Shown here piece by piece: positions 1 to 64,000 of a stretch of 64,000 nucleotides of DNA. A model generated the notes under the pieces. It searched no databases, was not told the DNA's origin, and saw only the letters and a list, made by a program, of their open reading frames with translations. Position numbers and translations under genes: made by a program. The first letter of the stretch is position 1. Every line of letters starts with the position of its first letter. Origin of the DNA: Bacteroidia bacterium (GTDB lineage Bacteria > Bacteroidota > Bacteroidia > Flavobacteriales_D > Cryomorphaceae). The DNA lies in the NCBI GenBank assembly GCA_030427905.1, contig JAUICL010000002.1, forward strand, positions 186,001 to 250,000. Direction: 5' to 3'.

Positions 1-1
1 G

Positions 2-193
2 AGCTGTGACATCCAAGGAGATGCTTTTTCACAACACTTCATTTATGATCTCGAATTGGGTGTGGTACGAGCCTACCTTCTTAAATCGCCCGTCGTTATC
101 AGGGGTGCTGACGCTCCTTACAATCGGTCACCACTGTTGCGCAGCTTCTACGGAGCAGCGGTCAACTTTAATCAGGGACATACGCATTCCTAA
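2..193 (+). CDS. C-terminal fragment of an unrecognised protein, running into a repeat
   Basis: A reading frame is open from the window edge to a TAA at 191-193 (about 63 residues, 5' end missing). Its first half has ordinary protein composition (for example DAFSQHFIYDLELGVVRAYL). The last 28 or so residues are encoded by a copy of the dispersed repeat described at 106-150, so the tail of the protein appears to be repeat-derived. I do not recognise the family. A second frame (stop at 237-239) is also open, but its cysteine/histidine-rich composition is less convincing. An open stretch of this length could occur by chance, so this is a tentative call. Confidence 0.3.
   Translation, partial: SCDIQGDAFSQHFIYDLELGVVRAYLLKSPVVIRGADAPYNRSPLLRSFYGAAVNFNQGHTHS
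106..150. repeat. dispersed intergenic repeat, copy a
   Basis: This copy shares the core GACGCTCC...ATCGGTCACCACTG...GCAGCTTCTA with copies at 186-240 and around 10950-11085. The conserved heart is GGTCA(C/G)CA followed by a small palindromic segment. It is the most diverged copy and lies inside the putative reading frame that ends at 193. Confidence 0.6.
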
Positions 194-240
194 TACTGAC
201 GCTTCCTGCGGTCGGTCACCACTGCTGTACAGTTTCTAAT
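186..240. repeat. dispersed intergenic repeat, copy b
   Basis: It begins with ATTCCTAATACTGACGC, continues with TGCGGTCGGTCACCACTG and ends at CAGTTTCTAAT. It is nearly identical over about 40 bp to the copy at 11041-11085 some 10.8 kb away, and it shares the ATTCCTAATACTGACG lead with 10986-11003. The segment after GGTCACCA contains the palindrome CTGTACAG. The stretch from 241 to 392 shows no gene or other recognisable signal. Confidence 0.7.
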
Positions 241-392
241 TCCAACATTTTTAATTACTTACTCTATGTGCCTAATGCTTTGTACGTGATACATTCCATA
301 TTCAGTTTCTTAAGGCGTTCAACTACGAACCGGGAATTCCAGCGATAAATAACATCACATTTCCCCTTAACATCTATTTCCACCTTACTTCG

Positions 393-400
393 TATTTTTG
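393..400 (+). promoter_or_regulatory. Bacteroidota -7 promoter element of the nitroreductase gene
   Basis: TATTTTTG matches the Bacteroidota sigma-A -7 consensus TAnnTTTG exactly. Transcription would begin near 405, leaving a leader of about 14 nt before the ATG at 419. This argues against the in-frame TTG at 398 as the start. No clear -33 TTG was seen at the usual spacing. Confidence 0.55.
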
Positions 401-418
401 CACCCTTTCAGAACGAAT

Positions 419-1006
419 ATGAAGTACGATCTTAGTGAAGTAACAGAGATAATTCGCAACCGCAGAACCATCTACCCGGAGCAGTACACTGACCGTGTGG
501 TGCAAAAAGACATGGTGACGAATATTCTAAACAACGCTATCTGGGCACCGACGCACAAGCGCACGGAACCTTGGCGTTTTAAGGTGTATTCGGGAGAAGG
601 AAAGCAAAAATTGGCCACCATCTTGGCTTCTGCGTACAAACAATTGACTCCAGCAGATCAGTTTAATGAATCTAAGTTGGAGAAGCTTCAGCGCAGAATT
701 GAGCGTACTTCTGTCATCATCATGATGACGATGAAGCGGTCGGAGAAAGTTACCATTCCCGAGATTGAAGAAGTAGAAGCGGTTTCGTGTGCCGCACAAA
801 ACATCATGCTCACAGCCACAGCTTATGGATTGGGAAGTTTCTGGTCTTCACCTAAATTTATTTACGATCCACGGTGCTCGGAGTTGATGGGCTATGCCAA
901 AGAAGACGTGGTGATGGGATTCATGTATCTGGGATATCCAGAAGTAGCTTGGCCCAAGAGTCACCGCAAACCGCTAGAATACGTTACGGAGTGGATTGAT
1001 GGCTAA
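419..1006 (+). CDS. nitroreductase family protein
   Basis: FMN-dependent nitroreductase fold protein of 195 residues, expected to act as a cytosolic NAD(P)H-dependent oxidoreductase; the physiological substrate cannot be read from the sequence. Family features are the N-terminal RNRRTIYPEQY segment (the FMN-phosphate arginine loop), NAIWAPTHKRTEPWRF, and the central AAQNIMLTATAYGLGSFW helix with the following glycine-rich stretch, all in the usual order. The start is placed at ATG 419 because a perfect -7 element ends at 400. The gene overlaps the next one by 8 bp (ATGGCTAA), so the two are probably co-transcribed. Confidence 0.85.
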   Translation: MKYDLSEVTEIIRNRRTIYPEQYTDRVVQKDMVTNILNNAIWAPTHKRTEPWRFKVYSGEGKQKLATILASAYKQLTPADQFNESKLEKLQRRIERTSVIIMMTMKRSEKVTIPEIEEVEAVSCAAQNIMLTATAYGLGSFWSSPKFIYDPRCSELMGYAKEDVVMGFMYLGYPEVAWPKSHRKPLEYVTEWIDG

Positions 1007-1340
1007 GTCGGGCGTGACATACCGTAATTTTGAGCCGCATGAACGGCAGCGCAGTTATCTGGTTTTCTATTTTCACGCCAAGGAAGTGGCAGACTACTTT
1101 GAAAGCTGCTTGATTGAGCAAGAATTACCCTATGAAAGGGGCGAGGGGAGAGACTTTATCAAGAAGCATTTATTCGGAATTCATCTCAAGCACAAAGAGA
1201 AGGCGGTTGAGATTAATGATCATACCAACGAGTTCTTCCGGAAGCCTTTTTTGGGTGATGATAGAATAAAGTATGGAGTACTTATTTTTACCGCTTTAAT
1301 CATCGCCATGGCACTAGTCGGTTATTTTTTGCGTTCATGA
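999..1340 (+). CDS. small membrane-anchored protein of unknown function
   Basis: A 113-residue protein with a soluble, charged N-terminal part and one hydrophobic segment near the C-terminus (about residues 92-110, VLIFTALIIAMALVGYF), which suggests a tail-anchored membrane protein. The soluble part resembles a small alpha/beta domain (HAKEVADYFESCL...ELPYERG), as in proteins annotated only as hypothetical in Bacteroidota. I do not recognise a function. The ATG at 999 overlaps the stop of the nitroreductase gene, indicating translational coupling. Confidence 0.65.
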   Translation: MAKSGVTYRNFEPHERQRSYLVFYFHAKEVADYFESCLIEQELPYERGEGRDFIKKHLFGIHLKHKEKAVEINDHTNEFFRKPFLGDDRIKYGVLIFTALIIAMALVGYFLRS

Positions 1341-1364
1341 GTAACTCTTCCGACCTTTATCCGT

Positions 1365-2513
1365 ATGAAATCGAGACCCTTTAAACTTATACGTATGATC
1401 AGAGTAGCGCTCTTCTTCGTACTGTCCCTGATTTCATTGGCGAGTTTCGCCGTGGACGGAGATCCGCAAAAATCTAAAAGAGACACATCTTTAGCCGTTG
1501 TCGTTTATGACGCTTCGGCCAAATTTATCCCCGATGTAAACTACGATGTAGTCGATTACTCAGCGATGATCGATTCGCTGGTTATGCTCGACACCGTTCC
1601 TGTTTCGTTGGTCAATCAACTGAATATCTATCGCATGCTGGCTGATAAAGAGCCCGAAGAGCTCGAAGCAGTCATCGACAGCATCTTTGAGTCTAATCAT
1701 GTACCCATGCCCGTACTTAATGCGGTCAATATTTACATGAATGCCATGGGCAATTCGCTTATGGCGCCTACTGGTTTCTACGCGTATGTACCCAATGCGG
1801 GGAGTGAAAAACCTGGTGGTGATTTTTATTCCAACTGGAATACTCAAGTTCCCAACCCGAGCCGGAATAATTTGGCAGAATTTGACTCAACATTGAAGCT
1901 TCTGCTTGTGGATACTACACAGAACTGTGGCTTCCATCCGCCATTCCGCGGCGTGGTTACCTCGCATTTTGGGTGGCGATACGGAAGGAATCACAACGGT
2001 ATTGACATTGATCTTGAAGTTTGGGATCCCGTGCATTCAGCTTTCCCGGGTGTGGTGCGCGTGGCTCGCTACTACAAAGGCTTCGGCCGTGTTGTTGTAG
2101 TGCGTCACTACAACGGATTAGAAACGACCTATGCTCACCTGCACCGATTTAAAGTGAAGGCTGGAGACATTGTAGAAGCAGGAGATGTAGTGGGTCTCGG
2201 TGGATCTTCTGGAAACAGCACAGGAAGCCATTTGCATTTCGAAGTGCGTTTTCAAGGAGTCCCAATTAAGCCATCTCAACTCATTGATTTCAAAAATCAC
2301 GTTCTCAAAGATCCTGAAGTAGCTCTACGCAAATCAGGGGCATTTCTGGCGGTTGTAAACGAAAACCAAAAATTATACGAGGTGAAATCCGGCGATTACT
2401 TGTATAAAATAGCAGAACAGTTTGGCGTCTCGGTTACTGAATTGTGTAAATTGAATCAGATTTCGAAAAACACAAGCCTTCGAAAGGGCCAAAAGCTAAT
2501 AGTCGGATCCTAA
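1365..2513 (+). CDS. secreted M23-family peptidase with C-terminal LysM domain
   Basis: Predicted zinc endopeptidase acting on peptidoglycan crosslinks in the periplasm (382 residues). An N-terminal signal segment (about residues 10-30, VALFFVLSLISLASFA) is followed by a spacer, the M23/LytM domain with HNGID (H210, D214) and HLHFEVR (H289, H291) as the zinc and catalytic motifs, and a LysM glycan-binding domain at about 337-381 (YEVKSGDYLYKIAEQFGV). All LytM metal-binding positions look intact, so it may be an active hydrolase rather than a degenerate activator. The stop codon abuts the start of the barrel protein gene, suggesting one operon. Confidence 0.9.
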   Translation: MKSRPFKLIRMIRVALFFVLSLISLASFAVDGDPQKSKRDTSLAVVVYDASAKFIPDVNYDVVDYSAMIDSLVMLDTVPVSLVNQLNIYRMLADKEPEELEAVIDSIFESNHVPMPVLNAVNIYMNAMGNSLMAPTGFYAYVPNAGSEKPGGDFYSNWNTQVPNPSRNNLAEFDSTLKLLLVDTTQNCGFHPPFRGVVTSHFGWRYGRNHNGIDIDLEVWDPVHSAFPGVVRVARYYKGFGRVVVVRHYNGLETTYAHLHRFKVKAGDIVEAGDVVGLGGSSGNSTGSHLHFEVRFQGVPIKPSQLIDFKNHVLKDPEVALRKSGAFLAVVNENQKLYEVKSGDYLYKIAEQFGVSVTELCKLNQISKNTSLRKGQKLIVGS

Positions 2514-3293
2514 ATGATCAAAAAAAGCCTTCTCTTACTCACTATTCTAGTTTCTTGTTTGTCCACCTATGGTCAAAAGAAAAATGAGATAGAGTGGGTT
2601 GGAGGCGTTGAGTTTAGAGCACTAGTCCCGGTTTCTTTCTTTACGATGGACCCGGTTACACTTGTAGAAGATTCATTAAATTTTACTTCGAATTATTCTT
2701 ACGAAGGTGGAATGGGCTTCGGGGGAGTGGTCCGGGTCAATTTCAATAAATTCATTAATCTCGAAACGGGTATCTACTTCACACGTAGAGTGTACAAATA
2801 CGATATTACTGATCCAGGAATCGTAGATCCATCCATCACTTTTGAAGCGTCAACAGAACTCCGAACCGTGGGGTATGAGCTGCCTGTGAAAGGACTATTC
2901 TATGTTCAAATGGCCGAAAAGGTATTCATGAATGTAGCCTTGGGTGTTTCTGCCGATTTTTATGCGAGCGATGTTGAGAGTTTGAACCCGTATTATTCCG
3001 TAAGAGCATTTAAGCAACATTGGTTGCAGTTGGGAGTGCTAGGATCACTCGGAGCTGAGTACCGCACCGATAAGGATGGGTATTTTTACTTAGGTGCTAC
3101 ATTCCACCAAGCCTTCGGAGATATCTACAGCACACAAGTGAATTACAAACGCGATACAAATCCACCGGCGTATTATGAAAATGGTTTCATTGAAGGGGCC
3201 TACTTCTCAGTCGATTTCAGGTACTTTTTCCCACAGAAGCCAGAGAAGAAAAACAAGGTGAGATACGTGAAGCCAGATTGGAAAAACATGTAA
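2514..3293 (+). CDS. outer-membrane beta-barrel protein (PorT/OMP_b-brl-like)
   Basis: A 259-residue exported protein: signal peptide (IKKSLLLLTILVSCLSTYG) followed by alternating hydrophobic/polar strands rich in aromatic and glycine residues (GMGFGGVVRVNF, LETGIYFTRRVYKY, YFYLGATFHQAF), which is the pattern of the outer-membrane beta-barrel superfamily common in Bacteroidota. The barrel ends with a strand containing FSVDFRYFF and then has a short basic tail. Its partner is unknown. It directly follows the M23 peptidase without a gap, so a role in envelope assembly is an inference from context. Confidence 0.75.
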   Translation: MIKKSLLLLTILVSCLSTYGQKKNEIEWVGGVEFRALVPVSFFTMDPVTLVEDSLNFTSNYSYEGGMGFGGVVRVNFNKFINLETGIYFTRRVYKYDITDPGIVDPSITFEASTELRTVGYELPVKGLFYVQMAEKVFMNVALGVSADFYASDVESLNPYYSVRAFKQHWLQLGVLGSLGAEYRTDKDGYFYLGATFHQAFGDIYSTQVNYKRDTNPPAYYENGFIEGAYFSVDFRYFFPQKPEKKNKVRYVKPDWKNM

Positions 3294-3331
3294 GCCGATC
3301 CTTCACAGAACCGGCTCACCTGATTTTTTAT
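3293..3331 (+). terminator. weak candidate terminator
   Basis: A 5-bp stem AGCCG/CGGCT with a 14-nt loop is followed after about 8 nt by TTTTTT. It lies at the end of the barrel-protein gene and before a convergent gene, where a terminator is expected, but the stem is short and separated from the T-run. Confidence 0.3.
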
Positions 3332-3342
3332 GTGGGTATAGC

Positions 3343-3966
3343 TTACTTGCTTGCTTTCAACTCAAAGCTCAATTCTACGTCATCGTAGATCACTTTGTCG
3401 CCCAATCCTTCGAAGAAAGAATCAGAACCGTAGCGAATGTCGTATTTCGAACGATCGAACGTCAGGTTTCCACTTGCTTCAATCATACCGTCTTTTACTG
3501 TGATATGCGCAGGGAATGACAGATCATGCGTTTTTCCCTTAAGAGTTAGCTTTCCATTGAGCGTGTAATTTGGCTCTTCTCCTTTCGCACCAGCAATGGG
3601 CGTGATAGATTTCGCAACAAACTTTCCAGTTGGGTTTTTCTCTACCCCAAAGAAATCTGGAGACTTCAAGTGTCCAACCAGTTTCTGGTTTGTATCTGGG
3701 TCTTTCAAATCAGTGACTGCAATGCTGTTCATGTCCATTACAATGGTAGCAGAAGTTGGCGCGTTACCTTCTAGCTCAACGGTTCCATCTTTGATCATAA
3801 TGGTGCCCGTGTGCTCACCTGTTACTTTTTTACCAGTCCAGTAAACCGTACTGGCTTTGGTATCAACTTTCATCGTTTCATTGGGGCCGTTTTCTGCTGG
3901 AGGTGTGTTTGCTGATACGGATACGCTCATAGCTAGAGCTGCAAGGTTCAATACAATTGTTTTCAT
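3343..3966 (-). CDS. YceI-family periplasmic lipid-binding protein
   Basis: A 207-residue exported protein with a signal peptide (about residues 1-19, ending SVSVSA) and the YceI-like domain, a lipocalin-shaped barrel that binds polyisoprenoids or similar lipids. Visible family features are the opening DTKASTVYWTGKKVTGEHTG, the VTDLKDPD segment, GKLTLKGKTHDLSFPA and the ending FDRSKYDIRYGS followed by DDVELSFELKA. Its ligand is not determined by sequence. It follows a marR-type gene by 3 bp on the same strand, so the pair is almost certainly one operon under MarR control; MarR-YceI pairing is common in Bacteroidota. Confidence 0.9.
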   Translation of the reverse strand: MKTIVLNLAALAMSVSVSANTPPAENGPNETMKVDTKASTVYWTGKKVTGEHTGTIMIKDGTVELEGNAPTSATIVMDMNSIAVTDLKDPDTNQKLVGHLKSPDFFGVEKNPTGKFVAKSITPIAGAKGEEPNYTLNGKLTLKGKTHDLSFPAHITVKDGMIEASGNLTFDRSKYDIRYGSDSFFEGLGDKVIYDDVELSFELKASK

Positions 3967-3969
3967 TTT

Positions 3970-4425
3970 TTAAAATTTAGTGGTTCTAAGTTTATCTAGT
4001 AGTCTGTTTAATTCTTGTTGTTCTTCTATGGAAAGGACGTCAGATCCTAAAGGAAATTCTTCCATTATGGTAGTCATTTCTGCAAGAGTGTCAAGTCCCT
4101 TTTTGGTGATCTTGACATCTACACGGCGACGATCCTTTTCACAGGTAGTCCGTTCTACCCAGCCTTTGGTTCGTAGTTTTTCTACTATTCTTGATGCATT
4201 CGAACTTTTGTCGATCATGCGCTCGATGATCAGGTTCACAGTGGTAGCTTTCGGATACTGTCCTTTCAAAATGCGCAGTACATTGTACTGCTGCATGGTC
4301 AAATCCAAATTCTTAAACAGATGGTTGTGCTTATAGTTCATCCAACTACTGGTGTACAATAAGTTGACCGCAACCTTGTGTATCTCGCTTTGAAACGAAC
4401 TTTGTATGGCGTCTTCTATTTTCAC
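3970..4425 (-). CDS. MarR-family transcriptional regulator
   Basis: A 151-residue winged-helix regulator: N-terminal dimerisation helix, helix-turn-helix around LTMQQYNVLRILKG and IERMIDKSSNASRIVEKL, and the basic wing RTTCEKDRRRVDVKITKKG, ending in a C-terminal dimerisation helix. It is the first gene of a two-gene operon with YceI. A 10-bp perfect palindrome sits inside its own promoter, so autorepression is likely. The ATG at 4425 lies only 4 bp past the -7 element, so the message is probably leaderless or nearly so; a downstream start would remove the dimerisation helix. Confidence 0.9.
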   Translation of the reverse strand: MKIEDAIQSSFQSEIHKVAVNLLYTSSWMNYKHNHLFKNLDLTMQQYNVLRILKGQYPKATTVNLIIERMIDKSSNASRIVEKLRTKGWVERTTCEKDRRRVDVKITKKGLDTLAEMTTIMEEFPLGSDVLSIEEQQELNRLLDKLRTTKF

Positions 4426-4429
4426 AGGG

Positions 4430-4460
4430 CAAATATATGTACATACATTAAATATACCAA
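4430..4460 (-). promoter_or_regulatory. marR promoter with overlapping palindromic operator
   Basis: On the minus strand TTG (4458-4460), a 20-nt spacer and TATATTTG (4430-4437) match the Bacteroidota promoter pattern. The palindrome TATGTACATA (4436-4445) overlaps the upstream edge of the -7 element, so a dimer bound there would block RNA polymerase. The site is assigned to MarR by position only. Confidence 0.6.
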
Positions 4461-4518
4461 CATGAAAATATAGAAAATCTTTATGCCTGCATCATTTGGC
4501 AATGTTTATTTTTGGCTG

Positions 4519-6300
4519 ATGAAGCCACTTGAAGTACTTAAATCCCTTGAAAACAAAGGGCAGAAGCAGGTTGATCAACTCAGGCGAAAAATTGTTTTGA
4601 CAGGCTCTCTCAGGCTCGGAGTTTTCTTAGCAGGTGCACTTTCAATTTACTTCATCTGGGGGATGACATGGCTTGTGGCCTTAGCTTTCTTAATAATTTT
4701 AGCCTTGTTCTTGTGGCTGGTGAAGCACCATCAAGCACTCCGAAACAAGGCAGATCACGAAAAGGCGTTTACAAAGCTATTGTCCGAAGAACAAGGCCTC
4801 TTGAATGGAAGCTGGGTGCAGGTGGATGATAGTAGTGAGTTTAAAAATGCCAACCACCCCTTTGCCAATGATCTCAACTTATACGGTACAAAAAGTCTCT
4901 ACAGCTTCTTGAATCGCACCAAATCTGCATATAGCCGATGCGAGTTTGCGAAGGATTTGGGCACCTTATCGACTGATAGTCGAGATCTAGTTCTCAAGCA
5001 AAAGGCCTTCTATGAGCTTAGCAAAGATCCGGAGTTTCTGTTTCGAATACTTGCTGATGCCACTCAGCTCAAAGCCAATCTCAATCTTTTTGAAAGGCTG
5101 GACAATTGGTTAAAAACCGATGAGCGTTCCGAGCTCCAAAAATTTCAGTTCTTGCTTAGGTATGGGGTGCCGGCTCTAATGATTGGTGTGGCACTTTTGT
5201 CGCTTCTCGATCTGATTCCTGTGAGTCTGTTCGTACTTGTGGCTGGAATTCCGGCGTTTCTCGTTGGAAGGCGTCTAAAGATCCACCAGCGCAAATTCGA
5301 TGAGTTTTCTGATCTCTTCGGAACCGTAGGCGGCTTCATGAGTATTCTTGATAAAATCCAATCCAAATCTTTTCAGGAGACCTACCTAAAGGAAAAGTTG
5401 GCGGAGTCCAAATTGGATCAAAGTAGAACTGGGCTCGCTGCCTTGGCGAAAATCACTTCGGCCATTGACTCGAGAAACAATATGATTGTAGCCATCGTGC
5501 TCAACATTTTTTTGATGTACGACTACCAGTGCTTCTTCAGAATCGAAGCCTGGAAGAAAGCCTATGGTCAGGATTTGAAGAAGTGGCTTAAGCTCTGTCT
5601 GGAGTTCGAATCACTTGCATCTTATGGTATCTATGTTTTCGATCACCCCGAATTCGTGTTTCCAACCTTTACAGACAAAGATGAAATCGAAATATCCAAG
5701 GGCAACCACGTTTTGATGGATCATGAAGCAGTTGCGAATGGGCTCGCATTGGATAAAAACGAGCTACACATCATCACAGGTGCCAACATGGCTGGGAAGA
5801 GCACCTACTTGCGCATGGTTGGAACATCGTTGGTTTTGGCGATGAAAGGACTACCCGTTTCGGCGGATAAAATGGTGTTAAAGCCTAGAGAAGTTTTCAC
5901 TTCAATGCTTGCATCCGACTCGCTTGGCGACAATGAATCCTATTTTTTCAACGAATTGAAACGACTTCGCTACTTGATGGATAAACTCGAAGCAGGTGAG
6001 CCCCAGTTCGTCATACTCGATGAAATTCTAAAAGGAACCAACTCAAAAGATAAGGCGGAAGGGTCTTGGAAATTCATCGAGCATTTGCGACGTTTCAATT
6101 CTACTGGACTGATCGCCACCCACGACCTTTCGCTTTGTGAAATGGCCGATCGGTTTGAGAATATCCAAAACAGAAAGTTTGAAGTTTATATCGTCAATGA
6201 TGAACTCGATTTTCCCTATACCATTGAGCAAGGAGTCTGCGAACATATGAATGCGAGTTTTCTACTAGAGAAGATGGGACTTGTTGAATCGGAAAGCTGA
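4519..6300 (+). CDS. membrane-anchored MutS-domain-V ATPase
   Basis: A protein of 593 residues (from ATG 4519) with two N-terminal transmembrane segments (about residues 27-72), another hydrophobic pair near 220-250, and a C-terminal MutS ATPase domain: Walker A GANMAGKST (from about G421), Walker B FVILDEIL (about 497-504), the GTNSKDK signature and the ATHDLSL switch. It lacks the mismatch-recognition and connector domains of true MutS, so a role in mismatch repair is doubtful; related proteins in Bacteroidota are named only MutS-related. TATTTTTG at 4507-4514 places transcription start close to 4519, which favours this ATG over the one at 4483. Confidence 0.8.
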   Translation: MKPLEVLKSLENKGQKQVDQLRRKIVLTGSLRLGVFLAGALSIYFIWGMTWLVALAFLIILALFLWLVKHHQALRNKADHEKAFTKLLSEEQGLLNGSWVQVDDSSEFKNANHPFANDLNLYGTKSLYSFLNRTKSAYSRCEFAKDLGTLSTDSRDLVLKQKAFYELSKDPEFLFRILADATQLKANLNLFERLDNWLKTDERSELQKFQFLLRYGVPALMIGVALLSLLDLIPVSLFVLVAGIPAFLVGRRLKIHQRKFDEFSDLFGTVGGFMSILDKIQSKSFQETYLKEKLAESKLDQSRTGLAALAKITSAIDSRNNMIVAIVLNIFLMYDYQCFFRIEAWKKAYGQDLKKWLKLCLEFESLASYGIYVFDHPEFVFPTFTDKDEIEISKGNHVLMDHEAVANGLALDKNELHIITGANMAGKSTYLRMVGTSLVLAMKGLPVSADKMVLKPREVFTSMLASDSLGDNESYFFNELKRLRYLMDKLEAGEPQFVILDEILKGTNSKDKAEGSWKFIEHLRRFNSTGLIATHDLSLCEMADRFENIQNRKFEVYIVNDELDFPYTIEQGVCEHMNASFLLEKMGLVESES

Positions 6301-6402
6301 GTATTGAACGATACTAACATTGACTTATGCTTTGATGAGAAGTTAGTGAAAAGTGAAAAACGGAAAGTGCTTCTCTTTTCGACATACTGACGGATAGGCA
6401 TT

Positions 6403-6431
6403 GTACCAAGTACGAAGTACTAAGTATTAAG
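6403..6431. repeat. AAGTAnn-type short tandem repeat
   Basis: Degenerate heptads (CCAAGTACGAAGTACTAAGTATTAAG) preceded by TTGTACC. A related tract in the opposite sense lies at 6674-6711, so the two could pair as a long-range stem. Confidence 0.6.
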
Positions 6432-6525
6432 AAGGTGACCTTCCCGATGAAGGTTTGCTGGATTAATTTCAGATAAAGGAACATCAAATCTAGCGATCTA
6501 ATTATACTAGGTGCTAACTAAAGGA

Positions 6526-6563
6526 ATCTCTGTGTAACTCTGTGACCTTTGTGCCTTTGTGGT
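6526..6563. repeat. CTCTGTG/TTTGTG short tandem repeat
   Basis: Successive copies CTCTGTG-TAA-CTCTGTG-ACC-TTTGTG-CC-TTTGTG, a low-complexity intergenic repeat with about a 10-nt step. I recall very similar tracts between genes in other Bacteroidota genomes; no function is known to me. Confidence 0.6.
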
Positions 6564-6673
6564 GTCTATTAAGAGCTCATAACTTTTAGTTTGATTTCAA
6601 AACACGGAACAGCGGTATTCTTCAATACAGGAAATCTAAGCCGTTTTTCACTAATCAAAACCACGGAGCATCT

Positions 6674-6711
6674 TTGTACCTAATACTTGATACTTAGTAC
6701 GATTACTTGGA
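6674..6711. repeat. inverted AAGTAnn-type repeat
   Basis: Read on the minus strand this tract is CCAAGTAATCG followed by TACTAAGTATCAAGTATTAG, the same heptad family as at 6403-6431 but inverted. On the plus strand both tracts start with TTGTACC. Confidence 0.6.
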
Positions 6712-6770
6712 AAAATTGACATCACTCCAAGGCTGGCCTTGAGATCGACCAATGAACATCTCGTTAAATC

Positions 6771-6806
6771 AAAATAAAGCCACCCCGAATTCGAAGTGGC
6801 TTTACC
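6771..6806 (-). terminator. terminator of the BlaI-BlaR1 operon
   Basis: Perfect 8-bp stem AAAGCCAC (6776-6783) / GTGGCTTT (6796-6803) with a 12-nt loop. On the minus strand it is followed by TTATTTTGATTT. It lies just beyond the stop codon of the BlaR1-TonB gene. Confidence 0.75.
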
Positions 6807-6828
6807 GTTTAATGCTTAGCGATATCGC

Positions 6829-8079
6829 TTAAGACTTTTTTCCTGAAGTCTCATTCTCATCGAAAGTGTATTTCACTGGAAGTACCATTTTTACTTTCAC
6901 GGTTTTGCCCTCGTGCACACCTGGCTGCCATTCGGGCATTTTGCCTACTACTTCCATAGCTGCTGCCGAGAGGCGCGGGTCGGGACTTTTGATGGCTTCT
7001 ACATCGGTAACCATTCCATCCGTGTCAATCACAAAGGAGATGAAAACAGTTCCTTCAATTCCATCTTCCTTACAGTTTTCGGGATATTTAATGTTATTGC
7101 CCAAGAACTGGATCATTTCTGTCTGTCCACCAGGATACTCTGGCATTTGATCTACCTTGTCGTAAACGGTGTTGTCAACAGCCGCTGCAGGCTCTGTATC
7201 GACTTGACTATTGCTCGCTTGGTCTTCTTTGCTACACGCATTGAAAGCCATAGCCAGAGCAAGAGCTGGGATTAGCAGTCCATACTTCAAGATGGACTTC
7301 TTGTTTGTTTGTTGTTTGTTCAACATCATGATTCTTCGTTTTAAAAGATTTGGTTTTGAAAATTGATGAACCAAAACGCTCGTGTCGACTCCGAGTGCCT
7401 GACTCAACAATACGTTGCTATATTTTATTCGATCGTTGTATTTATTTGCTACCACTTCGTCAGCTCTAAACTCGTGGGTGGCTTCAATAGCCGCGCTCAG
7501 AAAGTAGATGGCTGGATTGAACCAGCAGATAACCTGAGCCAGCCGGAGTACTACGATGTCTAGGCTGTGATTTTCGCGAATGTGAACGAGTTCGTGATCG
7601 CGTATCCATTGCTCATCTTCGCTTTCTACATCTGCGTGCCAAAAGATGGATTTGAAAAAGCTCGATGGCGATTTCAGTTCATTTTGGATAATGTATTCCA
7701 CGCCGTTTTTGATCGTTTTTTCTCCTGATCTGAACAAGTTACGAAGGGTAGCAAATTGTTTGATGAGCAGGGTCAGTGCCACCATGCAGCCGAGTAGGTA
7801 TACAATGGATAGGGCAGAAGGGATATTCCATCCTACAGGAGCGGCAAGGGTTTCTTGCTTAGCTGTAATGACCAGCGTCTCTAATTCTACTACGAGCAGG
7901 GGCACATCCGACCGGGTGAAATCGAGAAAGGGCAGTGCGAAAGCAGCGAAAATCATTCCCAGTATGACGGTTCTATTGAGATTGTGAAACCGCTCATTTC
8001 TAAAGAATAGAAAGTAAATGGCCGCGAAAATGATTAGGGAGATGTTTACTTCTAGCGCGTATATGAGAAACGAATTCAT
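6829..8079 (-). CDS. BlaR1/MecR1-type M56 metallopeptidase with C-terminal TonB domain
   Basis: A 416-residue membrane sensor-peptidase. Transmembrane segments are seen at about 5-25, 38-54 and 88-108; the cytosolic M56 zinc peptidase has HELVH (H162, H166) and the downstream EFRADE acidic motif; a further hydrophobic stretch at about 265-282 ends in FNACSK; a TonB_C domain (about 312-408, with CKEDGIEGTVFISFVIDTDG) forms the C-terminus. By analogy with BlaR1, an extracytoplasmic signal would activate proteolysis of the BlaI repressor encoded just upstream (4-bp overlap). The TonB domain replaces the penicillin-binding sensor of classical BlaR1, so the stimulus is probably not a beta-lactam. 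Confidence 0.9.
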   Translation of the reverse strand: MNSFLIYALEVNISLIIFAAIYFLFFRNERFHNLNRTVILGMIFAAFALPFLDFTRSDVPLLVVELETLVITAKQETLAAPVGWNIPSALSIVYLLGCMVALTLLIKQFATLRNLFRSGEKTIKNGVEYIIQNELKSPSSFFKSIFWHADVESEDEQWIRDHELVHIRENHSLDIVVLRLAQVICWFNPAIYFLSAAIEATHEFRADEVVANKYNDRIKYSNVLLSQALGVDTSVLVHQFSKPNLLKRRIMMLNKQQTNKKSILKYGLLIPALALAMAFNACSKEDQASNSQVDTEPAAAVDNTVYDKVDQMPEYPGGQTEMIQFLGNNIKYPENCKEDGIEGTVFISFVIDTDGMVTDVEAIKSPDPRLSAAAMEVVGKMPEWQPGVHEGKTVKVKMVLPVKYTFDENETSGKKS

Positions 8080-8447
8080 TTTTGATCTTTTTTAGCCTCT
8101 TCGATTATTTTCAATAGATCGTCAAGATCGGTCGTGTTCAAGTTCTTTTCCTTCAGAAAGAAAGACATCAACTTAGATGCCGAACCGCTGAAATACCCTT
8201 GCATCATGTTGTTCATGCTAAATTTTCGGTATTCATCTTTACCAACTAGTGGATAGTATCGGTGACTTTTTCCGAAAGACTCGTGGTCTACAAATCCTTT
8301 GGATTGTAGGATTCGTACAATAGTTGAAATCGTATTATAAGCGGGCTTAGGCTCTGGCAGTTCTGCTATGATGTCTTTCACAAAGCAGTTTTTCTTCTCC
8401 CAGAGTATCTGCATGACTTGCTCTTCAGCCTTCGTTAAATCTTTCAT
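8076..8447 (-). CDS. BlaI/MecI/CopY-family transcriptional repressor
   Basis: A 123-residue winged-helix repressor: LTKAEEQVMQILWEKKNCFV opens the DNA-binding domain, with the recognition helix near PAYNTISTIVRILQSKGFV and the wing around SHRYYPLV; the C-terminal half is a helical dimerisation domain. It is expected to repress its own operon until cleaved by the M56 peptidase encoded next (ATGA overlap). Two perfect-arm dyads lie immediately upstream. The -7 element ends 5 bp before the ATG, so the mRNA is probably leaderless. Confidence 0.93.
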   Translation of the reverse strand: MKDLTKAEEQVMQILWEKKNCFVKDIIAELPEPKPAYNTISTIVRILQSKGFVDHESFGKSHRYYPLVGKDEYRKFSMNNMMQGYFSGSASKLMSFFLKEKNLNTTDLDDLLKIIEEAKKDQK

Positions 8448-8451
8448 GTTT

Positions 8452-8494
8452 CAAATATAACTAAATAATTAGTTCATAAACTAAGAATTTAGTT
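8452..8494 (-). promoter_or_regulatory. blaI promoter with twin 16-bp operator dyads
   Basis: TATATTTG on the minus strand (8452-8459) is a perfect -7 element. Directly upstream are two dyads with identical arms, AACTAA-N4-TTAGTT, at 8459-8474 and 8479-8494. Their start-to-start distance is 20 bp, about two helical turns, so two repressor dimers would sit on the same face of the DNA. The assignment to BlaI is inferred from position. Confidence 0.75.
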
Positions 8495-8534
8495 AAAAGA
8501 TTCATTGAAAGAACTTAATCCGCTGTTATACAGC

Positions 8535-9182
8535 CTATAGCGTATTCGCTATTTTGTTGAATTCTTGTCTTGGGATAAGATGTCCACCAGCGTATTCAAC
8601 CCAATTTGGAGCAATGTCGAGTGCGGAGAGATGCGCTTTGATTTTCTTCAGGCCTTCTTCATCGATGTACTCATCTTGATCGCCAATAACACAGGTCAAT
8701 GGCAGGTCCTGAAACTTTTGTTTGGCTTTTAAAGGAGGAAGGTCAGGAGGGAAGCTCCCGGCCCAGAATATGGCTCGATTAAAAGAAGAACTGCCTAGCG
8801 CTATCCAGCGGCTACCCGTTGCCACGCCCTGCGAAAACCCAAACAGAATCACTTGGGTATCGGAATTCCGGATTGGTTCTACCACCACTTGGTAGAGGTG
8901 GTCGAGATACCGCACGTAATCATCTATATCGGTCAGTCGCTCTTCTTTGGTCATCCAGCTAGCGCCAACTCGTCCCGAAACTCCTTTCAAGTAAAAGCGA
9001 TGAAAACCTTCTGGGCAGATGACGAAGTTGTCTTTTGGATCGAGGTCTTCGAAGTTTCGGATAAAGTATTGTGCTAATTGTCCGTAGCCGTGTAGGCAGA
9101 TCCAGACGCGTTTGGCAGTAGATGGGTCACCATGGGTGACGTACTTCGCGGTTTTTTCAACGCGGAGTTCGTGTGAATTCAT
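8535..9182 (-). CDS. alpha/beta-hydrolase (phospholipase/carboxylesterase type 2 family)
   Basis: A 215-residue cytosolic serine hydrolase without a signal peptide. It shows the oxyanion-strand motif WICLHGYG near the N-terminus, the nucleophile elbow GFSQG, the acid in GDQDEYID and the histidine in AGGHLIP, giving a complete Ser-Asp-His triad. The size and motif order match the small carboxylesterase/acyl-protein thioesterase-like family. The substrate is unknown. It stands alone between the blaI region and the mltF-like gene on the same strand. Confidence 0.85.
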   Translation of the reverse strand: MNSHELRVEKTAKYVTHGDPSTAKRVWICLHGYGQLAQYFIRNFEDLDPKDNFVICPEGFHRFYLKGVSGRVGASWMTKEERLTDIDDYVRYLDHLYQVVVEPIRNSDTQVILFGFSQGVATGSRWIALGSSSFNRAIFWAGSFPPDLPPLKAKQKFQDLPLTCVIGDQDEYIDEEGLKKIKAHLSALDIAPNWVEYAGGHLIPRQEFNKIANTL

Positions 9183-9209
9183 GGCGTAAAAGTAAGAATC
9201 GGATTGTTC

Positions 9210-10679
9210 TTAGGAGATCACGCGCTTGTAGTGATCAAATTGATCGAAGATCTTTTTAACGTAGGTATACGGCTCTTCACCACGGCAGTATCCGTACTTG
9301 ACCAAGTCAGATTGGTAGTACTCCACATTCGATTTGAGCAGAATACACTCGGCCACGTTGTTTTCCCATACCTGGGGATCGTATCCTAGGCTCACAGCAA
9401 TATTCATGGCATCTAGTACGTGACCCAGACCAACATTGTAGGAGGCCAAAATAAACTTGATCCGCTCTTCGGGTTCAAAAATTCGATCTTTCCAATAGTC
9501 ATCCAGCCAGCTGATATAGAGAATTGCCGCTCTAATCTGCTCTTCGGGTGGTGAAGCCTGATCTATTCCGTACTGTGCTGCTGTGGCGGGCATAAACTGC
9601 ATGAGTCCGAAAGCTCCGGCCCACGATATGGCATCCACGTCAAATTTACTTTCCTGGTACATTTGAGCCGCCAAGAGTCGCCAGTCCCAGTCGATAATCT
9701 TGCAGTATTCCTTCAAGATTTCGTCGTAGTCAGAAATCCTGTTCCCGCGCAGAGATGAATACTCTCCATTAAACTGAGCCCACTGTTCCTTCGATGCTTT
9801 GAAGTACTTGTTGTAGATATAGGCGTGCACCGATTTCTTCCGGTCTTCTTCAAACCAGGAGTTGATCGCGCTCAATAGGGCAGGGCTGTTTGAGCGAGTG
9901 GCCCAGGCTATTTGTTGCGGAAAACTCAATTGTACGGAGATATCCAAATTAGGGTAGTACGTGGCGTTCAGCTTAGCGATGTTGTCATCAGCTACTGTGT
10001 ATTCAATGTCGCCGTTGGCTACCTTCTTGATTAGCTTCTCCGTGTCGATATACCCTGGTACGGGCACAATATCGATGTCGCCACCGATTTCGTTTTGGAG
10101 GTTCTCCAGTCGGCTAAAGAAAGCCGAAGACTTATTGACATATACCTTACGGTCTATCAGCTCCAGCGGGCTTGTAATAATTTCCTTGTTGATTTCCCTC
10201 GGAGTCATTTTTTGCCATCCTTCAGGGCGTCTCTGTACCAGAACTTGCCTTGTGAAATTATAAGGTTCACTAAATGCGGCGTACTGCATCCGATTCTTTG
10301 TGACGGCCAGATTACAGGCTATCACATCGCCTTCTCCTTTGTTGAGCAGGTCAAACATGGCGTTGACATCGGGAATGATCTTTATCTCGAGTTCAACACC
10401 AAGATGGCGTGCAAATCGGTTCAGAAGTTCATACTCAAAACCCATCGCTTGTCCTCGATAGACGAAGTACGATGTTGAGCTATTTAAAGTGAGAGCGATG
10501 AGTTTACCACGCTCCTTAATAGCCTTCAAGTCGAGTTGAATCGGCTGAATTTCGGTGAGATCTGCCGGTCGCATCAGGGGTTTTTCCTGAACCACTACAT
10601 CGTGCTGACAGGCACAAATAATGAGCAGCAGGATAAGCCACGACTTTCTTAAACGATATGTCTTTTCGTTTTTTCGCAT
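9210..10679 (-). CDS. mltF: MltF-like membrane-bound lytic transglycosylase
   Basis: A 489-residue exported protein: signal segment WLILLLIICAC with a probable lipoprotein cysteine at 24, an extracellular solute-binding-like domain (about 50-300, with GKLIALTLNSSTSYFVYRG and MGFEYELLNRFARHLGVE), and a C-terminal soluble lytic transglycosylase domain (about 320-480) carrying the catalytic glutamate in YQESKFD, then AFGLMQFMPATAAQYG and ILASYNVGLGHV. This is the MltF architecture: a regulatory periplasmic binding domain fused to an enzyme that cleaves peptidoglycan glycan strands. It is full length for the family. The gene is monocistronic, with an intergenic repeat island upstream. Confidence 0.9.
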   Translation of the reverse strand: MRKNEKTYRLRKSWLILLLIICACQHDVVVQEKPLMRPADLTEIQPIQLDLKAIKERGKLIALTLNSSTSYFVYRGQAMGFEYELLNRFARHLGVELEIKIIPDVNAMFDLLNKGEGDVIACNLAVTKNRMQYAAFSEPYNFTRQVLVQRRPEGWQKMTPREINKEIITSPLELIDRKVYVNKSSAFFSRLENLQNEIGGDIDIVPVPGYIDTEKLIKKVANGDIEYTVADDNIAKLNATYYPNLDISVQLSFPQQIAWATRSNSPALLSAINSWFEEDRKKSVHAYIYNKYFKASKEQWAQFNGEYSSLRGNRISDYDEILKEYCKIIDWDWRLLAAQMYQESKFDVDAISWAGAFGLMQFMPATAAQYGIDQASPPEEQIRAAILYISWLDDYWKDRIFEPEERIKFILASYNVGLGHVLDAMNIAVSLGYDPQVWENNVAECILLKSNVEYYQSDLVKYGYCRGEEPYTYVKKIFDQFDHYKRVIS

Positions 10680-10755
10680 AGGGCGAAAGGGAAAGATTAA
10701 ATCTTCCCAACTACCCGATACGCATTTTGGCGCGTGGGGTTACATTGCTCTTTTG

Positions 10756-11085
10756 AATTAGGAATGTGTCAATTAGGAACCCCGAAATGGCTTCGGGGTC
10801 TCCGCTTCGCTCCGATTAGGAATGAGCGATTTTTGTTTACTAATGGCGGCTATAGTTCATTTTGGGTCTGTGGTTAGAAGTGTAAGCTCCGTGAATAACC
10901 AAACTCACCGCAAGCGACTCCGCGCTTAAAGCCATTCCAAACTCCGCATACTGACGCTATCGGTCAGCATTGCTTCGCAAATTCCTAATTCCTAATACTG
11001 ACGTACTGACGCTACTTTCATTCGGTCAGCACTACTGAGTAGCTTCTTGCGGTCGGTCACCACTGCTTCGCAGTTTTTAATTTCC
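10756..11085. repeat. intergenic repeat island (three GGTCA-hairpin copies and AATTAGGAAT units)
   Basis: A 379-bp gap without genes. It contains AATTAGGAA-type units at 10756, 10771 and 10816, a CCCCGAA/TTCGGGG hairpin at 10780-10798, inverted ATTCCTAATT units at 10980-10997, and three copies of GGTCA(G/C)CA plus a 3-nt-loop hairpin: TTGC-TTC-GCAA (10970-10980), CTAC-TGA-GTAG (11032-11042) and ACTGC-TTC-GCAGT (11062-11074). The last copy matches 200-240 almost base for base. The stems differ in sequence but stay paired. Confidence 0.7.
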
Positions 11086-11089
11086 TCAT

Positions 11090-11686
11090 TCACGTCGACA
11101 ACAAAGTGTTCCGTCCAAACTCGGCTTCAATGGCCGCGCAAAGCTCTGGGAAGAACGTTTGAAAAGCAGCATCAAGTTCATCGTAGTGCTTTTCGAGTGG
11201 TGCTACAGCTTTGTCCATATTGTTTGGAAAGCTCGCGCGAGAAGAAAGTCCCGAAAGTGCGCGGTCTACCCCTTCTACAAGTCGGTAATTGCTCAGCCAG
11301 TCTTGTGCAGACATATAATATAAGGTGCGCTCAGCTCTTTGGTTCATATATGCCGATCCCTCTTTCAACACCCGATACACCATTTGGCAATACTCATCTA
11401 AAGGTGTCTTGGCATAAGCATTCCATCGCGCGGCAAGGAAATGATCGAAGTACACATCTTGCACCACGCCCGCGTATTTCGAAAAGTATGGATAGAGCAA
11501 TTTTCGAGTTTCGAGAACTACGGGGTGAGAATCGGTAAAACTGTCTATTTGTCGATGGATGTTTACCCCAAGCAATACACCTTGGTTCGTTGGTAGATCT
11601 TTACCACGTATGGTGTCAGCAATGAAATTACCAATTCTAATTTCAGGTTGATTGAACGAAAGGTACTGGTGTGCAAGAAAATTCAA
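11090..11686 (-). CDS. acpH: ACP phosphodiesterase-like protein (AcpH, DUF479)
   Basis: A protein of about 198 residues of the acyl-carrier-protein phosphodiesterase family, which removes the 4'-phosphopantetheine arm from holo-ACP (HD-domain-like fold). Family features are the opening NFLAHQYLS, IGNFIADTIRG, the RQIDSFTDSHP motif, and KYAGVVQDVYFDHFLA. The start is placed at TTG 11686 because family members begin MNFLAHLYLS-like; the in-frame ATG at 11728 would add 14 residues without family resemblance. It is divergent from the two-component operon. Activity on ACP is assumed from the family, not shown. Confidence 0.8.
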   Translation of the reverse strand: MNFLAHQYLSFNQPEIRIGNFIADTIRGKDLPTNQGVLLGVNIHRQIDSFTDSHPVVLETRKLLYPYFSKYAGVVQDVYFDHFLAARWNAYAKTPLDEYCQMVYRVLKEGSAYMNQRAERTLYYMSAQDWLSNYRLVEGVDRALSGLSSRASFPNNMDKAVAPLEKHYDELDAAFQTFFPELCAAIEAEFGRNTLLST

Positions 11687-11752
11687 AACGCGATTTGACC
11701 GTTTATGTAATTCGGGTAAAATTACCATTTAATCGAGCTATATTCGCTAACC

Positions 11753-12838
11753 ATGAGTGATGAGAAGGCTCTATACTGGTTGACCCAGATCATTGGATGG
11801 TTTTTGTTCGTCCTGCTTATTCTATTTCAAAACTTTCTCAATGATCAGGTCGACATTGGGATACTCCGTTTTTTGGTTGTCAATTTTGTAATAGGCATCG
11901 GCCTTTCGCACTTTATGCGTTACGTCATCATCCAATTCAATATGTTGCGGATGAAGATATTTCGGGTCCTGCCGAGAATTCTATTCCTTTCGATCGGAAC
12001 TGGATTTACCGCTGCGCTGATGATCGGAACCATTTCCGATTTGTTTTTTGATGAAGCAGATGATGTACTGGTGATGCCCTTCAATTTGCTCCTTGAATTA
12101 GTCTTTCCCTTTACCATCGTATTTCTGATTTGGAATGTGCTCTACTTTGCCACCATCTACCTGAAAAACTATGAGAAGGAAGAGATTAAAAACTTGAGGC
12201 TAACGGCTTCGATGAATGAGATAGAATTGGGAAATTTAAGGTCTCAGCTCAATCCGCATTTCATGTTCAATGCACTCAATAGCATCAGGGCACTGGTGGA
12301 TGAGAATCCCGATCAAGCCAAGGTGAGCATCACCAAGATGAGCAATATTCTAAGAAGCAGTCTGGCTTCGGGCAAGAAGCGCTTAGTGACCGTAGAAGAA
12401 GAAATGCGGGTGGTGAAGGATTACCTTGATCTGGAGAAAATACGGTTTGAAGAAAGATTATCCTTCGGTTTTGAAATAACCGATACGGCAAAAGCAGCCC
12501 TGATTCCACCGCTTTTGGTTCAAACCCTGGTGGAAAACGCCGTTAAACACGGTATAAGTCATTTACCCAAAGGGGGAGCGATAGAAGTAAAAGCCGAATC
12601 GCTTTTGGATGGATTTGTCGAGCTCACCGTTTTAAACTCGGGAACTTACGACCCAATAAATAAGGTCAGTGCCGGAAATGGAATTGGCCTTAAAAATTCA
12701 AGAAGAAGACTCAAGCTGATCTATGGGAGCAGTTCTCATATAGAGATCAGCGAGATTGACGGAAAGGTGAAATGCACCGTTCTGATACCTGTTAAACCAA
12801 AATCGTACGTACAAGATGAGAACCTTGATCATAGATGA
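11753..12838 (+). CDS. LytS/YehU-type sensor histidine kinase
   Basis: A 361-residue membrane sensor with four predicted N-terminal transmembrane segments (about 10-30, 42-62, 77-100, 115-135), a short coiled linker, and the His_kinase/HATPase domain of the LytS family: phosphoacceptor H169 in LNPHFMFNALNSI, the N-box LVENAVKHGI, and the G-box GNGIGLKNSRRRL. There is no obvious extracellular sensor domain, so sensing probably occurs within the membrane. It overlaps the response-regulator gene by 23 bp. TATATTCG at 11739-11746 is a one-mismatch -7 element only 6 bp before the ATG. Confidence 0.92.
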   Translation: MSDEKALYWLTQIIGWFLFVLLILFQNFLNDQVDIGILRFLVVNFVIGIGLSHFMRYVIIQFNMLRMKIFRVLPRILFLSIGTGFTAALMIGTISDLFFDEADDVLVMPFNLLLELVFPFTIVFLIWNVLYFATIYLKNYEKEEIKNLRLTASMNEIELGNLRSQLNPHFMFNALNSIRALVDENPDQAKVSITKMSNILRSSLASGKKRLVTVEEEMRVVKDYLDLEKIRFEERLSFGFEITDTAKAALIPPLLVQTLVENAVKHGISHLPKGGAIEVKAESLLDGFVELTVLNSGTYDPINKVSAGNGIGLKNSRRRLKLIYGSSSHIEISEIDGKVKCTVLIPVKPKSYVQDENLDHR

Positions 12839-13541
12839 TGAGCGACTAGCGCGCAAAGAGCTGACGAATCTTTTGGGAAACTATCCCGAAATAGAAATCG
12901 TGGGCGAAGCGGCCAACGCCGAAGAAGCCCGAAAGGAGATTGACGAGAAGGATCCAGATTTGATTTTTCTCGACATTCAAATGCCGGGAGAAACGGGGTT
13001 TGACTTGCTCGAATCCCTCGAAGCAGTGCCTCAGGTGGTATTCGTGACGGCCTATGACGAGTACGCTATCAAAGCCTTTCAGGTGAATGCCCTCGACTAC
13101 TTACTCAAGCCCATCGACGATGAGCGTCTCGAAGAGACGATAAAGAAGATTGTAAAGACCGAGAAGCCCAAGCCAAAACTTGAGACGGAGTCTGAAGAAG
13201 GCTTGCTCGGAATGGATGATCAAATCTTTTTGAAAGACGGCGATAAATGTTGGTTTGTTTCGCTGAAAGACATTCGCTTGTTTGAATCGGAGGGTAATTA
13301 TGTTAGGGTGTTTTTCGACAATAACAAGCCCCTTATCCTCAAAAGTTTGAACAATCTGGAGAAGCGTCTCGACGAAAAAGAGTTTTTCCGGATCAACCGA
13401 AAGTTTATTGTGAATTTGAAGGAAATTGACCATATCGAGCCTTGGTTTAACGGAGGGCTTCAGGTGAAATTGAAAACGGGAAAAACGCTGGAAGTGTCTC
13501 GACGTCAGGCGGCTAAGTTTAAGGATTTGCTCAGTTTGTAG
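12816..13541 (+). CDS. LytTR-family response regulator
   Basis: A 241-residue transcription factor with an N-terminal receiver domain (phosphoacceptor D53 in FLDIQMPG, the T/Y signal segment FVTAYDEYAIKAF, and the conserved Lys in YLLKPI) and a C-terminal LytTR DNA-binding domain (about 142-240, with RLFESEGNYVRVFF and FFRINRKFIVNL). A charged linker (about 120-140) joins them. It is the cognate partner of the overlapping histidine kinase; its target genes cannot be read from the window. Confidence 0.93.
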   Translation: MRTLIIDDERLARKELTNLLGNYPEIEIVGEAANAEEARKEIDEKDPDLIFLDIQMPGETGFDLLESLEAVPQVVFVTAYDEYAIKAFQVNALDYLLKPIDDERLEETIKKIVKTEKPKPKLETESEEGLLGMDDQIFLKDGDKCWFVSLKDIRLFESEGNYVRVFFDNNKPLILKSLNNLEKRLDEKEFFRINRKFIVNLKEIDHIEPWFNGGLQVKLKTGKTLEVSRRQAAKFKDLLSL

Positions 13542-13738
13542 GTGGTCTGAAAGCCTGTGTTATAGGGCTTGTAGCATCTTTTTTGATTTGTTGATAAAAA
13601 ATACAGGCTTATCTTCAATTCAAGATGTTTTGTAGGTGAAAAAAGGTGGTTTGGTAGAAAAAGACTTGGTTTTTCTGTTGATAACTCGAACTTTAGAACC
13701 GGTTATACCGTAAGAATCTCAGCCCAAAGCAAAATCAG

Positions 13739-14158
13739 ATGGAAGCACTTTTACGACGTCCTACGAAGATCACCCCTCGGGTTGAGCTGAACGACAAGAC
13801 TGGAACTTACGTTATTTCAGGAAGATCTATTCCGATAGATGCAGAACTATTTTATGCACCCATAGTCAAATGGCTTGCCGAATTGAACAACAATTCTTCG
13901 GTTAAGTTGGTGCGTTTCTCATTTAGATTAGACTTTTTCAATATCGCATCTTCAAAACGCATCTTACATATCATGTACAAACTCGCCGATTTACAAAAGT
14001 CGGGAAAACGCGTTGTGATAAACTGGATGTATGAAGATTACGATGAAGATATGCTCGAAATCGGACAAGACTACGAAACAATGATACCTACGCTGCAATT
14101 CAACTTTGAGTCTTACGTTGCAGCAGACCTCCCAGAGCCGCTTGCCAAATTTGGTTAA
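13739..14158 (+). CDS. SiaC-family regulatory phosphoprotein (DUF1987)
   Basis: A 139-residue cytosolic protein matching the SiaC/DUF1987 family, whose best-known member (Pseudomonas SiaC) is phosphorylated on a threonine/serine and binds the diguanylate cyclase SiaD. Visible features are PRVELNDKTGTYVISGRSIPIDAELFY, the VKLVRFSFRLDFFNIASSKR core and INWMYEDYDEDMLEIGQDYE. No SiaA phosphatase, SiaB kinase or diguanylate cyclase gene is in the window, so its partner is unknown here. The 197-bp gap upstream holds no convincing promoter. Confidence 0.8.
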   Translation: MEALLRRPTKITPRVELNDKTGTYVISGRSIPIDAELFYAPIVKWLAELNNNSSVKLVRFSFRLDFFNIASSKRILHIMYKLADLQKSGKRVVINWMYEDYDEDMLEIGQDYETMIPTLQFNFESYVAADLPEPLAKFG

Positions 14159-14162
14159 TGCG

Positions 14163-14191
14163 TTGTACTTTCTTATAAAGTCTTAAATTTG
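14163..14191 (+). promoter_or_regulatory. promoter of the OmpH/DUF4924 operon
   Basis: TTG (14163-14165), an 18-nt spacer and TAAATTTG (14184-14191) match the Bacteroidota promoter consensus. Transcription would start near 14197, 12 nt before the ATG at 14209. It begins right after the SiaC stop codon, so the downstream trio can be expressed independently of SiaC. Confidence 0.6.
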
Positions 14192-14208
14192 CGGCTCGAT
14201 ACAGAGCC

Positions 14209-14472
14209 ATGCGAATAGTCAAGGACATTCCCCATCCGCGTTTTAAAATCACGGTTTACTCCTGGAATAACAAGTACATCATCAAAATTGAAGACGCTCA
14301 TTTAGAGCAAGTCTACAAGATTGACGAGAATCAGGTAGCTGGGCTAGATGAACTTTCCAAAATGATCGATACACCTTTTCTACTTAAGGTGTTGAAGCGC
14401 TTTGCTGAAATGGGCGATGACTTTAGTAATGCATGGAAGTACAGACACGATCAAAAAACAGAGACTCCATGA
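14209..14472 (+). CDS. conserved small protein of unknown function
   Basis: An 87-residue soluble protein (RIVKDIPHPRFKITVYSWNN at the start, then KIEDAHLEQVYKIDE) with a predicted beta-rich N-terminal half and a helical C-terminal half. There is no signal peptide or membrane segment. The family appears in Bacteroidota as hypothetical proteins; I cannot assign a function. It is the first gene of an operon, with a 4-bp ATGA overlap with the OmpH-like lipoprotein gene. Confidence 0.7.
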   Translation: MRIVKDIPHPRFKITVYSWNNKYIIKIEDAHLEQVYKIDENQVAGLDELSKMIDTPFLLKVLKRFAEMGDDFSNAWKYRHDQKTETP

Positions 14473-15077
14473 AGATGCCATTTCTGGTAATTGCCGCAAC
14501 TTGTCTGATAGCTGCGTGTAACCAACCTGCCCAAGAACCACAAGTCCAAACAGAAGAAGTAATTGAAGAGCCTGAGAATCCGGGCTTGAAAGTAGCTTTC
14601 ATTTACGGTGACACCATCAACGCACATTACAAATTCTTGCTCGAAGCTCAAAAGGAGCTCGAAGGCGAAACGAAAATAGCTGAAGAGCGCATCGGACGAA
14701 AAATGCAAAGGGCTGAGCGTCGTGCACAAGAGCTCAACGAAGAAGCGCGATACATGACCCAGACTCAGATGCAGGAGGCTCAACTCGAAATGCAGAATCT
14801 GCAAATAGAGCTTCAGCAATTTGAAGAGAAATTGGCTATCGAGCTACGCACACGCGAAATGGAACTTCAATCAGAGTACACAGCCAAAATCGACACGTTC
14901 TTGAACAAGTTCAATGCCGATGGTACCTACGACATGATTTTGAATTACGGTCGTGGAGGGCAAGTGCTCTGGATAAAAGACAAGTACGACGTGACACAGG
15001 AAGTTCTGGATGGACTCAATGCCGAGTACGAGAAGGAGTTGTCTGAAATCCAATTGGAAGAAGAAGCTGCGAAGTAA
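14469..15077 (+). CDS. OmpH/Skp-like periplasmic lipoprotein
   Basis: A protein of about 202 residues: lipoprotein signal FLVIAATCLIAAC (lipid-modified Cys at about 18), an acidic Pro/Glu linker, then the OmpH/Skp fold with a short strand GLKVAFIYGDTINAHY, a long charged coiled coil (about 70-145, rich in Glu/Gln/Arg) and a closing beta segment (YDMILNYGRGGQVLWIKD). Skp-like proteins chaperone outer-membrane proteins in the periplasm; here it is lipid-anchored. The start at 14469 is chosen because it supplies the signal and overlaps the previous stop (ATGA). It overlaps the next gene by 1 bp (TAATG). Confidence 0.85.
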   Translation: MKMPFLVIAATCLIAACNQPAQEPQVQTEEVIEEPENPGLKVAFIYGDTINAHYKFLLEAQKELEGETKIAEERIGRKMQRAERRAQELNEEARYMTQTQMQEAQLEMQNLQIELQQFEEKLAIELRTREMELQSEYTAKIDTFLNKFNADGTYDMILNYGRGGQVLWIKDKYDVTQEVLDGLNAEYEKELSEIQLEEEAAK

Positions 15078-15607
15078 TGCTAGCAATCGCCGAAAAGAAA
15101 AAGAAAGAAAATGTCGCAGAGTACATCCTGTACATGTGGCAGATGGAAGACTTGCTTCGCGGGCTCGACTTCAATTTGAACCAGCTCGAAGAAGAAGTTT
15201 TCAGTGATGTCTCCGACGCGCAGGCCAAGTCGACCAATATGCTTTGGTTTAAGAAGCTCGCCAGAGATATGCAAGATCAGGCAGTAGAAGTGAGCGGTCA
15301 CCATCAAGATACCGTGGAGCTGATCCAGCAATTGGTATTTCTCCAAAACAAGCTTTTGGCAATGGGGCAGAACAAAGCTTTTATTGAAGCATTCAAGGAA
15401 GCGAAACCAGTTCTGGAGGAGTTCAGAAAGCGTTCAGATCAAATTCCCAGCAACGATGTAGAAACCGCTTTAACCGCTCTGTACGGCATGCTTGCACTTC
15501 GCATAAGCGGAAAAGAAATCAGCCCGGAAACCCGGGCTGGAATTCAAAGTATGAGTAAGTATCTCGCGCACCTTTCGCACGCGTTCAAAGCGGAAAACCC
15601 TATTTGA
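15077..15607 (+). CDS. DUF4924 family protein
   Basis: A 176-residue, mostly alpha-helical cytosolic protein (opening LAIAEKKKKENVAEYILYMW, then QMEDLLRGLDFNLNQLEEEV) matching the Bacteroidota-specific DUF4924 family, for which I know no function. No membrane segment or catalytic motif is visible. It is translationally coupled to the OmpH-like gene (TAATG), and its 3' end overlaps the convergent aminopeptidase gene by 8 bp. Confidence 0.75.
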   Translation: MLAIAEKKKKENVAEYILYMWQMEDLLRGLDFNLNQLEEEVFSDVSDAQAKSTNMLWFKKLARDMQDQAVEVSGHHQDTVELIQQLVFLQNKLLAMGQNKAFIEAFKEAKPVLEEFRKRSDQIPSNDVETALTALYGMLALRISGKEISPETRAGIQSMSKYLAHLSHAFKAENPI

Positions 15608-16694
15608 TGTATCGGAAATCCTCTCCGCTTTTGATCTTTAGCAAAGCGTTGTAGATAAGCTTGATCACATTCTCTACATCATCTCTATGCGTCATTTCTA
15701 CCGTAGTATGCATGTACCGTAGCGGAAGTGAGATAAGCGCCGACGCGACTCCTTTACCAGAGTAGGCAAATGCATCGGTATCCGTACCTGTGCTTCGGCT
15801 CGCGGCCGCCCTTTGGAATGGGATTTTTTCGGCATCAGCTACCGCTATGATTTTCTTAAGTAGATTGTTCTGAACAGCAGGCCCGTAAGTTAAAACTGGA
15901 CCCTGGCCACTGTGCAAGTCTCCCTGCTCTACCTTGTTGATCATCGGTGTTTGGGTATCGTGACACACGTCGGTTACGATGGCGACGTCGGGTTCAATAC
16001 TGCGGCTGATCATCTCAGCACCGCGCAATCCAATTTCTTCTTGAACAGCATTGACCACATAAAGTGAGAATGGTAGCTTCTTCTTGTTTTTGTGCAGAAG
16101 TCTGGCCACTTCAGCGATCATAAAACCACCTATTCTGTTGTCGAGGGCTCTTCCCACAAAGTTCTCTTTGTTGAGCACCATAAACTCGTCTTCGAATGTG
16201 ACTACGCAGCCTACATGAACTCCAAGTTTCTCAACTTCTTCTTTGGTTTTACAACCGCAGTCGAGGAAAATGTTCTTCATGCTCGGCGATTCTTCTTTAC
16301 CGGTCAGCATATTTCTGGTGTGGATTGCCGGCCAACCAAATACCGCGCGCACAGGCCCTTTGTCCGTATGGATAATCACGCGTTTGCTAGGTGCAATCAT
16401 ATGGTCAGATCCACCATTTCTTCTGAGGTAGATAAAGCCCTTGTCGGTGATGTAGTGTACAAACCAGCTAATCTCATCGGCATGTGCTTCGATGACCACT
16501 TTGTACTTCTGCCCAGGGTTAATCACAGCAGCTACTGATCCATAAGTGTCTACTTCAAACTCATCGATATAAGGTCTGATGTAATCTAGCCACATCTGCT
16601 GACCTTTGCTTTCAAACCCGGTCGGAGATGCATTGTTTAGGTATTTTTCCAGAAAGTCTAAGGAAGACTTCGTCAATATTGATTTCGTTGCCAT
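15600..16694 (-). CDS. M42-family metallo-aminopeptidase
   Basis: A protein of 364 residues of the M42 glutamyl aminopeptidase/endoglucanase family (TET-like dodecameric cytosolic peptidases with two metal ions). Metal and catalytic motifs are all visible: EAHADEIS (first His and Asp), GRALDNRIGG (bridging Asp), VQEEIGLRGA (catalytic Glu pair), IVTDVCHD and the C-terminal MHTTVEMTH. The start is placed at ATG 16694: a perfect -7 element lies at 16710-16717, so the upstream in-frame ATG at 16742 would not be transcribed from it. Confidence 0.9.
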   Translation of the reverse strand: MATKSILTKSSLDFLEKYLNNASPTGFESKGQQMWLDYIRPYIDEFEVDTYGSVAAVINPGQKYKVVIEAHADEISWFVHYITDKGFIYLRRNGGSDHMIAPSKRVIIHTDKGPVRAVFGWPAIHTRNMLTGKEESPSMKNIFLDCGCKTKEEVEKLGVHVGCVVTFEDEFMVLNKENFVGRALDNRIGGFMIAEVARLLHKNKKKLPFSLYVVNAVQEEIGLRGAEMISRSIEPDVAIVTDVCHDTQTPMINKVEQGDLHSGQGPVLTYGPAVQNNLLKKIIAVADAEKIPFQRAAASRSTGTDTDAFAYSGKGVASALISLPLRYMHTTVEMTHRDDVENVIKLIYNALLKIKSGEDFRYIK

Positions 16695-16709
16695 AGTTTC
16701 AATTTTGCT

Positions 16710-16717
16710 CAAAAATA
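16710..16717 (-). promoter_or_regulatory. -7 promoter element of the M42 peptidase gene
   Basis: TATTTTTG on the minus strand is a perfect TAnnTTTG. A TTG about 22 nt further upstream can serve as the -33 element. It decides the start codon of the aminopeptidase. Confidence 0.55.
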
Positions 16718-16805
16718 GGCTTTTCAACGAAGCCAATTTCAAAACTGTTTCGAACCCGTAAATGGGGTGGATATATCTTCGTAAATTTCAAAAAACCTTT
16801 GAACT

Positions 16806-17900
16806 ATGAGGGCTTCAACAATTGTGTTGGCCGTTTTGGCTTCATTTATGGCCAACTCGATCCAAGCACAAGATGACTCCACTATTGTGAAAATTGCCGC
16901 CGACACGCTAAGTAGCGACCTGCAGGAGGGCGGAATGTCGGTCAAGGCGATCAGCTATTACAACGATGGCTTGGCTTTTTTGGGAAATGCCGAATTGGAT
17001 TCAGCCATTCAGCGGTTTAGCGCGGCGCTTGCCGTTGAAGACACGTTTCCAAAGGCGCTTTACAACCGTGCTGCGGCCTACCTTCAAAAGGAAGATTACC
17101 GACGGGCGAATGATGATCTCAACGTCTTTATTGGAATGACCGATACGGCATCAAATGCCTATTATTTCAGAGCGCGATCTTATCAGATGCTCGGGCAACT
17201 CGATTCCGCAAAAGTTGATTATGGAATGGCTATTCAGAAGGGCGTTCACATGGAAGACTCCTATTTGTACCGTGCTCAGATACACTTCAGAGATGGGGAA
17301 TATGTAGAAGCTGATGCAGATTACACAGGCGCAATTCACGTCAACCCCGAAAACGCACAGGCCTATCACGATAGAGGAAGCGCTAGAAACAAGCGCGGGC
17401 AGCTAGAAGGGGCAGCCGAAGACTACAACAGGGCCATTGCCTTGCACCCGCGGATGACTATAGCCTATATTAATCTCGGTACAGTTTATCGGAAAATGGA
17501 TCGGCTCAATGATGCTCTATCAGAGTACAATCAGGGTTTGAGACTCGATCCCAATCACGTGCTTGGTCTGAACAATCGAGGCTATGTTCACTTTCTCATG
17601 GAGTCATACGATTTGGCTGTGGAAGATTTTGAGAAGGCAATCAGCCTCGATCCAGAGTATGCCTATGCCTACAACAATCTGGCGAGCGCTTTAATAAAAC
17701 AAGAAAAGTACCAAGAGGCAATCACCCAGGCATCGGAGGCCATCAGGCTCAAGGCCGATTACGGGTTTGCTTATCTGAATCGTGGAATAGCCAGGGAAAT
17801 GGTCAGGGATATGCCCGGGGCCTGTTCGGACTGGGAGAAAGCTGAATCTATGAATATTCAAAATGCCGATGTATACAGGTCGGCGTCTTGCCAATACTGA
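16806..17900 (+). CDS. exported tetratricopeptide-repeat protein
   Basis: A 364-residue protein with a signal peptide (STIVLAVLASFMANSIQAQ) and about eight TPR units from about residue 50 to the C-terminus (for example AYHDRGSARNKRGQLEGAAE, AYINLGTVYRKMDRLNDALS, AYNNLASALIKQEKYQEAIT). It is probably a periplasmic protein-protein interaction scaffold. Its stop codon is 4 bp before the start of the PorE-like gene, so the two should be co-transcribed and may act together at the outer membrane. No catalytic domain is seen. Confidence 0.85.
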   Translation: MRASTIVLAVLASFMANSIQAQDDSTIVKIAADTLSSDLQEGGMSVKAISYYNDGLAFLGNAELDSAIQRFSAALAVEDTFPKALYNRAAAYLQKEDYRRANDDLNVFIGMTDTASNAYYFRARSYQMLGQLDSAKVDYGMAIQKGVHMEDSYLYRAQIHFRDGEYVEADADYTGAIHVNPENAQAYHDRGSARNKRGQLEGAAEDYNRAIALHPRMTIAYINLGTVYRKMDRLNDALSEYNQGLRLDPNHVLGLNNRGYVHFLMESYDLAVEDFEKAISLDPEYAYAYNNLASALIKQEKYQEAITQASEAIRLKADYGFAYLNRGIAREMVRDMPGACSDWEKAESMNIQNADVYRSASCQY

Positions 17901-17904
17901 GCCT

Positions 17905-19971
17905 ATGAAATTCTGGATGTCCATTTTAGCGAGCTTTCTGTTCATAGCAGTGTATGCCCAACAGGAGAACATTCCTTTCGAGAAGGAGTATTTTCCCGAT
18001 GATAAGGAAGGATTCAAAGAGGCAAAATTCAACTTAAAAGAAGGAGATAAGGTGTTTGAAGAAGGCGAGTTAGCCTATTTCAATCTTTGTATTCCCTATT
18101 ACGAAAAGGCACATGCATTTAACCCAAACAACGCCGAGCTGAATTACAAATTGGGCGTGTGTTACCTCTATTCGCCTATCAAGGATAGGAGCTTGGAGCG
18201 ATTTCAGAAATCTTATGAATTAGATCCAAATTACGATAGCTACAATATTCAGTACTTGTTGGGAAGGGGGTATCACTTGAGCAGCATGTGGGATGAAGCG
18301 ATAGAAGCGTACGAGAATCAATTGATCAAGCTCAAAGCAGAGCAAGCAAGTGATGAGGAGTTTCGCGTAATTCGAAAATTTCTCGAAGAAGCGGAGAATG
18401 GAAAGAAGATTACCCAAGAAGAAGTGCGCGTTTGGATCGATAATCTCGGGCCGAATATTAACTCTTCATCGCCAGAATATGCTCCGCTCATCTCTACTGA
18501 TGAAAGTTTGCTGATTCTCACGGCTCGACGTCCAAATTCAACAGGTGGGCTTACCTTCGAAGCAGACAACTTGCCCTATGAAGATTTGTACTACAGCCGG
18601 AACGTAGGCGGGGTATGGACTCCACTAGCTAATCTCGGTGAAGCGGTCAACACCAATACCCATGATGCAAGCAGCGGCTTGAGTCCCGATGGTAAAACCT
18701 TGTTTGTGTTCAGAGGAAACATTAAAGGTGGTGGAGATATCCACGTTTCGCACTTGGAAGAAGAAGGCTGGTCAAAGACGAAACACCTCGGCAAGAATAT
18801 CAACACGGAAGCGCATGAGTCAGCGGTATCGATGTCGTATAACGGGAAGCAATTGTACCTGGTAAGCGACAAGGAAGGCGGGTATGGAGAGCGCGATATC
18901 TATGTGAGCGATTGGGACGAAGAGAAGGAGAGATGGGGTGAACCAAAAAACCTTGGACCTGTCGTAAACTCGGCTTATAATGAAGATGGGGTATTTATCC
19001 ACCCCGATGGTGTTACGCTCTATTTCTCATCCAAAGGTCACAATACCATGGGTGGGAATGATATTTTCTATTCGGAGAAAGTCAATGGCGAATGGCAGAA
19101 ACCAGTCAATATCGGCCATCCGATTAATACACCAGACGATGACGTGTTTTTTGTAGTTGCGGCTGATGGAAGAACGGCTTATTACTCATCGATTCGTGAA
19201 GATGGGTATGGGGAGAAGGATATATATCGGATTACTTTCCTGGGGCCGGAAAAGCAACCGGTTTTAAATACGGAAGACCAATTACTCGTAGGGCTGCCCG
19301 ATAAGAATGTAGAAGTGCCGCTACAACCGCAGGTGAAAGTGAGAACCAGTAAAATGATCTTGCTCAAAGGAACGGTAGTAGATGATGAGACTTCTGAGCC
19401 CGTGGCAGCTGCGATTGACCTAATCGACAATGAGAAGAACGAAGTGTTGGCCACTTTTCAAACCGATCTGGAAAAGGGATCTTATCTGGTTTCGCTACCT
19501 GCCGGAAGAAACTACGGCCTAAACGTTAATGCCGATGGATACCTGTTCAACTCAATGAACTTTAATATTCCCGATACGGCTGCATTTAAGGAAGTGTACA
19601 AGGAGATTAGACTCAAGAAAATTAAAATAGGTAAGAGTATTGTTCTCCGCAATATTTTCTTCGACCACGATAAGTTTACCATTCGGCCGGAATCTGAAGC
19701 CGAATTGAGTAGACTTCATGAATTGCTCACCGAGAACCCAACCATAAAAGTTGAAATATCGGGGCACACAGATAGCAGCGGTGGGGATGATTATAATCAA
19801 GAGCTGTCTGAAAATCGTGCAAAAGCTGTAGTGGAATACTTGACCGAAAAGGGGATCCCCGAAGAGCGGATGATCTATGCTGGCTATGGCGAAGCCCAGC
19901 CCTTAGCTTCAAATGACACGGCTGAAGGACGCCAGGAAAACAGAAGGACGGAGTTTAAAATTATCGAGTAG
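17905..19971 (+). CDS. TPR-PD40-CRD-OmpA envelope protein, PorE-like
   Basis: A 688-residue exported protein with a signal peptide (SILASFLFIAVYA), a TPR region (about 35-165), a beta-propeller of PD40 repeats (about 195-445, with units such as HESAVSMSYNGKQLYLVSD and NEDGVFIHPDGVTLYFSSKG), a carboxypeptidase-regulatory-like beta-sandwich (about 480-570) and a C-terminal OmpA peptidoglycan-binding domain (about 585-688, VEISGHTDSSG and NRAKAVVEYL, ending RQENRRTEFKI). This is the domain order described for PorE of the type IX secretion system, although Bacteroidota have several paralogues with it. The start at 17905 supplies the signal peptide. Confidence 0.85.
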   Translation: MKFWMSILASFLFIAVYAQQENIPFEKEYFPDDKEGFKEAKFNLKEGDKVFEEGELAYFNLCIPYYEKAHAFNPNNAELNYKLGVCYLYSPIKDRSLERFQKSYELDPNYDSYNIQYLLGRGYHLSSMWDEAIEAYENQLIKLKAEQASDEEFRVIRKFLEEAENGKKITQEEVRVWIDNLGPNINSSSPEYAPLISTDESLLILTARRPNSTGGLTFEADNLPYEDLYYSRNVGGVWTPLANLGEAVNTNTHDASSGLSPDGKTLFVFRGNIKGGGDIHVSHLEEEGWSKTKHLGKNINTEAHESAVSMSYNGKQLYLVSDKEGGYGERDIYVSDWDEEKERWGEPKNLGPVVNSAYNEDGVFIHPDGVTLYFSSKGHNTMGGNDIFYSEKVNGEWQKPVNIGHPINTPDDDVFFVVAADGRTAYYSSIREDGYGEKDIYRITFLGPEKQPVLNTEDQLLVGLPDKNVEVPLQPQVKVRTSKMILLKGTVVDDETSEPVAAAIDLIDNEKNEVLATFQTDLEKGSYLVSLPAGRNYGLNVNADGYLFNSMNFNIPDTAAFKEVYKEIRLKKIKIGKSIVLRNIFFDHDKFTIRPESEAELSRLHELLTENPTIKVEISGHTDSSGGDDYNQELSENRAKAVVEYLTEKGIPEERMIYAGYGEAQPLASNDTAEGRQENRRTEFKIIE

Positions 19972-19989
19972 ATCTGACCATCATCATTG

Positions 19990-20025
19990 AAAAAGCCGTC
20001 CCGAAATTCTCGGAACGGCTTTTTT
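19990..20025. terminator. bidirectional intrinsic terminator
   Basis: AAAAAGCCGTCCCGA, a 5-nt loop and TCGGAACGGCTTTTTT form a 15-bp stem with one mismatch, with A- and T-runs on the two sides. It serves both the plus-strand OmpA gene and the convergent T9SS-sorted gene. Confidence 0.9.
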
Positions 20026-20048
20026 AATATAATCAAACACTCAAATTC

Positions 20049-23000
20049 TTATTCTACAACCAATTGCTGCGCTGCAATAGTTCCCTCTTGGCTCGTTACA
20101 CGTAAAATGTAGATACCCGCCGGTGTATCTTCCAAGTCAAGGGTTAGGGTGTTGCCACCCGCACTCAAGGTACCGGTCCAGAGGCTTTCTACTTTTCTAC
20201 CGAGTACATCGTAGAGGCCAACTTCTGAGTTCAAGGATTCCTTCATTTCAAGCTCGATGTTGACTTGACCACTTGTGGCAGGGTTAGGAAATACCACCAA
20301 TTCATTGTCAAATCCGTCTACATCTTCTACGGCATTCACATAGTCAGAGTCTATGTTTATGTCGTCGATGTACACGTTGTTTCCACCGTTGGATCTGAAC
20401 GTGAAGCGCACTCTGAAGTTTGACGTGCGTTCGTCGGGATCGATATTGTCTACTACGAAGTAATTCCACTCATCAGCACCCGCTGGCTCAAATGGTTGGT
20501 TTGTTTCGGGGGCACTTTGCAAGGCAGATGATGAAGTGTAGAGCTTTTTGAACGTCCAAGACTCTCCACAATCGGTGCTCACTTCTACTTTTAGTCTTTC
20601 GGAAGAAGAGCCTGGGCGCTTGGCGTAGGCGGCACGGAAGGTCACAAAAGCAGTATCGAGACTGCTCAAGTCGTAGGTTCTGCTTTCAAAGAAATCTTCA
20701 TTCAAAGGCGTGTTTTCCATATTGTTGATCCAAAGTGAATGCTCACTTTCATACCCAACTTCAGTGTATAATTCCCATGTTGGGCCCTGGTCTGGATTAA
20801 TCACGTACCAGTCTAAATCATCAACACTCATAGCTTCTTCAAAACCTTCCACTATTGGAGGGGCTCCACCCGTGGCTGGTAAAACATCTACGGCTGTCTC
20901 TACAATCAATGAGTCGAGCCCATTGTCATTTCCGACGCGAAGCTTTGCTGAATAGATTCCAGCTGTTGGATACGTTACCACAGGATTTATCTCTGTGCTG
21001 GTAGCGGGAACTCCGCCTTCAAAAGTCCATTCGATTTCTTCACCCACATAAAGCGAAAGATTCGTATAAGTTACTTCGCCACCTTCGCAAATCAGCGCTG
21101 GTGTTGATGAGAAATTGGCTACTGGAAGGAGAGATTCTGCATCGAAGAAATCGTTGGTCCAAACACCGCGGCCATAGGTTCCGATGAACACTTTGCCCGT
21201 TTCGTATTGAATGTCGATGTCATTTACGATAACATTCGGAAGTCCTTCATTAAAAGGAATCCAGGCGAGTTCATTTGAATTTCGGTAGAACACTCCCACA
21301 TCAGTTCCAACATAGAGTGCATCATTGGTCCCCAGCTGATAGGTAATACAGTTTGCAGGCACATTGGGAAGCCCATTGGAGTAGTTTGTCCAGGAAGACC
21401 CAGCGTTTCCAGAATAGTAAACTTTGGCGTTTGCACTATATCCAGAGACGGTAACCCAAACCCGTTCTTCGTTTTCGGGATCTACTTCAATCCATGTGAT
21501 GCTTTGGTTTGGTAACGAGCTGCTGATGCTTTGCCATGATCCGCCACCATCAGTAGTTCGGTAGAGGTTTGAGTTGCGAGCCGTATAGATGTATTGGTTG
21601 TTTGAAGGAGCCACTCTCAGCGCGCTAAGCGTCCCTGAACCAGGAATATTTCCTAGTTGTTCCCAAAATCCTGAAGCATTTTTCCAGACGTTTTCATAAG
21701 CTGCGTACATCACATTTGAGTTTACTGGGTCAAACTCAAGTGGAGTTACCCAGGCCCCATTTTCGCTAACGCCACTAGTGAAGTTTGACCAACTGTTTCC
21801 TCCATTCGTGGTTTTCTGAAAGTCGCCACCAGGGTAGGCCATATACATAATGTCGTCGTTATTTGGATCGATGTCGGCCCAGTTTCCATCTCCACCAAGC
21901 AGGTGAACATAGTCGTCGGAGCCATTAAAAATGTTTGTTCCATTGTCTTGCGAACCAGTCAATACCTTATTGGGATCTGTAGTGGAAAGGGCAATGCGGT
22001 AGTACTGCGAGATTTGGAGCCCTTCGCTGATGTCCGACCATTCATTTCCGTTATTCGAAGTGACGAAGATTCCCCCATCGCTACCGCAGTAGAGATCATC
22101 GCCGTAAAAATCGAGCGAGTGAATATCAGCATGGGTATAACCGATGTCAGATGGGTAGGTCCAGTGCGATGTAATCGTCCAGCTCACGCCGCCATTGTCG
22201 CTTCGCCACACGTTGATTCCTCCGACATAAATTTCATCTTCATCGGTTGGCGATGCGGCGATAGCAAGATCGTACCAGGCCTGTCCACCATTACCATCTC
22301 CAGTAGGAGAGTAGGTTAGAATGTTTGGTGAATCGCTCATTTCAGCGAATGATTCGCCTTCATCGGTACTTTGATACAATCCGTAAAAACCATTGTCGTT
22401 GTTGGCAACTACGAGGTATACCAAATCACTATTGGCCGCGGTTACAGCGGTGGCAACGCGCGAAATGCTACTTGAAGATGGCAACCCATCAGTAATAGTT
22501 GAAAAGGTCATACCGCCATCGGTAGAGCGGTAGAAACGGTCGCTTGAAGCGTAAACGATATCTGGATTTTCGGGGTGAAGCTCAATGTCGCGAACTGTTG
22601 TTACAATCGTCTCTGTCCAAAGCGAGCCACCGTCTTGACTCACAAATAGACCGCCGTTTGTCGCGACGAGCAGTTTTTGATCGTTAGTCGGATCGATAAT
22701 AATCTTATTGCAACGCGTACCGTTTTGTACTTCGTGAATGAGTCCGGTTTCTTCCCAGGTCACACCGCCATCTACCGACTTGAGTACACCGATGCTGTAT
22801 GTGTCACCACCGTCGCCATCGCCCGTACCGATGTACATGGTGTCAGGACTTGTTGGGTGGATGGCAATTCCCGAAACACCTATGGCTGGTAGGTTGTCGG
22901 TAAGGGGTACCCAAGACGAACCAGCATCTTCTGATTTCCACAATCCACCTGCCGGTGTACCGACAAAGAGAATGTCGGGGTTGGAAGGGTGCCGAGCAAC

Positions 23001-23372
23001 CGCATTTATTCTTCCCAAGCCAGGATTCCATCCCTCGCTATCCCAAGAAATGGGACCATATGGTTGCCATTCACTATCGTCTTTAGCCTGATTTTGAGAT
23101 GCTCTTCTTACTTCTTTCCAAGCTTCGAAGTACACGTCAGATGGTAATGCATCACCGGTTGGGTAGACGCGCGGCTCCATAAAATACTCCCAGCGTTTAA
23201 ACTGCTTGTATCCTTTTCCGCGTTCGTAATCTTTATCGCCCCACTCTTCATAGAATGCATCTTGCACATCGTAGAAGTTGGTGTTTGGCTCAAGAATGAG
23301 ATCTGTCCAGGTTTGAGAAAACAAGGGTGATAGCGCTACGCTGAGTAGCAAGGTAAATAGAGTTTTTTTCAT
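20049..23372 (-). CDS. secreted BNR-repeat/PKD protein with T9SS sorting domain
   Basis: A protein of 1107 residues (from ATG 23372): signal peptide (TLFTLLLSVALSPLFS), a long region of BNR/VPS10-like beta-propeller repeats (many copies of S-x-D-x-G-x-x-W, such as SEDAGSSWVPLTDNLP and TTNGGNSWSNFTSG), a PKD domain (WTFEGGVPATSTEINPVVTY), a jelly-roll-like segment with CGESWTFKKLY, and a type A C-terminal sorting domain (VFPNPATSGQVNIELEM to the end). It is exported through the outer membrane by the T9SS and probably surface-attached or released. Similar proteins are called glycosyl hydrolase or sortilin-like without proven activity. The earlier in-frame ATG at 23519 would bury the signal peptide. 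Confidence 0.9.
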   Translation of the reverse strand: MKKTLFTLLLSVALSPLFSQTWTDLILEPNTNFYDVQDAFYEEWGDKDYERGKGYKQFKRWEYFMEPRVYPTGDALPSDVYFEAWKEVRRASQNQAKDDSEWQPYGPISWDSEGWNPGLGRINAVARHPSNPDILFVGTPAGGLWKSEDAGSSWVPLTDNLPAIGVSGIAIHPTSPDTMYIGTGDGDGGDTYSIGVLKSVDGGVTWEETGLIHEVQNGTRCNKIIIDPTNDQKLLVATNGGLFVSQDGGSLWTETIVTTVRDIELHPENPDIVYASSDRFYRSTDGGMTFSTITDGLPSSSSISRVATAVTAANSDLVYLVVANNDNGFYGLYQSTDEGESFAEMSDSPNILTYSPTGDGNGGQAWYDLAIAASPTDEDEIYVGGINVWRSDNGGVSWTITSHWTYPSDIGYTHADIHSLDFYGDDLYCGSDGGIFVTSNNGNEWSDISEGLQISQYYRIALSTTDPNKVLTGSQDNGTNIFNGSDDYVHLLGGDGNWADIDPNNDDIMYMAYPGGDFQKTTNGGNSWSNFTSGVSENGAWVTPLEFDPVNSNVMYAAYENVWKNASGFWEQLGNIPGSGTLSALRVAPSNNQYIYTARNSNLYRTTDGGGSWQSISSSLPNQSITWIEVDPENEERVWVTVSGYSANAKVYYSGNAGSSWTNYSNGLPNVPANCITYQLGTNDALYVGTDVGVFYRNSNELAWIPFNEGLPNVIVNDIDIQYETGKVFIGTYGRGVWTNDFFDAESLLPVANFSSTPALICEGGEVTYTNLSLYVGEEIEWTFEGGVPATSTEINPVVTYPTAGIYSAKLRVGNDNGLDSLIVETAVDVLPATGGAPPIVEGFEEAMSVDDLDWYVINPDQGPTWELYTEVGYESEHSLWINNMENTPLNEDFFESRTYDLSSLDTAFVTFRAAYAKRPGSSSERLKVEVSTDCGESWTFKKLYTSSSALQSAPETNQPFEPAGADEWNYFVVDNIDPDERTSNFRVRFTFRSNGGNNVYIDDINIDSDYVNAVEDVDGFDNELVVFPNPATSGQVNIELEMKESLNSEVGLYDVLGRKVESLWTGTLSAGGNTLTLDLEDTPAGIYILRVTSQEGTIAAQQLVVE

Positions 23373-23442
23373 GGTGGCTTTTTCCTTGGCTGCCAAATTA
23401 ATTAAACCAACTTTGCATTGCAGCATTGGATTTTTGAAATCC

Positions 23443-24159
23443 ATGAAACCTAAGAATGTCGTGGAATATATCAGACCAGAGATAAGAGAAACCGGGGATG
23501 GGAGCTTTACCCTGTACATAGCTGATATTCATGAAACTTACCACTCTCACCACGGCGCATTTCAAGAATCGGTTCACGTGTTTGTAGAAGCGGGCCTGCG
23601 TCATCTTCTTTCGCAAGGTCTTCAAAAGATATCTGTATTCGAGCTGGGATTTGGTACTGGGCTCAATGCCTTTTTGGCTTCGGTTTTTGCTCAAAGAAAT
23701 AGTGTTGAAGTAGAATTCCACTCAATTGAGAAGTTTCCAGTTCATACTGATGTCCTTGGAAAGCTAAACTACGAGTCCCTGGTGGAAGATGACTATCTGA
23801 AGAAGTTCTTCGATGCGATCATTAAGGCTCCCTGGGATAAGTGGAGCACTATTACCCCATTGTTTTCACTCCGCAAAGAATGGGGAGATTTCTTTGAATT
23901 CCAACCTGAGCTCAATGCTTATGATCTTCTTTTTTTTGATGCATTTGGATTCCGTGCTCAAAGCGAACTCTGGCAGAAAAGCATTTTTGAAAAGAGCTTT
24001 GATTTGCTCAAACCCGGTGGTGTGTTGGTGACATACGCCGCCAAAGGTGTGGTGAGAAGAACCATGGAAGAAGTGGGCTTTTCGGTAGAGCGGCTACCTG
24101 GCGCTCCGGGAAAGAGAGAGATGCTAAGAGCTACGAAGCCTAATCAGCAAGGCGGTTGA
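23443..24159 (+). CDS. MnmD-like tRNA (mnm5s2U34) methyltransferase
   Basis: A protein of 238 residues with a class I SAM-binding fold (FELGFGTGLNAFLASVFAQ) and the family motifs HGAFQESVHVFVEAGL and LLFFDAFGFRAQSELW, matching the N-terminal methyltransferase half of MnmC (DUF752). In tRNA wobble uridine 34 modification this domain methylates nm5s2U to mnm5s2U. The FAD-oxidase half of enterobacterial MnmC is absent, so this is the stand-alone MnmD form. The start at 23443 is chosen because the upstream extension overlaps the divergent gene. The 3' end overlaps the convergent gene by 20 bp. Confidence 0.85.
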   Translation: MKPKNVVEYIRPEIRETGDGSFTLYIADIHETYHSHHGAFQESVHVFVEAGLRHLLSQGLQKISVFELGFGTGLNAFLASVFAQRNSVEVEFHSIEKFPVHTDVLGKLNYESLVEDDYLKKFFDAIIKAPWDKWSTITPLFSLRKEWGDFFEFQPELNAYDLLFFDAFGFRAQSELWQKSIFEKSFDLLKPGGVLVTYAAKGVVRRTMEEVGFSVERLPGAPGKREMLRATKPNQQGG

Positions 24160-25333
24160 GTTTATAACTGTCAATCATCAGGTTGTCGCCTTCGCGGTAA
24201 TAATACCGGTAGGTGCCATCTTGGTCAATTCCGATAAAGGTATTCGAGCGATTGATACCCGTTTCAAGCTCACCTATCAGCGATTGGGTGTCGAGGTCGT
24301 AAACTTGGAAATAGATCACCTTTTCTTCGAGAAGCTCTAACTGTCTTTCTTTATTCGGGTTTGGGGCCATGCATACATCTTTCTGATCACCTTTTGCGGC
24401 AAGGGCTTCTGAATAATGATCGTGCTGAATGAGCTGATTGACTTCTTCATTGACCAACGGCTTGGCGAAGGGTCGAATCAAAAGATCGTGAGTTGGGTCT
24501 ATTACAGGAACGTAGAAGTTAAATGAAACCAAGTAAGGGTGGTAACCCAGATTGTATTCAGATTTTCCATCCAGCACTTTCGGAAATTTGTACACAAAAC
24601 CTTCGGGCAGTGATCCAAAAGAATAGGCTTCACCTGAGCTTGGATGAATGACTTTGACCCGAGGCGTGAGATAATTACCGAGATAAAACCGGTCTCTTTT
24701 TTCGTCATAAACACCCGAATGCCGATTGGCCCAGCGCAGACCCGCATGGCCTAGTGCCGTATCGGGACTTCCAAACTGATCAATGAGCTTACCGTTCAGG
24801 TCAAAGCTCCCAAGGGTGTGGGCCTTCTTGAAGGACTTTTGAGTGGCCTTTTCAGAATAAGAAACGCTTGCTTCAGGAGTGAGAAAATAGAGCTTCTCAC
24901 CATCAAAAAACAAGGGCCCATTTGCAGTGAAGGCATTGAGCCATCTTGTCTTCCTTTTTTTCTGTACTTCGATAGATCTCGGGGTTTGATTATCTAAGTT
25001 TGTGCTTTCTGAATAGACAAAGAGTTTTCCGCCATAGAGGGAAGAGAAGAACATTTGATCCCCGTTTTTTGCGACAGACCCAATGATATCGGGTTTTACG
25101 GTTTTTAAAGAATGATACGCTAACTCACCATTATAGGTCGCATATGAGTTGGTGTCGTTAAAACAAATGTAGAATTCATCATCGATGTAAGATACTCCCG
25201 TTATGGACTTTGAGCTGTGCTGTCCAAGGGGAATCACGGTGGAATCGATATGATCGAATGAAAGACTTTGGCCGCGTGCACTTTGAGATGCTATGATCAG
25301 AATGATAAGTGCAAGGTGCCAGAAGTATCTCAT
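24140..25333 (-). CDS. exported DUF4221-like protein, possible beta-propeller
   Basis: A 397-residue protein with a signal peptide (LALIILIIASQSARG) and repeated beta-strand units with aromatic residues (DDEFYICFNDTN, NGDQMFFSSLYGGKLFVYSE, DEKRDRFYLGNYLTPRVKV), which resembles the secreted DUF4221-type proteins of Bacteroidota and suggests a propeller fold. There is no lipobox cysteine. Function is unknown. It is the last gene of a three-gene overlapping operon with murQ, so it may act in cell-wall recycling or sugar uptake, but that is only context. Confidence 0.6.
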   Translation of the reverse strand: MRYFWHLALIILIIASQSARGQSLSFDHIDSTVIPLGQHSSKSITGVSYIDDEFYICFNDTNSYATYNGELAYHSLKTVKPDIIGSVAKNGDQMFFSSLYGGKLFVYSESTNLDNQTPRSIEVQKKRKTRWLNAFTANGPLFFDGEKLYFLTPEASVSYSEKATQKSFKKAHTLGSFDLNGKLIDQFGSPDTALGHAGLRWANRHSGVYDEKRDRFYLGNYLTPRVKVIHPSSGEAYSFGSLPEGFVYKFPKVLDGKSEYNLGYHPYLVSFNFYVPVIDPTHDLLIRPFAKPLVNEEVNQLIQHDHYSEALAAKGDQKDVCMAPNPNKERQLELLEEKVIYFQVYDLDTQSLIGELETGINRSNTFIGIDQDGTYRYYYREGDNLMIDSYKLNRLAD

Positions 25334-25905
25334 GTCAGGAATAGCTGTTTGTTGTATTGGTCTAGTGATCTGAATATCGTCGCGGGTCTCTTCGTTCTCC
25401 AGTCGAATATATCAAAACTCCCGCCTTTTAGGAAGTAGCTATCGATTGAGATTTGATCAAACTCTTTTTGAACATGGTCTCTGAAATTGAGCATGGTCAC
25501 CCATCCATCTGATTCAGAGACTTCGTCGAAGAGTTCTTCGTAGTAGGAATCGTCTGAGTAGTGGAAGTTGAGAACGTTTTCTCCGATGAGAATAAACTTA
25601 TTGATTCCTTCGGCTTGAAGGTGGTCGAGAATATCGCGCTTCAAAAACATGATATCGTTATTGATGCAATCGTTCCATTCGCCCATCAACTCGATGATGG
25701 TGTAGCCAGCCAAGTAATCGGTGTACAAGATTTTGATAAAAAGGGTAGGAGAGCCTATGTCGTCCCACTGGGGGTGAATCAGGTGATCGTAGAGTCGGTT
25801 GGTAAACTCAAACTCGCTGTACTCTCTACCTGCAAAAGGAGATCGCAAGTCTTCTTCTGCCGTGTAGGCGTTTCTCCAAAGGTAAAACGGTTCAATTTGA
25901 TGCAC
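25330..25905 (-). CDS. conserved protein of unknown function in the murQ operon
   Basis: A 191-residue soluble protein rich in aromatic and acidic residues (opening QIEPFYLWRNAYTAEEDLRS, then FTNRLYDHLIHPQWDDIGSP) with no signal peptide, transmembrane segment or recognised catalytic motif. I do not recognise the family beyond similar hypothetical proteins in Bacteroidota. It overlaps murQ upstream by 14 bp and the DUF4221-like gene downstream by 4 bp, so all three are translated from one message. Confidence 0.65.
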   Translation of the reverse strand: MHQIEPFYLWRNAYTAEEDLRSPFAGREYSEFEFTNRLYDHLIHPQWDDIGSPTLFIKILYTDYLAGYTIIELMGEWNDCINNDIMFLKRDILDHLQAEGINKFILIGENVLNFHYSDDSYYEELFDEVSESDGWVTMLNFRDHVQKEFDQISIDSYFLKGGSFDIFDWRTKRPATIFRSLDQYNKQLFLT

Positions 25906-26707
25906 TTTCGTACGCGTCTAAGGCCTTTCTCACAGAACCGTGTTTTAGCAGAAGAGCCTCGGCATCTTCGTAACTGAGTGGGAGGCTTTCCATGATCATC
26001 TTGGTTCCGCGATCTACCAGTTTATCATTACTCAACTGCATATCTACCATCCTATTGCCTTTTACCCTTCCAAGTTTGATCATCAAGGAAGTCGAAATCA
26101 TATTGAGAGCCATTTTTTGAGCCGTACCAGACTTCATTCGGGTAGATCCGGTGACAAACTCAGGGCCCACCACAATTTCGATAGGATACTCAGCAGCCGT
26201 GGCTACAGGCGAGCCTTCATTGCAAACGATGCATCCGGTCGTCAAACCAGCCTTTCGGGCTTCTTCAATGGCGCCAATCACGTATGGTGTGGTGCCCGAA
26301 GCAGCGATTCCGATCAGGCTATCTTTCGCATTAATATCAAATTCTTGTAAGTCTTTCCACCCTTGGCTTCGGTCGTCTTCAGCAAACTCTACTGCCTTGC
26401 GAATAGCTTGGTCTCCACCGGCCATTATACCAACCACCAAACCGTGGGGAACACCGAAGGTTGGCGGACATTCACTCGCATCGACTATTCCCAATCTACC
26501 GCTGGTTCCTGCTCCGATGTAAAACAGCCTTCCGCCCATTTTCATTTTGCTGTAAATGGCTTCCACCAACATTTCGATTTGGGGAAGAACTAATTCAACC
26601 GCGCTGGCTACTTTGGCGTCTTCACGGTTTATGTTAAAGAGAATTTCGGTTGTAGACATAGATTCCAAACCGGTATACAAGGAAGATGTTTCAGTTGTCT
26701 TTTTCAC
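25892..26707 (-). CDS. murQ: N-acetylmuramic acid 6-phosphate etherase
   Basis: A 271-residue cytosolic enzyme that removes D-lactate from MurNAc-6-phosphate to give GlcNAc-6-phosphate in peptidoglycan recycling. SIS-domain and MurQ motifs are visible: RLFYIGAGTSGRLGIVDASE with the catalytic Glu of DASECPPTF, IGIAASGTTPYV, and VTGSTRMKSGTAQKMALNM. It is slightly shorter than the Escherichia coli enzyme, the difference being in the C-terminal helical domain. It leads an operon with two unknown proteins. No phosphotransferase transporter or MurNAc kinase gene is adjacent. Confidence 0.93.
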   Translation of the reverse strand: MKKTTETSSLYTGLESMSTTEILFNINREDAKVASAVELVLPQIEMLVEAIYSKMKMGGRLFYIGAGTSGRLGIVDASECPPTFGVPHGLVVGIMAGGDQAIRKAVEFAEDDRSQGWKDLQEFDINAKDSLIGIAASGTTPYVIGAIEEARKAGLTTGCIVCNEGSPVATAAEYPIEIVVGPEFVTGSTRMKSGTAQKMALNMISTSLMIKLGRVKGNRMVDMQLSNDKLVDRGTKMIMESLPLSYEDAEALLLKHGSVRKALDAYESASN

Positions 26708-26724
26708 GGAAGTAAAGGTAAAAG

Positions 26725-26783
26725 AAAAGCCCCCCGACTGCGTGCCGCTGAAGCTTTAGCGGAAGCGCATTCGAGGGGCTTCA
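26725..26783 (-). terminator. long nested-hairpin terminator
   Basis: Outer stem GAAGCCCCTCGA...TCGGGGGGCTTTTC and inner stem CCGCT/AGCGG around AAAGCTT or its complement. On the minus strand it ends in CTTTTCTTTT. It follows the stop codon of the T9SS-sorted esterase and insulates it from murQ downstream. Confidence 0.75.
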
Positions 26784-26802
26784 ATTATCGTGCGATACTC
26801 AA

Positions 26803-28491
26803 TTAATTGAAGAGTACCTTCTTGGTTATCTGTTGATCTTCAAAGATCACTTGAAGGAGGTAAACACCGTCATTCAAGTTTCCTCGCTGAAGCTCATAGA
26901 AGTGACCATTTACAAGTTCGCTTTTTACTTTTCTTCCGGTTACATCAACTAGCTCAATACGTACAATGGCGTTTTCATTGTTACGGATGCTAAGTGTAGA
27001 CGTTGTAGGATTAGGGAAGATATCAGTATTGTCTTGAAGCACTTGCTCTTCAATTCCTACTGTACATGGCGCACCAGGAAGTTCGAGGGCACACATGATA
27101 CGAGGAACTGAATATCCCTGAATTGTGTCGAGATATGTTCTTCCTTGCTCTGGACTCATATTTGGGTTTGAAGCAAGAGAAGCTTGGTGAGCCGTGATTG
27201 GATTTCCACCAACTTCACCAACAACAGCTTGTGCCAATGGAGAGTTTGGATCCCACCATTGCCATGGGCTTGCGATATTTGTCAAGAATGGTCTAAGCTC
27301 CAAGAGTAGCGGGTAAAGACCTTCTGGCGTGTCGTTTACAGTAACTTCAAGTCCATTCGAAATCTCAATTGGTCCTTGTCCATAAAACGATCTCGCTTGA
27401 TCGGTAAACGGGTCTCCATCAGGTATCCCAGCGAATACGTCATTGTTACCAAAGTCGTTTGCCGCTTGTATGAACACATTCGATCCAGATACATCTACTA
27501 CTTCTTCTTGAGTAGTTGGAACAATAACGGTTCCATCGTCAAAAGGAGCGAAGTCATCTCTGATAGCATGAAAAGATACCATTGGCGCGTCACCTTCTTC
27601 TAGCCAAGAAATATCTCCCATAGCACCTCCAAGATTGATTGTCATTTGAATCTCAGTATCCTGCTCATTGTCGCGGTATAGAGTCAATAGTCCATTAAGA
27701 CCGTTTTCATCACCTACTGTTGTAGGATCAACAAATGATTCTCCAGTAACTGGGTTCAAGAATTTTTCAATCTCGATTTCAGCTGGTAGATCATCTACCG
27801 TTGCATAACCAAGGGCTACATATCCTCCTGATCCTTCACCGAACAAAACAATTTTGTCTGGATCAATTCCGAAAGGGTTTCCATTCTCGTTGGCGTCTTC
27901 TCGGATGTGACGTACACATTCTTTAGTATCTTGAATGGCTCTATAAACGGCATTCAAAAGTGTTCCACGACGTTCCAAAGAGTTTCCAAGTGGATTCCAC
28001 CCAAGGCGGTATTCCATAGAAATGGCAACGAAACCACGTTTAGCGTATTCTCTACAAGTAGTGATCGCCAAGCTGTCGATTCTAGTTCCTGTTGGACTTC
28101 CGTTGGTAGGAGGTGGAAGGAAGTTTCCGGTGTGTAAGTAAAGGATAACTGGACGATCTTCCACATCATCTACAGCTGGGTCTGGCTCATAAACGTCCAT
28201 CTGCAAGTCGCGAACCTTTACTGTTGTTGACTCATCTCCTAAATCGTAGTATGCGTCTGGGTAGTCGCCACCAGCTTCAGCGATACCTTGAAGGGCAACC
28301 ACATCGGCTTGCGCTTCACTGCTCGTGAAATCTACAGGAGGGATAAAACGAATGTTGGTACCGAATACCACACCACTTGTTACCACGATTTGGTCGTCTG
28401 TAAATATTTGATCTGCGTATCGCTGCGTCTGAGCCAAAGAATAAAGACTCGCCAAACAAGCGGAGATCACTAAAAAGTAATTTTTCTTCAT
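26803..28491 (-). CDS. T9SS-secreted alpha/beta-hydrolase (carboxylesterase-like)
   Basis: A protein of 562 residues (from ATG 28491): signal peptide (YFLVISACLASLYSLAQ), an alpha/beta-hydrolase domain of carboxylesterase type (oxyanion region VILYLHTGNFLPPPTNG, then GFVAISMEYRLGWNP and the nucleophile region LFGEGSGGYVALGYA), and a type A T9SS sorting domain (IFPNPTTSTLSIRNN to the end). The nucleophile elbow reads E-G-S-G-G rather than the usual G-E-S-A-G, so activity is uncertain. The start codon is 28 bp after the TonB-dependent receptor stop, so the pair forms one operon. Confidence 0.85.
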   Translation of the reverse strand: MKKNYFLVISACLASLYSLAQTQRYADQIFTDDQIVVTSGVVFGTNIRFIPPVDFTSSEAQADVVALQGIAEAGGDYPDAYYDLGDESTTVKVRDLQMDVYEPDPAVDDVEDRPVILYLHTGNFLPPPTNGSPTGTRIDSLAITTCREYAKRGFVAISMEYRLGWNPLGNSLERRGTLLNAVYRAIQDTKECVRHIREDANENGNPFGIDPDKIVLFGEGSGGYVALGYATVDDLPAEIEIEKFLNPVTGESFVDPTTVGDENGLNGLLTLYRDNEQDTEIQMTINLGGAMGDISWLEEGDAPMVSFHAIRDDFAPFDDGTVIVPTTQEEVVDVSGSNVFIQAANDFGNNDVFAGIPDGDPFTDQARSFYGQGPIEISNGLEVTVNDTPEGLYPLLLELRPFLTNIASPWQWWDPNSPLAQAVVGEVGGNPITAHQASLASNPNMSPEQGRTYLDTIQGYSVPRIMCALELPGAPCTVGIEEQVLQDNTDIFPNPTTSTLSIRNNENAIVRIELVDVTGRKVKSELVNGHFYELQRGNLNDGVYLLQVIFEDQQITKKVLFN

Positions 28492-28519
28492 AGTATTGGA
28501 TTGTGTTTGATTAATAAAT

Positions 28520-31390
28520 TTAACGATTTTGAAATTCAAAAAGAATTGAGAAATAGGCTAATCTACCAACAGTCGGCCCTCCATAAACTTGAAAGACTTC
28601 GTTATTCAGAAGATTAGATGCGCCAATCTTGAATTGGCAAGTCGTGTTTTTGAGTGCTCTGAGTTTTGCTGTATAAGAAACCTGAGCATCAACTAGATCA
28701 TAATTGTCAATAAATCCTGTGAATTGTGGGCTACCTTCAAATAAAAATCCTTGAACCCATTTGTAGTTTATCCCGAATCCCCAGTTTGGTTTGCCAAGGA
28801 ACTTAATATCGCGCCCACTTACACCTAGGTTATACTTGTTTTCAGGGGTATTAAATGCTGGGATGATTGGGTCGTCGTCACCTGAAACTAGTTTGTTGAA
28901 ACTGTAGTTTCCTGAGAACGTGATTTTCTTGTAGAAGTAGTTTACCCCAATATTAAACCCTTGGGTAGTTACATCGCCTAAGGCATTTGATGAGACACGG
29001 TAGGCTTGTACTCCACCAACTGGTAGGCCCGTTTGCTCATCAAACTCAGTGTTGACTCCAAGCTGGAAACCAATGAAATCCTTGTAAATGCTGAAGTAGT
29101 AACCCAGATCAACGTAAATTTTATCCCATAGGGTTCCGCGATAACCAAACTCTATCGTACGGACTTTTTCGGGCTTTATGGCATCCACATTAAAATATTC
29201 CAATGTATCCGTATTCAAGTTTTGCCGATAGTTGTCGAAAGAGTCTAAAGTGATCAAACTGTCACGGCCTTGTTCAAATCTACCATCAACATTACCGAGA
29301 AGGATAGCTGGGCCAACATCGTAAAACAAGTACTGATCTGCCAGCGTTGGGTTACGCACTGCAGAAGTGAAAGTAGCTCGGAATGTGTGGTTTTCTTGTG
29401 GAGTGTACACCAGCGAAACGGCAGGTGAGAAAACGGGATCAAAATTCTCGTTCTTATCTCCTCTTATCACGGCGTTCAAGATGAGCTTATCTTGAATGAA
29501 CTTCTTTTCGAGACCGACAAATGCACCAAACTGGAAATTGGTTATCTCGCGGTAAGAGCTATCAACTTTTACGATTTCACCATCTGAATTTCGCTCTCGC
29601 ACGTAAGTAAGAGAATCGCTGAAAATAGTTCCTCGCGAATCGGGGGTGTAGTAGCGGGCATCTCCACCTACGGTGATGCGCCCAAAATTCATGTCAATAT
29701 TGTAGGCTCCTTGCACATGGTAGAGTGCAGATTTATCGTAAAACCTAGATCCATTTTGAGCAAAGGTTCTGGAGGTAATGTCTTGAAAGAGCGAGTCAAA
29801 CCGTGCAGTGCCCGGCTCATATCGTGGGTCGGTGAATGTGGCGTCAAGCCCATCAACATAAGCTCTTGTCTCGGCGTGGTACAAGTTCAGGCTATCCTGA
29901 TATTCAGCTAAGAATGGAGTGAGATAATTGTCTACCCAGTTATCAAGCGGGCCATTTTCTGCGAACACGAAATCGGGGTAATCTGGCAAATTTTCAACGC
30001 GGTCAGAATATACAGCGTTCCATCTATTTGCATATTGCGTATTCCAGTTGGCATCAGCCGATGCCGCTTCGTTGAGTAAGAATCCCGTTTGAACAATGTC
30101 GTAAGTATCGCCAGCGTCTTCATGAGTGGCATATGCTCGGATAAAGAACTTGTCCTTTTTGCTCAGTTCAATTTTGTTCTGAAAAAATTGAATGCCATCG
30201 AGTCGGTACCTATTATCACCTTGATAAACCGTGCTTCCTGTGCTATATCTGAAATCGTAGCTCAGCTCGAGTTCTTCCGTAAAGCGGTAGTGTAGAGAAG
30301 TGTTGAACTTTAGGTTTTCGACATCGTAATCGACGAGATCTGACTCGCGGTATCCCGATCGGTAAAATCTTTTCAATCCTGGACTCAAAAGCTGATCGAA
30401 GGGCTCCGTGTAGTCGAAATTAGTTGCCGTAAATTGCTCATCTCCGTATATGTTGATGGCGTTGTAACCACCGGGGTTGTCTTCTCCATCTCGCGCTTCA
30501 TATGATGCTGCGTAATTCTCAGCTTCCCAGTCTTTAGCTTCCATGTAGAAGAAGTTAATCTTGTAGGCAAATTTTTCTTCACCTTCTTTGTTCTTGAGGA
30601 TTTGCGCCCAGCGAAACGCACCTTCCTTCATGTTTCGCTCTCCACCTTTGAGTTGTACGCTTAAGCCCGGAAAAAGAAAAGGATTCTTAGATGTGATGTC
30701 AATTACTCCGTTGAAGGCACCTGGTCCGTAGAAGGCTGAACTAGCTCCGGAGATGATATCGACTTTCATGACATCCAAATCTGAGGCTCCTAGAAAATTT
30801 CCAAGTGAAAAATTGAGCCCTGGAGACTGGTTGTCAACCCCGTCGATCAATTGTAGCGAGCGTACAGGTGATGTCGAGTTAAAACCTCGGGTATTGAGAA
30901 CTTTAAAACCTAGACTGGCAGAAGTCATATCAACGCCTTTCATGTTGGCCAAACCTTCGTAGAAGTTTCCGGCGGGCACTTCTTTGATGGCGATGACATC
31001 CATAGTTTCGGCAGTAAGGGGTTCCTGCTGTTGCTTTTCTGAGATACGTCTCCCTACAATTTCGACTTCAGTCATCAATACCTGGTCGCTCTCCATAAAA
31101 GCTTTCACCTTATTGTCGAAATTTTCCACAACCACTTCGAGTTCACTATAGCCTAGAAACTTGACGGTTAGAGAAAAAGGCGGAGTCTGGCTCACGTCCA
31201 AACTGAAGTTTCCATCTATGTCTGTTGTGGTACCGGTTGATGTTCCCTTAAGAACAACAGCCGCACCTATCAATGTCTCACCTGTGGTCTTGTCGTAAAC
31301 AGTCCCTTTAATAGTTCCTTGGGCAAAGGCCCCAAAAGACATGGCAAGACAAATGCAAGCCAATAAATGGTTTAGTATCAATCTATTCAA
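28520..31390 (-). CDS. TonB-dependent receptor with carboxypeptidase-regulatory-like domain
   Basis: A 956-residue outer-membrane receptor: signal peptide (LACICLAMSFGAFAQG), CarboxypepD_reg-like domain (about 24-105, IKGTVYDKTTGETLIGAAV), plug domain (about 120-240, with KVLNTRGFNSTSPVRSLQLI and the VDIISGASSAFYGPGAFNGV signature) and a 22-strand barrel ending in the aromatic strand LAYFSILFEFQN. There is no partner SusD, so it is not a classical Sus pair; the downstream secreted esterase may process its substrate. The substrate is unknown. The intergenic region upstream (31391-31546) shows no clear promoter. Confidence 0.93.
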   Translation of the reverse strand: MNRLILNHLLACICLAMSFGAFAQGTIKGTVYDKTTGETLIGAAVVLKGTSTGTTTDIDGNFSLDVSQTPPFSLTVKFLGYSELEVVVENFDNKVKAFMESDQVLMTEVEIVGRRISEKQQQEPLTAETMDVIAIKEVPAGNFYEGLANMKGVDMTSASLGFKVLNTRGFNSTSPVRSLQLIDGVDNQSPGLNFSLGNFLGASDLDVMKVDIISGASSAFYGPGAFNGVIDITSKNPFLFPGLSVQLKGGERNMKEGAFRWAQILKNKEGEEKFAYKINFFYMEAKDWEAENYAASYEARDGEDNPGGYNAINIYGDEQFTATNFDYTEPFDQLLSPGLKRFYRSGYRESDLVDYDVENLKFNTSLHYRFTEELELSYDFRYSTGSTVYQGDNRYRLDGIQFFQNKIELSKKDKFFIRAYATHEDAGDTYDIVQTGFLLNEAASADANWNTQYANRWNAVYSDRVENLPDYPDFVFAENGPLDNWVDNYLTPFLAEYQDSLNLYHAETRAYVDGLDATFTDPRYEPGTARFDSLFQDITSRTFAQNGSRFYDKSALYHVQGAYNIDMNFGRITVGGDARYYTPDSRGTIFSDSLTYVRERNSDGEIVKVDSSYREITNFQFGAFVGLEKKFIQDKLILNAVIRGDKNENFDPVFSPAVSLVYTPQENHTFRATFTSAVRNPTLADQYLFYDVGPAILLGNVDGRFEQGRDSLITLDSFDNYRQNLNTDTLEYFNVDAIKPEKVRTIEFGYRGTLWDKIYVDLGYYFSIYKDFIGFQLGVNTEFDEQTGLPVGGVQAYRVSSNALGDVTTQGFNIGVNYFYKKITFSGNYSFNKLVSGDDDPIIPAFNTPENKYNLGVSGRDIKFLGKPNWGFGINYKWVQGFLFEGSPQFTGFIDNYDLVDAQVSYTAKLRALKNTTCQFKIGASNLLNNEVFQVYGGPTVGRLAYFSILFEFQNR

Positions 31391-31546
31391 AATCCGCTAC
31401 TGATTTTTAAGTGTGCAACACCATGCTACCTAGGGCACAATTTAAAAAAATTATGCTTGCATAACATTTACATCACATTCAATTCGTCGAAAATTAAACT
31501 TACGAACCTAGGATTCCGAAAGACCGCTTAAACCGTTGTGATCCGT

Positions 31547-33946
31547 TTACAAGGCTGGAAACTGGCTTGGGTTGAAATCGTGCATCATATTGTAAACTGT
31601 TTCTACAATATCATCGATGCTCGGTTTCGAGAAATAGTCCCCATCACTTCCATAGGCAGGTCGGTGAGCTTTTGCGCTGAGCGTTTTCGGCTCGCTATCT
31701 AAGTGGTAGTAGCCCCCCTGCTCATTCAGAATCTTATCGAGCATATAAGCCGAAGCACCACCTGGAACATCTTCATCTACGATTAAGAGTCGGTTGGTCT
31801 TTGATAAGCTTTCCGCTATGATTCCTTCCGTGTCAAATGGCAATAGCGTTCTGGCATCGACCAATTCTACTGAAATACCATAGGTACTGAGTTCTTTGAC
31901 AGCTTGAATAGCCAGATTGCACGTAGACCCGTAGCTTACCACCGTTATGTCAGTTCCCTGAGATACAATCTCTGGAACACCCAGCGGCACGGTGAATTCA
32001 CCGAGGTTGGTCGGGAGCTTTTCTTTCGTTCTGTACCCATTCAATGGCTCTATGACAAGTGCTGGATCATCACCTTGCAAAAGCGTATTGTAGAAACCAG
32101 CGGCTGTTGTCATATCGCGTGGTACGCAAACGTGGATTCCGCGAAGGGCGTGAATGATGGTCCCCATCGGTGAGCCCGAGTGCCATACTCCTTCCAGACG
32201 GTGACCACGGGTACGGACGATCAGCGGAGCTTTTTGTCCTCCAACGGTGCGGTAAAGCACTGTGGCCAGATCATCCGACATAATTTGAAGGCCGTAGAGC
32301 AAGTAGTCCAGATATTGGATCTCGGCGATGGGTCTTAATCCACGCATCGACATTCCGATACCTTGACCTATAATCGTCGCTTCACGTATACCTGTGTCAG
32401 ACACGCGCAATTCTCCGAAGAGCTCCTGCATGCCTTCCATACTTTGATTTACACCACCTATTTTCCCGACATCTTCGCCGAAGGTCAACACCTCTGGACG
32501 ATTCTTGAAAATTGTTTCAAAATTGTTTCGCAATACTATCCGCCCATCAACCATTTCTGGTTTGTCGCCGTACTCTGCTTCCACAATGTCCACATTTAAT
32601 GGTGAGTGGGCGCTGTCGGAATAAAGCTTACTGCTATATCTTGCTTCGTTTGCTTTAAACTGAGCGTCAAGCCACGACTTGAGCGCCTTGCGCGCTGTGG
32701 AGTTGTTGTGCCGAGAAAGTAAAAGTGCTTTTCTGGCGGCTGAGAACATCTCTTTTCGCGAGGGCTCAGTGTTCTTTGAAACGCTGTTGAATAGGGGAGC
32801 AACTTCTGCTACTTCCGAACTCAAGTTTTCGAGCAGAGCAGTCAGGCTCGTATTCTCAGCGATCAGTTCTTCCTGAAACTCTTTCCAAGCATCCTTTTGC
32901 GCAGCACGAACGTCTTTTTTAGCTTGTTTTTGAATGGCTTCAAGTTCTTCTTCTGTACCTAGTTCATGTTTAAGAATCCAGGTTTTCATTTGCTCAATAC
33001 AGTCGAACTCTTTGGCCCATTCCAATCTCTCTTTCGACTTGTATCGCTCGTGCGATCCGGAAGTAGAGTGGCCTTGTGGCTGGGTAACTTCTTCGACGTG
33101 AATCAGAACGGGAATATGGTTTTCGCGGCTAAGGTCTACTGCTTTTTCGTAGGTGCTAACCAAAGCGGGGTAGTCCCAACCTTTTACTCTGTATATTTCA
33201 AATCCAGGCGCATCTTCTGTGCGCTGAATTCCCTTCAGCAATTCTGAGATACTGCCTTTCGTGGTTTGGTATTTTTTGGGGACGGAGATTCCGTAGCCAT
33301 CGTCCCAAACGCTCATCACCATTGGTACTTGAAGTACTCCGGCAGCGTTAATGGTTTCGAAAAACAGACCTTCGCTAGTACTGGCATCCCCTATGGTACC
33401 AAAGGCTACTTCGTTACCGCCATTGGTAAATTTTTTAGCTCCTTCCTGAAGCTTTTCTGCATTGCGGTAATACTTCGATGCTTGCGCCAATCCTAATAGT
33501 CGCGGCATTTGTCCGGCAGTAGGAGAGATGTCGGCAGAAGTGTTTTTCTGCTCCATCAAGTTCTTCCAGGTACCATCTTCGTTGAGATTCCGCGTTGCGA
33601 AGTGTCCGCCCATTTGGCGGCCACCGCTCGCTGGCTCTTTTTCTACGTTGGTGTGCGCATAAAGTGCCGCAAAAGTTTCTTTGATTGATAGTTGACCAAT
33701 GGCCATCATAAAAGTTTGATCGCGGTAGTAACCCGATCGAAAATCGCCATTTTTGAATTGCTTGGCCATGGCGATTTGCGCCACTTCTTTTCCGTCACCA
33801 AAGATTCCAAACTTCGCCTTTCCGGTCAAAACTTCCTTTCGACCTAACAATGAAGCTTCACGGCTTTCACAAGCCAGCTTGAAATCGGAAATTACTTCCT
33901 TAACAAATGTTTCTTGTTGAATCTTTGTGTCGGTATTTTCAGTCAT
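31547..33946 (-). CDS. fused alpha/beta E1 component of a 2-oxoacid dehydrogenase complex
   Basis: A 799-residue thiamine-diphosphate enzyme with both E1 subunits in one chain. The N-terminal alpha part (about 1-380) shows YYRDQTFMMAIG, SGGRQMGGHF and the ThDP motif GDASTSEGLFFETINAAGVL; the C-terminal beta part (about 460-799) shows VLTFGEDVGKIGGV, GIGMSMRGLRPIAEIQYLDY and DEDVPGGASAYML. Such fusions in Bacteroidota are usually branched-chain 2-oxoacid (2-oxoisovalerate) dehydrogenases, although pyruvate use cannot be excluded. Branched-chain acyl-CoA made by it would feed the iso-fatty acids typical of the phylum. E2 and E3 are not adjacent. Confidence 0.9.
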   Translation of the reverse strand: MTENTDTKIQQETFVKEVISDFKLACESREASLLGRKEVLTGKAKFGIFGDGKEVAQIAMAKQFKNGDFRSGYYRDQTFMMAIGQLSIKETFAALYAHTNVEKEPASGGRQMGGHFATRNLNEDGTWKNLMEQKNTSADISPTAGQMPRLLGLAQASKYYRNAEKLQEGAKKFTNGGNEVAFGTIGDASTSEGLFFETINAAGVLQVPMVMSVWDDGYGISVPKKYQTTKGSISELLKGIQRTEDAPGFEIYRVKGWDYPALVSTYEKAVDLSRENHIPVLIHVEEVTQPQGHSTSGSHERYKSKERLEWAKEFDCIEQMKTWILKHELGTEEELEAIQKQAKKDVRAAQKDAWKEFQEELIAENTSLTALLENLSSEVAEVAPLFNSVSKNTEPSRKEMFSAARKALLLSRHNNSTARKALKSWLDAQFKANEARYSSKLYSDSAHSPLNVDIVEAEYGDKPEMVDGRIVLRNNFETIFKNRPEVLTFGEDVGKIGGVNQSMEGMQELFGELRVSDTGIREATIIGQGIGMSMRGLRPIAEIQYLDYLLYGLQIMSDDLATVLYRTVGGQKAPLIVRTRGHRLEGVWHSGSPMGTIIHALRGIHVCVPRDMTTAAGFYNTLLQGDDPALVIEPLNGYRTKEKLPTNLGEFTVPLGVPEIVSQGTDITVVSYGSTCNLAIQAVKELSTYGISVELVDARTLLPFDTEGIIAESLSKTNRLLIVDEDVPGGASAYMLDKILNEQGGYYHLDSEPKTLSAKAHRPAYGSDGDYFSKPSIDDIVETVYNMMHDFNPSQFPAL

Positions 33947-33969
33947 ATTCGATCTGGTATTGGCGGGTG

Positions 33970-33977
33970 CAAAGATA
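33970..33977 (-). promoter_or_regulatory. -7 promoter element of the E1 dehydrogenase gene
   Basis: TATCTTTG on the minus strand matches TAnnTTTG exactly and would give a leader of about 18 nt before the ATG at 33946. No good -33 TTG was found. Confidence 0.5.
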
Positions 33978-34018
33978 GTAAATCCTTGTCCAGAACGAAT
34001 GTGTAGATGAGCTAGAGA

Positions 34019-34201
34019 TTAATGATGAATAAACCAAGCTGAGGGTAAGAGCGATGGAACGGTGTAATCCATTGCTGAAGTGCTTGGTGCTTTGGCTTCT
34101 GGTGTACCCGCGTAAAGGGAGATTGCCATCGCACAAATCAGAAATCCCAGGGTGAGCGCCCCGGCTGAAAGGATCAGTATTTTAATATTTTTTGTTTTCA
34201 T
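34019..34201 (-). CDS. small predicted single-pass membrane protein
   Basis: A 60-residue frame starting MKTKNIKILIL with one hydrophobic segment (about residues 8-31, ILSAGALTLGFLICAMAISLYA) and a short Pro/Ser/Ala-rich tail. It begins with a typical lysine-rich export signal, and AAGAAG lies just before the ATG. It lies downstream of the PadR-PspC operon on the same strand, separated by a stable hairpin. Function is unknown and the small size leaves doubt that it is a gene. Confidence 0.45.
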   Translation of the reverse strand: MKTKNIKILILSAGALTLGFLICAMAISLYAGTPEAKAPSTSAMDYTVPSLLPSAWFIHH

Positions 34202-34214
34202 CTTCTTAGCCTAT

Positions 34215-34239
34215 CGGGGCACCGACTTTCGGCGCCCCG
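34215..34239 (-). terminator. stable hairpin after the PspC gene
   Basis: CGGGGC-A-CCGA-CTT-TCGG-C-GCCCCG forms a near-perfect 10-bp stem with a 3-nt loop, between the PspC stop codon and the small membrane ORF. No T-run follows on the minus strand, so it may be an attenuator or mRNA-end stabiliser rather than a full terminator. Confidence 0.5.
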
Positions 34240-34282
34240 TCTATATGTTTGGTTTGTTTAGTGTTTAGCTCATTCAGTATGA

Positions 34283-36145
34283 TCAGTTGTGATCTCTTAG
34301 TTGTTCAAATTCTTCTTCCATCTCTCGTTGGGCATCTTCCAATCGCTCTTCGGCTCTGCGGAGTTCATTGTCCATGATCTCTTGAGCTCGCTCTAGTTCG
34401 CGTTCAGCTCTTTCCAACTCTTTCTGCGTGCGGTGGCTAAGCTCGTGTTCATACTCGCGTTCACGTTCTCGATTATACCTGTTCTCGAGTTCTATCTCGA
34501 TCTCTTCTTCGGTACAGTTCACACATCGCAAGCCATCCTTGGTCATGATCCATGTTCGATCGAGCATGCGCGAGTCTAACGTGTTGCTCAAATTCGGAAC
34601 ATCGTATATGATGGCTCTCGAGTTGGGAGCAAAATGGATCGCTTTTCCTACCGGAATTTTCAGTACATATTTGATTCGCTGATCTCTGATTTTTGCCTCG
34701 TTTGGCAAAATTAAGTACGGTGAGATGAGTAAGCTGTCATTGCTTATCGTGTAATTCGACTTGGCAATTCGAGCGTTGTTTACTGCATCTTTTTTATTGG
34801 AACCACGTGCGCTTCGGGTTATGTAAAGCCCATATATGGAATCCGATTTTTGGATGTCGACTGTAAACTCAGTCTTACCACTTATCATAAAGTCTGTCGA
34901 TTTTGGACCGCCAAATGTTACATCATCATCAAAGAATAATTCATTTCTGTCAAATTCGCTGTTGAATTCATAGACGGTAGCGCGCGATGTTGAGATATCA
35001 AGATAAAGGGTGTCGCTGGTTGGGAGCTCAATAGGCACGTGCTCTGTAAAGCTCGTTTCCATGTGAAAGTCTCTCCATAAATTTATTCCGCATGCGGCTA
35101 GTAGCGCCAATCCAGCAAGCCAAAGAATCAAAAAGACGATAGCAACTAATCCTGGTATACCTCTATAGTTGAAGAGTAGCCTGATTCCCAAAAGGAGTAG
35201 AGAAAGCGCTGGAATAAACAAGATCAACACCCATCCAACAAAGAAAGTGACGTATTGGAAACTACTCGAGAAGGTGCTCTGTAAGTAGGCGTCTACTTGT
35301 TCATCGAAAATCATGTGATGATCTGAAATGGCCGCTATAATGTTCTCGTGGCCAAAAAGGAGTGCGAATCCAAAGAATATTCCGAAGATTCCCGCAAGGA
35401 ATAGGATTAATCCTAGCACACGTCCGAGAACTTTAGCCAGCACACGAAGGACTTTTCCCAGAGTATTGGCCACATCACTTAGCGCATCACCAATTCGGTT
35501 TCCAGCAGACTCGAATCGGTCCCGGTTCAAGTTGTTCTTTGCGCTGAAGTCTTTGATGTCTTCTTTCACCCCTTCAAAGGACTCGTTGACCTTTTTTGAA
35601 ATGTTTCCCACGTTGACTTGCTCCCCTCGCATTCGCAATTTGTCGGCTGTCGTTACGGCTTTGGGAATAATAACCGTAAGAATTAGGTATACGATTACGC
35701 CAGAACCAAAGGATGCAATGGCCAAAATGACAAAGAGAGCCCTAAGTACAATTGGATCCCACCCGAGGTAGGCGCTTATACCACCACATACTCCAAAGAC
35801 TACCTTATTATCGGGGTCTCTGAATACGCGCTTACCCTGCTTTGAATGCGATTTTGATGTCCTTTCGGGTTCGGGCTCGTCTTCGTCAATATAGTCTTCT
35901 GGTTTTCCCATGATGCGGATCACATCGTCTACATCACTGGTTGTAATCACTTGCTTTTGCTCAGAGATGGCTTCCATAAACAATTCGGCTATGCGTAGCT
36001 CGATGTCAGAAATAATCTCCTCGGTGCTTTCGTGACCTTCAAAGTAGCCTCTGATGGTGTTGAGGTATTTATTGAGTTTATCGAAGGCGTTTTCTTCGAT
36101 ATTGAAAACGCGACCTCCAATATTTACACTGATCGTCTTGTTCAT
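34283..36145 (-). CDS. PspC-domain membrane protein with C-terminal coiled coil
   Basis: A 620-residue membrane protein. The cytosolic N-terminus (1-100) is followed by a PspC domain (about 107-165, KVVFGVCGGISAYLGWDPIV), further hydrophobic segments at about 235-270 and 295-360, a beta-rich extracytoplasmic region (about 370-550) and a strongly charged coiled coil at the C-terminus (Glu/Arg repeats, about 555-620). PspC proteins sense envelope stress in the phage-shock response; this large form with an adhesin-like middle region is typical of Bacteroidota. It is co-transcribed with PadR (2-bp gap), which probably controls it. Confidence 0.88.
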   Translation of the reverse strand: MNKTISVNIGGRVFNIEENAFDKLNKYLNTIRGYFEGHESTEEIISDIELRIAELFMEAISEQKQVITTSDVDDVIRIMGKPEDYIDEDEPEPERTSKSHSKQGKRVFRDPDNKVVFGVCGGISAYLGWDPIVLRALFVILAIASFGSGVIVYLILTVIIPKAVTTADKLRMRGEQVNVGNISKKVNESFEGVKEDIKDFSAKNNLNRDRFESAGNRIGDALSDVANTLGKVLRVLAKVLGRVLGLILFLAGIFGIFFGFALLFGHENIIAAISDHHMIFDEQVDAYLQSTFSSSFQYVTFFVGWVLILFIPALSLLLLGIRLLFNYRGIPGLVAIVFLILWLAGLALLAACGINLWRDFHMETSFTEHVPIELPTSDTLYLDISTSRATVYEFNSEFDRNELFFDDDVTFGGPKSTDFMISGKTEFTVDIQKSDSIYGLYITRSARGSNKKDAVNNARIAKSNYTISNDSLLISPYLILPNEAKIRDQRIKYVLKIPVGKAIHFAPNSRAIIYDVPNLSNTLDSRMLDRTWIMTKDGLRCVNCTEEEIEIELENRYNREREREYEHELSHRTQKELERAERELERAQEIMDNELRRAEERLEDAQREMEEEFEQLRDHN

Positions 36146-36147
36146 GG

Positions 36148-36474
36148 CTAGTCCTTAATTGTTCGGTTTACGGCATTTACTAATTCATCCCAAGTTTGGC
36201 GCAGTTCGCTTAAAAATTGCTCTCCCAACTCGGTGAGCTTGTAGTACTTGCGCGGTGGTCCAGATTTTGATTCTTCCCAACGATAGTCGAGAATACCAGC
36301 GTTCTTGAGTCTTGTCAGGAGCGGGTATAGGGTTCCTTCTACTACGATGAGTTTTGATTCTTTAAGCGCTAGGATAATGTCCGAAGGGTACATCTCTTCT
36401 TGCTTGAGTAGCTGAAGAATGCAGAACTCCAGCACTCCTTTTCGCATTTGCGCTTTTGTATTTTCAATTTTCAT
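36148..36474 (-). CDS. PadR-family transcriptional regulator
   Basis: A 108-residue winged-helix regulator of the short PadR type: VLEFCILQLLKQEEMYPSDI forms the first helices, EGTLYPLLTRLKNAGILDY is the recognition helix and wing entry, and SGPPRKYYKLTELGEQFL is the PadR wing signature, followed by a short dimerisation helix. It is the first gene of the PspC operon and probably represses it. A palindrome lies in the promoter spacer and further AGTAC half-sites lie upstream. Confidence 0.93.
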   Translation of the reverse strand: MKIENTKAQMRKGVLEFCILQLLKQEEMYPSDIILALKESKLIVVEGTLYPLLTRLKNAGILDYRWEESKSGPPRKYYKLTELGEQFLSELRQTWDELVNAVNRTIKD

Positions 36475-36542
36475 GCGCGTTTCTTCGTTCGTTCATGTTT
36501 AGTGCGATGAGTTAAAAAGCCATTTTAACCTTATCGACGGGT

Positions 36543-36605
36543 CAAAGTAAAGTATAATTATAGTACTATGCAAAACAAAGTACCTAAATTTAACATAGTA
36601 CTTTG
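36543..36605 (-). promoter_or_regulatory. padR promoter with AGTAC-type operator dyads
   Basis: On the minus strand TTG (36571-36573), a 20-nt spacer and TTACTTTG (36543-36550, one mismatch to TAnnTTTG) make a promoter with a leader of about 63 nt. The perfect palindrome ATAGTACTAT (36560-36569) lies in the spacer, and the inverted repeat CAAAGTAC-N14-GTACTTTG (36576-36605) is just upstream. PadR binding is inferred from position. Confidence 0.55.
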
Positions 36606-36696
36606 ATGAGTGGAAGTATTATAGGATGAGAGGAAGTTTCCTGAAACCTTTTGGAAAGAGATGGCGTAGTACGGATGTAACTAGCAAAACAAAAGC

Positions 36697-36834
36697 ATGA
36701 AAAAAGCGATCCCCTACATCGTTGCGGCTATTTTAGGAATGATGATGTTTTCTTGCACGAACTCACATAAAAACTGTGCGGCTTACGCCAAACACGAGAC
36801 TTCGAGTACCGTAACTTACGACGACGTTCAATAA
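36697..36834 (+). CDS. 45-residue small lipoprotein
   Basis: A short gene encoding MKKAIPYIVAAILGMMMFSC and a 25-residue Cys/His/Thr-rich tail ending VTYDDVQ. The lysine-rich start, hydrophobic core and FSC lipobox mark a lipoprotein signal, with the mature protein starting at Cys20. A second cysteine (Cys27) may form a disulfide or bind metal. It is divergent from padR across the AGTAC operator region and followed by a strong terminator, which supports it as a real transcription unit. Function is unknown. Confidence 0.7.
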   Translation: MKKAIPYIVAAILGMMMFSCTNSHKNCAAYAKHETSSTVTYDDVQ

Positions 36835-36865
36835 AAAAGTCCGACGTATTATCGTCGGACCTTTC
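36833..36865. terminator. intrinsic terminator after the small lipoprotein
   Basis: Perfect 8-bp stem GTCCGACG-TATTAT-CGTCGGAC (36839-36860), preceded by AAAAAA and followed by CTTTCT. It overlaps the stop codon of the small lipoprotein and can also end minus-strand transcription from the SDR gene. Confidence 0.8.
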
Positions 36866-36900
36866 TATAATCTTTGAAACAGACTGCGAAGCCGCTTGGA

Positions 36901-37617
36901 TTAAGCTCCAGGCGGCTTTGTCGGTCTTACTTCTATCTTAGAAGGTAGTGTTCTAGGGTTCATCCGCAGCAGATCTGCTACCATTTGCCCCAAGTCTTCT
37001 GGCTGAATTTTCCACCCATCGTTTTCATCTGGTGTATGGCCAGCAAAATGGCTCGTCACCGATCCAGGCATGATTGTGCTGACCTTAATGTCGTACGGAC
37101 GTAGGTCGAGCATAATGGCCTGGCTGAATCCAACTACTCCAAACTTGCTCGCATTGTAAGCCGATCCTTTTGCAAAGAAATTCGTGCCGGCCAGACTCGC
37201 TATGGTTATGATATAGCCTTTAGATTGCTTCAAAGCCGGAATGCTCGCTTTTACCGTATTGAATACTCCGGTCAAATTGATGTCTATGGTTTGATTCCAT
37301 TGGTCTAAACTCAGCTCTTCGATACTACCAAAATGACCTACTCCGGCATTGGCAACAACTACATCCAACCCACCAAAGGCCGACTTTACCTGATTAACCG
37401 CGTCGTTCATTTCGTCCATGTTTCGCACATCGGCTTGAATGCCTAAAACGTCTTCTCCACTGCCAGACAGCTGCTCTACTGCCGATTTAATTCTGTTTTC
37501 GTCGCGGCTTGTTATCGCTACTTTGGCTCCTAAGGCCACCAGATGCTCAGCCATACCCAGCCCGATTCCGAGCGATCCCCCAGTGATCAGTATGCTTTTT
37601 CCTTTTATATCCTGCAT
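36901..37617 (-). CDS. short-chain dehydrogenase/reductase
   Basis: A 238-residue cytosolic NAD(P)-dependent oxidoreductase of the classical SDR family: cofactor motif GGSLGIGLGMAEHL, the NAGVGHFG structural motif, a serine in TIASLAGTNFF and the catalytic YNASKFG (Tyr and Lys). The Rossmann fold is complete. The substrate is unknown. It is divergent from the pigment cluster, so it may or may not take part in it; it differs clearly from the cluster's FabG. The C-terminus ends in a short proline-rich tail. Confidence 0.88.
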   Translation of the reverse strand: MQDIKGKSILITGGSLGIGLGMAEHLVALGAKVAITSRDENRIKSAVEQLSGSGEDVLGIQADVRNMDEMNDAVNQVKSAFGGLDVVVANAGVGHFGSIEELSLDQWNQTIDINLTGVFNTVKASIPALKQSKGYIITIASLAGTNFFAKGSAYNASKFGVVGFSQAIMLDLRPYDIKVSTIMPGSVTSHFAGHTPDENDGWKIQPEDLGQMVADLLRMNPRTLPSKIEVRPTKPPGA

Positions 37618-37645
37618 TTGATTCTTTATTTCTAATCGTGAAGCC

Positions 37646-37653
37646 CAAAGTTA
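37646..37653 (-). promoter_or_regulatory. -7 promoter element of the SDR gene
   Basis: TAACTTTG on the minus strand matches TAnnTTTG exactly and would give a leader of roughly 24 nt before the ATG at 37617. There is no clear -33 TTG. Confidence 0.45.
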
Positions 37654-37713
37654 GTCTTTCGAGATTTGTCCTCGGTCTAATAGACTTGTAAGATTCACGG
37701 CAAATCTTGAATA

Positions 37714-37741
37714 TTGCAGCCTGAGCTGAGAATTTCATTTG
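37714..37741 (+). promoter_or_regulatory. candidate promoter of the plus arm of the pigment cluster
   Basis: TTG (37714-37716), a 17-nt spacer and TTCATTTG (37734-37741, one mismatch to TAnnTTTG). Transcription would start near 37747, just upstream of ATG 37767, which supports that start over the GTG at 37743. Confidence 0.4.
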
Positions 37742-37766
37742 CGTGACTTTCTCATCCATACAGATC

Positions 37767-40700
37767 ATGGCCACAATCTTTTTTGGGATATACACTTTCT
37801 TTCGTCGACATAGGTGGGTTGGACTCTCCGCCTTATTGGCTTCCCTGATAATCATTGGTGTTGGAATCTCTCAATTGCGATTCACCGAAAATATTGTGGA
37901 TGTGCTGCCCCAGGATGAGCAGATTTCCCAGTTGAGCGAGACTATTGAGAATCTCAAGGTCAATGATCAGATTGTGGTCTTGGTGAGTCAGGAAAATGGC
38001 GAGCCAGATGAGCTCATTTCTTTTGCCGACATCCTTTTAGATTCAATAAGGGCCGGGCAAGAAGACTTGGTATCCGGAATAACCTACGAAATTGGGAATG
38101 ATCGATTAAACGATTTGTACGGCTTTTACGCTGAGAACATACCTTTTTACCTCACCGAAAATGACTACGATCGCATAGAAAGTCAGATGATTTCGGATTC
38201 GCTGGATGCTTTGGTGGGAAGAATGTACCGGGCTATGATTAGTCCTATGGGTATCTTTGGTTCGAAGTTTCTCATGTCTGATCCATTTGGCTTGGTTGGT
38301 GGTCAGCTAAAAAGAGCGCAGGAGCTTCGGATGGACGACAATATTACCCTGTTTCAGAATCGGTTTGTGAGTCAAGACCAGCGCAGTACCATGTTCTTTT
38401 TGCGCACGGCTAATCCCGCGAGTGAAACAGAGCACAATGGCCAGTTGGTAGACTTGCTAAACCGGATTCAGACGAACCTGAAATCGACGCATCCAGATAA
38501 AACCATTTCTTATTTCGGAAGCCCTGCCATGGCGGTGGCCAATGCACGACAGATAAAGCGAGATGTACAAGTTACGGTTAGTCTAGCGCTCGTGTTTCTC
38601 CTAGCCTTTATTGGCTTGTATTACCGCAACCTGATCGCGTTTTTCAAAGCGCTCCTGCCAGGGCTATTTGGGGCACTTTTGGCCTTGGGTGTACTGGGGT
38701 TTCTTCGAGATGGAATCTCCATTATTTCTCTCGCAATCGGGTCGGTTTTGTTGGGAATTACCATTGATTACGCCTTGCACTACCTGACTCATGCCAAGTA
38801 CGCCAAAAGTCAAAAAGACCTGTTTAAGGAATTGGGTTTCCCGACTCTTATATGCGCCCTCACATCTGCTTCGGCGTTTGGAGCTCTGCTTTTTATCAGG
38901 GCATCGGCTATGCAAGACTTAGGATTATTTGCGGGGGTGAGCGTTCTTGGAGCGGCCCTGTTTACCGTGCTTGTATTTCCGCATATCGTTGCAGTAGGAG
39001 GGCATTCTGATGAAAAAACCACCAAAGAGAACGTCGTAGAGCGGCTGATTCACGCACTTTCGTCATTCCCAATCCATCGAAAAAAGTGGGCACTGCTAGG
39101 TGTGGTGGCGATATCTATTGCTTGTCTGGTAAAATGGAATGATGTGAGATTTCAGGAAGATATGCTCAAGCTCAACTACACATCGCCGCAGTTGGCAGAA
39201 TCGGAGAGACGCATAAATGAAGTTTCTGATTTTGTTAGCGGAAATGTGTTTGGTACAGTCAGCGATACGGGTATTTCAGCTTTGCTGGATCAGAATCTAC
39301 ACTTTTCGCATACACTCGATAGCTTGGAGCGCGAAGGGGCAATTTTGGATTATGTAAACATAAACAGAATAATTCCTGACAGTCGGGTTCAAAGCGAAAG
39401 ACTAGCTAGGTGGAATGCCTTCTGGACTTCACACGATCGGGATGAGCTAATCAAATCATTGAATATTCGCGCCGAAGAGATGGGCTTTGTCGAAGGCGTA
39501 TTCTCGGAGTTTGAAACCTTGCTTGGCCGGGAGTACACATCAATATCGGAAGGTTCAATGGAGAAGGTCTGCGCCGTGTTTGGTGAAGATCTCCTTTCGC
39601 GGTATGGCGATAAGTACGCTGCGCTAACGGCTATAAAAGTCGATCAAGCTGAGAAGAAGCGGATTGCCGCCTTTTTTTCGGCTCAGCCAGGAGTTCAAAT
39701 ATTGGATCAAGCATCTATTGCGAGCAAACTGGTCAGTCTGCTTAACGAAGACTTCTCGCGACTTGTATCGTATTCGCTCTTGCTCGTTTTTGTCATTCTT
39801 CTCGTGGCTTATGGCCGGATAGAAATGGCACTCCTTTCGTTCATACCTATTGGCCTGAGTTGGCTCTGGGTACTTGGCATAATGGGCTGGCTGGATCTCC
39901 AGTTTAATGTGGTTAATGTCATCGTCTGCACGTTTATATTCGGAATAGGTATCGATTACAGCATATTCCTTCTGCACGGGCAAATCGAAAAGTACAAAAC
40001 CGACCGTGGTAGCCTGTCTAGAAGTAAGCGTTCAATCTTACTGTCCACCATTACCACCATCGCCGGATTGGGCGTTTTGATATTTGCCAAGCATCCGGCC
40101 ATCAAATCCATCGCGGCACTTACTTTGGTGGGAATATTTTCGGTGATCATTATCACATTTATCGTTCAACCCTTCCTTTTCAATCTCTTTATCGGGTCTC
40201 GTAAGAAGAAAGGGCAAATACCTTTTACATTTCAATCAGCGATCATCTCACTTATCGCCTTTTCCTATTTCTTTTGCGGGTGCATCCTTCTCTTTGTTCT
40301 CCGCTTTTTGTTTTACATGCCACTGGGATCCTTAAAGTTTCGCAAGCGGATTTTTCACCACGTCATACGCGCCTTCTGCTGGTCCTTGATGTACATTATG
40401 GTCAAGCTACCAAAGAATGTGATAGATCGAGAAAAAATGGATTTTTCGAGACCTTCGGTCATCATTTCCAACCACCACTCGTTTATTGATATTCTCTTTC
40501 TACTGAGCCTCGATCACCGCATTGTGATGGTGACAAATTCTTGGGTATTTAATTCGCCGTTTTTTGGGAAGTCTATTCAGTTTGCCGATTTCATTCACGC
40601 AGCAGATGGACTGGACGATCAAAAGGAACATATCCAAAGCGTGATTGATGATGGGTATAGCATCATGGTATTCCCTGAAGGCTCGAGATCGGCGAGTTCG

Positions 40701-41609
40701 AAACTTAGAAGATTTCACAAGGGTGCTTTCTACTTGGCGCAGGAGTTTAAGCTCGACATCCAGCCCATCATATTGCACGGTACATCATGGGCCTTACCAA
40801 AAGGTGATGATTTTCATTTGAAAAACAACGGTGTTTCGGTCAAGTTTCTGGATCGAATTTCGCTCAGCGACCCTTCCTATGGAGAGACCTATTCAGAGCG
40901 GACTAAAACTATATCGCGCCATTTTAAGAAAGCCTATCAGCAACACAAAGAATCTGTTGAAATACCTTCTTATTTCAATGAGTGGGTTCGCTATAATTTT
41001 ACTTTCAAAGGCCCCATTTTGGAGTGGTACTACCGCATTAAAACAAGGCTTGAAGGCCGGTATGACTTCTTCCATGAGCTCGTGCCGCGCGAAGCTCGCA
41101 TCATGGATTTGGGGTGTGGGTATGGGTTTATGTCCTACGCTCTGGCAATGAGCTCAGATCAGCGAAAAATCACTTCAATTGACTACGACATTGATAAAAT
41201 AAACATCGCTTCATCTTGCCCGAATATGCCGTCAAACTTGACGTTCGCTCGTGGCGATGTTATGAAATATCCGTTTGAAGAAACAGACGTTTTTATCTTA
41301 AGTGATGTACTGCATTATTTGACAGCGGCGGAGCAGACAGACTTGATGAAAAGGATGCTGGATAATCTCAGTGTCAGTGGTCAAATTATTCTGAGAGACG
41401 GTGATGCGGAAAAGGAAAAAAGGCAGAAAGGAACAGCGTTGACTGAGTTTTTCTCCACGAATTTTGGCTTCAACAAGACCAGGAATGATCTAAATTTTAT
41501 TACTCGTAATTTTGTCGAAGATTTTGCCCGTGAGCACAAATTAAACTTAACCGTGATAGACCGTTCCAAATACACTTCCAATCTGATATTTGTGTTGAAG
41601 AAAATGTGA
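37767..41609 (+). CDS. MMPL exporter - acyltransferase - methyltransferase fusion
   Basis: A 1280-residue fusion. Residues 1 to about 830 form an RND/MMPL transporter with two six-helix lobes, each with the proton-relay motif (GITIDYALH and GIGIDYSIF). Next comes a PlsC-type acyltransferase with NHHSFID (HX4D, about residue 902) and FPEGSRS (about 968). The C-terminal part (about 1075-1280) is a class I SAM methyltransferase with DLGCGYGFMS (about 1114). It probably exports or flips the polyene pigment and attaches or modifies its acyl part. MMPL and acyltransferase genes are usual in aryl-polyene/flexirubin loci; the three-part fusion is notable. It is the first gene of the plus arm and is separated from the next by one base. 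Confidence 0.88.
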   Translation: MATIFFGIYTFFRRHRWVGLSALLASLIIIGVGISQLRFTENIVDVLPQDEQISQLSETIENLKVNDQIVVLVSQENGEPDELISFADILLDSIRAGQEDLVSGITYEIGNDRLNDLYGFYAENIPFYLTENDYDRIESQMISDSLDALVGRMYRAMISPMGIFGSKFLMSDPFGLVGGQLKRAQELRMDDNITLFQNRFVSQDQRSTMFFLRTANPASETEHNGQLVDLLNRIQTNLKSTHPDKTISYFGSPAMAVANARQIKRDVQVTVSLALVFLLAFIGLYYRNLIAFFKALLPGLFGALLALGVLGFLRDGISIISLAIGSVLLGITIDYALHYLTHAKYAKSQKDLFKELGFPTLICALTSASAFGALLFIRASAMQDLGLFAGVSVLGAALFTVLVFPHIVAVGGHSDEKTTKENVVERLIHALSSFPIHRKKWALLGVVAISIACLVKWNDVRFQEDMLKLNYTSPQLAESERRINEVSDFVSGNVFGTVSDTGISALLDQNLHFSHTLDSLEREGAILDYVNINRIIPDSRVQSERLARWNAFWTSHDRDELIKSLNIRAEEMGFVEGVFSEFETLLGREYTSISEGSMEKVCAVFGEDLLSRYGDKYAALTAIKVDQAEKKRIAAFFSAQPGVQILDQASIASKLVSLLNEDFSRLVSYSLLLVFVILLVAYGRIEMALLSFIPIGLSWLWVLGIMGWLDLQFNVVNVIVCTFIFGIGIDYSIFLLHGQIEKYKTDRGSLSRSKRSILLSTITTIAGLGVLIFAKHPAIKSIAALTLVGIFSVIIITFIVQPFLFNLFIGSRKKKGQIPFTFQSAIISLIAFSYFFCGCILLFVLRFLFYMPLGSLKFRKRIFHHVIRAFCWSLMYIMVKLPKNVIDREKMDFSRPSVIISNHHSFIDILFLLSLDHRIVMVTNSWVFNSPFFGKSIQFADFIHAADGLDDQKEHIQSVIDDGYSIMVFPEGSRSASSKLRRFHKGAFYLAQEFKLDIQPIILHGTSWALPKGDDFHLKNNGVSVKFLDRISLSDPSYGETYSERTKTISRHFKKAYQQHKESVEIPSYFNEWVRYNFTFKGPILEWYYRIKTRLEGRYDFFHELVPREARIMDLGCGYGFMSYALAMSSDQRKITSIDYDIDKINIASSCPNMPSNLTFARGDVMKYPFEETDVFILSDVLHYLTAAEQTDLMKRMLDNLSVSGQIILRDGDAEKEKRQKGTALTEFFSTNFGFNKTRNDLNFITRNFVEDFAREHKLNLTVIDRSKYTSNLIFVLKKM

Positions 41610-41610
41610 T

Positions 41611-43137
41611 ATGGAGAATTACGATGTAATTATAATCGGGAGTGGGCTTGGTGGTCTAGAGTGCGGTGTAATTCTTGGAAGGGAAGGCTACAAGGTTCTC
41701 ATTTTGGAGAAGAATAAGCAGGTCGGTGGAAATCTCCAGATTTTCTCACGAGACAAGCGCATTTTCGATACTGGTGTGCACTACGTGGGTGGCCTGAACC
41801 CGGGCCAAAACCTACATACCTACTTCTCGTATTTCGGCATTATGGATGATTTGAAGCTTCACCAAATGAGTAAAGAAGCTTTTGATATTGTCTCCTTCGA
41901 AAATGATCCAATCGAGTATCCATACGGTCAGGGTTACGACCAATACATTGAAGGATTGGTCAAGTTGTTTCCTGAAGAGCGGGCGGGCATTGAGAAATTC
42001 TGTGACAAAGTGCGGGAAGTCTGTCAGGCATTTCCGCTGTATCAGCTTCAAGTAGACGACAACCCCGTTGGGTACAAAGATGTATTGAATCTAAACGCTG
42101 CAGATTTCATAGACTCCTGTACCGAAAATGAAAAGTTGCGGAAGGTCCTTGGGGGAACTAACCCACTTTTTGCGGGAATTGGAAGTAAAACGCCATTTTA
42201 CATTCTGGCGTTGGTCACCAATTCATACATCGAGAGTGCATGGAAATTTGTTGATGGTGGCGGGCAAATTGCAAAACTTCTGGTGAGAGAAATCAGAAAA
42301 GTAGGTGGAGAAATCAAGAAGCACGCCGATGTGGTGAAGATTGAGTTTGAAGATAAGCGAGCCAAATCTGTTGTGACCAAGTCTGGCGACCGCTACTACG
42401 GCGACATGATCATTTCTAACGTCCATCCCGCATATACCGTGAAAATGATAGAGCCGGGTATTTTAAAAAGGGCTTTCACAAAGCGGGTATCTCAGATGGA
42501 AAATACTTCTTCTGTTTTCATCTTGTACCTTGTTCTCAAAGAAGATTCTATGCCATTCATCAATTCCAACTACTATCACTACATCAACGATGATGTATGG
42601 GGTGGAGTAGATTACGATGAAGAAACTTGGCCACCTTCATATGCCGTTTTTTCCGGAGTTTCTTCCAAAACCAAGCAGTATTGCGATACCATGATCGTGA
42701 TGGCTTACATGAAAATGGAAGAAGTGGAAGAATGGGATTCTACTTTCAATACAGTGTCGGAAGGTGATGACCGCGGGGAGCGCTACGAAGAATTTAAAAA
42801 GGTGAAGGCAGAAAAACTGCTCGATGCCATGGAAGGGAAGTTTCCCGGAATAAGAGACCGCATAGAAAGTTACTACACGTCGACTCCTTTGACATACCGC
42901 GACTACATCAACACGCCTGGCGGTTCGATGTACGGAATTATGAAAGACGCTAGCGATCCGCTTAGATCATTTGTCTCACCGCGCACCAAGGTTCCTAACC
43001 TTCTATTCACAGGGCAAAACCTGAATATGCACGGTGTACTCGGCGTGACAATTGGTGCCGTGCAAACTTGCTCTGAAATTGTCGGACACAAATACCTCAT
43101 GGAGAAAATCCTATCAGCATCGAATGTCGAAGCTTAA
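41611..43137 (+). CDS. FAD-dependent CrtI/CrtISO-like oxidoreductase
   Basis: A 508-residue flavoprotein of the phytoene desaturase / carotenoid isomerase / retinol saturase superfamily: dinucleotide-binding motif IIGSGLGGLECGVILGREG at the N-terminus, FDTGVHYVGGL, and the C-terminal FAD motif NLLFTGQNLNMHGVLG. In a polyene cluster it may isomerise, reduce or desaturate double bonds of the chain. There is no transmembrane segment. It overlaps the C45 acyltransferase gene by 14 bp. Which of these reactions it carries out cannot be read from the sequence. Confidence 0.88.
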   Translation: MENYDVIIIGSGLGGLECGVILGREGYKVLILEKNKQVGGNLQIFSRDKRIFDTGVHYVGGLNPGQNLHTYFSYFGIMDDLKLHQMSKEAFDIVSFENDPIEYPYGQGYDQYIEGLVKLFPEERAGIEKFCDKVREVCQAFPLYQLQVDDNPVGYKDVLNLNAADFIDSCTENEKLRKVLGGTNPLFAGIGSKTPFYILALVTNSYIESAWKFVDGGGQIAKLLVREIRKVGGEIKKHADVVKIEFEDKRAKSVVTKSGDRYYGDMIISNVHPAYTVKMIEPGILKRAFTKRVSQMENTSSVFILYLVLKEDSMPFINSNYYHYINDDVWGGVDYDEETWPPSYAVFSGVSSKTKQYCDTMIVMAYMKMEEVEEWDSTFNTVSEGDDRGERYEEFKKVKAEKLLDAMEGKFPGIRDRIESYYTSTPLTYRDYINTPGGSMYGIMKDASDPLRSFVSPRTKVPNLLFTGQNLNMHGVLGVTIGAVQTCSEIVGHKYLMEKILSASNVEA

Positions 43138-44806
43138 AAAGATCCTTAAAATAGGTGGTATAGCCGTTTTGGCGCTCATCCTAATTCTAGTGGTGACCTT
43201 CGTGCTCAAGGTGCGTCTGCCCGAACCGGAAATTGGCGATTACGATCAGAATAGGGTGCAGGTAGAGTCTTTTGGTGATACGATGTATATCGCCAACAAC
43301 GGTTCCTGGCTGGTAGAGAATGACTACGAGACCTGGGAAATGTACCTGACAGGTGGTGCCTATGAGCGGGGACTTGTTTTTGGGGAAATGGCTCGGACCT
43401 TAAACGCTGAAAAGGAATCAGCTTTTGTAAGAGAAATCAATAATCGGGTTCCTTCTGAATCGTATCTCAATTTCTTGAAGTACCTGGTGGGCTGGTTTAA
43501 TCGCGATATGGACGAGTACATTTCTGATGAGTACAAGGAAGAGATTTTTGGAGCTTCGCGCTCGCTACCAGACTCCATGGACTATATCGCTCCTAAGTTT
43601 CACAGAGCGCTGAGTTATCACGGAGCCCACGATATCGGCCATGCTTTACAAAACATGAATCTGGTTGGTTGCACGGCCTTGGGCGTATGGGGCGAGCAAT
43701 CCGAAGACAGCTTGCTGCTTATTGGACGCAACTTTGATTTTTATTTTGGGAACGAATTTGCTAAAGACCCTATCCTGGCATTCGTCAATCCAGATAAGGG
43801 CTACCGCTTCGCATCCATCACCTGGGCCTGTTTCAGTGGCGTGGTTTCGGGTATGAATGAAGAAGGTCTGACAGTGACGTTGAATTCGGCGAAATCTTCT
43901 ATTCCATCAAAAGGTAAGACACCCGTATCGATCATTGCCAGAGAAATATTGCAGTACGCGTCTACGATTGATGAAGCTTTTGCCATTGCTGAGCGACACG
44001 AGTCTTTCGTTTCGGAATCTTTCTTGATCGGATCCAAAAATGATGGTCGCGCAGCAGTGATTGAAAAGACACCCGATGCTACTGTGCTCAAAGACGATTA
44101 TGATCAAGAGCTCGTTTTGACCAATCACTATACCAGTGAAGCGCTAAAAGATTCTCCAGAAAACCTTTCGTATTTGGAAGAAGGGGTGTCACAGTATCGG
44201 TACAACCGGGTAGGGGAGCTAAACCGTGAGATAGAGCGAGTAGGAGCGCGAGAAATGGCTTATATCATGCGCGATAGATTTGGTGCAGGTGGGGTGAATA
44301 TTGGCTTGGCGAATGAAAAAGCAATCAATCAGCTGCTTTGTCACCACTCGGTAATTTTTTCTCCATTCGAGCTCAAGATGTGGGTGTCGACGCCGCCTTA
44401 CCAGCTCGGAGCATATTTGGCGTACGATCTAAACGAAGTTTTTGCTGATCCTGCACCCCGCGTGCATTACGTGGATAGCTTGAAGATCAGCCCAGATCCC
44501 TTTCTCTACACCAAAAGGTACCAGGCATTTGAAGAATACGCAGCGATCAAAGATCGGATAGAACGATCGGTGAACACGGGTGCCATGCTCGAATTGGATC
44601 AAAGCGAAATTGAAGATTATGTGAGTGGAAATCCCGATGGTTATCTCACTTACTACTACCTGGGCAAGTATTTCGAAAGTAAGGGAGAATACGAAGAGGC
44701 CATTGAAGCTTTTGAAATGGGCCTGACCAAGTCCATCGCCCGGAAATCTGAAGAGCAGTATATGTCTGGACGAATCACCGAACTCAAAAAGTCGCTCCGT
44801 GATTAA
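43124..44806 (+). CDS. C45-type N-terminal-nucleophile acyltransferase with TPR tail
   Basis: A protein of 560 residues with an N-terminal membrane anchor (about 9-28, IGGIAVLALILILVVTFVL) and a domain of the acyl-CoA:6-aminopenicillanate acyltransferase / peptidase C45 family. The autoproteolysis site is LVGCTALGVW with nucleophile Cys183, followed by RNFDFYFGNE and GMNEEGLTVTLN. A C-terminal helical region (about 490-555, YYYLGKYFESKGEYEEAIEA) is TPR-like. In flexirubin loci a similar enzyme is thought to join the aryl-polyene acid to dialkylresorcinol by an ester bond; that role here is an inference. The start at 43124 supplies the anchor; it overlaps acpS by 8 bp. Confidence 0.82.
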   Translation: MSKLKKILKIGGIAVLALILILVVTFVLKVRLPEPEIGDYDQNRVQVESFGDTMYIANNGSWLVENDYETWEMYLTGGAYERGLVFGEMARTLNAEKESAFVREINNRVPSESYLNFLKYLVGWFNRDMDEYISDEYKEEIFGASRSLPDSMDYIAPKFHRALSYHGAHDIGHALQNMNLVGCTALGVWGEQSEDSLLLIGRNFDFYFGNEFAKDPILAFVNPDKGYRFASITWACFSGVVSGMNEEGLTVTLNSAKSSIPSKGKTPVSIIAREILQYASTIDEAFAIAERHESFVSESFLIGSKNDGRAAVIEKTPDATVLKDDYDQELVLTNHYTSEALKDSPENLSYLEEGVSQYRYNRVGELNREIERVGAREMAYIMRDRFGAGGVNIGLANEKAINQLLCHHSVIFSPFELKMWVSTPPYQLGAYLAYDLNEVFADPAPRVHYVDSLKISPDPFLYTKRYQAFEEYAAIKDRIERSVNTGAMLELDQSEIEDYVSGNPDGYLTYYYLGKYFESKGEYEEAIEAFEMGLTKSIARKSEEQYMSGRITELKKSLRD

Positions 44807-45194
44807 AGGCATAGGAAACGATATAGTGGAAGTAGCGCGATTGGAGAAATCCCTGACACGCGATGCTTTTAAAGAAAAAGTATTCTCGCAAGCCGAGATA
44901 CAGTACTGCGAGCAAAGTAGTGCTGGAGTTCAAAGCTACGCTGGGAAATTTGCAGCGAAGGAAGCCTTTTTTAAGGCTTTGGGAACGGGGTGGCGTGGAC
45001 AAATCGAGCTGTTCGAAGTAGAAGTCATAAACGATGAGCTCGGCAAGCCGCACATCCATTTGTCTTCGAGTTCAAAAGTGGCTTTGGGTGAATGGGGATT
45101 GTGTACATTTCACGTGGCTATTTCGCATGCGGCTGGCTTAGCCATTGCCCATGTAGTTGCTGAAAAAAACGAGAACGATGGAGATGCTGAATAA
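44799..45194 (+). CDS. acpS: holo-ACP synthase (4'-phosphopantetheinyl transferase)
   Basis: A 131-residue AcpS-type enzyme that transfers 4'-phosphopantetheine from CoA to the serine of ACPs. Family motifs are IGNDIVEVARLEKSL (metal-binding Asp) and FAAKEAFFKALGTG, with HVAISHAAGLAIAHV at the end. It starts with GTG overlapping the previous stop. A dedicated copy inside the cluster would activate its two ACPs. It overlaps the AMP-ligase gene by 17 bp. Confidence 0.93.
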   Translation: MIKGIGNDIVEVARLEKSLTRDAFKEKVFSQAEIQYCEQSSAGVQSYAGKFAAKEAFFKALGTGWRGQIELFEVEVINDELGKPHIHLSSSSKVALGEWGLCTFHVAISHAAGLAIAHVVAEKNENDGDAE

Positions 45195-46419
45195 GGTGTT
45201 GGCTGAAACTGTAGTGCGAGTCGCTCGTCAATCGCCTTACTACAAGAACGTTTATGAGCGCGAAGGAATTCAGTTGGGTGAGTCGATGACTGTGGCAGAT
45301 TTTGAACGCATACCCCTCACCACCAAAGACGATGTGCAGGCCCACGCCATGGATTTTTGGGCTGCCACCAAAACTGAGATTCTAGACTATTCGAGCACAT
45401 CTGGTACTCAGGGAAAACCAGTGACCGTGCCCCTTACCGATGGAGACTTGACAAGGCTCGCCGCTGTGGAAGCGCACTCATTCAAGCTAGCTGGAATAGG
45501 ACCTGATGATACCATTTTGCTCACGACCACCATCAACAGAAGGTTTATGGCGGGTCTCGCTTATCAGCTAGGAGCACGGGCAATCGGTGCGGGAATTGTC
45601 AGAACGGGTCCCGGACTGATTTCGCATCAAATTGAGACCATTTTTGATCTCACTCCAACCGTTATCATTGCCGTGCCATCGTTTATCGCCAAAATGCTGG
45701 AGTATGCAAAGGAAGCTGGAATAGACCTTGCGCAGTCATCCGTTCGGAAGATAATCTGTATCGGCGAGTCTATCCAGAATGCTGACTTCAGCCCCAATTC
45801 ACTTGCTCGTCACATCACAGATCAGTGGGATGTGGAATTATTCTCCACTTACGCTTCATCCGAGATGCAGACGGCATTCACATCGTGTAGCCAGCATATG
45901 GGGGGGCACGTGAACGAGAGTAAGATTTTCATTGAAATCCTAGATGACAATGGAGCTAAAGTTCCCGATGGAACAGTTGGTGAGTTGGTAATTACCACAC
46001 TTGGAGTCGAGGGTTTTCCGCTCATCCGGTTTCGGACGGGAGATGTATGCGCTTTGCACACCACGCCATGTCCTTGTGGAGACCCAAGTCCGCGGATTGG
46101 TCCGGTGCTTGGGCGTTTAAAGCAAATGATAAAATGTAAAGGGACTACCTGCTATCCTCAAGCTCTCTTTAATGTCCTGGACGAAGACCGAAGCGTAAAG
46201 GACTACCAAGTACAGGTGGAACACGATGATCTTGGCAATGACAAGGTGACCGTGTTTTACGTGGCAGGCCATGGATTTGACCCAGAAGACTTGAAACGAA
46301 AATTCAAGAGTCAGATCAGATTTACCCCGGAAATTAGATTGATTTCCGACGCCGATCTTCAAGCTCGAAAGCATCCTGAAGAAAATCGAAAAAGTCTCAG
46401 CTTTTTGGACTTGCGCTAA
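45178..46419 (+). CDS. AMP-ligase, phenylacetate-CoA ligase-like
   Basis: A protein of 413 residues of the ANL adenylating superfamily, PaaK branch: phosphate-binding loop DYSSTSGTQGKPV, LTTTINRRFMAGLAYQLGA, STYASSEMQTAFTSC and RFRTGDVCALH, with a short C-terminal domain. The likely role is to activate the aromatic starter acid (p-coumarate from the lyase) and load it on CoA or an ACP. The start is placed at ATG 45178, overlapping acpS by 17 bp. It closes the plus arm, 9 bp from the convergent halogenase-like gene. Confidence 0.85.
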   Translation: MEMLNKVLAETVVRVARQSPYYKNVYEREGIQLGESMTVADFERIPLTTKDDVQAHAMDFWAATKTEILDYSSTSGTQGKPVTVPLTDGDLTRLAAVEAHSFKLAGIGPDDTILLTTTINRRFMAGLAYQLGARAIGAGIVRTGPGLISHQIETIFDLTPTVIIAVPSFIAKMLEYAKEAGIDLAQSSVRKIICIGESIQNADFSPNSLARHITDQWDVELFSTYASSEMQTAFTSCSQHMGGHVNESKIFIEILDDNGAKVPDGTVGELVITTLGVEGFPLIRFRTGDVCALHTTPCPCGDPSPRIGPVLGRLKQMIKCKGTTCYPQALFNVLDEDRSVKDYQVQVEHDDLGNDKVTVFYVAGHGFDPEDLKRKFKSQIRFTPEIRLISDADLQARKHPEENRKSLSFLDLR

Positions 46420-46428
46420 AATACCACT

Positions 46429-47652
46429 CTAATTTTCGCTCGATAATATGTGAGCGAGTGTAGGTATGGTGCGCTTGTACTTTCGAAGGATTGAGTTCGT
46501 ATCGTCCCAAACATATCCCGCAAGAATTGAACAAATCTGATTTTTGATCATTTCATTCGGCTTTTCGGCAAAGAAAATTTTCTGAAGTGTCCCGTCATAC
46601 CACCAATCCACAAAACTTTTGAAGACATCTAATCCAGTTTGAATGGGAGCTAGGTACTCTTTATTCCAGTCAACTTTTTCACCCTTTATTTGCTTTGCAA
46701 CGAGTTCTCCGGCCATTTCGCCAGAGACCAATGCCATGGTAACACCAGACGAAAAAATAGGATCGATAAACCCGAAGGCATTTCCGGCAAGAACCCAGCC
46801 ATCACCAAAGAACGATTTGGTTTTACTGCCGTAAGCTCTTATCCGCTGAGCTGGAAATGTCTGGTCGTATTTTGCGTATCGATCGTGGTGCTCGCCGATC
46901 TCTTCGATCCATTTCTTGAGTTCATCATCTGCCGATTCGGCGCTATCGCATTGGGGTGAAACCACCCCTATGGAAGTAGAGCCGTCAGCAAAGGCAATTT
47001 CCCAAGACCAGGTGTCGGGCTTGTGGCAAATCACGTTGATCTTGTTTTTCCAATTGCCATGCCCGGTTTTATCAACGACATGCCCAAAAACGGCTTGCCG
47101 CGCGATCCCATCAATTGGCTCTTCGAGACCAAAAAGTCTGGAAAGGACTTTGCCATAGCCGCTCGCATCAATTATCTGCTGGGCTTTTACTTGATGCTCG
47201 ACTCCGGTTTTATCAGAAAATGACACTACTGAATTCCCACTTTTTTCTAAAACAACGTCGGTCACTGTGGCGCCGTAGATGATTTCAACGCCTTTTCGCT
47301 CCACTTCATCGGCAAGGATTTTATCGAATTCACTCCGCTTCACATGCCAAGCATGATCCCAGCCTGCAGTGTGTTGCACGCTAAAATCGAATTCGCAGAG
47401 CTTGTCTTCTGAATAAAATCGCGCTCCCGTTTTGATCAGAAAATTGGCCTTTTGGATTGCTGGCAAAAAGCCGCCTTTCTCCAAACTATCCAAGCACCTG
47501 GGCAAAAGGCTCTCACCAATCGAGAATCTCGGAAATTTACTCTTCTCGAGAATAATGGTGTCGATTCCCGCGTCTGCGAGAATGGAAGCTGCCATTGTTC
47601 CCGCTGGCCCCGCTCCTAAAATGACTGCCGTCCTATCTTTCATCTCTCTCAT
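46429..47652 (-). CDS. FAD-dependent halogenase-like oxidoreductase
   Basis: A protein of about 407 residues similar to flavin-dependent halogenases and related hydroxylases: GxGxxG motif ILGAGPAGTMAASILADAG, the hallmark FPRFSIGESLLPRCLD, a lysine in FLIKTGARFY at the position of the halogenase catalytic Lys, and WSWEIAF at the position of the WxWxIP signature (Pro replaced by Ala). It may chlorinate or hydroxylate the aromatic head; chlorinated flexirubins are known. ATG 47652 lies one base after the upstream stop; ATG 47643 is an alternative. It is the last gene of the minus arm. Confidence 0.8.
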   Translation of the reverse strand: MREMKDRTAVILGAGPAGTMAASILADAGIDTIILEKSKFPRFSIGESLLPRCLDSLEKGGFLPAIQKANFLIKTGARFYSEDKLCEFDFSVQHTAGWDHAWHVKRSEFDKILADEVERKGVEIIYGATVTDVVLEKSGNSVVSFSDKTGVEHQVKAQQIIDASGYGKVLSRLFGLEEPIDGIARQAVFGHVVDKTGHGNWKNKINVICHKPDTWSWEIAFADGSTSIGVVSPQCDSAESADDELKKWIEEIGEHHDRYAKYDQTFPAQRIRAYGSKTKSFFGDGWVLAGNAFGFIDPIFSSGVTMALVSGEMAGELVAKQIKGEKVDWNKEYLAPIQTGLDVFKSFVDWWYDGTLQKIFFAEKPNEMIKNQICSILAGYVWDDTNSILRKYKRTIPTLAHILSSEN

Positions 47653-47653
47653 T

Positions 47654-48706
47654 CTACTTTTTCTGGCACTTGAGAATGGTGTGGTAACTATCGCCGATAA
47701 GCTCAAATGTTTCCACCACTTTAAGTCCACTCGCATCGATCAATTTCTTCATCACATCGATGCTGTACATCTTCGAGTTACCATTGGCCATCGTCGTAAA
47801 ATAGAGCGATGTAGCGATTAGACAATACTCCGCAGCCGGGTATTTCTGGTTGTTGAAGAAAGGCTCCAAGATGTACACGTTGGTATTTTCATCTATCGCC
47901 TGATGCACATTCTTCAGGATTTGAAGTATTTCAGCTTTGGAGAAGCAATCTAGAAACTGACTCATCCATACGGTGTCGGCTCCTTGGGGAATTTTCTGGA
48001 AGGGGTCGAGTAGGTCTATGGGGTGATAGGTGACATGAGCACCAAGCCCTTTTTCTTCAATGTTTTGACGCGCTACCTTCAGCTGAATGGGTAAATCTAG
48101 CAAGGTCACAGCTAGATTTGGGTTCCGCTCTTTGCAAGCCATTGCCCACTTCCCAGTATTAGCACCAATGTCAAAAATGTGCCTTGGATTATCTTGAAAG
48201 ATGATGTCCATGGCATAGGGGAAGGCATCATCAGAATAGTAGTGATCGAATTCGAACCACGACTTTTTAGCTGGCTCAGGTAAGTCTGACAGGCCTTCAT
48301 ATACAGTGGGCCAATCGCCCAGGACTTTTAATCCCGCTGGTCGCCCTTCACGAATGCTTTCTGTTGTGAATTTGGCACCGTCATAGCACACATCTTTCAC
48401 GAAGTTCATATTGACTCTAGTCAACTCATCCATCAATATAAATACCCCGACTTTGGTGATTTGGAACGCGTCGCCTACTTCTTCAATCAGGTCTGATGCC
48501 AATGCGGCTTCGACTAAGATTTCTGCTCCATATTCGCTTATTTCACAGGTCTCTTGGATACTTCCTATCGTAGCACGCCCCCTTTTGGTTCGGATATGTT
48601 CCAATACGCCAAGTTCTTTCATAGCTACGATAGCTTGAAAAAATACAGGACCAAAAACCAGTTTCTGGGCTTTGTATTTGGCACTTAGTGCGGTTGGTGT
48701 TTTCAT
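47654..48706 (-). CDS. SAM-dependent O-methyltransferase
   Basis: A 350-residue class I methyltransferase of the plant-like O-methyltransferase/hydroxyneurosporene type: an N-terminal winged-helix dimerisation domain (about 20-110), SAM motif FDIGANTGKWAMACKE, then VTLLDLPIQLKVARQNI and WMSQFLDCFSKAEILQIL. It lacks the His of classical catechol enzymes at the place I can judge. It probably methylates the phenolic ring of the aryl polyene, as methylated rings are common in this pigment class. It is followed immediately by the halogenase-like gene. Confidence 0.85.
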   Translation of the reverse strand: MKTPTALSAKYKAQKLVFGPVFFQAIVAMKELGVLEHIRTKRGRATIGSIQETCEISEYGAEILVEAALASDLIEEVGDAFQITKVGVFILMDELTRVNMNFVKDVCYDGAKFTTESIREGRPAGLKVLGDWPTVYEGLSDLPEPAKKSWFEFDHYYSDDAFPYAMDIIFQDNPRHIFDIGANTGKWAMACKERNPNLAVTLLDLPIQLKVARQNIEEKGLGAHVTYHPIDLLDPFQKIPQGADTVWMSQFLDCFSKAEILQILKNVHQAIDENTNVYILEPFFNNQKYPAAEYCLIATSLYFTTMANGNSKMYSIDVMKKLIDASGLKVVETFELIGDSYHTILKCQKK

Positions 48707-48732
48707 GTATCTTGAATGTCTTTTGCTTAAAA

Positions 48733-49923
48733 CTAGTTTTCTAATCTACTGGGACCTTTCAGTCTCCTATACACTCCCAGACCGAGGTAAGTCACAGCAA
48801 AACCGATGACTCCGGCTATGGCTGCCAGCACAATGGCTCCCACGATGTACTGAACAAATCCATTGTGGATAGTAGCTAGTGATATCTCGTTTGAAAGATC
48901 AAGGTATTGTGGATCGTCGACAAAATTAGCTCCGACTCGATAGCTGGCATACAGAATGAAAGGTATCATGGGAGGGATGCTAATGTTTGCAGCTACAATA
49001 AATATGGCTTTGTTCAGTTTGAGAAAATGCGCGGTTGGAATTCCGACGATCAATTGATACCCCCAAATTGGGAAAATACCCATGAATAAGCCGAATCCGA
49101 TAGATGACGATTTCCTAAATACAGATTCTTCGCGGTTGAAAAGTTGCTCTCGGATAAATTTTCGAATGTTTTCTCTAGTGAGTTTTTTCAGAAATCGAAC
49201 GGGAATGTAATAGAGCAGTGCGAGCGTTACCAACACAGTGTTCAAAACGCTGATACGAGTAAAATCTCTAGAGGGCCTGAAATGAGAAATGCGTTCTTTC
49301 CCCTCGTCATAGTGCACTTTGATGGGTTCATTCACTACTGGAATTCCTTCCCAGGCTGCCTTCACGATCACTTCTATTTCAAATTCGAACTTGGTGGTCC
49401 AGTACGATCTCTCTTTCATGGCGTGGAGCGGGTAGAGCCTGAATCCCGACTGCGTGTCAGAAAGCTTAATTCCAGTTTCGAACCAGAACCAAAAATTGGA
49501 GAATTTGTTGCCGAAGCTGCTCTTGCCTGGGATGTGGTCTTCGTCGAGATTTCGCGACCCAATTATCAAAGAGCTAGGATCTTTGTCGGAAGCATCCACC
49601 AGGGCTTTGATGTCTTCCGGAAAGTGTTGACCGTCGCTATCGATCGAAATGAGCCGACCGTATTTCTGCGCTCTGGCCCACTTAAACGCCGAGCGCAGGG
49701 CTTGACCTTTCCCTTTGTTGGTCGGGTGAGTGATCACGGAAATTTGATTCCCAAAGCTCTCGAGAATTTCTGCGGTGCTGTCAGTGGCACCATCGTTTAT
49801 TACAACTAGGGGATACCCAAACTGCAGCGAATCCCGAATCGTTCGAGCAAGGGTTTTTTCGTTGTTGTACGTGGGTATGGCGATGCAAATAGCCAATGAT
49901 ATGTCATTCGAGAATTCGCTCAA
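48733..49923 (-). CDS. glycosyltransferase family 2 fused to DUF2062 membrane domain
   Basis: A 396-residue protein with an N-terminal GT-A domain like dolichol-phosphate mannosyltransferases (IAIPTYNNEKTLARTI, the VINDGATDSTAEIL motif, and SIDSDGQHFPEDI carrying the D-x-D metal site) and a C-terminal DUF2062 membrane domain (about 255-390, FGLFMGIFPIWGYQLIVG). It would transfer a sugar to a lipid or lipid-linked acceptor at the inner membrane. It is a recurrent member of aryl-polyene/flexirubin loci, although its product is not established. It overlaps the hotdog gene by 4 bp. Confidence 0.85.
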   Translation of the reverse strand: MSEFSNDISLAICIAIPTYNNEKTLARTIRDSLQFGYPLVVINDGATDSTAEILESFGNQISVITHPTNKGKGQALRSAFKWARAQKYGRLISIDSDGQHFPEDIKALVDASDKDPSSLIIGSRNLDEDHIPGKSSFGNKFSNFWFWFETGIKLSDTQSGFRLYPLHAMKERSYWTTKFEFEIEVIVKAAWEGIPVVNEPIKVHYDEGKERISHFRPSRDFTRISVLNTVLVTLALLYYIPVRFLKKLTRENIRKFIREQLFNREESVFRKSSSIGFGLFMGIFPIWGYQLIVGIPTAHFLKLNKAIFIVAANISIPPMIPFILYASYRVGANFVDDPQYLDLSNEISLATIHNGFVQYIVGAIVLAAIAGVIGFAVTYLGLGVYRRLKGPSRLEN

Positions 49924-50327
49924 GCGTTTCCTGTTTCAGTGAAAACGCACTTCATCTTGAAGTGAACTTTTCCATTTTCCATTTCAGAACTCGCCGAAGC
50001 TTTGATCTCACCAGATTCCGCCTGATCCACGCTGATCTTGATTTCCAAAGCTGAACACTTCCTTGGATCCACCATTTCAATAAACTTAATCTGAGAAGCA
50101 GATTTCATCCGGATCTTCTTGCTCAGCGTGCGCTCAACGAGTGTTTTGATCAAATTGGTGATGACCACCCCAGGCAATATGGGCTGACCCGGAAAATGAC
50201 CCATGAATACTTCGTGGCTTGGATCAATGCTCACTTGAGCCGTGATGAGTTCGTTTTCAAGCGAAACTTGGTTGATGGCGAAAATGCCTGAAGCTTTACT
50301 GGTCAATTTTATTGAGTTTGATTTCAA
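49920..50327 (-). CDS. FabZ-like 3-hydroxyacyl-ACP dehydratase
   Basis: A 135-residue hotdog-fold protein with the FabZ active-site motif MGHFPGQPILPGV (catalytic His). It is expected to dehydrate 3-hydroxyacyl-ACP intermediates during chain extension. A second hotdog protein at 56859-57272 may share or divide this work. It overlaps the upstream gene by 32 bp and the glycosyltransferase by 4 bp. Confidence 0.8.
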   Translation of the reverse strand: MKSNSIKLTSKASGIFAINQVSLENELITAQVSIDPSHEVFMGHFPGQPILPGVVITNLIKTLVERTLSKKIRMKSASQIKFIEMVDPRKCSALEIKISVDQAESGEIKASASSEMENGKVHFKMKCVFTETGNA

Positions 50328-50892
50328 AATTCAAAAACTGGTGGTTTAAGTCAATTTTACTCGGAACCGCATCACCGTTTTCGTAGGTCAAATTTAAACT
50401 TCTCTTCATAGGTTTTAGCCAGCCGCGCTCGCGAATTTCAAGGATTCTTTCACCTGATTCATTCAACTTGTAGCGCGCTTTGATTCCTTTCGATTTGACA
50501 ATAAAATCGGTATTCTTTTTCACCTTGACTTTCCGATTCCAAATCAAATTGGCTTGAGTGAGTAGTATGATGCTCTTTTCTAGTTCCGAAATGGCCCGTT
50601 TGCGTTTGCTCAGAGCGGCTATCGACTTTTTCCACCGCATACCTTCTTCCGAAATCTGTCCTTCTAGAAGTGTTGTTCCCATCTTTGCGATTAGATTTAC
50701 CTGAACAGCCGAGTCGAGCCTGTTGATCACAAAGAGTCCACTTACGATCACGTCTTTTCGCTCGAGTGAAATGTCGTAGACAAGTCCATCATCGGCGAGC
50801 TCTGCAAGGGGTGTTGTAGGCTGAGCGCAGAGATGCTCCCCCACCATCATGGCTAAGCACAGGAGAAGGATTTTATTTGAGCTCGAAAACAT
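50296..50892 (-). CDS. exported protein of unknown function next to LolA
   Basis: A protein of about 198 residues: signal peptide (ILLLCLAMMVGEHLCAQ), then a beta-strand-rich body with many basic and acidic residues (GLVYDISLERKDVIVSG, KVKVKKNTDFIVKSKGIKAR). There is no lipobox. I do not recognise the family. Its place directly after the LolA-like gene suggests a partner receiving or handling the same cargo, as the LolB/DUF3261-type proteins do in proteobacterial aryl-polyene clusters; this is inference. ATG 50892 is chosen to give a normal signal peptide. Confidence 0.55.
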   Translation of the reverse strand: MFSSSNKILLLCLAMMVGEHLCAQPTTPLAELADDGLVYDISLERKDVIVSGLFVINRLDSAVQVNLIAKMGTTLLEGQISEEGMRWKKSIAALSKRKRAISELEKSIILLTQANLIWNRKVKVKKNTDFIVKSKGIKARYKLNESGERILEIRERGWLKPMKRSLNLTYENGDAVPSKIDLNHQFLNFEIKLNKIDQ

Positions 50893-51502
50893 CTTTGGGT
50901 AGTGGATCATTCACTCGCGTATCACTAAACTCGATCAGGGTTGAATTGCCCTGGCTCTCCAGAATCTTGATTGAGCCCACCTGCAAATCTGTTTTGGCGA
51001 AAGCAATATTCATCTGAGTGATGTAATCTTTCATGAAAGCATCAGATGGCACCAACTCAACAATGTAATAATTCGCAGATTCCAGATAGGTTTTAGAAAA
51101 CTTAGGGTCGTCTAGAATAGTGCCTTCCACCGACGAAATAATAAGCTTATTGATGTCTTCGAATACTTTGTTGGCACTCATGTCGTACTGCGAAGACTTT
51201 CCTGCGTCGTCAATTGAAATTTGCCCGCCCTTCATGACAATGGTGTACGAGAATGGTTTTTGATAAGACCATCTCAGCGAGTTGGGTTTTTGAAAAGCGA
51301 TGCTTCCCTCCGAGATAATCGGATTTTTCATAACGCGCAATACCTTTTTCTGAATGAAATTGGCCTGCAGCGTATTTGTCGTTTTAGAAATCTCAAACAA
51401 GGCCTTTTTGAACGCTGTGGTATCTGACATGGCCTTGATGTCTTGGCCTATGGCATCAGTGATGGCGAAAGCCAGGAATAAAATTAAGGCGTAGTTCTTC
51501 AC
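50873..51502 (-). CDS. LolA-like periplasmic carrier protein
   Basis: A protein of about 209 residues with a signal peptide (YALILFLAFAITDAIGQ) and the LolA/LolB half-barrel fold: TTNTLQANFIQKKVLRVMKN, GSIAFQKPNSLRWSYQKPFS and LIEFSDTRVNDPLPKDVFEL. LolA carries lipoproteins across the periplasm; copies in aryl-polyene loci are thought to carry the pigment or its lipid conjugate to the outer membrane. GTG at 51502 is taken as the start because it gives a clean signal peptide and overlaps the previous stop (GTGA); an ATG at 51562 would add 20 charged residues before it. Confidence 0.82.
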   Translation of the reverse strand: MKNYALILFLAFAITDAIGQDIKAMSDTTAFKKALFEISKTTNTLQANFIQKKVLRVMKNPIISEGSIAFQKPNSLRWSYQKPFSYTIVMKGGQISIDDAGKSSQYDMSANKVFEDINKLIISSVEGTILDDPKFSKTYLESANYYIVELVPSDAFMKDYITQMNIAFAKTDLQVGSIKILESQGNSTLIEFSDTRVNDPLPKDVFELK

Positions 51503-52272
51503 GATTCGCTTATTTGTTTGAGTTTTCCGACTGGGAGAAAACTGAGATTTCTCGATTTGCAAATATTCAAAAACTGATCCAGAGTTTTGTCAGCACCATC
51601 GAGCCGATCGTGCAAGAGCACCACATCTCCTGCGCGCACTTGGTTTCCGAGCTTCTCGCCGAGAGCTTTCCCCGCTTTTTTTGCAGTGTCGTAAGATCTG
51701 ACATTCCATCCGACAAGTTGCATTTCAGTTTTGTGTAAGGCCTTTGCTATTCGGGGATTCATGACACCAAATGGGGGTCTGAAAAGTTCACAAGTTAAGG
51801 ACGTATGCTTTTGGATGATTTCATTCGTTTGCTCCATTTCCAAGACAATATCGCTGGGTGATTTTATCGGAAATGTATTGCTATGCGAAAACGAGTGGTT
51901 CCCGATTTCGTGGCCTTCATCTACTATTTGTTTGAAAATTTCGGGATACAGCTCGATGTTCTTCCCGATACAAAAAAAGGTAGCCTTTGCCTGGTGCTTG
52001 CGGAGCACTTCCAGCACGGGCAGTGTATTGGGGTGGGGGCCGTCATCGAAAGTAATGGCGATAGTCCCCGAATCACTACGACCTTTATGAAATCCCCGAG
52101 CGAAAAAATTGAGCCGAATAAAATAGACGCCACAAAAAATAATCAGCGCAAAGATTGACCCCATCCAAATTAGGATGGAATATGGAAGAATCTTCAAAGA
52201 ACTGAGCGCCACTGCCGCCCCGCACGCAAGGATGAAGATGAATAGGGAAATTAAGAAGGGGCTTTTTTTCAA
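51499..52272 (-). CDS. polysaccharide deacetylase-family protein (NodB domain)
   Basis: A 257-residue protein with two N-terminal transmembrane segments (about 5-50) and a NodB homology domain: motif 1 ITFDDGPHPNT, motif 2 HEIGNHSFSHSN, motif 3 RPPFGVM, then NVRSYDT and VVLLHDR. All metal-binding and catalytic residues of carbohydrate esterase family 4 are present, so it should remove N- or O-acetyl groups from a glycan or related substrate. Together with the glycosyltransferase it suggests that a sugar part belongs to the product or its carrier. It overlaps neighbours by 4 bp on both sides. Confidence 0.87.
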   Translation of the reverse strand: MKKSPFLISLFIFILACGAAVALSSLKILPYSILIWMGSIFALIIFCGVYFIRLNFFARGFHKGRSDSGTIAITFDDGPHPNTLPVLEVLRKHQAKATFFCIGKNIELYPEIFKQIVDEGHEIGNHSFSHSNTFPIKSPSDIVLEMEQTNEIIQKHTSLTCELFRPPFGVMNPRIAKALHKTEMQLVGWNVRSYDTAKKAGKALGEKLGNQVRAGDVVLLHDRLDGADKTLDQFLNICKSRNLSFLPVGKLKQISES

Positions 52273-53276
52273 ACCGAAAGAAGGTAGAGGCTATGATTGT
52301 GACCAAGGTAGTTATTGTAGATCAAAACTTTTTTAGGTCTCGTTTTTTCAGGTCTATTCACCCAAATGTCATGGTCAAACCCTTCACCTTGTAATAGCTT
52401 GTCTGCAAGAGCAAGGCCGACCGCACTTGCCGTGTGAAATTCTCCACTAACTTCCTTAAAAGTTCCTACACCAATGCTATCTGAAAGCAGCGATAGCAAA
52501 ATCTGACTAAACGGATCGATTTTTCCTTTTACTGCTCCGAGCAAAACGAGGTCCAATCCGCTATGTAGATCGTGTTTCAGAATGAATTTCTCCAATTTGT
52601 TTTTGAAGTCATCTTTCCCATTCACTTCGAAGGTGAGCAGATCTTCAATCCTTGTTTTTCCCTTCTCAGCTACACCGCTCAAAAGAAAGAAACCAGCACC
52701 TTCACCCACCTTTTTGAGAAAAGCGGATGGTTTACTCAAACAGAGCTTTTGATGTAATTCTTTTACAATTGGGCTGAGTTCATCACTCCCGCCTACAAGT
52801 ACATTGTCTCTTCCTTCCTTGATGTACATCATACCATCCATCAAGGCGTTTTCAAAAGAATGCCCCCTATTGGAGTAGGTCATGTTCTCGCAATGCTGAG
52901 TTTCCAAAAGAGCGATTTGGCCAGCCATTGTGTTGTGGGTCGACTGAATAAACGGGGTAGGAGAGAGCACCGAAGTTTCATCTTCGCTGACCTGGATCAG
53001 AAACTTTTCGCTATCGACTACGCACCCCAAACCAGTACCTACCAGGATGGCGCCGTAATCTGAAATTCCCGAGTCATTTTTGATTTTTGATGAACAGGCG
53101 ATGCTCATTTTGACCACGCGGCTCATTCTTCTTATCAAATTCCGGGGAATGTAGTCGGAGTAGGGTGGCTCATTTGCCTGAATAAAAGAAGTGTCTGCAG
53201 ATTCATTAAGTTCGACATCGCTTCCAAATGAATTGAAGGATGAGATCACTGCGCTCGATTTGATATAGACACTCAT
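52269..53276 (-). CDS. ketosynthase-like chain-length factor
   Basis: A 335-residue thiolase-fold protein related to beta-ketoacyl-ACP synthases but shorter and lacking the catalytic Cys: the region aligned with the active site reads NMTYSNRGHSFENAL, with Ser135 where Cys is expected, and the two active-site His motifs are not recognisable. Such inactive partners pair with a true ketosynthase as a chain-length factor in aryl-polyene and type II polyketide systems. It overlaps the genuine ketosynthase gene upstream by 4 bp, so the two are probably a heterodimer. Confidence 0.8.
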   Translation of the reverse strand: MSVYIKSSAVISSFNSFGSDVELNESADTSFIQANEPPYSDYIPRNLIRRMSRVVKMSIACSSKIKNDSGISDYGAILVGTGLGCVVDSEKFLIQVSEDETSVLSPTPFIQSTHNTMAGQIALLETQHCENMTYSNRGHSFENALMDGMMYIKEGRDNVLVGGSDELSPIVKELHQKLCLSKPSAFLKKVGEGAGFFLLSGVAEKGKTRIEDLLTFEVNGKDDFKNKLEKFILKHDLHSGLDLVLLGAVKGKIDPFSQILLSLLSDSIGVGTFKEVSGEFHTASAVGLALADKLLQGEGFDHDIWVNRPEKTRPKKVLIYNNYLGHNHSLYLLSV

Positions 53277-54463
53277 ACAGCAGAAATGATTACTGAGCTA
53301 CAATTTCCACCAAAACCGAAGGAGTTTGACAGCACATGCTTTATGGACAGCTTAGTAGCATCTTGCGCCGGCGGATTGATACTTTCTATTGGAGCTGTAA
53401 GATTCAGATTGGGACAGACCTTTTGCTCTCGGATGGCAATGATCGAGATCACGGCTTCGACAGAACCAGCGGCTGCCAGCGTGTGTCCTGTGTAAGCTTT
53501 TGTGGAGCTATAGGGTGGAATCTTCGTTCCGAAAATTCGTTTCAATGCATTTCCTTCCGAACTGTCGTTAATGGGTGTGGCTGTGCCATGAGCGTTTACA
53601 TAATCTATCTGATCAAGCTGAAGTCCACTGTTTTCGATAGCCGAATTCATTGCCATGTAAGCTCCATTTCCTTCTTCGGATGAAGCCGTTTGGTGAAACG
53701 CGTCATTGGCGTTTCCGTAGCCAGATATCTCCGCCAATGCCTTCCCATTTCTTTCTTGAAGTGACTCTTCACTTTCCAGCACCAAATAGGCCGCCCCTTC
53801 GCCTAGGTTTAGCCCTTTTCTATTCATATCAAATGGTTTGCACCAATCTGGATCGAGAATCTGCAAGGATCTAAATCCATTAAAAGTGAATAAAGAAAGG
53901 GCGTCTACGCCACCAACAATCATTCGTTCAGATATCCCGAGCTTAATCATTCGGGCACCTTGCATGATCGAGTTGGTAGAAGATGAGCAGGCTGTACTAA
54001 TTGTACTTCTGAATCCGTTTAGTCCAAAGTGATTGCCCAAGGCGTGACCACTATCACCGCAGTCGTGGTGGAGGTAAGTCGATAAGTCAACACTTTCCTG
54101 AGCGAGCAATTGGCCGTGGATCACTTCGGTCTTGTCCATTCCACCCACTGTGGTGGCATTGATAAAACCGGTTTCGTTGAGTTGATCGGTGTTTAGTTCT
54201 GCCGATTCAATCGCTTCAGACAGAGCATATGCCCCGAGTACAATATTTCGAGACTTGTCATTGAACTCAGCCCATCGGTGCGACTCTGCCAAGTCCTGAG
54301 TCGTTTTCTTGATCTCACCGACGTGGTATGCCCGGTGTTTAGTAGGCAAAATAGAGACAGGGGCAATTCCTGTTTCTTTCGAGAATAGTTTTCGTGCATG
54401 TTCAGCGACCCCAACTCCAAGGGCTGAGATGATTCCTACTCCACTGACATACACTTTCTTCAT
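53273..54463 (-). CDS. beta-ketoacyl-ACP synthase II-like
   Basis: A 396-residue FabF-type condensing enzyme with the full triad: Cys159 in STACSSSTNSI, the first His in NAHGTATPIND and the second in YTGHTLAAAG. It extends the chain with malonyl-ACP. It is directly followed by the ketosynthase-like chain-length factor (4-bp overlap) and preceded by an ACP gene (3-bp gap), the arrangement of a minimal aryl-polyene synthase. Confidence 0.9.
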   Translation of the reverse strand: MKKVYVSGVGIISALGVGVAEHARKLFSKETGIAPVSILPTKHRAYHVGEIKKTTQDLAESHRWAEFNDKSRNIVLGAYALSEAIESAELNTDQLNETGFINATTVGGMDKTEVIHGQLLAQESVDLSTYLHHDCGDSGHALGNHFGLNGFRSTISTACSSSTNSIMQGARMIKLGISERMIVGGVDALSLFTFNGFRSLQILDPDWCKPFDMNRKGLNLGEGAAYLVLESEESLQERNGKALAEISGYGNANDAFHQTASSEEGNGAYMAMNSAIENSGLQLDQIDYVNAHGTATPINDSSEGNALKRIFGTKIPPYSSTKAYTGHTLAAAGSVEAVISIIAIREQKVCPNLNLTAPIESINPPAQDATKLSIKHVLSNSFGFGGNCSSVIISAV

Positions 54464-54466
54464 AGA

Positions 54467-54718
54467 CTACTTGTTGGCTTCAATGAACTGAGCCATAGAA
54501 TCTATGGATTTGAATACTTCTTTTCCTTGCTCTGCTGACTTGAGTTTAAGGCCGTAGTTCTTTTCGAGAAGTACGATTAACTCCAGGGCATCAATTGAAT
54601 CTAACCCCAACTCTGGGCCAAAGAGCGTTTGGTCATTTCCGATATCCTCGGGGCTCATACCTTCGAGATTCAAGATTTCAATGATTTCCTCCTTCAGCTT
54701 TCCTTTCAATTCTTCCAT
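54467..54718 (-). CDS. acyl carrier protein
   Basis: An 83-residue ACP with the phosphopantetheine attachment serine at 41 in GLDSIDALELIVLLEKNYG. Acidic helix II is typical for interaction with ketosynthases. It lies between the short ketosynthase-like gene and the genuine ketosynthase, so it probably carries the growing polyene. It differs clearly from the second ACP at 58180. Confidence 0.93.
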   Translation of the reverse strand: MEELKGKLKEEIIEILNLEGMSPEDIGNDQTLFGPELGLDSIDALELIVLLEKNYGLKLKSAEQGKEVFKSIDSMAQFIEANK

Positions 54719-54733
54719 TTTTGAAGCAGTTGT

Positions 54734-55291
54734 TTACTCAATTTCCTTTTCGTAAAGTGCGAGATGAGCTTCTTGACCATCTTTTGATGAGTCTACCCAT
54801 CCGAGCACGCAATATCTGTATTTTTCTCTTGCAAACAGGTCATTTGCCAAAGATGTCATCATGGAAAGATCATAGTTTTCCATCATGTAGCAAGCCGACT
54901 CACCTGTGATTTTGTGCTTGATGCAAATTTCACCAACCATGATGTTTGGTAAGGTGTACACAAAGACGGCTGGACTTGGGAAAAACTGATCTGGATCACG
55001 GTATGATTCTACGTGTTTGATGTCCGATTCAATACACCCCGACTTTGTTGCCAATAGCACAGCCGTTTTATCGCCGGAAAAATCGATGTCTGGTGTGTTC
55101 TGATCCAAGCAAGTACTAGCTAAAGTAGCTAGTTTGCAGGGCGCATCCATCTTGAAAAACTTGATGTAATTCATTTCCAAAAAGGTGTAAGCTCCCTTCA
55201 GAAACGCAGTGTTGTCCGTGTGGGTGTACACCTGCTTACCGTCCACAAGCAAAGATGAATGTTCGATATGTACGGCTTTGATCAGTCTCAT
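54734..55291 (-). CDS. short ketosynthase-like protein
   Basis: A 185-residue protein resembling part of a ketosynthase fold (TAVLLATKSGCIESDIKHV, then FFPSPAVFVYTLPNIMVGEI and KHKITGESACYMMEN), about half the usual length. No catalytic Cys-His-His set is present. Conserved equivalents occur beside ketosynthases in aryl-polyene loci as 3-oxoacyl-ACP synthase-like proteins. A structural or substrate-channelling role with an ACP is an inference. It starts directly after the stop of the ketosynthase at 55292. Confidence 0.6.
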   Translation of the reverse strand: MRLIKAVHIEHSSLLVDGKQVYTHTDNTAFLKGAYTFLEMNYIKFFKMDAPCKLATLASTCLDQNTPDIDFSGDKTAVLLATKSGCIESDIKHVESYRDPDQFFPSPAVFVYTLPNIMVGEICIKHKITGESACYMMENYDLSMMTSLANDLFAREKYRYCVLGWVDSSKDGQEAHLALYEKEIE

Positions 55292-56470
55292 CTATTTTAT
55301 TTCAAAAACAGCTACGCCATTAAAACCCCCGAATCCGGAAATTGTTTTCAAAAAGTACTTCGACCACTCCAGTTCTAGAGATCGGCTGAGTGCTTTGATT
55401 GGTTTTTCCGTTCCTATGTTTTCCAGTCCGTGGGTGGGCAGTATTTTCTTTGCCGACATTTGATTGTACCCCAAGATAGATTCAATGACACCTGCTGCTC
55501 CCAAAGTGTGGCCGAAATATCCTTTCAGGCTATTGAGCGGCGTATTGTAGAGTCCTGAAATGGTGAAAGCCTTCGATTCCATGTCGTCATTGTATCTTGT
55601 GGCGGTACCGTGGGCAGAAATATAGTCTATGTCGTCGCTCGTGAGTTCGGCACTTTCTAAAGCTTTGCTAACTGCCAAGGCAAGGCCGCTTCCATCACGC
55701 GATGGACCGGAAATGTGATTGGCATCGTTGGTACTCGATCCGCCTAAAACGCGTACTGATTTTTTGAGTGATACATGTTCGTGGCTCCCTTTGCGCAATA
55801 AAATGGCTCCACACCCTTCACCGAGTGAAATTCCATCACGGTCGGCATCATATGGCCTGCACGGCTTAGGGCTAATGGCTTTGAATGCATGAAATCCGCT
55901 AATGATGAAATCGGACAGGACATCGACCCCGCAAACAATCACAGACTCAAACTGACCCAGACGGATGAGTTTTCTGCCCATCACAATAGCCGAAACACCT
56001 GAAATGCAGGCGTTCGAGATAACTACTGGAGTAGAGCGAACTCCAATGGATTCAGCAATAGTTTTGGCGAAAGCGTGCAAATAGACACGACTCAGATCCA
56101 ATCTCAATGGATTGTTTTCGAGCAAGTCTACATTGCCTTTGGTGGTAGAGATAACTAGCCCCGTTTTCTCTAAATCTAAATCTTCCTGACAGGCCAGCAT
56201 CTTTCTAATGGCTTCAATAGCCAAGCGCTCTGCGCGGGTATGTGTGATGCTTAGGTTTGGGGAAATGTCTTCTTCGAAGCGGTTTTGGTCAAATGACGAA
56301 AGCGTTGTTTTTTGGTCGTAGCGTTCATCATCAAGAATCTTAATTCCGGATAATCCATCAAAGCAAGATCGAACTGTCTCCTGCGTATTCACCCCGATCG
56401 GCGAAATGATACAGTCAGCAACGATTGATGTTTGTAACTCACTCAACCCTTCAACCACTTTTGCTTCCAC
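55292..56470 (-). CDS. beta-ketoacyl-ACP synthase II-like
   Basis: A 392-residue FabF-type condensing enzyme with Cys155 in SNACISGVSAIVMG, the first His in SAHGTATRYND and the second in YFGHTLGAAG, so the triad is intact. It is less like housekeeping FabF than the enzyme at 58437 and may have a special starter or chain-length preference. It overlaps the thioesterase gene upstream by 28 bp and abuts the short ketosynthase-like gene. Confidence 0.87.
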   Translation of the reverse strand: MEAKVVEGLSELQTSIVADCIISPIGVNTQETVRSCFDGLSGIKILDDERYDQKTTLSSFDQNRFEEDISPNLSITHTRAERLAIEAIRKMLACQEDLDLEKTGLVISTTKGNVDLLENNPLRLDLSRVYLHAFAKTIAESIGVRSTPVVISNACISGVSAIVMGRKLIRLGQFESVIVCGVDVLSDFIISGFHAFKAISPKPCRPYDADRDGISLGEGCGAILLRKGSHEHVSLKKSVRVLGGSSTNDANHISGPSRDGSGLALAVSKALESAELTSDDIDYISAHGTATRYNDDMESKAFTISGLYNTPLNSLKGYFGHTLGAAGVIESILGYNQMSAKKILPTHGLENIGTEKPIKALSRSLELEWSKYFLKTISGFGGFNGVAVFEIK

Positions 56471-56862
56471 TTCTCAAAAAATGGGGGGATGGTAAGCTGT
56501 AGCTCGCCATCTTTGGTTAGAAATACTTGCACGGATCGCCCTGTGGCTGCCAATTGGCCGGTGGTATTGTTCGTGATGCGGTAGTCAAAAATCAACTTGG
56601 CTGCCGGTGAATCGACGTACCGTGTTTCAATTTCGATTTCGTCTTCGTATTTGATAATCGATTTGTAATTGCACTCCAAATTGACAATGGGCATTGAGAA
56701 GCCCTGACGGTAAACTTGTAAATAGCCTAGATCGTGAATCTTGCCAAATGCCTCGCGACCGTCTTCGAAGTACTTCACATAATTGCCGTGCCAGACTATT
56801 TGAAGGCTATCGACTTCACTAAACCTGACGGAAATACTCGTTTTGTGAATCAGTTCTTTCAT
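56443..56862 (-). CDS. 4-hydroxybenzoyl-CoA thioesterase-like hotdog protein
   Basis: A protein of about 139 residues of the YbgC/FadM thioesterase family: RFSEVDSLQIVWHGNYVKYF carries the catalytic Asp, followed by GREAFG. It would hydrolyse an acyl-CoA or acyl-ACP thioester and so release the chain or edit it. ATG 56862 is chosen because it overlaps the previous stop as ATGA; an upstream ATG at 56889 would add nine residues. Confidence 0.83.
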   Translation of the reverse strand: MKELIHKTSISVRFSEVDSLQIVWHGNYVKYFEDGREAFGKIHDLGYLQVYRQGFSMPIVNLECNYKSIIKYEDEIEIETRYVDSPAAKLIFDYRITNNTTGQLAATGRSVQVFLTKDGELQLTIPPFFEKWKQKWLKG

Positions 56863-57272
56863 TCTTGAATGAATATGCGCATTTCGCAACTAGCCACTAC
56901 TTCATCGCTCACTTGCACTGTGGCTTGTGCTATTTGAATATTCATCACTTCATTGACTATCTCGATTTCAGTTTGAAGCGTTTGTCCGATTTCCGGCAAG
57001 GATTTTATTTCGAGTCCCTTGATGCCCGCTATGAAGCCCACAGGTGGATCTGAATCTGGCGCTGACTCTTGTGCTTTTTTTCCAGCGAAAAGGGCAACTG
57101 TCTGAGCCATGTTTTCTACAAGTCCGCCTTCTGTGAAACGGCCATCTTCACAGAGCACATTATCCGATCTGATTTCAAACTTGGAGCCAGCGCTAGTCGA
57201 TGCAAACGCGGTGAGTTCATCGACCATAACAAAGGGCGGTTTTTGAGGAATAAGGCTGTGAATAGTATCCAT
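56859..57272 (-). CDS. ApeI/FabZ-like hotdog dehydratase
   Basis: A 137-residue hotdog protein (opening HSLIPQKPPFVMVDELTAFA, then GRFTEGGLVENMAQTVALF) close to the 3-hydroxyacyl-ACP dehydratases found in aryl-polyene clusters. The usual FabZ histidine motif is replaced by a shorter form, as in ApeI-type enzymes. It probably makes the trans double bonds of the polyene together with FabG. It overlaps the thioesterase gene by 4 bp. Confidence 0.8.
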   Translation of the reverse strand: MDTIHSLIPQKPPFVMVDELTAFASTSAGSKFEIRSDNVLCEDGRFTEGGLVENMAQTVALFAGKKAQESAPDSDPPVGFIAGIKGLEIKSLPEIGQTLQTEIEIVNEVMNIQIAQATVQVSDEVVASCEMRIFIQE

Positions 57273-57292
57273 TTTAATTCAGATCGACTGGG

Positions 57293-58180
57293 TTAAGAGC
57301 GATGAGTCCCACCCGGAGCTTTGGTTGACCAAAAGTCGTAATAGTTAAACCATTGCAAAGGGTTTTCAAGGACTTTTCTTTCGAGGTGACGGGCGTACTC
57401 TATTACTATTTCTTGCGGTTTTTTGTTTGCCGTGAAAATTTCAGTTGAGCACAAATTGTAGGTTTTCCCTTTCCCTCTGAAGGCAAAAGTAAAAACGTAA
57501 TTGGATTTCAATGTGGAGGCCAGAGCAAAAGGCCCAACGGGAAAGTGTGCTTTGGCTCCGAGAAAGTCAACTTGCACTGTGCGACTTCCTTCCAAAAAGC
57601 GATCGCCGTGTAAGCAGATAAACTCTTTTTCTTCCAGGGCATTTTTAATGGCAAACAAGTGCGACATGTCTTCTTTCATCGGGATGATGTGGAGCTTTTG
57701 CTCGGACTTCACACCGTCTAAGAATGCTTTGATTTTTTCGTGTTCAACTGCGTGCATCAGTACATTGGTGCGGGAAATACGCTCGTCGAGCAGTTGTCCG
57801 GCTACTTCCCAGTTTCCAAGATGAGCGCTGTAGAGAAATCCGCCTTCATTGGCAAGTTTCAGCAGATTCTCTTCACCGTCGAATTTATATCGGAATTGGC
57901 CCTTTTTGCCACTGGCTATGGCCACTTTGTCGATCAGTGTTTTTCCAAAAACCACGAAATTCTGGTAGACAGAACTAAGCGACTTAAGACGAGAGTACCC
58001 AATTCGGGTTCTGAAAAAGGAGTAACTGGATTTTGTAGCCTTTGGGGCAAACACAAAAAAATAAAGTGCTACGAAACGAAGCACCGTGTAGGCTACACCT
58101 AGTCCGAATGTGTTGATGAGAAAAACGAAAATGCGATAACCAGCGAGGCCGCCACGAGTCTTTCCCTTCCAGGAAGACAT
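57293..58180 (-). CDS. LpxL/HtrB-like lysophospholipid acyltransferase
   Basis: A 295-residue membrane-associated acyltransferase with an N-terminal hydrophobic segment (about 14-50), the catalytic motif SAHLGNWEVAGQ and a second block HGDRFLEGSRTVQVDFLG. The family attaches acyl chains from ACP to lipid acceptors, as in lipid A late acylation. In this locus it may place the aryl-polyene chain on a lipid or sugar-lipid acceptor. It overlaps the ACP gene by 1 bp (TAATG), which supports direct use of that ACP. Confidence 0.85.
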   Translation of the reverse strand: MSSWKGKTRGGLAGYRIFVFLINTFGLGVAYTVLRFVALYFFVFAPKATKSSYSFFRTRIGYSRLKSLSSVYQNFVVFGKTLIDKVAIASGKKGQFRYKFDGEENLLKLANEGGFLYSAHLGNWEVAGQLLDERISRTNVLMHAVEHEKIKAFLDGVKSEQKLHIIPMKEDMSHLFAIKNALEEKEFICLHGDRFLEGSRTVQVDFLGAKAHFPVGPFALASTLKSNYVFTFAFRGKGKTYNLCSTEIFTANKKPQEIVIEYARHLERKVLENPLQWFNYYDFWSTKAPGGTHRS

Positions 58181-58428
58181 TAGTTTTGCCCTACTTTGTT
58201 GGCGACGTAATCGTAAAAATCCTGAAAAGTGTGGATGTCAGAAAAGTCTTCGGGTTTTACTTTAAAACCGAAGTTGCTTTCTATTTCAACCACTAAATCG
58301 ACGTAGTCTAAGCTGTCTAGCTCCAAAGACTCTTTCAGATTTGCACTAGGCTCGATCACTGACTCTTCCACCTCAAACTCTTCTACCAAAAAACCATTGA
58401 TGGTTTTTACAATTTCTTCTGTACTCAT
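58180..58428 (-). CDS. acyl carrier protein
   Basis: An 82-residue ACP with attachment serine 39 in ESLELDSLDYVDLVVEIESNF. It sits between a complete FabF-type gene (9-bp gap) and the LpxL-like acyltransferase (TAATG overlap), so it may be the ACP that hands finished chains to the acyltransferase. Confidence 0.93.
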   Translation of the reverse strand: MSTEEIVKTINGFLVEEFEVEESVIEPSANLKESLELDSLDYVDLVVEIESNFGFKVKPEDFSDIHTFQDFYDYVANKVGQN

Positions 58429-58436
58429 ATTTTGGT

Positions 58437-59660
58437 CTACGCTTTAAACTTTCTGATTACAAGGCTCGAGTTAGTACCTCCGAATCCGAAAGAATTCGAC
58501 AAAAATATATCAAAATCTTGGTATCGTGTATCGGCAATGATATTTAATCGTTTTAGCTCGTCATCAGGCTCGACCAAATTGATGTTTGGCGCCATGAATC
58601 CGTTTTGCATCATAATGAGCGAATAGGCTACTTCACTTGCTCCAGCCATCCACATTTCGTGTCCAGTCATCGACTTTGTAGAACTCACAAAAGGCCCATC
58701 ATTTCCGAAAGTTTCGAGAATAGCCTTTCCTTCACTCAGATCTCCAGCAGGAGTCGAAGTAGCGTGTGCATTGATGTATTGAATGTCTGATGCCCGTAAT
58801 CCCGATTCTTTGAGTGCCATTTTCAAGGAGCGCACTGGTCCTTCTACGTTGGGGTGGGAGATGTGGTCGCCATTTGATGAGAAACCATAGCCCAATATTT
58901 CACCTAGAATTGGTGCACCTCTGCGCTGCGCCGATTCGAGCGTTTCAATGATCACCGTGCTGGCACCACCGCTGGGGATGAGTCCATCTCGGCTTTTGTC
59001 AAATGGTCTGGACGCTTTGGTGGGATCATCTTCTCTTATCGAGAAAGTGCTAAGTCCATCAAAACTCCCCATAGAATGATAAGAAACTTCTTGAGCTCCA
59101 CCGCAAATGATGCGCTCCTGCATGCCGTGTTTTAGGAGAAAGTAGCCCATCCCTATGGAGTGAGATCCACTGGCGCAGGCAGCGCTAATGGTCATGTTGA
59201 TTCCTTTCAGCTTCAAAATAGTGGCCAAATTCATGGTCACCGTCGAGTTCATTGACTGAAAGATAGAACCGCTACCGATCAGGGTTGTATCTTTTTTGGC
59301 TCTCAACGCGTCGGTGGCATCAATCACTGGCTTGGCCGATGAGTCGTTCCCATAGAGAATTCCAACTTCATTTTTTTCAAAGAAATCGAGATCCATTTTC
59401 GACATTTCCATCGCTTCCTTCGTGGCCATGTAGGCATACTCACCTTGGGGAGCCAGCCCTACGCGTTGTCGGCGATTTAAGAACGGCTTAAGTTCTGGTG
59501 TTGGCACGATTCCGGTCAAAGCCGATCTGAAGCCATGTTCTTTGCGCTCAGGGTCAATACCTATTCCTGATATACCGTTTTTTAGCGAATGTTCAACTTC
59601 TGAAATGTTTGAGCCCAAACACGAATAAACTCCAATCCCAGTGATTACTACTCGATTCAT
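58437..59660 (-). CDS. beta-ketoacyl-ACP synthase II-like
   Basis: A 407-residue FabF-type ketosynthase with Cys162 in ISAACASGSHSIGMG, the first His in INAHATSTPAGD (Ala where Gly is usual) and the second in SMTGHEMWMAGA. It is full length. It lies between fabG and an ACP gene and is one of three complete condensing enzymes in the cluster, probably the general extender. Confidence 0.9.
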   Translation of the reverse strand: MNRVVITGIGVYSCLGSNISEVEHSLKNGISGIGIDPERKEHGFRSALTGIVPTPELKPFLNRRQRVGLAPQGEYAYMATKEAMEMSKMDLDFFEKNEVGILYGNDSSAKPVIDATDALRAKKDTTLIGSGSIFQSMNSTVTMNLATILKLKGINMTISAACASGSHSIGMGYFLLKHGMQERIICGGAQEVSYHSMGSFDGLSTFSIREDDPTKASRPFDKSRDGLIPSGGASTVIIETLESAQRRGAPILGEILGYGFSSNGDHISHPNVEGPVRSLKMALKESGLRASDIQYINAHATSTPAGDLSEGKAILETFGNDGPFVSSTKSMTGHEMWMAGASEVAYSLIMMQNGFMAPNINLVEPDDELKRLNIIADTRYQDFDIFLSNSFGFGGTNSSLVIRKFKA

Positions 59661-59672
59661 TTTCTAGCCAGT

Positions 59673-60401
59673 TTAAGAGTATAGGCCTCCATTAATTGAA
59701 ATTACTTCGCCAGTGATGTACGATGAGTCGGGTGAAACTAAAAATCCGACTGCGCCAGCAACTTCTTCAGCCGTACCAAAGCGACGCATTGGAATCAGTG
59801 AAGTGAAATCTTTTTCGTTGATGGCGTCCGTCATATCTGTTTTGATAAAACCAGGTGCCACGGCGTTCACTCTGATTTTTCTTCTGGCCACTTCTTGTGC
59901 CAGCGCTTTCGTAGCACCGATCACGCCAGCTTTGGCAGCAGAATAATTGGTTTGTCCTGGAAGTCCCTTCAATCCCGATAGCGATACCACGTTCACGATG
60001 TTTCCATCCTTTGCCTTCATCATTTCAGGCACTATGGCTTTTGTGACGTTGTAGAACCCAGTGAGACTGATGTCGAGCACCTGATCCCATTCGCTATCTT
60101 CCATCCACATCAAGAGATTGTCCTTTTTAATTCCCGCATTGTTGATCAAAACATTGATCTGAGAATCTGGGTTTACTTCGATCCAGCTCTCGATTGTTGT
60201 TCTGGTTTCCGATCTATTTGAAACGTCGAATTTCAACAGCCCTGCACTCACCCCTTCCGCTTCTACAAGCTTCTTGGTTTCAAGTGCGGCGTCTTCATTG
60301 GATGTATAATTGATCAGGATGTGATGCCCCATTTTGGCAAGCTTTAGGCATATAGCTCTGCCTATTCCTCTCGATCCTCCTGTTACTAATGCGTATTTCA
60401 C
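59673..60401 (-). CDS. fabG: 3-oxoacyl-ACP reductase, FabG-like
   Basis: A 242-residue SDR enzyme that reduces 3-oxoacyl-ACP to 3-hydroxyacyl-ACP with NADPH. Motifs are TGGSRGIGRAICLKL, NNAGIKKDNLL, VVSLSGLKGLPGQ and the catalytic YSAAKAG, ending in DSSYITGEVISINGGL as in FabG. It lies 12 bp before the ketosynthase gene in the same operon and supplies the ketoreduction step for the polyene. Confidence 0.92.
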   Translation of the reverse strand: MKYALVTGGSRGIGRAICLKLAKMGHHILINYTSNEDAALETKKLVEAEGVSAGLLKFDVSNRSETRTTIESWIEVNPDSQINVLINNAGIKKDNLLMWMEDSEWDQVLDISLTGFYNVTKAIVPEMMKAKDGNIVNVVSLSGLKGLPGQTNYSAAKAGVIGATKALAQEVARRKIRVNAVAPGFIKTDMTDAINEKDFTSLIPMRRFGTAEEVAGAVGFLVSPDSSYITGEVISINGGLYS

Positions 60402-60418
60402 CGTGATATTTTGTTTTG

Positions 60419-62017
60419 TTAAATGGTGATGGGACTCTCATTTTTCATGTAGTCCTTTATCTGTTTTAACTCTTTGTACATCGCTGAGTCAGATTCAAAT
60501 CGACCGACTATCGAGCGCATGTTTTCATACGTTTGTTTCGATATGGGCGAAAGGCCATCTGCCTTCTTTAAATAGTCGATGGCTTGAACGATCGAGAGCA
60601 TCTCAATCGCCAAAACTTCAAAAGCGTTGTCGATAACCTTGCTGGCCATCGTGGCTGCATTGGTGCCCATGCTCACAATGTCTTGATTGTCATTGTTGTT
60701 GGGGATGCTGTGAACGTACATGGGGTTGCTGAGCGTTTGATTCTCGGCCGTGGTGGATGTGGCTGTAAACTGCACACCCTGCATCCCAAAATTGAACCCG
60801 AGTTTACCCAAATTTACAAAAGGTGGGAGTATACCATTGAGTTTTGGGTTCATCAAAAAGTTTATCTGGCGCTCGGCCAACATGGTCAACTTTGTAATGG
60901 CAATTTTGAGCTTATCCATTTCGAAAGCGACGTAGTCTCCGTGAAAATTTCCACCGTGGTATACATTGCGGCTTTCCACATCGATAATCGGGTTGTCGTT
61001 AGCTGAATTTATTTCTTCAACCAGCGCTTTTTTACATTGCTCAATGGTTTCAAGAATGATTCCCGATATCTGCGGCACGCACCGAATTGAGTAGTACTCC
61101 TGAACTTTTTCGTCCAATACTTTCTGATCTGTCAAGCCTGCGTATAACTGCTTTTCACGCTTTTTGATATAGGTGCTCTTGCCCAGATTCTGATAGATCG
61201 AATCGGCGATGCGCTGTTGGCCTTTGTGCTTTTTGGCCCCATTGAGTTGAGGTGAGAAATAATCGTCGTAAGCGTCGATCATTTCAGCGATCATGATGGT
61301 GGCTAAAGTCGACCACTGGATGGCTCGCTCGGCATATACCGTATTGACAACACCGATACCAGTCATTACACTGGTTCCGTTCATCAAGGCCAGGCCTTCT
61401 CTCAATTTGATTTGCATTGGAGCGATGCCCAGCGACTTAAACACTTCGGCAGTAGGCCGCTTTTCGCCTTTGTAAAGCACTTCACCTTCACCGAGCATAA
61501 CGAGTGCCAGATGGGCAAGCTGAACAAGATCTCCGCTGGCACCTACACCACCGTGAGCAAAGATTACTGGGGTTACATCCATATTGATCATGTCGACCAA
61601 TACCTTGATGGCAGAAGGGTGTACACCTGACTTGCCAAGGCAAAGGGTATTCAATCGAGCTACCATCGATGCTTTAGCGGTGCGCTGATCAAGATGATCA
61701 CCCATCCCAGAAGAGTGGCTCCGAATCAGGTTTTCTTGAAGCGCTTTCTCTTCTTCGGGCTCAATGCGGTACGGAGCCATAGGCCCAAAACCGGTATTGA
61801 TTCCGTAAATGATTTTATCTCTGGAAAATTCCGTCAGGAAGTCAAAGCTCTCCTGTACGATCGCCTCCACCTTTGGATCAATTTTCACTCCTGACCTTTC
61901 AAATAGAATTGCCTTCAGCTCTGCAAAGCGCAAATCTGTTTCCCCAATCATAACCATATCGCCAATATTACGATCTGTGTTGGAATGATCATCGCGGGTT
62001 GGGTGATTAGTTTCCAT
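60419..62017 (-). CDS. aromatic amino acid ammonia-lyase (probable tyrosine ammonia-lyase)
   Basis: A 532-residue HAL/PAL family lyase that removes ammonia from an aromatic amino acid. The MIO prosthetic group would form from Ala160-Ser161-Gly162 in HGGVGASGDLVQLAH; the catalytic Tyr is in YGINTGFGPM (Tyr71), and the selectivity region reads NLIRSHSSGMG. The SIPNNNDNQDIVSMG and YHGGNFHGDYVAFEMDKL blocks are intact. From memory it is very close to the Flavobacterium johnsoniae tyrosine ammonia-lyase of the flexirubin pathway, so p-coumarate is the likely product. The first 20 residues may be untranslated; Met21 or Met23 are alternative starts. It heads the minus arm. Confidence 0.88.
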   Translation of the reverse strand: METNHPTRDDHSNTDRNIGDMVMIGETDLRFAELKAILFERSGVKIDPKVEAIVQESFDFLTEFSRDKIIYGINTGFGPMAPYRIEPEEEKALQENLIRSHSSGMGDHLDQRTAKASMVARLNTLCLGKSGVHPSAIKVLVDMINMDVTPVIFAHGGVGASGDLVQLAHLALVMLGEGEVLYKGEKRPTAEVFKSLGIAPMQIKLREGLALMNGTSVMTGIGVVNTVYAERAIQWSTLATIMIAEMIDAYDDYFSPQLNGAKKHKGQQRIADSIYQNLGKSTYIKKREKQLYAGLTDQKVLDEKVQEYYSIRCVPQISGIILETIEQCKKALVEEINSANDNPIIDVESRNVYHGGNFHGDYVAFEMDKLKIAITKLTMLAERQINFLMNPKLNGILPPFVNLGKLGFNFGMQGVQFTATSTTAENQTLSNPMYVHSIPNNNDNQDIVSMGTNAATMASKVIDNAFEVLAIEMLSIVQAIDYLKKADGLSPISKQTYENMRSIVGRFESDSAMYKELKQIKDYMKNESPITI

Positions 62018-62065
62018 AGCCTAGTATTGAAAAGGCTGTTTTTATGCCTTGTCTATTGATTCTGA

Positions 62066-63142
62066 TTAGGTTTTGAACTTTTTGAGCCCTTCTTCCAACG
62101 GATTGTGAATGCTCTTGTGACCAAGATATCCGGCGCGGCCCTTTCTAAAAGTCATCACCCCGCGATCTATACCCGCTCGCTGCTTCTTTTGCTCATCTTC
62201 GGGAAGGTGGATCACTTCCTTGCATTCATTCGAACAGCAGCCTTCGTATGCTGCCTTGCACTCGTCGCATTGAATAAACAAGAGGTGACAACCGCGGTTT
62301 TCGCAATTGGTGTGGGTATCGCAGGGCTTGCCACATTGGTGGCATTTCGAAATCACATCGTCTGAGATACGCTCGGCCCACCTTTCATCAAAGACAAAGT
62401 TTTTACCGATGAATTTGTTTTCCAGGTTCTCATTTTCGGCTTGGCGTGCGTATTCGATTATTCCGCCTTCGAGCTGGTATACGTTTTTGAACCCATTGTG
62501 CTTCATCCACGCTGATGCTTTTTCGCAACGGATTCCACCGGTGCAATACATCACCAAGTTTTTATCTTCCAGACCTTTAATCTGGTCGATTATATAGGGT
62601 AGCGAATCGCGAAAAGTATCCACATCTGGCGTGATGGCACCTTTGAAGTGACCAATCTCATGCTCGTAGTGGTTACGCATATCAATCAAGATTGTATTGT
62701 CGTCCTCGATGATCTCATTGAAGTCTTTCGCGCGGAGATGGGTCCCTTTGTCGGTCACGTCAAAACTCTCATCCGTCAATCCGTCGGCGAGTATTTTGGT
62801 TCGCACCTTTATGGTGAGTTTATAGAAGCTCTTTCCATCGTCTTCAATGGCCAGATTTAATCTGATATTTTCCAGAAAACTGATGGTATACAAGTGATCT
62901 CGAAAAGCTTCGAAATTCTCGGCTGGTACGGAGATTTGAGCGTTGATACCTTCGTGTGCTACGTAGGTGCGCCCCAGTACGCCAAGCTCGCTCCAATGGA
63001 TAAAAAGATAGTCGCGGAAAAGTTGAGGATTGCCAAGTTTGGCATACTGGTAGAAGGAAATGGTAACGCGCTGTCCCATTTTACCTTGAAACATTCGTTC
63101 CTTCAGTATGCGCCAATCCTCTTCGTTGTGTAGTTTGCTCAT
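62066..63142 (-). CDS. trhO: tRNA uridine(34) hydroxylase, rhodanese-fold (TrhO)
   Basis: A 358-residue protein of the YceA/TrhO family: N-terminal acylphosphatase-like domain (FLENIRLNLAIEDDGKSFY), a rhodanese domain (about 125-220) with the active-site Cys in YCTGGIRCEKAS, and a C-terminal cysteine-rich zinc-binding region (CHQCGKPCDTHTNCENRGC). TrhO makes 5-hydroxyuridine at tRNA wobble position 34 with oxygen. It is divergent from rnpB, with a -7 element at 63191-63198 and a leader of about 44 nt. The 48-bp gap to the lyase gene has no clear promoter, so read-through is possible. Confidence 0.9.
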   Translation of the reverse strand: MSKLHNEEDWRILKERMFQGKMGQRVTISFYQYAKLGNPQLFRDYLFIHWSELGVLGRTYVAHEGINAQISVPAENFEAFRDHLYTISFLENIRLNLAIEDDGKSFYKLTIKVRTKILADGLTDESFDVTDKGTHLRAKDFNEIIEDDNTILIDMRNHYEHEIGHFKGAITPDVDTFRDSLPYIIDQIKGLEDKNLVMYCTGGIRCEKASAWMKHNGFKNVYQLEGGIIEYARQAENENLENKFIGKNFVFDERWAERISDDVISKCHQCGKPCDTHTNCENRGCHLLFIQCDECKAAYEGCCSNECKEVIHLPEDEQKKQRAGIDRGVMTFRKGRAGYLGHKSIHNPLEEGLKKFKT

Positions 63143-63190
63143 TTTACAATTTCAAGTTATACAATGATCTACTCTGAAGAGTACGGGCCG

Positions 63191-63198
63191 CAAAGATA
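63191..63198 (-). promoter_or_regulatory. -7 promoter element of trhO
   Basis: TATCTTTG on the minus strand matches TAnnTTTG exactly. It lies 31 bp from the oppositely oriented rnpB element, forming a divergent promoter pair. Confidence 0.5.
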
Positions 63199-63229
63199 AG
63201 CTTTCAGACGATTATTCTAAATAGAGCCG

Positions 63230-63237
63230 TACCTTTG
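63230..63237 (+). promoter_or_regulatory. -7 promoter element of rnpB
   Basis: TACCTTTG matches TAnnTTTG exactly and would start transcription near 63242, at the expected 5' end of the RNase P RNA. Confidence 0.55.
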
Positions 63238-63241
63238 CGCC

Positions 63242-63612
63242 AAACGGTTCCATCGCCCCGATCCCGATAGCTATCGGGCAGGTCGGGGAGGAAAGTCTGG
63301 ACAATACAGAGCACCACGCTTCCTAACGGGAAGGATGCTGATGGTAAAACATCAGTAGACAGATAGTGCCACAGAGACAATACCGTCCGCCTTAGGCGTG
63401 ATAAGGGTGAAAAGAGTGGGGTAAGAGCCCACAGCTTTGCGTGGTGACACGTAAGGGAGGTAAACCTCGTGGATTGAAAGACCATGTAGACCCGGGCTTG
63501 AGGGCTGCTCGCCCAATCCGGGAGGGTAGGTTGATTGAGCTATTCGGCGACGAATAGCCTAGATAAATGATGGAAGCCCCGATTTATCGGGATACAGAAT
63601 CCGGCTTATACG
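63242..63612 (+). ncRNA. rnpB: RNase P RNA, bacterial class A
   Basis: Conserved landmarks in order: the 5' region with a GC-rich hairpin containing the palindrome CCCGATAGCTATCGGG (P3), GGAGGAAAGTCTGGACA (conserved region I), then ACAGAGACAATACCG, GGGTGAAAAGAGTGGGGTAAGAGCCCAC, GTGGATTGAAAGACC, and the 3' end GGATACAGAATCCGGCTTATA. These match bacterial class A RNase P RNA, the ribozyme that removes tRNA 5' leaders. The length of about 370 nt is normal. The exact 5' end is estimated from the -7 element. Confidence 0.93.
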
Positions 63613-63622
63613 TTTTACTTTT

Positions 63623-63650
63623 AAAGCACATCTTTTGATGTGCTTTTTTC
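63623..63650 (+). terminator. rnpB terminator
   Basis: Perfect 10-bp stem AAAGCACATC-TTTT-GATGTGCTTT followed by TTTTC, 11 nt after the RNase P RNA end. Confidence 0.9.
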
Positions 63651-63689
63651 TTTTGACTAACCTTGCAACACCCGAGCTTACTTCGGCGT

Positions 63690-64000
63690 ATGAAAATTAT
63701 GAAGTACTGGTTGATATGTTCGCTGATTACTTTTAGCCTGAATATCTATGGTCAGGAGTCACGCAGGGATTCGGCATCAATAGCCCAGTTCGTCAATCTC
63801 GATGCTTTTGAGATTAGTGCTGGTATGGGTGATTTTGATGTAGACGATTTTATCAATCAAGTACAGAAGGACACCACCTTTTATCAGGCTTTTTTGAACC
63901 TAAAGTATTTTCCGCATCGCTGTGAGAGCTGGATGGAAGTCCACGACAAAGATGAAGAAGTGGCGGCTCGCCTTGAGCGGGAATCAATCCAATACAGAGA
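63690..64000 (+). CDS. exported protein of unknown function, 3' end outside the window
   Basis: Starts MKIMKYWLICSLITFSLNIY with a signal peptide cleaved after about residue 22, then a soluble acidic region (VNLDAFEISAGMGDFDVDDF, VQKDTTFYQAFLNLKYF). ATG 63699 is an alternative start. It resembles secreted hypothetical proteins of Bacteroidota; no domain can be named from the 103 residues present. TAACCTTG at 63657-63664 is a one-mismatch -7 element. Confidence 0.75.
   Translation, partial: MKIMKYWLICSLITFSLNIYGQESRRDSASIAQFVNLDAFEISAGMGDFDVDDFINQVQKDTTFYQAFLNLKYFPHRCESWMEVHDKDEEVAARLERESIQYR

Follow-up and report, generated by a model that had tools for sequence, protein, structure and literature searches.

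A predicted three-part FlxU-type exporter from a flexirubin-type gene cluster and the uneven fate of its methyltransferase domain in Bacteroidota

The joining of flexirubin-type pigments to their partner and their passage to the outer membrane are an unsolved problem. For the aryl polyenes of E. coli, ApeD and ApeJ have been proposed to link the polyene to an anchor in the membrane and ApeM to export it, and the head group is methylated with ApeB as the only methyltransferase of the cluster (Johnston et al., PMC8253772). The flexirubin cluster of Chitinophaga pinensis has an export stretch, flxP-flxU, that ends in a "predicted exporter" (Schoner et al. 2014, PMC3992019). A homologue of the protein described below carries the RefSeq name "trifunctional MMPL family transporter/lysophospholipid acyltransferase/class I SAM-dependent methyltransferase", so the three-part architecture has already been described at annotation level. 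No paper on the three-part fusion, or on flexirubin together with MMPL, was found in the open-access literature.

The window (the whole stretch of DNA analysed, 64,000 nucleotides from a Bacteroidia bacterium of the Cryomorphaceae) contains a gene of this kind within a pigment cluster (Table 1). The reading frame is open from a GTG at 37743, and the ATG at 37767 gives a chain of 1280 amino acids in which transporter, acyltransferase and methyltransferase follow one another with intact motifs. An earlier note, made from the sequence alone, had read it as one chain combining a two-lobe MMPL transporter, a PlsC-type acyltransferase and a SAM methyltransferase with the motifs NHHSFID, FPEGSRS and DLGCGYG, and this reading is borne out by the open reading frame, by Pfam matches over the cut-offs and by structure prediction. 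The latter consisted of two overlapping AlphaFold2 models, one of the acyltransferase and methyltransferase (pLDDT 88.9, pTM 0.84) and one of the MMPL part and acyltransferase (pLDDT 82, pTM 0.69).

Table 1. Features of the fusion gene and its surroundings (window positions).
Feature	Position	Strand	Basis or remark
flxU-type gene: MMPL exporter / PlsC acyltransferase / class I SAM methyltransferase, 1280 aa	37767..41609	+	ORF, Pfam, homologues, gene order, RefSeq name
MMPL/RND transporter, residues 1-815, counterpart of E. coli ApeM	37767..40211	+	Pfam MMPL; AlphaFold2 model; profile vs ApeM E 1e-41
Asp334-Tyr335, TM4 proton-relay position of MMPL	38766..38771	+	homologue alignment; role by analogy
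Asp730-Tyr731, TM10 proton-relay position	39954..39959	+	homologue alignment; role by analogy
PlsC-type acyltransferase with N-terminal two-helix motif, residues 818-1045, counterpart of E. coli ApeD	40218..40901	+	PF01553; TmPlsC fold; profile vs ApeD E 8e-22
Acyltransferase motif NHHSFID, residues 902-908	40470..40490	+	N902, H903, S905, D908 invariant in 30 homologues
Acyltransferase motif FPEGSRS, residues 969-975	40671..40691	+	F969, P970, E971, R974 invariant in 30 homologues
Class I SAM methyltransferase domain, residues 1076-1280	40992..41606	+	Pfam Methyltransf_25/31; fold matches; profile search
SAM motif I DLGCGYG, residues 1114-1120	41106..41126	+	alignment; becomes HLxxDYG in Flavobacteriaceae-type homologues
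Motif DVLHYL, residues 1180-1185	41304..41321	+	D, H, Y invariant in 79 intact homologues
FAD oxidoreductase, CrtI/CrtD type, flxV position	41611..43137	+	conserved gene order
C45-type autoproteolytic acyltransferase/hydrolase, N-terminal signal anchor, flxW position	43124..44806	+	start = first in-frame ATG
Holo-ACP synthase	44799..45194	+	conserved gene order
FlxY, putative acyl-CoA ligase	45157..46419	+	NF053551 at cut-off 520 bits
FlxJ-family methyltransferase, relative of ApeB	47654..48706	-	NF053543 E 1e-133, below cut-off; 42% identity to ApeB over 350 aa
GT2 glycosyltransferase with DUF2062, counterpart of ApeJ N-terminal part	48733..49923	-	Pfam; APE comparison
LolA2, periplasmic carrier of flexirubin clusters	50873..51562	-	NF053544, 205.6 bits vs cut-off 125
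LpxL-like acyltransferase, counterpart of ApeJ C-terminal part	57293..58180	-	APE comparison
FlxA tyrosine ammonia-lyase	60419..62017	-	NF053541, 825 bits vs cut-off 700

The transporter part has the features of an MMPL/RND lipid exporter, transport itself being predicted. Pfam MMPL matches the chain in two stretches, and the model has 12 long helices at transmembrane positions and two periplasmic lobes, with HpnN (5khn) and MmpL3/4/5 as the nearest solved folds. The Asp-Tyr pairs of TM4 and TM10 presumably form the proton relay, by analogy with MmpL3 and HpnN. Position 730 is Asp in all homologues checked, and position 334 is Asn in 53 of the 79 homologues with an intact methyltransferase.

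The acyltransferase part combines the motifs NHxxxxD and FPEGxR with the fold and two-helix motif of PlsC (LPLAT) enzymes; a lysophospholipid is the putative acceptor, and the acceptor may differ in pigment clusters. PF01553 matches residues 885-1002 with 64 bits (cut-off 23), and the nearest solved fold is Thermotoga PlsC (TmPlsC, 5kym; Z 25.1, 240 residues aligned, 2.9 A). The two-helix motif (residues 822-877) is hydrophobic and is assumed to lie in the inner leaflet as in the Thermotoga enzyme. The 12 TM helices of the transporter should leave the C-terminal half on the cytosolic side, with access to SAM and acyl-ACP, and this predicted topology makes the coupling of modification to export that the earlier note suggested plausible.

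The methyltransferase domain is matched by Methyltransf_25/31 at residues 1110-1217 (about 40 bits, Pfam cut-off 27), and its model resembles solved SAM methyltransferases (Z about 19). With a Rossmann-like fold and motif I with its preceding acidic residue it shows the class I SAM features, and methyl transfer is its predicted activity. D1114, G1116, C1117, G1118, G1120, D1139, D1180, H1183 and Y1184 are invariant in all 79 intact homologues. A profile of the intact domain matched this fusion only, at E 1e-30 or better in 395 genomes. An identification of the fused domain with the aryl head-group methylase ApeB is unsupported: the methyltransferase profile matched no E. coli APE protein, and it is FlxJ that is 42% identical to ApeB.

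In a sample of 395 Bacteroidota genomes drawn evenly across the phylum, 33 genomes, the source genome included, encode homologues at E 1e-60 or better, and in 30 of these one open frame holds MMPL, acyltransferase and C-terminal domain. The third part is reduced to a stub in genome G394, and G118 and G347 have the transporter alone. Counted over the sample, the three-part chain is found in 31 of 395 genomes, with the methyltransferase intact in six of the 31. A scan of genome contigs with the single protein gave no matches; with an alignment as query instead, relatives were found to be encoded in at least 503 stretches of a species-wide genome collection. A frameshift joining separate genes, which the earlier note had named as grounds for abandoning the fusion, is rejected together with a chimaera or assembly error because there are end-to-end homologues in single open frames in genomes of many families, about 100 besides the window; nothing was found in favour of such an artefact and its probability is negligible. 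The 1280-residue protein is genuine and ordinary for a flexirubin-type cluster. The added methyltransferase, suggested earlier as a possible novelty, is not one: it is usual in flexirubin clusters, is named in the RefSeq "trifunctional" title, and the fusion as a whole sits where flxU does in the C. pinensis cluster of 2014.

The pigment-cluster setting proposed earlier is supported by family scores, which point to the flexirubin type (FlxA and LolA2 over and FlxY at the NCBIfam cut-offs). Genes for KAS, ACP, a thioesterase, a dehydratase-like protein and a NodB-kind polysaccharide deacetylase also surround the fusion gene. The best DarB match in the genome scores 378 bits against a cut-off of 550 and lies in a protein of 614 aa whose tail resembles haem oxygenase; DarG had no match in the genome, yet the DarG control matched nowhere either. 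Other genomes keep the order GT2, fusion, FAD oxidoreductase, C45, AcpS and FlxY. In the window the last four follow directly downstream of the fusion, and the GT2 gene is in an opposite-strand run at 48733 and not directly upstream. The conserved order is consistent with flxT-flxY of C. pinensis, where flxU has the same place between a glycosyltransferase and flxV-flxY (PMC3992019). The window protein is thus of FlxU type, an equation with C. pinensis FlxU by position and not by sequence. Full-length homologues with an intact methyltransferase occur in at least eight Chitinophaga genomes, C. filiformis DSM 527 among them, and the window protein is about 36% identical to Chitinophaga proteins other than that of C. 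pinensis.

The architecture alone is ordinary and the usual form in flexirubin clusters; the unexpected finding is the uneven fate of the methyltransferase domain. An alignment of 111 homologues was built from the 395-genome sample and the best 80 of the at least 503 relatives, and a domain was called intact when it had SAM motif I GCG[YF]G plus a DVLHY-type motif, and half-decayed when motif I was kept and later motifs were lost. By these definitions 79 domains are intact, 6 half-decayed, 25 decayed in motif I and 1 cut by a contig end; the best 80 relatives are biased towards full-length, intact proteins because they were ranked by similarity, and the even phylum sample alone has 6 intact and 25 decayed domains. 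The decayed set consists of G394 and the two families f7 and f6, presumably Flavobacteriaceae and Weeksellaceae. Flavobacteriaceae-type proteins have lost the SAM motif but retain, in frame, some 155 residues in which K1081, K1092 and G1120 are still invariant, and a profile comparison identifies this remnant as the same domain (97% probability, E 1e-11).

On a tree of the transporter-acyltransferase part the state of the methyltransferase has to change four times, with single placements made unsure by the long branches of G394, the window protein and L010. Among the most distant pairs of the intact set, identity is 0.46 in the methyltransferase versus 0.33 in the transporter, and in the decayed set it is 0.36 versus 0.50. 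Judged by these identities, the domain is strongly constrained in Chitinophaga-like lineages. What is new is that, going by its motifs, the domain is intact in the source bacterium and decayed in every Flavobacterium-type relative sampled, and elsewhere.

For ring methylation the cluster already has a candidate in FlxJ. Of the 50 genomes whose fused domain is intact, 45 have the gene (two of them as fragments), against none of the six with a half-decayed and three of the 25 with a decayed domain; these genomes share ancestry and are not phylogenetically independent, and many that lack FlxJ are MAGs. Decay of the fused domain goes with the absence of FlxJ as an association only. The three exceptions (G202, G226 and G394) mean that FlxJ can persist without the fused domain. 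In the L107 branch and two Mucilaginibacter species the domain is intact and FlxJ is missing; half-decayed sequences have their nearest relatives in each of these groups, so the loss of FlxJ may have come first. A single methyl from methionine (+3 Da) is built into C. pinensis flexirubin, and the other Chitinophaga genomes examined have both FlxJ (one in pieces) and an intact fused domain. With one methyl and two enzymes, either one of the methyltransferases leaves no methyl in the product or both cooperate, and this discrepancy is a directly testable piece of the problem. The natural series from intact through half-decayed to decayed domains shows where to look for the role of the second methyltransferase.

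The best explanation, which we regard as fairly probable, is that the protein serves a flexirubin-like aryl-polyene cluster as its FlxU-type exporter, with steps of acyl transfer, export and methylation. It builds on the observed domains, motifs, cluster, gene order, ApeM and ApeD homology and methyltransferase constraint, from which we infer topology, substrate and order of steps. Once complete, the aryl-polyene acyl chain would be passed to a lipid acceptor by the PlsC-like domain at the cytosolic face of the inner membrane, as has been proposed for ApeD. The MMPL part would then use the proton gradient to extract the pigment, now bound to lipid, from the inner membrane and hand it to LolA2 in the periplasm, from where it would reach the outer membrane. 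Kept beside acyltransferase and exporter, the fused methyltransferase would methylate an intermediate of the same cytosolic assembly. That it is at least as conserved as the transporter wherever it is intact speaks for this account. Against it count that no experiment on any FlxU was found in the literature, that FlxJ could account for the single C. pinensis methyl, and that the fused methyltransferase is dispensable for a flexirubin pathway as such, since it is decayed in many lineages, most of which carry DarB over the family cut-off. The lipid acceptor is also put in doubt by the description of flexirubin as a dialkylresorcinol ester and not a glycerolipid.

As to what is methylated, the lipid carrier or a transient pigment intermediate may receive a second methyl during flexirubin assembly or export that has so far escaped notice, a serious possibility that falls short of being probable. 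If so, the activity was lost several times with the remnant staying fused to the exporter, and the family holds both true enzymes and pseudo-methyltransferases. Tailoring of the pigment head group with or after FlxJ, followed by relaxed selection once head-group methylation was lost, is possible if somewhat doubtful. It fits the FlxJ counts and also Mucilaginibacter and the L107 branch, where FlxJ is absent and some members have an intact, others a half-decayed domain, as an earlier loss of FlxJ would produce. However, those counts carry shared ancestry and many MAGs, FlxJ is kept in three genomes despite a decayed domain, C. pinensis flexirubin has the one methyl only and E. coli manages head-group methylation with ApeB alone.

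The head group is bypassed if the domain N- or O-methylates a lipid or sugar carrier of the polyene, which is rather unlikely. Such a methyl would be absent from the released flexirubin, in agreement with the single methyl of C. pinensis. By sequence the domain comes closest to phosphoethanolamine N-methyltransferases of known structure, and NodS is also among the matches, although class I methyltransferase matches say little on substrate; the cluster has a NodB-kind deacetylase and a GT2, as a glucosamine-lipid route would have, but both persist in genomes with a decayed fused domain. A mainly structural part, bracing or docking the acyltransferase with catalysis dispensable, would explain the in-frame remnant and its three invariant residues. 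It is improbable given the nine invariant SAM-site and motif residues (D1114 to Y1184) and the conservation of the intact domain, which exceeds that of the transporter at large distances.

Compared with known systems, the window protein shares the 12-TM RND fold and two periplasmic lobes with HpnN and MmpL3-5, at about 12-15% identity, but the solved chains have no fused acyltransferase or methyltransferase. Among the E. coli APE proteins ApeM corresponds to the MMPL part and ApeD to the acyltransferase part; these are two separate proteins in E. coli, which has no counterpart of the fused methyltransferase, its methyltransferase ApeB matching FlxJ instead. ApeJ, in turn, is split in the window into a GT2-DUF2062 gene and an LpxL-like gene. 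The protein of Aureispira anguillae (WP_264793640.1) has the same three parts in the same order with 37.5% identity over the whole length, and its gene is likewise followed by FAD oxidoreductase, C45 and AMP-binding genes. Beside this homologue the window protein is a diverged member of the family with no difference in kind.

Six fusion proteins carry a half-decayed methyltransferase domain (DNA stretches L102, L109, L117, L125, L128 and L129 of the compared genomes). These domains retain SAM motif I but have lost the DVLHY-type motif, and little of the T-E-S-F-N stretch is left; they are helpful intermediates for studying how the fused domain decays. The transporter of genome G118 lacks both the acyltransferase and methyltransferase parts. 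A cupin/JmjC-like gene, assigned by eye, is found in their place, and DarB is absent from that genome.

The TM4 relay residue Asp334 (38766-38768) is replaced by Asn in 53 of the 79 intact homologues. By analogy with related transporters, such exporters may have only half of the proton relay. Unlike this position, Asp730 in TM10 is invariant among the homologues checked.

The C45 gene has counterparts in L036, L048, L049, L052 and L053. Its product probably acts outside the cytoplasm because the window's protein begins with a signal anchor and its Flavobacteriaceae-type counterparts begin with a lipoprotein signal (e.g. LTSCG). After export, this enzyme could be the one that makes the polyene-resorcinol ester. 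The DarB-like gene scores well below the DarB cut-off, and DarG had no match in the window's genome, but its control query had none anywhere either. The pigment may be other than a dialkylresorcinol ester. The halogenase-like gene possibly serves ring chlorination; certain other flexirubin clusters (L039, L048) contain relatives.

Coordinates of the genes discussed
Feature	Position	Strand	Remark
DarB-like, fused haem-oxygenase-like domain	L139:6094-7938	-	no other DarB-like gene in this genome, the window's own
C45 autoproteolytic acyltransferase	43124-44806	+	close to fusion gene
FAD-dependent halogenase-like	46429-47736	-	overlaps methyltransferase gene FlxJ
GT2 with DUF2062	48733-49923	-	ApeJ counterpart
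LpxL-like acyltransferase	57293-58180	-	ApeJ counterpart
Locus of stand-alone transporter (G118)	L036:8574-11874		transporter of 812 aa

ApeJ is one protein in the aryl-polyene system of E. coli, whereas it corresponds to two separate genes in the window.
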